A stretch of DNA of 12,314 bases, from assembly GCA_902797565.1 (NCBI GenBank), contig CADBTO010000371.1, positions 1 through 12,314 of the forward strand. The letters run 5' to 3'. The stretch's first letter is position 1. Each line of letters begins with the position of its first letter. Made by a program: the position numbers and the translations under genes. Positions 1-12,314 of this stretch are shown here, piece by piece. The stretch comes from an uncultured Lachnospiraceae bacterium. GTDB lineage: Bacteria; Bacillota; Clostridia; Lachnospirales; Lachnospiraceae. Below the pieces are notes generated by a model, which saw nothing but the letters and a program-made list of their open reading frames with translations, was not told the DNA's origin and ran no database searches.

Positions 1-71
1 TCCGAAAATATTGTCTGAATCGATCATAAAGCGTTATCGTACCAAAGTATAGCAGAAAGAATTCGGTTTTG

Positions 72-88
72 GTCGCCGGGAAGGCGAC
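72..88. other. Small GC hairpin downstream of pair A
   Basis: A 6-bp perfect stem, GTCGCC/GGCGAC, with a 5-nt loop, 38 nt beyond the stop of the P-loop gene of pair A. The flanks are AT-rich, but the run of T falls on the wrong side for a standard terminator of the minus-strand unit. The rest of 1-126 shows no gene. Confidence 0.3.
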
Positions 89-126
89 AAATTCAAAAAA
101 AAGATAATATGGCTATATTATTACAC

Positions 127-1092
127 TCATACAGAATAGTAGAGACACTCCGGTAAGATGTGCCGGATCTTTTCAATCGTTCCTTTTGTCTTGTAAAAAT
201 CGCCAAGCTTTCGTTTTGAATATTGGCTGACTGCATTCCTGGTGCAGTCCGTGAGATAATGTGTATAGAATTCTTCCCAACTGAAGTAGCGGATGCTGTC
301 TGCGAAATTCCATGTTTCATCTGTTATGGATTTTGGAACTTCAATCACGCCAGACTTTAATATCAGGTACTCAAAGGATTCTGGCGCATAGATGGATATA
401 GAATGTCCTGATCCTGTAACAAGCTCCATGCAGTCTTGCATTTCTGCCCCAAAAGCGGCTCCATCAACAATTGCAAGAATTTTTTGGCCAGAATGCTGTG
501 CAAGAGCGCGTTTGATGTTGCTTTTTCCATGGGAACTGATACATTTTCCGGGAAATAGCAGGCTGAAAAACTCATTGCCTGCATTGGAATCCTCTGTGAT
601 AATCACTTCCGGGAAAACGGCATCACCCGGCAGTGCTCCATAAATCCGGTACATTTCATTATATACGCGTTTCGGATTCCGATATTTTCCGGATCCGCTG
701 TCCTCACGCAATCCATAGATTTCATCGATGCTGTAAGGCAAATGTGGCAGATTTTCACGGTTGATGATGACATAATAATGATCAGAACCTTTTATCGTAT
801 TGGCAAATTCTTTTGTTCGCAAGAAGTTGTTGCCTTCGTCTATGAAAAAGATCCGCTGCGTAAAAGACTTTGTAAACAGTTTCCAGTTTTCTTCATTCAA
901 CACCGTACATGGTTTGTCACATAGCAGTGTGATACCGGACGATGAAGGATTGCTGTTGTATGCGGTCAGCAGGCGAATCAATTCGGACTTTCCGGAAGCA
1001 CTATCCCCTCTGAAAATCGTGATATTCCGCTGGATAACCAGTCGGTAGTGTACTTTGTTGTTATATAATACAACCTCATATTGTCCAGTCAT
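127..1092 (-). CDS. P-loop ATPase with TOPRIM-like C-terminal half (pair A)
   Basis: A 321-residue protein of unknown function. Seen: a Walker A motif GDSASGKS at residues 29-36, a Walker B-like strand IFFIDE at 81-86, and a following strand with an NRE motif near 111-113, which together form a compact ATPase with no obvious ABC signature. The second half has an invariant ITEDSN (165-170), GKSNI (189-193), IVDGAAFG (208-215) and PESFEYLIL (237-245). Acidic residues E167, D210 and E241 fall where TOPRIM nucleases of the OLD/DUF4435 type carry theirs; this fold assignment is my inference. The start overlaps the upstream DUF4869 stop by 4 nt (ATGA), so translation is probably coupled. It is a diverged paralogue of the protein at 3746-4738. 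Relatives are, as I recall, sometimes labelled 'translation initiation factor 2', which the sequence does not support. Gene call is firm; function is open. Confidence 0.85.
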   Translation of the reverse strand: MTGQYEVVLYNNKVHYRLVIQRNITIFRGDSASGKSELIRLLTAYNSNPSSSGITLLCDKPCTVLNEENWKLFTKSFTQRIFFIDEGNNFLRTKEFANTIKGSDHYYVIINRENLPHLPYSIDEIYGLREDSGSGKYRNPKRVYNEMYRIYGALPGDAVFPEVIITEDSNAGNEFFSLLFPGKCISSHGKSNIKRALAQHSGQKILAIVDGAAFGAEMQDCMELVTGSGHSISIYAPESFEYLILKSGVIEVPKSITDETWNFADSIRYFSWEEFYTHYLTDCTRNAVSQYSKRKLGDFYKTKGTIEKIRHILPECLYYSV

Positions 1093-1559
1093 AACGCATC
1101 TTCCGCCTCATCCAGAAATCCACCAAGAATCACGCTTCGCGCCAGTTCATATTGGGTTGTCACAAGTTTTCCGGTATTGGCGATTCTGATTTGAAAGGTA
1201 TCAGCTTCAAAATGCATGATATGTCCCAGACGGACCAGAATATCCTGCTCCTGTCCGATTTTCAAAAGCCAGGATGCGCAATTATCGCCGCATGCAGAGG
1301 CATTGTAGAGGTGTTCTGGATCATGCGCGATCAGGATCAGGGTCTTGACCCCGCCGGACAAGCGGGTTACCGGGATCGAACCAAGCACAGGGCTGACCAC
1401 CAGATTTGGGCTGACAAGCGTTGACCGGTCAACTGCTTCTACCATTTCTTTTGATAATGGGTCTTCCAACCACTCGTCTTCAAAGGTATTGTCAAAATAC
1501 AGGTCGGGGTCGTCTATATAATTGCTGCTTTTGCATGTTCCATAAAATATACTGAGCAT
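1089..1559 (-). CDS. DUF4869 family protein (pair A)
   Basis: A 156-residue soluble protein that I recognise as DUF4869-like, a family of unknown function in Clostridia. No signal peptide or membrane segment is visible. Motifs shared with the paralogue at 4749-5204 are YFDN (21-24), EDEWLEDP (27-34), VDRS (43-46), SPVLG (56-60), LSGGVK (67-72), CGDNCA (90-95), HIMHFE (113-118) and IAN (126-128). The density of conserved acidic, Cys and Gly residues suggests a real active or binding site rather than a scaffold, but no catalytic activity can be named. The start is supported by GGAAGGAG about 9 nt upstream. Its stop overlaps the start of the P-loop gene by 4 nt, so the two are almost certainly made and used together. 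It is preceded by 78 nt without a gene after the HTH-like gene. Confidence 0.85.
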   Translation of the reverse strand: MLSIFYGTCKSSNYIDDPDLYFDNTFEDEWLEDPLSKEMVEAVDRSTLVSPNLVVSPVLGSIPVTRLSGGVKTLILIAHDPEHLYNASACGDNCASWLLKIGQEQDILVRLGHIMHFEADTFQIRIANTGKLVTTQYELARSVILGGFLDEAEDAL

Positions 1560-1637
1560 ATGGTCAATCTCCTTCCGTTAAGAATTCTTTTGCCAGGCAG
1601 TTTTCTGTGAATTTTTATGCATGTATACAGCAGTATT

Positions 1638-2186
1638 TCAGGAACCCAACACTGCCTCGCCGTACTCATACAGAATGCCATTGATTTTTTGTATCGGATA
1701 AATCTCGTTCTCGATGCAGAATTTGACAATGATATCCCGTTTTTCACTGGGAGAGAAAGCATATCCGGCACGCTGCAGCAGGTCAATCGTATCTTCCAGA
1801 TTTAACTTCAGCGCGATGGCAAAAGCGAGTACGGTTTTCTTTTTGGGGTGGCAGGCGGGGTTGTTTTTCAGTTTTGAGAAAAAACGCCGGTCGATATGGG
1901 CACGTTTATAGACGTCCACATCGGTCAAGCCACTGCGGTCTATCTGCCTGAACAGTGTTTCATGAAAGGATGCGCCAATCTGGCGGATGAGCATGTCCAA
2001 TGAATGCCTTGTTTCGGAAGAATGTTGCCCGGCAGAAGGCTCTGTGGCATCGCCTTTGACAATGCCGTTCGAAGGGCTTTCATGATCGTGTTCAGCGTGT
2101 TCAGATGGAAGGTTCTCTTGCGGGATAAAATTTTCCTCGATATATGCGTCGAGTGCTTCACGGAGGGTTGGACTTATGTTTGCCAT
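1638..2186 (-). CDS. HTH-like (XRE-type) domain protein
   Basis: A 182-residue protein. The first 60 or so residues are acidic, His- and Glu-rich and look disordered. From about residue 62 onward it matches a helical domain I know from Clostridia: a TDVDVYKRAHIDRRFFSK helix pair (88-105), KKKTVLAFAIALKL (115-128), a LLQRAGYAFS segment (136-145) and a C-terminal IENEIY..INGILYEYG part. In the family this domain is often fused to macro or other effector domains; here it stands with only a short tail. It resembles an XRE-type DNA- or RNA-binding fold, but the binding target is not known. Start: AGGAG 6 nt upstream of the ATG, both inside a 22-bp repeat (2184-2205). It overlaps the end of hepT by 13 nt. 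It may regulate the neighbouring cassette or the toxin-antitoxin genes; this is inference. Confidence 0.8.
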   Translation of the reverse strand: MANISPTLREALDAYIEENFIPQENLPSEHAEHDHESPSNGIVKGDATEPSAGQHSSETRHSLDMLIRQIGASFHETLFRQIDRSGLTDVDVYKRAHIDRRFFSKLKNNPACHPKKKTVLAFAIALKLNLEDTIDLLQRAGYAFSPSEKRDIIVKFCIENEIYPIQKINGILYEYGEAVLGS

Positions 2187-2566
2187 CTGCTACTCCTGCC
2201 CGGCGGCTGCTGGTTTTGCTCGCTTCCTGAAGGGAGGATCTTTTCTATATGATCTTTAAGAAGCGGTATATCGTCGGTAATTGTGCCCCATACGATTTCG
2301 AGATCGATTTCTTCATATTTGTGTGCCATAATGTCTCGGATTCCGCACCAGTCTTTCCATGGTACGTCTGAATGTAGTGCGCGAAAATCCATGGATAGAG
2401 CTTTGCATAATTCGCCAATTTGCAAAATTGACATGGAGCAGTCATTTTGATAGGAGAAATCTGACACAAAGGCCTGATAGGAATCGCCAAAACGGTTTCG
2501 CGATTCTTCTATGTGATTGCAGTATTTCAGCACTTTTTTGAGCACAATGATGTTTTTATCCCTCAT
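2174..2566 (-). CDS. hepT: HepT-like HEPN ribonuclease toxin (DUF86)
   Basis: A 130-residue helical protein of the HEPN/DUF86 family. Seen: the RX4HXY motif R77-DIMA-H82-K-Y84, the signature of HepT RNases, and a typical MSILQIGELCKALS helix at 45-58. In characterised MntA-HepT pairs, HepT is the RNase toxin and the nucleotidyltransferase partner silences it by adding AMP to the motif tyrosine; Y84 is the equivalent here. It lies directly after mntA, overlapping by 11 nt, and overlaps the following HTH gene by 13 nt. The Shine-Dalgarno is weak (AAGG about 11 nt upstream), consistent with translational coupling. The last residues, a Gln/Pro/Arg/Ser-rich tail after about residue 112, do not look like family sequence; the final eight or so are encoded in the 22-bp repeat, so the tail may have been acquired at insertion. 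Confidence 0.87.
   Translation of the reverse strand: MRDKNIIVLKKVLKYCNHIEESRNRFGDSYQAFVSDFSYQNDCSMSILQIGELCKALSMDFRALHSDVPWKDWCGIRDIMAHKYEEIDLEIVWGTITDDIPLLKDHIEKILPSGSEQNQQPPGRSSRWQT
2184..2205. repeat. 22-bp direct repeat, copy 1 (HTH gene RBS and start)
   Basis: This copy is identical over 22 bp to 2897-2918. On the minus strand it contains an AGGAG ribosome binding site, a TAG triplet, CAG and the ATG of the HTH-like gene; it also encodes the C-terminal tail of HepT in another frame. Identity stops at the ATG on one side and just after the GC-rich end on the other. Confidence 0.85.
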
Positions 2567-2846
2567 AGATCAAGACCTTGTCCTTTTCAATCTCTTTTTT
2601 GAAGTCATCGCTCAGGCCACCAGCGGACAATAGGTCTACCGGAAGGTGTAAGGCTTCTTTTGCGTTCCAAAGAATGTTGGACATGCCAAGCAAAGTGAGG
2701 GGTTCTTTTTTTTCGATCAATAGATCGATATCACTGTTTTCTGTTGCGGTGCCTCTGGCGTATGAGCCGAAGAGGAATACCCGTTTGAGTCCATGTGCTT
2801 TTGCAATGGGTTCGATTGCTTTTTGTATGGATGCGATTGTCTGCAT
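2556..2846 (-). CDS. mntA: MntA-like minimal nucleotidyltransferase antitoxin
   Basis: A 96-residue minimal nucleotidyltransferase. The GSX10DXD signature is exact: G27-S28, then D39-I-D41 in NSDIDLLIE, with a third acidic residue in PVDLLS (D71). These are the Mg-ATP ligands of the fold. Established for the family: it AMPylates its HepT partner and so neutralises it. The start at 2846 is chosen because AAGGCGG lies 5 nt upstream and the protein then begins at the usual N-terminal helix. The reading frame is open further upstream to 2975, but that extension is Arg/Ala-rich, overlaps the preceding gene and looks non-coding. The gene overlaps hepT by 11 nt. It sits 56 nt after the TIGR03936 gene, just inside the second copy of the 22-bp repeat. 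Confidence 0.87.
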   Translation of the reverse strand: MQTIASIQKAIEPIAKAHGLKRVFLFGSYARGTATENSDIDLLIEKKEPLTLLGMSNILWNAKEALHLPVDLLSAGGLSDDFKKEIEKDKVLIYEG

Positions 2847-2851
2847 AGGTT

Positions 2852-2858
2852 CCGCCTT
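2852..2858 (-). promoter_or_regulatory. Ribosome binding site of mntA
   Basis: Minus-strand AAGGCGG, 5 nt before the ATG at 2846. It decides the start of the nucleotidyltransferase in favour of the 96-residue form over longer in-frame options. Confidence 0.6.
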
Positions 2859-2896
2859 TCTACGATGCATGGATCTGTTTGCCCGGGGTCGCATAT

Positions 2897-2918
2897 CATC
2901 TGCTACTCCTGCCCGGCG
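2897..2918. repeat. 22-bp direct repeat, copy 2 (TIGR03936 gene end)
   Basis: This is the second exact copy of the repeat at 2184-2205. On the minus strand it encodes the last residues of the TIGR03936 protein and its TAG stop, followed by CAG and an ATG that opens no recognisable gene. The two copies bracket mntA and hepT; the repeat unit is 713 bp from copy to copy. Confidence 0.85.
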
Positions 2919-3718
2919 TCTGCGGATACCTGCCCAAGCGGCTGCAGCCCCTGCGTGCTCCCAGGATCCCCCCAATACAGCTCCATCCGGTGTATCCCAA
3001 GCCGGTAATCCGTTTCCTCATACCCGCACCGCTGCAGAAAGCTGTCCATGAACAGTTCCGGTTTGATGTTGTTCTCACTGCCTGCGGAAAGGAGCAGGCG
3101 GATGGCAGGATCGCCGGTCTGGATCCGGAAGCCGTTCTCTTTCCAATCCGGCAGCTGTTCCTGTAAAAAAGCGGAATCTGCCCCGGAAAGGCCGGAAAGG
3201 TCAAACGAGTATACCAGGGGCAGAAGATCCAGCTGCCGGGTGCTTTTCTTGGTCTTTTTTTCGATCAGCCATTCCGTGGCAGGATCAAACAGCGCGGCTT
3301 TGTTTTGCAGCAGCGTGTCTGAGGAAATATTTCCGTCGCGGAAATACAGCAGGTATGACGCGGCAGAAACCTCTGCCATTGCTTTCCGGGATTTCTTCCC
3401 GGAAATAATCGGGATGTAAACGGCGCGGTCTGCGGCCAGTTCTGATCTGGTACAGGCATTGAGCCGCTCCAGTAATTCTGATTCCGGAAGCTGTTCCAAA
3501 AGGTCGATATCCAGATATTCCCCGGAACTGGTCAGCCCGACGCCCAGCGGCAGAGCGAAGCTGATGACCTGGTGCGGCGAGAATCCTTCAGAATAACGCA
3601 CGGGAAGATTTGCCCTGCGGATTGCTTTCTGGAAATAGCGCATCAGGTCCAGATGCCCGATAAAGCGCAGCACGCCGGATTTCTGGAAACGGATGCGCGC
3701 ACGGTAGATGGTGTTCAT
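2903..3718 (-). CDS. TIGR03936 family radical SAM-associated protein (DUF2344)
   Basis: A 271-residue protein recognised by its N-terminal run RFIGHLDLMRYFQKAIRR (about 18-35), LPVRYSEGFSPH (38-49) and SFALPLGVGLTSSGEYLDI (53-71), typical of the DUF2344/TIGR03936 family. The C-terminal RMELYWG near 246-252 is also characteristic. The molecular role is not established. Family members are usually adjacent or fused to TIGR03960 B12-binding radical SAM proteins; that partner is in this window at 7640-9520 but nearly 4 kb away. The start is supported by AAAGGAG about 7 nt upstream, 27 nt after the stop of the P-loop gene of pair B. The final residues and the stop codon lie in the 22-bp repeat, so the C-terminus has been preserved across the putative insertion point downstream. 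Confidence 0.9.
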   Translation of the reverse strand: MNTIYRARIRFQKSGVLRFIGHLDLMRYFQKAIRRANLPVRYSEGFSPHQVISFALPLGVGLTSSGEYLDIDLLEQLPESELLERLNACTRSELAADRAVYIPIISGKKSRKAMAEVSAASYLLYFRDGNISSDTLLQNKAALFDPATEWLIEKKTKKSTRQLDLLPLVYSFDLSGLSGADSAFLQEQLPDWKENGFRIQTGDPAIRLLLSAGSENNIKPELFMDSFLQRCGYEETDYRLGIHRMELYWGDPGSTQGLQPLGQVSADAGQE

Positions 3719-3745
3719 GAATATGCTCCTTTTTGCGTTTGGTTT

Positions 3746-4738
3746 TTATTTCGGTACTTCCAGCAGATTTCGTACTTCTTCCGGAAGATGCCCACAGATG
3801 TCCCTGGTGACGTCAGTACGCAGAAACCAGGGATGCAGGGTATGCTTCGAATAGGGATGGTCTGTATCTTTCGTGATTTCGGTCAGTCTGTGTGTAAAAT
3901 ATTGTTCATAGCTTTCAAATGCTGCGCTGTCAACATAGTCCCACGGGTGGCGAAGCACGTCCTGTGTCTTCGCGTCAGAGATCTGGCTTGCATGCAGCAT
4001 GAGCCATTCAAAGGATTCCGGCATCCAGATATAGATTCGGATGTCGCTTCTTGTTTGCGCAGCCTGGACACAATCTTCGACCAAAGATCCAAATGCAGCG
4101 CCATCCACAATAAACATGGTATTGTGCGGTGTGGTGACGATCTCCTGTGGGATACTTGAATTCCCGGATGCGCTTGCCACTTGTTTTTCTTTTAATACGT
4201 TGGCATAAAACTGGAAACCGGAATTGGAATCCTCTGTAACGACAACCGCAGTATGACCGTTTTCTGTGAACGGGAAATTGTGGTACAGTTCTCGAAACTC
4301 ATGACAAACTTCTTTTGTACCGGCACGCTTTCCCGTGGAAATAATTTCGTATATTTCATGGATACTATAAGGAAGCATTTTCAGTGGAGAACGCGTTACG
4401 AAGACAAAATAATTTCCGGACGCCTTCAGATAGCCTGCAAATTCTTCCGAGAAAATAAAAGGATTATTTTCCTCGATAAAAATAACGGTATCATGCAGCG
4501 GGAATAGTACATCCGTCCATGCTCTGCCGGGTTCGTTTCGGAGGTATACATAAAAGCTGCAGTCAGCAGTCACGCTGTATCCGGATTGACGTCCTGTACG
4601 GAGATATTCGTACAGGATGGATAACAGCGTTGTTTTCCCGGTAGCGCTGTCACCTTTGATGATGGTAATATTTCGTTTGATGAGAAAATCAAAAGATACA
4701 CGCTTGCTTCTGACAGAAAACTGATAGCTGCCTTTCAT
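3746..4738 (-). CDS. P-loop ATPase with TOPRIM-like C-terminal half (pair B)
   Basis: A 330-residue paralogue of the protein at 127-1092, alike along its whole length but diverged (by eye roughly a third identical). Walker A is GDSATGKT (29-36). The Walker B-like strand is VIFIEE (85-90), where the usual Asp is Glu. A VTRSPLKMLPYS segment follows (114-125). The C-terminal half repeats the conserved set: VTEDSNSG (167-174), GNSSI (192-196), IVDGAAFG (210-217) and PESFEWLML (240-248), then FTHRLTEITK and YSKHTL. I read this half as TOPRIM-like; the residues concerned are E169, D212 and E244. The gene begins 10 nt after the DUF4869 stop; the Shine-Dalgarno GAGGT overlaps that stop codon, which implies coupled expression. 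Function is unknown. Confidence 0.85.
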   Translation of the reverse strand: MKGSYQFSVRSKRVSFDFLIKRNITIIKGDSATGKTTLLSILYEYLRTGRQSGYSVTADCSFYVYLRNEPGRAWTDVLFPLHDTVIFIEENNPFIFSEEFAGYLKASGNYFVFVTRSPLKMLPYSIHEIYEIISTGKRAGTKEVCHEFRELYHNFPFTENGHTAVVVTEDSNSGFQFYANVLKEKQVASASGNSSIPQEIVTTPHNTMFIVDGAAFGSLVEDCVQAAQTRSDIRIYIWMPESFEWLMLHASQISDAKTQDVLRHPWDYVDSAAFESYEQYFTHRLTEITKDTDHPYSKHTLHPWFLRTDVTRDICGHLPEEVRNLLEVPK

Positions 4739-4748
4739 TTTATTTACC

Positions 4749-5204
4749 TCACATCACACCTTGCATTTCACTTGTCACACGAAGCAGTTCCTGCACATAG
4801 TCTTTTCTGGTGCAGACTGTCTTTTTATGATTTGCGATTTCGATTTCAAAGGGTTCCTCAAATTGCATGATATGCTGGAGATAAACGTCCAGTTCCTTGC
4901 CCTTTGCAATTTCCAGAACCCATCTGGCACAGTTATCCCCGCAATTGGAAAGGTCATAGATAAAGGAGTCGTCTTTTTCCATCAGGATCAGGACCTTGAC
5001 CCCGCCGGATAATTCCCGGGGCGTGATGGCACCCAGCACAGGGCTTTCAATGATGTGCGGAGAGATGACTTCGGAACGGTCAACGTCACGGATCATCGCC
5101 TGGATGAAGGGATCTTCCATCCATTCATCTTCATACACATTGTCAAAGTATGCGGGGGCATCAATCATATGGTCGATATCGCTATAGTACCAGATATGCA
5201 GCAT
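4749..5204 (-). CDS. DUF4869 family protein (pair B)
   Basis: A 151-residue paralogue of the protein at 1089-1559. It shares MLxIxY at the start, YFDN (19-22), EDEWMEDP (25-32), VDRS (41-44), SPVLG (54-58), LSGGVK (65-70), CGDNCA (88-93), HIMQFE (111-116) and IAN (123-125). The two copies are clearly more alike in these blocks than in their linkers and C-termini. No membrane segment or signal peptide is seen. The start has a very strong AGAAGGAGG about 6 nt upstream, sitting in the 15-nt gap after the FtsH-like gene, so it is likely expressed from the same transcript and at a higher rate. It is followed 10 nt later by the P-loop gene of pair B. No activity can be assigned. Confidence 0.87.
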   Translation of the reverse strand: MLHIWYYSDIDHMIDAPAYFDNVYEDEWMEDPFIQAMIRDVDRSEVISPHIIESPVLGAITPRELSGGVKVLILMEKDDSFIYDLSNCGDNCARWVLEIAKGKELDVYLQHIMQFEEPFEIEIANHKKTVCTRKDYVQELLRVTSEMQGVM

Positions 5205-5219
5205 GGGTATCCTCCTTCT

Positions 5220-6494
5220 TTACCTTCTCGCTTCCATCCGCTGGGGTTCTGTGCCCCGCTCCCGCCGCCCGCCGGGATTGCCCAGCTGCAGGAGCCCCAT
5301 TTTGCGGCAGGCATCCGCGATGCAGTCCACATCCAGTTCCTGTTTCCCTTCGGAAAGCATCACCTGTGCGGATTCATTGAGGATGGTTTCAATCGTCGCG
5401 CAGCTGAGCCCCCCGAAGCCGTGTGCCAGCGCATGGATCCGGATGCTGGGCGCAAGCTTCAGGCCTTTTGTATAGAGGCGGATCAGTTCTTCCCGTGTTT
5501 CCTGGTCCGGGTTCGGAATCTTGTATTTGAGGTCGAAGCGGCCCGGGCGCACCAGGGCTGCATCCAAAGACGCATAGGAATTGGTTGCGGCGATGACCAG
5601 CACCCCGTCCTCCTGCGCAAAGCCGTCCATCTCATTCAGCAGTACCGTGATCATCCGGTTGTTCTCTTTGTCAAGTCCGGTGCCTGCATAGCTTCGGCGT
5701 TCCCCGATGCCATCAAACTCGTCAATGAAGATGATGCAGGGTTTGTGCCGCCGGGCTTTTTTGAACAGCTGTTTGATCTTCCGGGGACCGATGGACATCA
5801 GCATACTCTGGAAGTCCGCACCTTTTGCCGCAATGAAGTGTACGCCGGCTTCTTCCGCAAGCGCCCGGGCAAAGAGCGTCTTCCCGTTTCCGGGAGGGCC
5901 TTCCAGAATGATCCCTTTAGTGGGCCGGATGCCCTGTTTCCGGTATTTGTCCGCGTGTTTCAGGATGTCCACGGCAGTGCGCAGCTCCTGTTTCTGCCGC
6001 TCCATTCCGGCAATATCTGAAAAATGCACGCCGGTATGCCGCACGAGCGGGAACGAGCGGAAGAAGTCCCCGGCGAATTTATAGGCCAGGCCAATCAAAA
6101 ACAGGACGAACAATGCGTCAAATGCCAGGTCCAAAATTGCTGTCCAGCTGGACTGCCGGGCTTCCTGCACCGTTACGCCTGCGAGCAGCAGGCGTTCTTT
6201 CAGGTCGATGGCACCGGGATTTTCTGTCTCATAGGCCTGTGGATCATTTGCTTTTCGAAATTCCAGCCTGCTTTGCGTAATCAGGACGGACTCGATGTTT
6301 CCGTCTTCCAGCTGTTTGTGAAATTCTGCATAGGGGACAGCCGTCCTGTCTGCAGGCGGGTTCCATATGCTTTTGCCCCAGAGGACCGCCGCTGCCAGTG
6401 CACCTGCGGCAAGCAGCAGGCAGACAATGGCGATGATCCGCTGCCGTGTTTTTTGTTTGATTCGTTGTTTTTCCATTCCGGGTTTTCTCTCCAT
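5220..6494 (-). CDS. Membrane FtsH-like AAA ATPase lacking the protease domain
   Basis: A 424-residue protein with FtsH layout: a basic N-terminus, TM1 about 20-40, a small extracytoplasmic domain (about 45-112), TM2 about 118-140, then an AAA module. Seen: Walker A GPPGNGKT (199-206), Walker B IIFIDEFD (254-261), sensor AATN (302-305), and second-region-of-homology arginines R316 and R319 in LVRPGRFD. The protein ends soon after the AAA lid; full FtsH is over 600 residues and has an M41 protease with HEXXH, absent here. The pore-loop position of FtsH (Met-Phe-Val-Gly) reads MLMS (231-234), so the gripping Phe is lost. It could be an unfoldase or remodeller that feeds another protein, or a non-threading ATPase. 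The first ATG (6494) has no good Shine-Dalgarno; Met7 (6476), behind GGAG, is an alternative start. It is the first gene of the left minus-strand unit. Confidence 0.88.
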   Translation of the reverse strand: MERKPGMEKQRIKQKTRQRIIAIVCLLLAAGALAAAVLWGKSIWNPPADRTAVPYAEFHKQLEDGNIESVLITQSRLEFRKANDPQAYETENPGAIDLKERLLLAGVTVQEARQSSWTAILDLAFDALFVLFLIGLAYKFAGDFFRSFPLVRHTGVHFSDIAGMERQKQELRTAVDILKHADKYRKQGIRPTKGIILEGPPGNGKTLFARALAEEAGVHFIAAKGADFQSMLMSIGPRKIKQLFKKARRHKPCIIFIDEFDGIGERRSYAGTGLDKENNRMITVLLNEMDGFAQEDGVLVIAATNSYASLDAALVRPGRFDLKYKIPNPDQETREELIRLYTKGLKLAPSIRIHALAHGFGGLSCATIETILNESAQVMLSEGKQELDVDCIADACRKMGLLQLGNPGGRRERGTEPQRMEARR

Positions 6495-6560
6495 GCGTTT
6501 TCTAAATGATATAGGTTTCTAATGCTTTCAGACACTAATCATGCTCTTCAGCAATTCCCC

Positions 6561-6589
6561 AGTCTAGCATATCTTGGGATGGATTGCAA
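6561..6589 (-). promoter_or_regulatory. Candidate sigma-A promoter for the FtsH-like/DUF4869 unit
   Basis: Reading the minus strand: TTGCAA, a 17-nt spacer, then TAGACT preceded by TGC (an extended -10 element). Both hexamers match the consensus at four of six positions. The -10 lies 66 nt before the first ATG of the FtsH-like gene. This is sequence matching only. Confidence 0.45.
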
Positions 6590-6630
6590 GCCAGGCCTGG
6601 TATTTGCCGTCCGCTAATTCGTGTTTCCTG

Positions 6631-6659
6631 TTGACTTGCTGCGAAAAGTATGAGAAAAT
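6631..6659 (+). promoter_or_regulatory. Candidate sigma-A promoter for the GNAT gene
   Basis: TTGACT and GAAAAT with 17 nt between them; the -35 matches five of six consensus positions and the -10 four of six. The -10 ends 29 nt before the ATG at 6689. It lies back to back with the candidate promoter of the minus-strand unit. Confidence 0.45.
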
Positions 6660-6676
6660 AACAGAAATGAAAAATG

Positions 6677-6682
6677 AGGAGG
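6677..6682 (+). promoter_or_regulatory. Ribosome binding site of the GNAT gene
   Basis: A perfect AGGAGG, 6 nt before the ATG at 6689. It fixes that start and rules out the in-frame ATG at 6674, which lies upstream of it. Confidence 0.8.
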
Positions 6683-6688
6683 AACAAG

Positions 6689-7567
6689 ATGAACGAGGAA
6701 CAATACCAGATCTTCCTGGTACCATCGGAACTGGTGCCGGTTTTTTCAAAGGCGGTTCCGCCGGAAGTGGCTGCGCGGGAGCCGGTATATTTTGGCGCAG
6801 AAGAGACCGGGACGAACACGGTGGCGGGCGTGCTGGCACTGGACAGTGTCCGGGATGGATGGGAGATCCTGTATATCGAAGTGTTTGCTGATCATCGCAG
6901 GAAAGGCATTGGACAGCAGCTGGCTGCATGTGCCGCGGATTATGCGCGGGCGATGCTGGTGGAAACGCTGTATGCTTCGTATACCTCCTTTCCGGAAGAA
7001 GGAAAGGCGCTCTCCCGCTTTTTTGAATCGGCAGGTTTTGAGGAAGAGGCATCCGGCGAGATCCGGCGCTGCCGGCTGGAGCATATTTCAGATGAGATCC
7101 TGCGTCGGCCGGTTCGGGGTGGGAGCCATCAGGTGATTCCGCTTAAGATGGCAAGTTCCGGAAAATGGCTTGCGCTGGCGCAGCTGATTGAAGAACGTGC
7201 AGCTGCAGATGAAAACCCGGAAGGGAATGTCTATCTGCGTCTGGATAGAATGGATGACTTTGATCTGGAGATTTCCATGCTGAGCCTGGATCTGGAAGGA
7301 CGCCCGGAAGGATGCGTGCTGGCAAGGCCATTCCATGCAGATGGCTATCTGCTTTCGTACCTGTTTTCCGTTGGCGGCGCGCAGGCACCGTTCATCCTTC
7401 AGGGTATGATTTCTGAGGCATATCATATGCTCCTGGAACGCACGGGCAGGAAGGGCTGGCTTTATGCGGATGTGCAGAACCGCATAGCTGCAGATCTTAT
7501 GTCCCGTGTTTCATCCGGGCAGGATATGCTGTATGCGAAGTCGATCGATATGATGCGCCTGGTATAA
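6689..7567 (+). CDS. Tandem-GNAT family acetyltransferase
   Basis: A 292-residue protein, the only plus-strand gene in the window. The N-terminal half is a GNAT domain with acetyl-CoA motif A: LYIEVFADHRRKGIGQQL (61-78), where R70..G73-I-G75 is the pyrophosphate-binding loop. An FFESAGFEEE segment (111-120) is the usual motif-B end. Residues about 148-292 look like a second GNAT-like domain: a WLALAQLIEE helix (160-169), a GCVLARP strand (208-214), and the ADVQNRIAADLM region (260-271). Its own acetyl-CoA loop is poorly preserved, so it may serve substrate binding or dimerisation. Established for the family: transfer of acetyl from acetyl-CoA to an amine; the substrate here is unknown. It has its own likely promoter and converges on the radical SAM gene, with a hairpin between the two. 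Confidence 0.87.
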   Translation: MNEEQYQIFLVPSELVPVFSKAVPPEVAAREPVYFGAEETGTNTVAGVLALDSVRDGWEILYIEVFADHRRKGIGQQLAACAADYARAMLVETLYASYTSFPEEGKALSRFFESAGFEEEASGEIRRCRLEHISDEILRRPVRGGSHQVIPLKMASSGKWLALAQLIEERAAADENPEGNVYLRLDRMDDFDLEISMLSLDLEGRPEGCVLARPFHADGYLLSYLFSVGGAQAPFILQGMISEAYHMLLERTGRKGWLYADVQNRIAADLMSRVSSGQDMLYAKSIDMMRLV

Positions 7568-7595
7568 GGCATTTGGTATAAGACGTGTCTGGAAG

Positions 7596-7639
7596 CGGGC
7601 CTTGCCCTACGCGTGATGCCACGCATAGGGCAAAGCCCG
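7596..7639. terminator. Long hairpin between convergent genes, probable bidirectional terminator
   Basis: Arms at 7596-7613 and 7622-7639 pair over 18 positions with two mismatches, around an 8-nt loop. It sits 28 nt after the GNAT stop and directly against the stop codon of the radical SAM gene. On the plus strand it is followed by TTATT; on the minus strand the tail is only weakly T-rich. Confidence 0.65.
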
Positions 7640-9520
7640 TTATTCCATGCATACCCCGACGCCAAACTTTCTGCATCCGCATCCGGAGCAGCCTGCACGG
7701 CAGTTCGGCGTGACAAGGCCTGCCCGCGCCCTCTCCCACTCGCGGGTCAGGAATGCCTTGGAAACACCGGCATCAATGAAGTCCCATGGCAGAATTTCGT
7801 CCGTGCTTCGCTCGCGCAGAGTGTAGAAGTCCGGGTTAATGCCGGTTTCCGCAAAGGCGGCGAGCCATTTTCCATAATCGAAATATTCGTTCCAGGCGTC
7901 GAAGACGCAGCCGCTCTGGTATGCGGCAAGGATTGCTTTCGAGAGCCGCCGGTCGCCGCGGGCAAGGATGCCTTCGAGGACGGTTACGTCCGGGTGGTGC
8001 CACTGGTAGGACAGGCTCTTGTGGTTCAGCTCTGCATGCATCCGTTCCTTGACGAGTGCTGCCATGGACTTGTATTCCTCCGGTGTATGCATCGGTGCCC
8101 ACTGGAATGGCGTGAAGGGCTTCGGCACGAAAAACGAAGTCGAGATATTGACATTGCATCTGCCCTGCCGTTCTTGCTTTGGTACGGTATCATAATAACA
8201 CATTGCCACTTCATCTGCAAGATCCGGGATTGCCAGGCGGTCTTCCTCTGTCTCGAAGGGCAGCCCCAGCATGAAATACAGCTTGACCTTCTGCCAGCCC
8301 CCACGGAACGCGTCTGCGGCCCCGCCGAGGATATCTTCTTTTGTCAGCCCTTTGTTGATGACATTCCGCATTCGCTGGGAACCAGCCTCCGGCGCAAAGG
8401 TCAGGGAGGATTTCTTGATATCCTGCACCTTTTCCATAACGTCCAGGGAAAAGGCGTCGATACGCAGCGAGGGCAGGGAAATATTGACCTTGCGCCGCTT
8501 GCACTCTTCGATCAGGAAGTCCACGAGCTCTGGCAGCTGGCTGTAATCGCTGGAACTCAGTGAGGAAAGCGAAATTTCGTCCTGTCCGGAGGAGTCCAGC
8601 ATATGAATGGCATATTGCTTCAGTACAGAAAGGGATTTCTCACGGTTCGGCCGGTAGACCATACCCGCCTGGCAGAAGCGGCAGCCGCGGATGCAGCCGC
8701 GCATAATTTCCAGCACGGCGCGGTCCTGGGTGACGCGGATAAAGGGAACGATGGGCTTTTCCGGATAGGGGGCATGGTCGAGATCCAGATCCACCTGCCG
8801 CTGGATCCGTTCCGGGATGCCTGCCCGTTTCGGGGCAAAAGAAGAAATCGTGCCATCTTCTGCATAACATACGTCATAGAGAGATGGAACATAGATGCCT
8901 GGAATCCCTGCGGCGGCAAGAAGGAAGTCTGCTCTGGTATAGGAGCCGCCCCGTTTCATTTCCAGATAGAGGTCAAACAGCGCGTCGAACTGCGTTTCGC
9001 CTTCCCCGATATAGAACAGGTCGAAAAAGTCCGCAATCGGTTCCGGGTTGTAGGTGCAGGGACCGCCGCCGATGACCAGCGGGTCGTCCTCTGTGCGCTG
9101 GGCAGCAAAAAATGGGATGCCGGAGAGATCCAGAACCTGCAGGATGTTTGTATAGCACATTTCATATTGCAGGGTGATGCCCAGGAAATCAAAGTCCCGG
9201 ATGTCGCTCTGGGTTTCCAGGGAAAACAGGGGGATGCCTGTTTCTTTCATGATCTGCATCAGGTCCGTCCAGGGGGAGAACACACGTTCACAGTAGACGT
9301 CTTCCCGCCGGTTGAACATCTCGTAGAGGATCTGGATTCCCAGATGGGACATGCCGATTTCGTACACGTCCGGGAAGCAGAAGGCAAAACGGATGTCCAC
9401 AGATGCCGGATCCTTGACGGTCATGTTTGTTTCGGAACCAATATAGCGGGCGGATTTCTCCACCCGCATCAGGATATCGTCTTTTAATGCCAACGTTTTT
9501 CTCGTCAGGGTTTTGTTCAT
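7640..9520 (-). CDS. TIGR03960 family B12-binding radical SAM protein
   Basis: A 626-residue protein. The N-terminal part (about 40-185) has the features of a B12-binding-like domain: FCFPDVYEIGMSHLGIQIL (48-66), DFLGITLQYE (111-120) and VIGGGPCTYNPEP (149-161). The radical SAM core follows: IMRGCIRGCRFCQAG (272-286), with the CX3CX2C cluster cysteines C276, C280 and C283. The C-terminal tail has CRAGCSGCGC near 606-615, perhaps a second metal site. Length and layout fit the TIGR03960 family, whose reaction is not established. Its usual partner, TIGR03936, lies elsewhere in the window (2903-3718). The start has AAGGAG 7 nt upstream, overlapping the hisIE stop region; only 14 nt separate the two genes, so it is probably the last gene of the his operon here. 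Confidence 0.92.
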   Translation of the reverse strand: MNKTLTRKTLALKDDILMRVEKSARYIGSETNMTVKDPASVDIRFAFCFPDVYEIGMSHLGIQILYEMFNRREDVYCERVFSPWTDLMQIMKETGIPLFSLETQSDIRDFDFLGITLQYEMCYTNILQVLDLSGIPFFAAQRTEDDPLVIGGGPCTYNPEPIADFFDLFYIGEGETQFDALFDLYLEMKRGGSYTRADFLLAAAGIPGIYVPSLYDVCYAEDGTISSFAPKRAGIPERIQRQVDLDLDHAPYPEKPIVPFIRVTQDRAVLEIMRGCIRGCRFCQAGMVYRPNREKSLSVLKQYAIHMLDSSGQDEISLSSLSSSDYSQLPELVDFLIEECKRRKVNISLPSLRIDAFSLDVMEKVQDIKKSSLTFAPEAGSQRMRNVINKGLTKEDILGGAADAFRGGWQKVKLYFMLGLPFETEEDRLAIPDLADEVAMCYYDTVPKQERQGRCNVNISTSFFVPKPFTPFQWAPMHTPEEYKSMAALVKERMHAELNHKSLSYQWHHPDVTVLEGILARGDRRLSKAILAAYQSGCVFDAWNEYFDYGKWLAAFAETGINPDFYTLRERSTDEILPWDFIDAGVSKAFLTREWERARAGLVTPNCRAGCSGCGCRKFGVGVCME

Positions 9521-9534
9521 GGAAAAACTCCTTC

Positions 9535-10815
9535 TTAACGCTGTGCCAGTTCTCTGGTAATATCCTCCCAGCTGACCCCCTTCTCTTCCATCAGCACCAT
9601 CAGGTGGTACAGGAAGTCCGATGCTTCATAAATCAGCTCCTGGGAATCCGGGTTCTTTGCGGCGATGACGATCTCTGTTGCTTCTTCGCCCACTTTTTTC
9701 AGGATCTTGTCCAGCCCCTTGTCAAACAGGTAATTGGTATAACTCCCCTCTTTCGGGTGCTCCTTACGGTCTGCAATAATCGCGGACACGTCTTCGAGTA
9801 CTTTCTGGGGATTCCGCTCAATATATTCTTTTTTGACGATCTCGTTGAAGAAACAGGAACGCGCCCCGGTATGGCAGGCAATGCCGCCAACCTGCGATAC
9901 TTTTGCAAGGATTGTGTCAAAATCACAATCAGCTGTCAAGGATTTGACGTACTGGATATGCCCGCTTGTCATCCCCTTGATCCACTGCTCCTTCCGGCTT
10001 CGGGAATAATAGGTCATCTTCCCGATGCGGATCGTTGTGTTGAACGCTTCCTCATCCATATAGGCGAGCATGAGCACGTCTCCGGTCAGGTAATCCTGTA
10101 CGATGCAGGGCACCAGCCCATCCGGTCCGATTTTCAGGTCCGACCAGGAAAGCTTCGGTTCAAAATTATCCATCTTGATGCCGCGTTCTGAAAGCAGCGC
10201 TTTCAGCTTCATAATATCGGCGGCCTTTTCATTGATGAAGGAACCATAGATGCCCCGGATCCGTTCGGATTTCAAGCGCTCCGTAATCTTCTCCAGGTCA
10301 TAGGTATCCTGGATCATAATATAGGGGACATCCGTCATATTTTCCAGTCCGTCCATCAGTTCCGGGCGCATCAGGATCAATTCGTGGACACACCTGGACA
10401 GATAGCTTTTGGTCTTGAACAGGAAATCCACCGTGTCAATCGATACCAGGATTTTTTCTGCGCCAAACCGCTGCGCTGCTTCCATAACCAAAGACGGCGT
10501 GTTGGTCTTCGCACCGTTTAAGATGACTTCCACGCATCCGGCGTACAGGTATTTTTTTACATCTTCCAGCCGCTTGATATTTCCGCCGGCACAGGTCTTT
10601 ACATCCACCAGACGGTTAATTTCCCGGATGGCAAGGATGTTGGTTTCGTGCTCCTCGTCATCATCAGACAGGTCATAACAGATGATTTTGTCAATGCCGC
10701 TGTCATTGTAGAGCTTTGCCAGTTCCAGCACGTCCAGTTTTTCTGTGGCATCCCGCTGCATCAGTGCTTTTCCGTCTTTGAGGTAGATTGTTCCAACGAT
10801 AATCTTCTGCTCCAT
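9535..10815 (-). CDS. hisIE: HisIE with N-terminal HisF-like domain
   Basis: A 426-residue three-part protein. Residues 1 to about 215 look like a degenerate HisF/HisA barrel (KDGKALMQ at 14-21, [12 protein letters not shown] at 75-86, VSIDTVD at 124-130). Residues about 222-325 are phosphoribosyl-AMP cyclohydrolase HisI, with metal ligands in DCDFD (296-300) and ACHTGARSC (313-321). Residues about 338-426 are phosphoribosyl-ATP pyrophosphatase HisE, with GEEATE (376-381) and [10 protein letters not shown] (396-405). HisI and HisE perform steps 2 and 3 of histidine synthesis. In the HisF-like part the first catalytic Asp (CLD of HisF) is replaced by Tyr, while the second (in SID) is kept, so HisF activity is doubtful. 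Start: AAAGGAG 9 nt before the ATG at 10815; hisB's stop ends 1 nt before it. An extended in-frame start at 10938 lies inside hisB and is rejected. Confidence 0.9.
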
Positions 10816-10816
10816 C

Positions 10817-11419
10817 TTATAGGGCTCCTTTCGTTGATAATACGCCCTGCACCCTTGGATCAAACGAGACTGCTTCTGCAAGGCTCCGTGCGAATGCCTT
10901 GTGCATCGCCTCGATGATGTGGTGCGCATTGCTGCCATGTTCCAGTTTCAGGTGCAGGTTCATCCGTGCCGAATAAGAAACGGCGTAGAAAAATTCCCGT
11001 ACCATCTCCGTGTCATAGCCCCCCACCCGCTCGCTCGTGAACGCGGCGTCAAACACCAGGTAGGGCCTGCCGGACAGGTCTATGGCACAGAGCACCAGTG
11101 TCTCATCCATGGGAAGCAGGGAAGAGCCATAACGCCGGATGCCTGCTTTGTCTCCGAGTGCCTGGCTGATCGCCTGTCCTAATACAATACCACAATCTTC
11201 GATCGTATGGTGGCAATCGACATGGAGGTCTCCGGTGCATGTCAGGGACAGGTCAAAGCCGCCATGCCGCGCAAAACCATCGAGCATATGGTCGAAAAAG
11301 CCGATGCCCGTATCAAGATTGGCGTGCCCCGTCCCATCCAGATTCAGTTCCAGGGAGATATCCGTTTCTTTTGTTTTCCGTTCCACTTTCGCGATACGGG
11401 GGGTATGCTGTTGTATCAT
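10817..11419 (-). CDS. hisB: Imidazoleglycerol-phosphate dehydratase HisB
   Basis: A 200-residue monofunctional HisB, the usual length for bacteria other than enterics. It dehydrates imidazole glycerol phosphate to imidazole acetol phosphate in histidine synthesis. Manganese-binding histidine motifs are intact: [17 protein letters not shown] (41-57), [10 protein letters not shown] (68-77) and [14 protein letters not shown] (164-177). The C-terminus has the family's VLSTKG. Two Met codons lie close together: AGAGG directly abuts the first ATG (11425) but stands 6 nt before the second (11419), which I therefore prefer; the difference is two residues. The gene follows hisD closely (9 nt from the first ATG) and its stop is 1 nt from the hisIE start. 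No phosphatase domain is fused. Confidence 0.95.
10825..10831 (-). promoter_or_regulatory. Ribosome binding site of hisIE, inside the end of hisB
   Basis: Minus-strand AAAGGAG, 9 nt before the ATG at 10815 and still within the last hisB codons. It fixes the hisIE start and shows that the two genes are read together. Confidence 0.7.
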
Positions 11420-11434
11420 ATCCATCCTCTTGTC

Positions 11435-12314
11435 TTACTCGAATCTTACGTGAATCGAATTTGCATGGGCCGTGAGCTGTTCCGCTTTGGCAAAGGTCTC
11501 GATGGTTTCGTGGACTTCTTCTAGCGCTTCCCGCGAATAGGAAATGATGCTGGTTTTTTTGATGAAGTTGTCCACGGAAAGCGCGGAGAAAAACCTTGCT
11601 GTTCCGTTGGTTGGCAGGATGTGGTTCGGGCCTGCATAGTAATCTCCCAGCGGCTCGCTGGAATAGCTGCCCAGGAAAATCGCTCCTGCGTGGCGGATCC
11701 GGGTCATATCTTCAAACGGATTTTTCGTCACGATCTCCAGATGCTCAGAGGCAATCGCATTGACCGTGGAAATGGCTTCTTCCTTGCTGTCTGTCACGAA
11801 AATCCGGCCATAGTTTTCCAGGGATTTCTCCAGGATTGCCCTTCGGGAAAGCTGCGGCAGGAAGCCTTCAATCTCACTGGCGACCTGGTTTGCCAGCGTC
11901 TCATCCGTCGTGACGAGGATGGCAGAGGCAAGTTCATCGTGCTCTGCCTGGGACAGAAGATCCGCCGCCACAAAGCGTGGATTTGCCGTCTCATCTGCCA
12001 GAACCAGGATCTCGCTCGGTCCTGCAATGGAGTCAATGGACACGGTGCCAAAGACCTCTTTTTTGGCCAGAGCGACATAGATATTTCCGGGGCCAACGAT
12101 TTTGTCCACTTTCGGGATCGATTCGGTGCCGTAAGCAAGCGCTGCGATGGCCTGTGCCCCGCCGCATTTGAAAATGACATCCGCGCCGGCTTCTTTCGCA
12201 GCAACGAGTGTCGTGGCAGGGATTTTTCCGTCTGGTCCTGGAGGCGTTGTCATATAGATTTCCGGGACTCCGGCAACCTTGGCAGGAATGATGTTCATCA
12301 GTACCGAGGACGGA
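11435..12314 (-). CDS. hisD: Histidinol dehydrogenase HisD, N-terminus outside the window
   Basis: The C-terminal 292 or so residues of HisD, which oxidises L-histidinol to L-histidine in two NAD-dependent steps. The frame stays open to the window edge: the codons before the first internal ATG read PSSVL, normal HisD sequence, so that ATG is not the start. About 140 N-terminal residues should lie beyond the window. Key residues are visible: Q and H of the zinc site in SQAEHDE, the catalytic Glu-His in ASEHLEI, the zinc Asp in GDYYAGPNH and the last zinc His in [10 protein letters not shown]. The domain is otherwise typical ([16 protein letters not shown]). It is the most upstream gene seen in the his operon; whether hisG precedes it cannot be told. 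Confidence 0.95.

What the first reader, a model, noticed from the sequence alone, without database searches (positions are those of the whole stretch)
127..1559. Two-gene cassette DUF4869 + P-loop/TOPRIM-like protein, present twice
Pair A (127-1559) and pair B (3746-5204) have the same gene order, strand and tight spacing (4-nt overlap in A, 10-nt gap in B). Both proteins are conserved in blocks, yet the pairs are well diverged, so this is not a fresh duplication; both copies seem to be kept under selection. A fixed pair of an unknown protein with an ATPase is the usual look of a functional two-component system. Placement beside an MntA-HepT module and a lone AAA protein hints at a defence or stress role, but that is a hypothesis.
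Basis: partly seen in the sequence, partly recalled or inferred. Interest (0 to 1): 0.75.

Follow-up and report, generated by a model that had tools for sequence, protein, structure and literature searches.

The report
Split ABC-ATPase–TOPRIM cassette in gut Clostridia
Two neighbouring genes of unknown function, carried three times by this gut bacterium, look like the two complementary halves of one ATP-driven switch attached to a nuclease-like domain, possibly an unrecognised relative of known virus-defence machines.

The parts
1089..1559 (-). DUF4869-A (156 aa): proposed Walker-A-less ABC-type head. LSGG signature at residues 67-70, helix 69-79; degenerate Walker B position (84-88, no DE); D-loop-like CGDNC 90-94
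127..1092 (-). P-loop/TOPRIM-A (321 aa): ABC-type nucleotide-binding core about 1-153 (Walker A 29-36, Walker B 82-86, no signature) plus TOPRIM-like domain about 163-303 (E167, D168, D210)
4749..5204 (-). DUF4869-B (151 aa)
3746..4738 (-). P-loop/TOPRIM-B (330 aa); some relatives are named 'translation initiation factor 2' in NCBI records, without support here
5220..6494 (-). FtsH_ext + AAA protein without a matched peptidase domain, 15 nt upstream of DUF4869-B; lies in the same operon interruption (companion, not shown to be part of the cassette)
2556..2975 (-). MntA-like nucleotidyltransferase (companion gene, not part of the cassette)
2174..2566 (-). HepT-like HEPN protein (companion gene, not part of the cassette)
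1638..2186 (-). HTH-like protein upstream of pair A; homologous to the HTH half of a macro-HTH protein beside a three-gene relative (L080)
2903..3718 (-). DUF2344 gene of the his - radical SAM - DUF2344 operon, with the two inserts on either side of it

Best explanation
The cassette is a miniature, split ABC ATPase coupled to a TOPRIM-like effector. The P-loop domain of the larger protein supplies the motifs that act in cis on ATP (Walker A and B). DUF4869 supplies the motifs that act in trans (signature LSGG and D-loop), so one composite ATP site forms only when the two proteins meet. Shown here: complementary motifs, conserved pairing, module fission and fusion, ABC-type resemblance of the P-loop domain. 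Supported but weak: ABC-type fold of DUF4869, TOPRIM homology of the C-terminal domain. Inferred: ATP-dependent docking of DUF4869 holds the TOPRIM domain in check (or clamps nucleic acid), and a trigger such as infection or nucleotide depletion releases it to cut nucleic acid and stop the cell, as in PARIS or Gabija. The system would then be an OLD-like anti-phage cassette, mainly of Lachnospiraceae.
Confidence: 0.5

Rival explanations
1. Toxin-antitoxin-like module: the P-loop/TOPRIM protein is a growth-blocking toxin and DUF4869 a dedicated neutraliser or chaperone with no catalytic role; the ABC resemblance of DUF4869 is a common alpha/beta arrangement.
Against: Gene order is reversed at L015/L050 and L021/L055 and differs among three-gene forms; fusions exist (P0307, L093); invariant LSG in 23 of 23 aligned DUF4869 is unexplained by a passive antitoxin.
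Confidence: 0.25
2. Accessory nucleic-acid repair or segregation factor (Rad50/SMC/RecN-like small clamp) with an inactive TOPRIM domain, serving the host and not defence.
For: Best fold neighbours of DUF4869 include SMC, Rad50 and RecN heads; TOPRIM DxD is degraded; mostly ordinary neighbours.
Against: Present in only 42 of 392 genomes of the order and absent from the congener in that sample, 1 of 398 in the phylum sample, frequent decay, insertion around an operon gene: not the behaviour of a core repair gene.
Confidence: 0.12
3. A selfish or hitch-hiking cassette whose own activity (TOPRIM) moves it, without benefit to the host.
For: Two-gene unit alone between rapZ and whiA (L106), and inserts around DUF2344 in the window; a tyrosine integrase gene next to it in L041 and L052.
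Against: No flanking direct or inverted repeats stand out at five copies; by reading, most copies have no recombinase beside them; TOPRIM lacks a canonical catalytic set.
Confidence: 0.08

Closest known systems
OLD-family nucleases (Class 1 TsOLD, Class 2 GajA of Gabija, Class 3 Retron-Eco8 effector)
   Same: ABC-type ATPase N-terminal to a TOPRIM domain; Foldseek rank 1 is TsOLD, Retron-Eco8 rank 12 and VIA rank 3; P-loop profiles match OLD and AAA_21 P-loops
   Different: Clearly smaller (about 325 aa against 521-744 aa for the OLD proteins); no signature in the ATPase core, which sits on a second protein instead; TOPRIM DxD is DxA; no helicase or retron partner seen in the window
PARIS (AriA ABC ATPase sensor + AriB TOPRIM tRNase)
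   Same: ATPase and TOPRIM can be separate genes or fused; DUF4435, recalled as AriB's family, is the nearest TOPRIM profile found (E 0.0016); AriA among DUF4869's fold matches
   Different: In PARIS one ABC ATPase, AriA, does the ATPase part; here the ATPase itself is split and the TOPRIM is fused to the Walker A half
Septu PtuA and SMC/Rad50 ABC heads
   Same: Best fold matches of the DUF4869 model; signature followed by helix, strand, D-loop helix, strand
   Different: DUF4869 has no Walker A or catalytic Walker B and is about 150 aa without coiled coil
Asymmetric ABC heterodimers with one degenerate site (transporters, SMC1/3; recalled, not tested)
   Same: One composite site active, the other degenerate
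   Different: There both chains keep a whole NBD; here each chain would keep only its cis or its trans motifs

Membership tests
Pfam PF16163 (DUF4869) | Match over the curated cut-off (28.9 bits) | tested here: met
   153.6 and 157.8 bits; third copy 169.2 bits
ABC-type ATPase (P-loop domain) | Walker A and Walker B on an ABC-type core | tested here: met
ABC-type ATPase (P-loop domain) | Own signature motif between Walker A and B | tested here: not met
   LSxG in 0 of 238 within the first 155 aa; about 45 residues between Walker A and B
ABC-type ATPase (DUF4869) | Signature motif LSGG(Q) | tested here: met
   LSxG in 120 of 120 homologues; L, S, G in 23 of 23 diverse rows, second G in 22 of 23
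ABC-type ATPase (DUF4869) | Walker A | tested here: not met
   0 of 120, 0 of 23 and 0 of 12
ABC-type ATPase (DUF4869) | ABC head fold | tested here: inconclusive
OLD-family nuclease | Complete ABC ATPase and TOPRIM on one chain | tested here: not met
   Signature absent from the ATPase core of the P-loop chain; but the OLD controls also lack plain LSxG (0 of 15), so this rests on the missing stretch between Walker A and B too
OLD-family nuclease | TOPRIM metal ligands E and DxD (E377, D431, D433 in TsOLD) | tested here: not met
   E167 and D210 in 24 of 24, but A212 at the second D in 24 of 24
PARIS (AriAB) | AriB-type DUF4435 TOPRIM | tested here: inconclusive
   hhalign E 0.0016 for the fused form, 0.075 for the stand-alone form, against 4 DUF4435 sequences; DUF4435 not reached by Pfam scan
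PARIS (AriAB) | Full ABC ATPase AriA encoded alongside | tested here: not met
   No AriA-like gene among the window ORFs scanned
Gabija | UvrD-like helicase GajB next to the ATPase-TOPRIM gene | tested here: not met
   None among the window genes; a recurring UvrD-like family (by reading) within 5 genes at 3 of 60 loci (L071, L077, L097)
Anti-phage defence system | Protection against phage | not testable with these tools
   needs plaque assays
Toxin-antitoxin module | Effector toxic without its partner | tested here: inconclusive
   Only indirect: decay asymmetry 8 to 0, p 0.048 by gene length alone

The most novel reading that the evidence does not exclude
An ABC ATPase reduced to two obligate half-ATPases: one small protein keeps only the cis-acting motifs (Walker A/B), the other only the trans-acting ones (signature, D-loop), giving a single composite ATP site per heterodimer that gates a TOPRIM effector; a phage that carries DUF4869 alone would use it as a decoy subunit against the system.
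Probability: 0.35. Interest if true: 0.82.

Novelty: new variant of a known kind. Interest (0 to 1): 0.6.

Why it matters
It would put a function on a Pfam family of unknown function with thousands of members, correct a misleading database name ('translation initiation factor 2'), and add a split architecture to the ABC ATPase-TOPRIM defence machines. Because cis and trans motifs sit on different small proteins, the cassette would be a clean system to test how ATP engagement gates a TOPRIM effector, by mixing and mutating two chains.

Tried and rejected
Rejected: (1) MntA-HepT as part of the system: 7 HepT-like matches in 40 genomes, two near a pair, one of them the window itself; a different MNT-HEPN gene pair follows the cassette in L072, left as a note. 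(2) A conserved third gene in the neighbourhood: clustering of neighbours within 5 genes at 60 loci gave as largest family 7 loci (glycosyltransferases by reading). (3) The five 'Bacteriophage sp.' records as phage copies: the four that I read are bacterial by content (Pfam: rapZ and whiA in L106, cas3 and cse1 in L107; a purL-like gene in L108 and a coaBC-like gene in L109); the fifth (MT839573) was not read. (4) Terminal repeats around the cassette: none convincing in five copies. (5) Co-fold through the natural fusion P0307: the aligner placed the DUF4869 rows on the wrong half of the fusion, and so did my local trials of three compositions with three settings (the four rows printed each), so the two parts were predicted apart and no complex was modelled. 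P0307 may itself come from a frameshift near the DUF4869 stop; L093, with a linker, is the better fusion. (6) Defence islands: AAA_21 ATPases (E <= 1e-14, 45 merged loci) within 25 kb of a cassette 5 seen, 0.95 expected (p 0.003), within 10 kb 2 against 0.38 (p 0.056); HsdS (55 merged loci) 1 against 1.16 and 0.46. Positions were rounded to kb and four tests were made, so I count this as weak.

Led nowhere: the search for related loci on genome contigs gave 2 loci only; the solved-structure sequence searches gave no relative, only P-loop matches of unrelated proteins and a few chance rows.

Full report
OBSERVATION. The two pairs are present as described. Pair A: DUF4869 1089-1559 and P-loop 127-1092, 4-nt overlap; pair B: 4749-5204 and 3746-4738, 10-nt gap; all on the minus strand. 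The DUF4869 proteins score 153.6 and 157.8 bits against PF16163, cut-off 28.9. A and B are diverged paralogues: 34% identity for the large protein, 45% for the small. The genome has a third intact pair on contig C172 and a P-loop fragment on C137.

HOW COMMON. PF16163 matches 42 of 392 genomes of the order, 39 over the cut-off; 36 of the 42 are of the window's own family. In a phylum-wide sample it matches 1 of 398, the window's own genome. The protein database holds at least 3571 relatives of P-loop-B at E <= 0.001 and at least 7998 of DUF4869 (capped). Names given by sources are mostly Lachnospiraceae; plasmid-collection copies are in Ruminococcus albus, Agathobacter rectalis and Collinsella aerofaciens, an actinomycete, so the cassette has probably crossed phyla. 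Pattern scans of 2.9 million viral contigs, two short peptide patterns each and so not sensitive, found one P-loop locus and three DUF4869 loci, one contig being common to both.

FIXED PAIR. Of 75 DUF4869 matches in the 392 genomes, 58 have a P-loop match within 500 nt, all on the same strand; of 74 P-loop matches, 60 have DUF4869 within 500 nt. I dropped 17 further P-loop rows (E 5e-6 to 1e-3, short matches around Walker A in unrelated frames) before this count. Several unpaired rows are fragments or belong to G249, a divergent genome. Across 21 pairs the two distance matrices correlate (r 0.69; permuted maximum 0.375; p 0.0001). This does not correct for shared species history; that the three pairs of this one genome are 32-40% and 41-44% identical among themselves shows old divergence inside one genome.

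THREE MODULES. Weak DUF4869 matches led to a second form with separate genes: a TOPRIM-like protein (150-280 aa), a DUF4869-like protein (133-151 aa) and a P-loop protein (133-148 aa), 10 sets at 9 loci (L080 twice, L081-L088). The order is TOPRIM-DUF4869-P-loop in five sets and DUF4869-P-loop-TOPRIM in five. Other loci of this group are incomplete (L079 and L089 without TOPRIM, L090 and L091 P-loop only). Profile comparison maps each part onto the two-gene form: DUF4869 E 1.4e-13 over 134 columns, P-loop E 2e-17 over 123, TOPRIM-like E 3e-8 onto residues 163-303. In L093 DUF4869 and the P-loop domain are one 368-aa frame, and in P0307 DUF4869 is fused to the whole partner (a frameshift is possible there). 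In L050 and L055 the two genes are in reverse order. Fission, fusion and reshuffling of the same three parts argue that they work in one complex.

The motif table is the cleanest result. DUF4869 homologues: Walker A 0 of 120, LSxG 120 of 120. P-loop homologues: Walker A 238 of 238, LSxG 0 of 238 in the first 155 aa; LSxG does occur in 72 of 238 elsewhere in the chain, outside the ATPase core. These are the best-scoring hits of three searches, so not the full diversity; the sets taken from loci agree (DUF4869 23 and 12: Walker A 0, LSxG 22 and 12; P-loop 24 and 14: Walker A all, LSxG 0 in the core). P0241 (internally repeated) and P0307 were left out. Control: AAA_21 proteins have Walker A in 26 of 26 and plain LSxG in 4 of 26, OLD proteins 15 of 15 and 0 of 15, so a canonical LSGG makes DUF4869 look like SMC/Rad50/transporter heads and not like OLD in particular. 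In ABC dimers the signature and D-loop act in trans, Walker A and B in cis (PMC7049728, passages read). The cassette thus seems to put the cis motifs on one chain and the trans motifs on the other.

The C-terminal domain has a TOPRIM-like pattern: strand, E167 in 24 of 24 (VEG in the divergent stand-alone forms L087/L088), then a strand and D210 in 24 of 24, but A for the second acid of DxD in 24 of 24. Against 4 DUF4435 sequences it gives E 0.0016 over 114 columns (reversed 0.82); that AriB is of this family is recalled. The stand-alone form gives 0.075, and nothing against OLD (0.91). I call it TOPRIM-like; nuclease activity is open.

SURROUNDINGS. Twelve congeners have a DUF2344 match; in the 10 whose stretches I fetched hisD-hisB-hisIE-radical SAM-DUF2344 are contiguous and no cassette gene was found; in 9 of the 10 an RNase E/G-like gene follows by my reading, checked by Pfam in one. 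In the window the stretch 3719-7639 (pair B, the FtsH-like gene and an opposite GNAT gene) separates radical SAM from DUF2344, and the MntA/HepT-like and HTH genes and pair A follow DUF2344 up to the contig end. Elsewhere the cassette mostly sits between ordinary genes, for example between rapZ and whiA in L106. A tyrosine integrase gene adjoins it in L041 and L052. Scattered defence-like neighbours exist: an AbiL-like ATPase gene in L041, Cas3/Cse1 in L107, MNT-HEPN in L072, a sub-cut-off TIR match in L095. They do not amount to a rule: AAA_21 is enriched within 25 kb (5 seen, 0.95 expected, p 0.003), not clearly within 10 kb (p 0.056), HsdS not at all.

DECAY AND PHAGE. Reading the tables, without G249, G257 and the three-gene type, 30 loci have both genes intact; 8 have intact DUF4869 and a broken P-loop gene (G180:C64, G283:C12, G341:C56, G120:C17, G166:C49, G118:C19, G083:C12, G389:C17); 3 have the P-loop domain only (G380:C29, G158:C2, G343:C162); 4 have DUF4869 alone (G369:C138 near a contig end, G246:C1:2189459, G166:C57, G062:C18); G329:C2 has both broken; none has an intact P-loop/TOPRIM gene with broken DUF4869. 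Further broken or partial DUF4869 copies lie near the G354 and G381 pairs and in G334:C61. By gene length alone 8 of 8 has p 0.048 and 12 of 12 p 0.0105. This hints that the larger protein is the costly one. A 126-kb viral contig (a phage-type DNA polymerase, phrog_405, E 4e-185) has two DUF4869 genes and no P-loop gene in the 16 kb read; a decoy role is a guess. The other viral contigs: one prophage-like with an intact DUF4869 and a broken P-loop gene, one with a broken DUF4869.

LITERATURE. 'DUF4869' occurs in 0 of 5.39 million held papers. Searches for ABC ATPase/TOPRIM defence and split or signature-related ABC pairs showed no such system in their listings (listings and abstract starts seen). 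The OLD review names PARIS as the class with ATPase and TOPRIM on separate genes (PMC10568477, passages). Most subscription papers and all preprints are outside the library.

VERDICT. A real, widespread, apparently unstudied cassette; best read as a split, miniature relative of ABC ATPase-TOPRIM machines. Not filed as OLD, PARIS or Gabija, because defining features were tested and not met. The ATP-site model is testable; defence is the likeliest role but rests on architecture and spread, not on context.

Noticed in passing
L101 6892-7431 and 7668-8444 (+): Two intact DUF4869 genes without P-loop partner in the 16 kb read of a 126-kb phage contig (IMGVR_UViG_3300028914_000064); the second has an N-terminal extension, as has the bacterial L066 copy (DUF4869 at residues 132-256 of 268).
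   Followed up: partly
window 1638-2186 (-) and L080 4424-5281 (-): The HTH-like protein upstream of pair A is homologous (E 3e-26) to the HTH half of a macro-HTH protein beside a three-gene relative of the system; no macro domain was matched in the window copy.
   Followed up: partly
window 5220-6494 (-): FtsH-like protein with FtsH_ext and AAA but no matched peptidase domain, 15 nt upstream of DUF4869-B; PADLOC IetA models match its AAA (E 4e-37).
   Followed up: no
P0008, P0025, P0045 and others: NCBI names the P-loop/TOPRIM protein 'translation initiation factor 2'; no family or fold match found here supports that.
   Followed up: partly
L106-L109 (MT835885, MT835722, MT836187, MT836825): Records deposited as 'Bacteriophage sp.' that carry bacterial genes (rapZ, whiA, purL-like, coaBC-like) or type I-E cas genes beside the cassette.
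   Followed up: partly
L072 5649-6424 (-): An MNT-HEPN gene pair directly downstream of a DUF4869/P-loop pair, with a different HEPN family (PF05168) from the window's HepT-like gene.
   Followed up: no
L041 16724-18157 (-) and L052 10585-11985 (-): Tyrosine integrase genes next to DUF4869 in two genomes, each with a further DNA-binding-type gene beside it (HTH_17 in L052).
   Followed up: partly
G249 (8.8 Mb, 730 contigs): L078, L092-L094, L096: One divergent genome of the order with ten DUF4869 matches, one of them fused to a P-loop domain (L093).
   Followed up: partly
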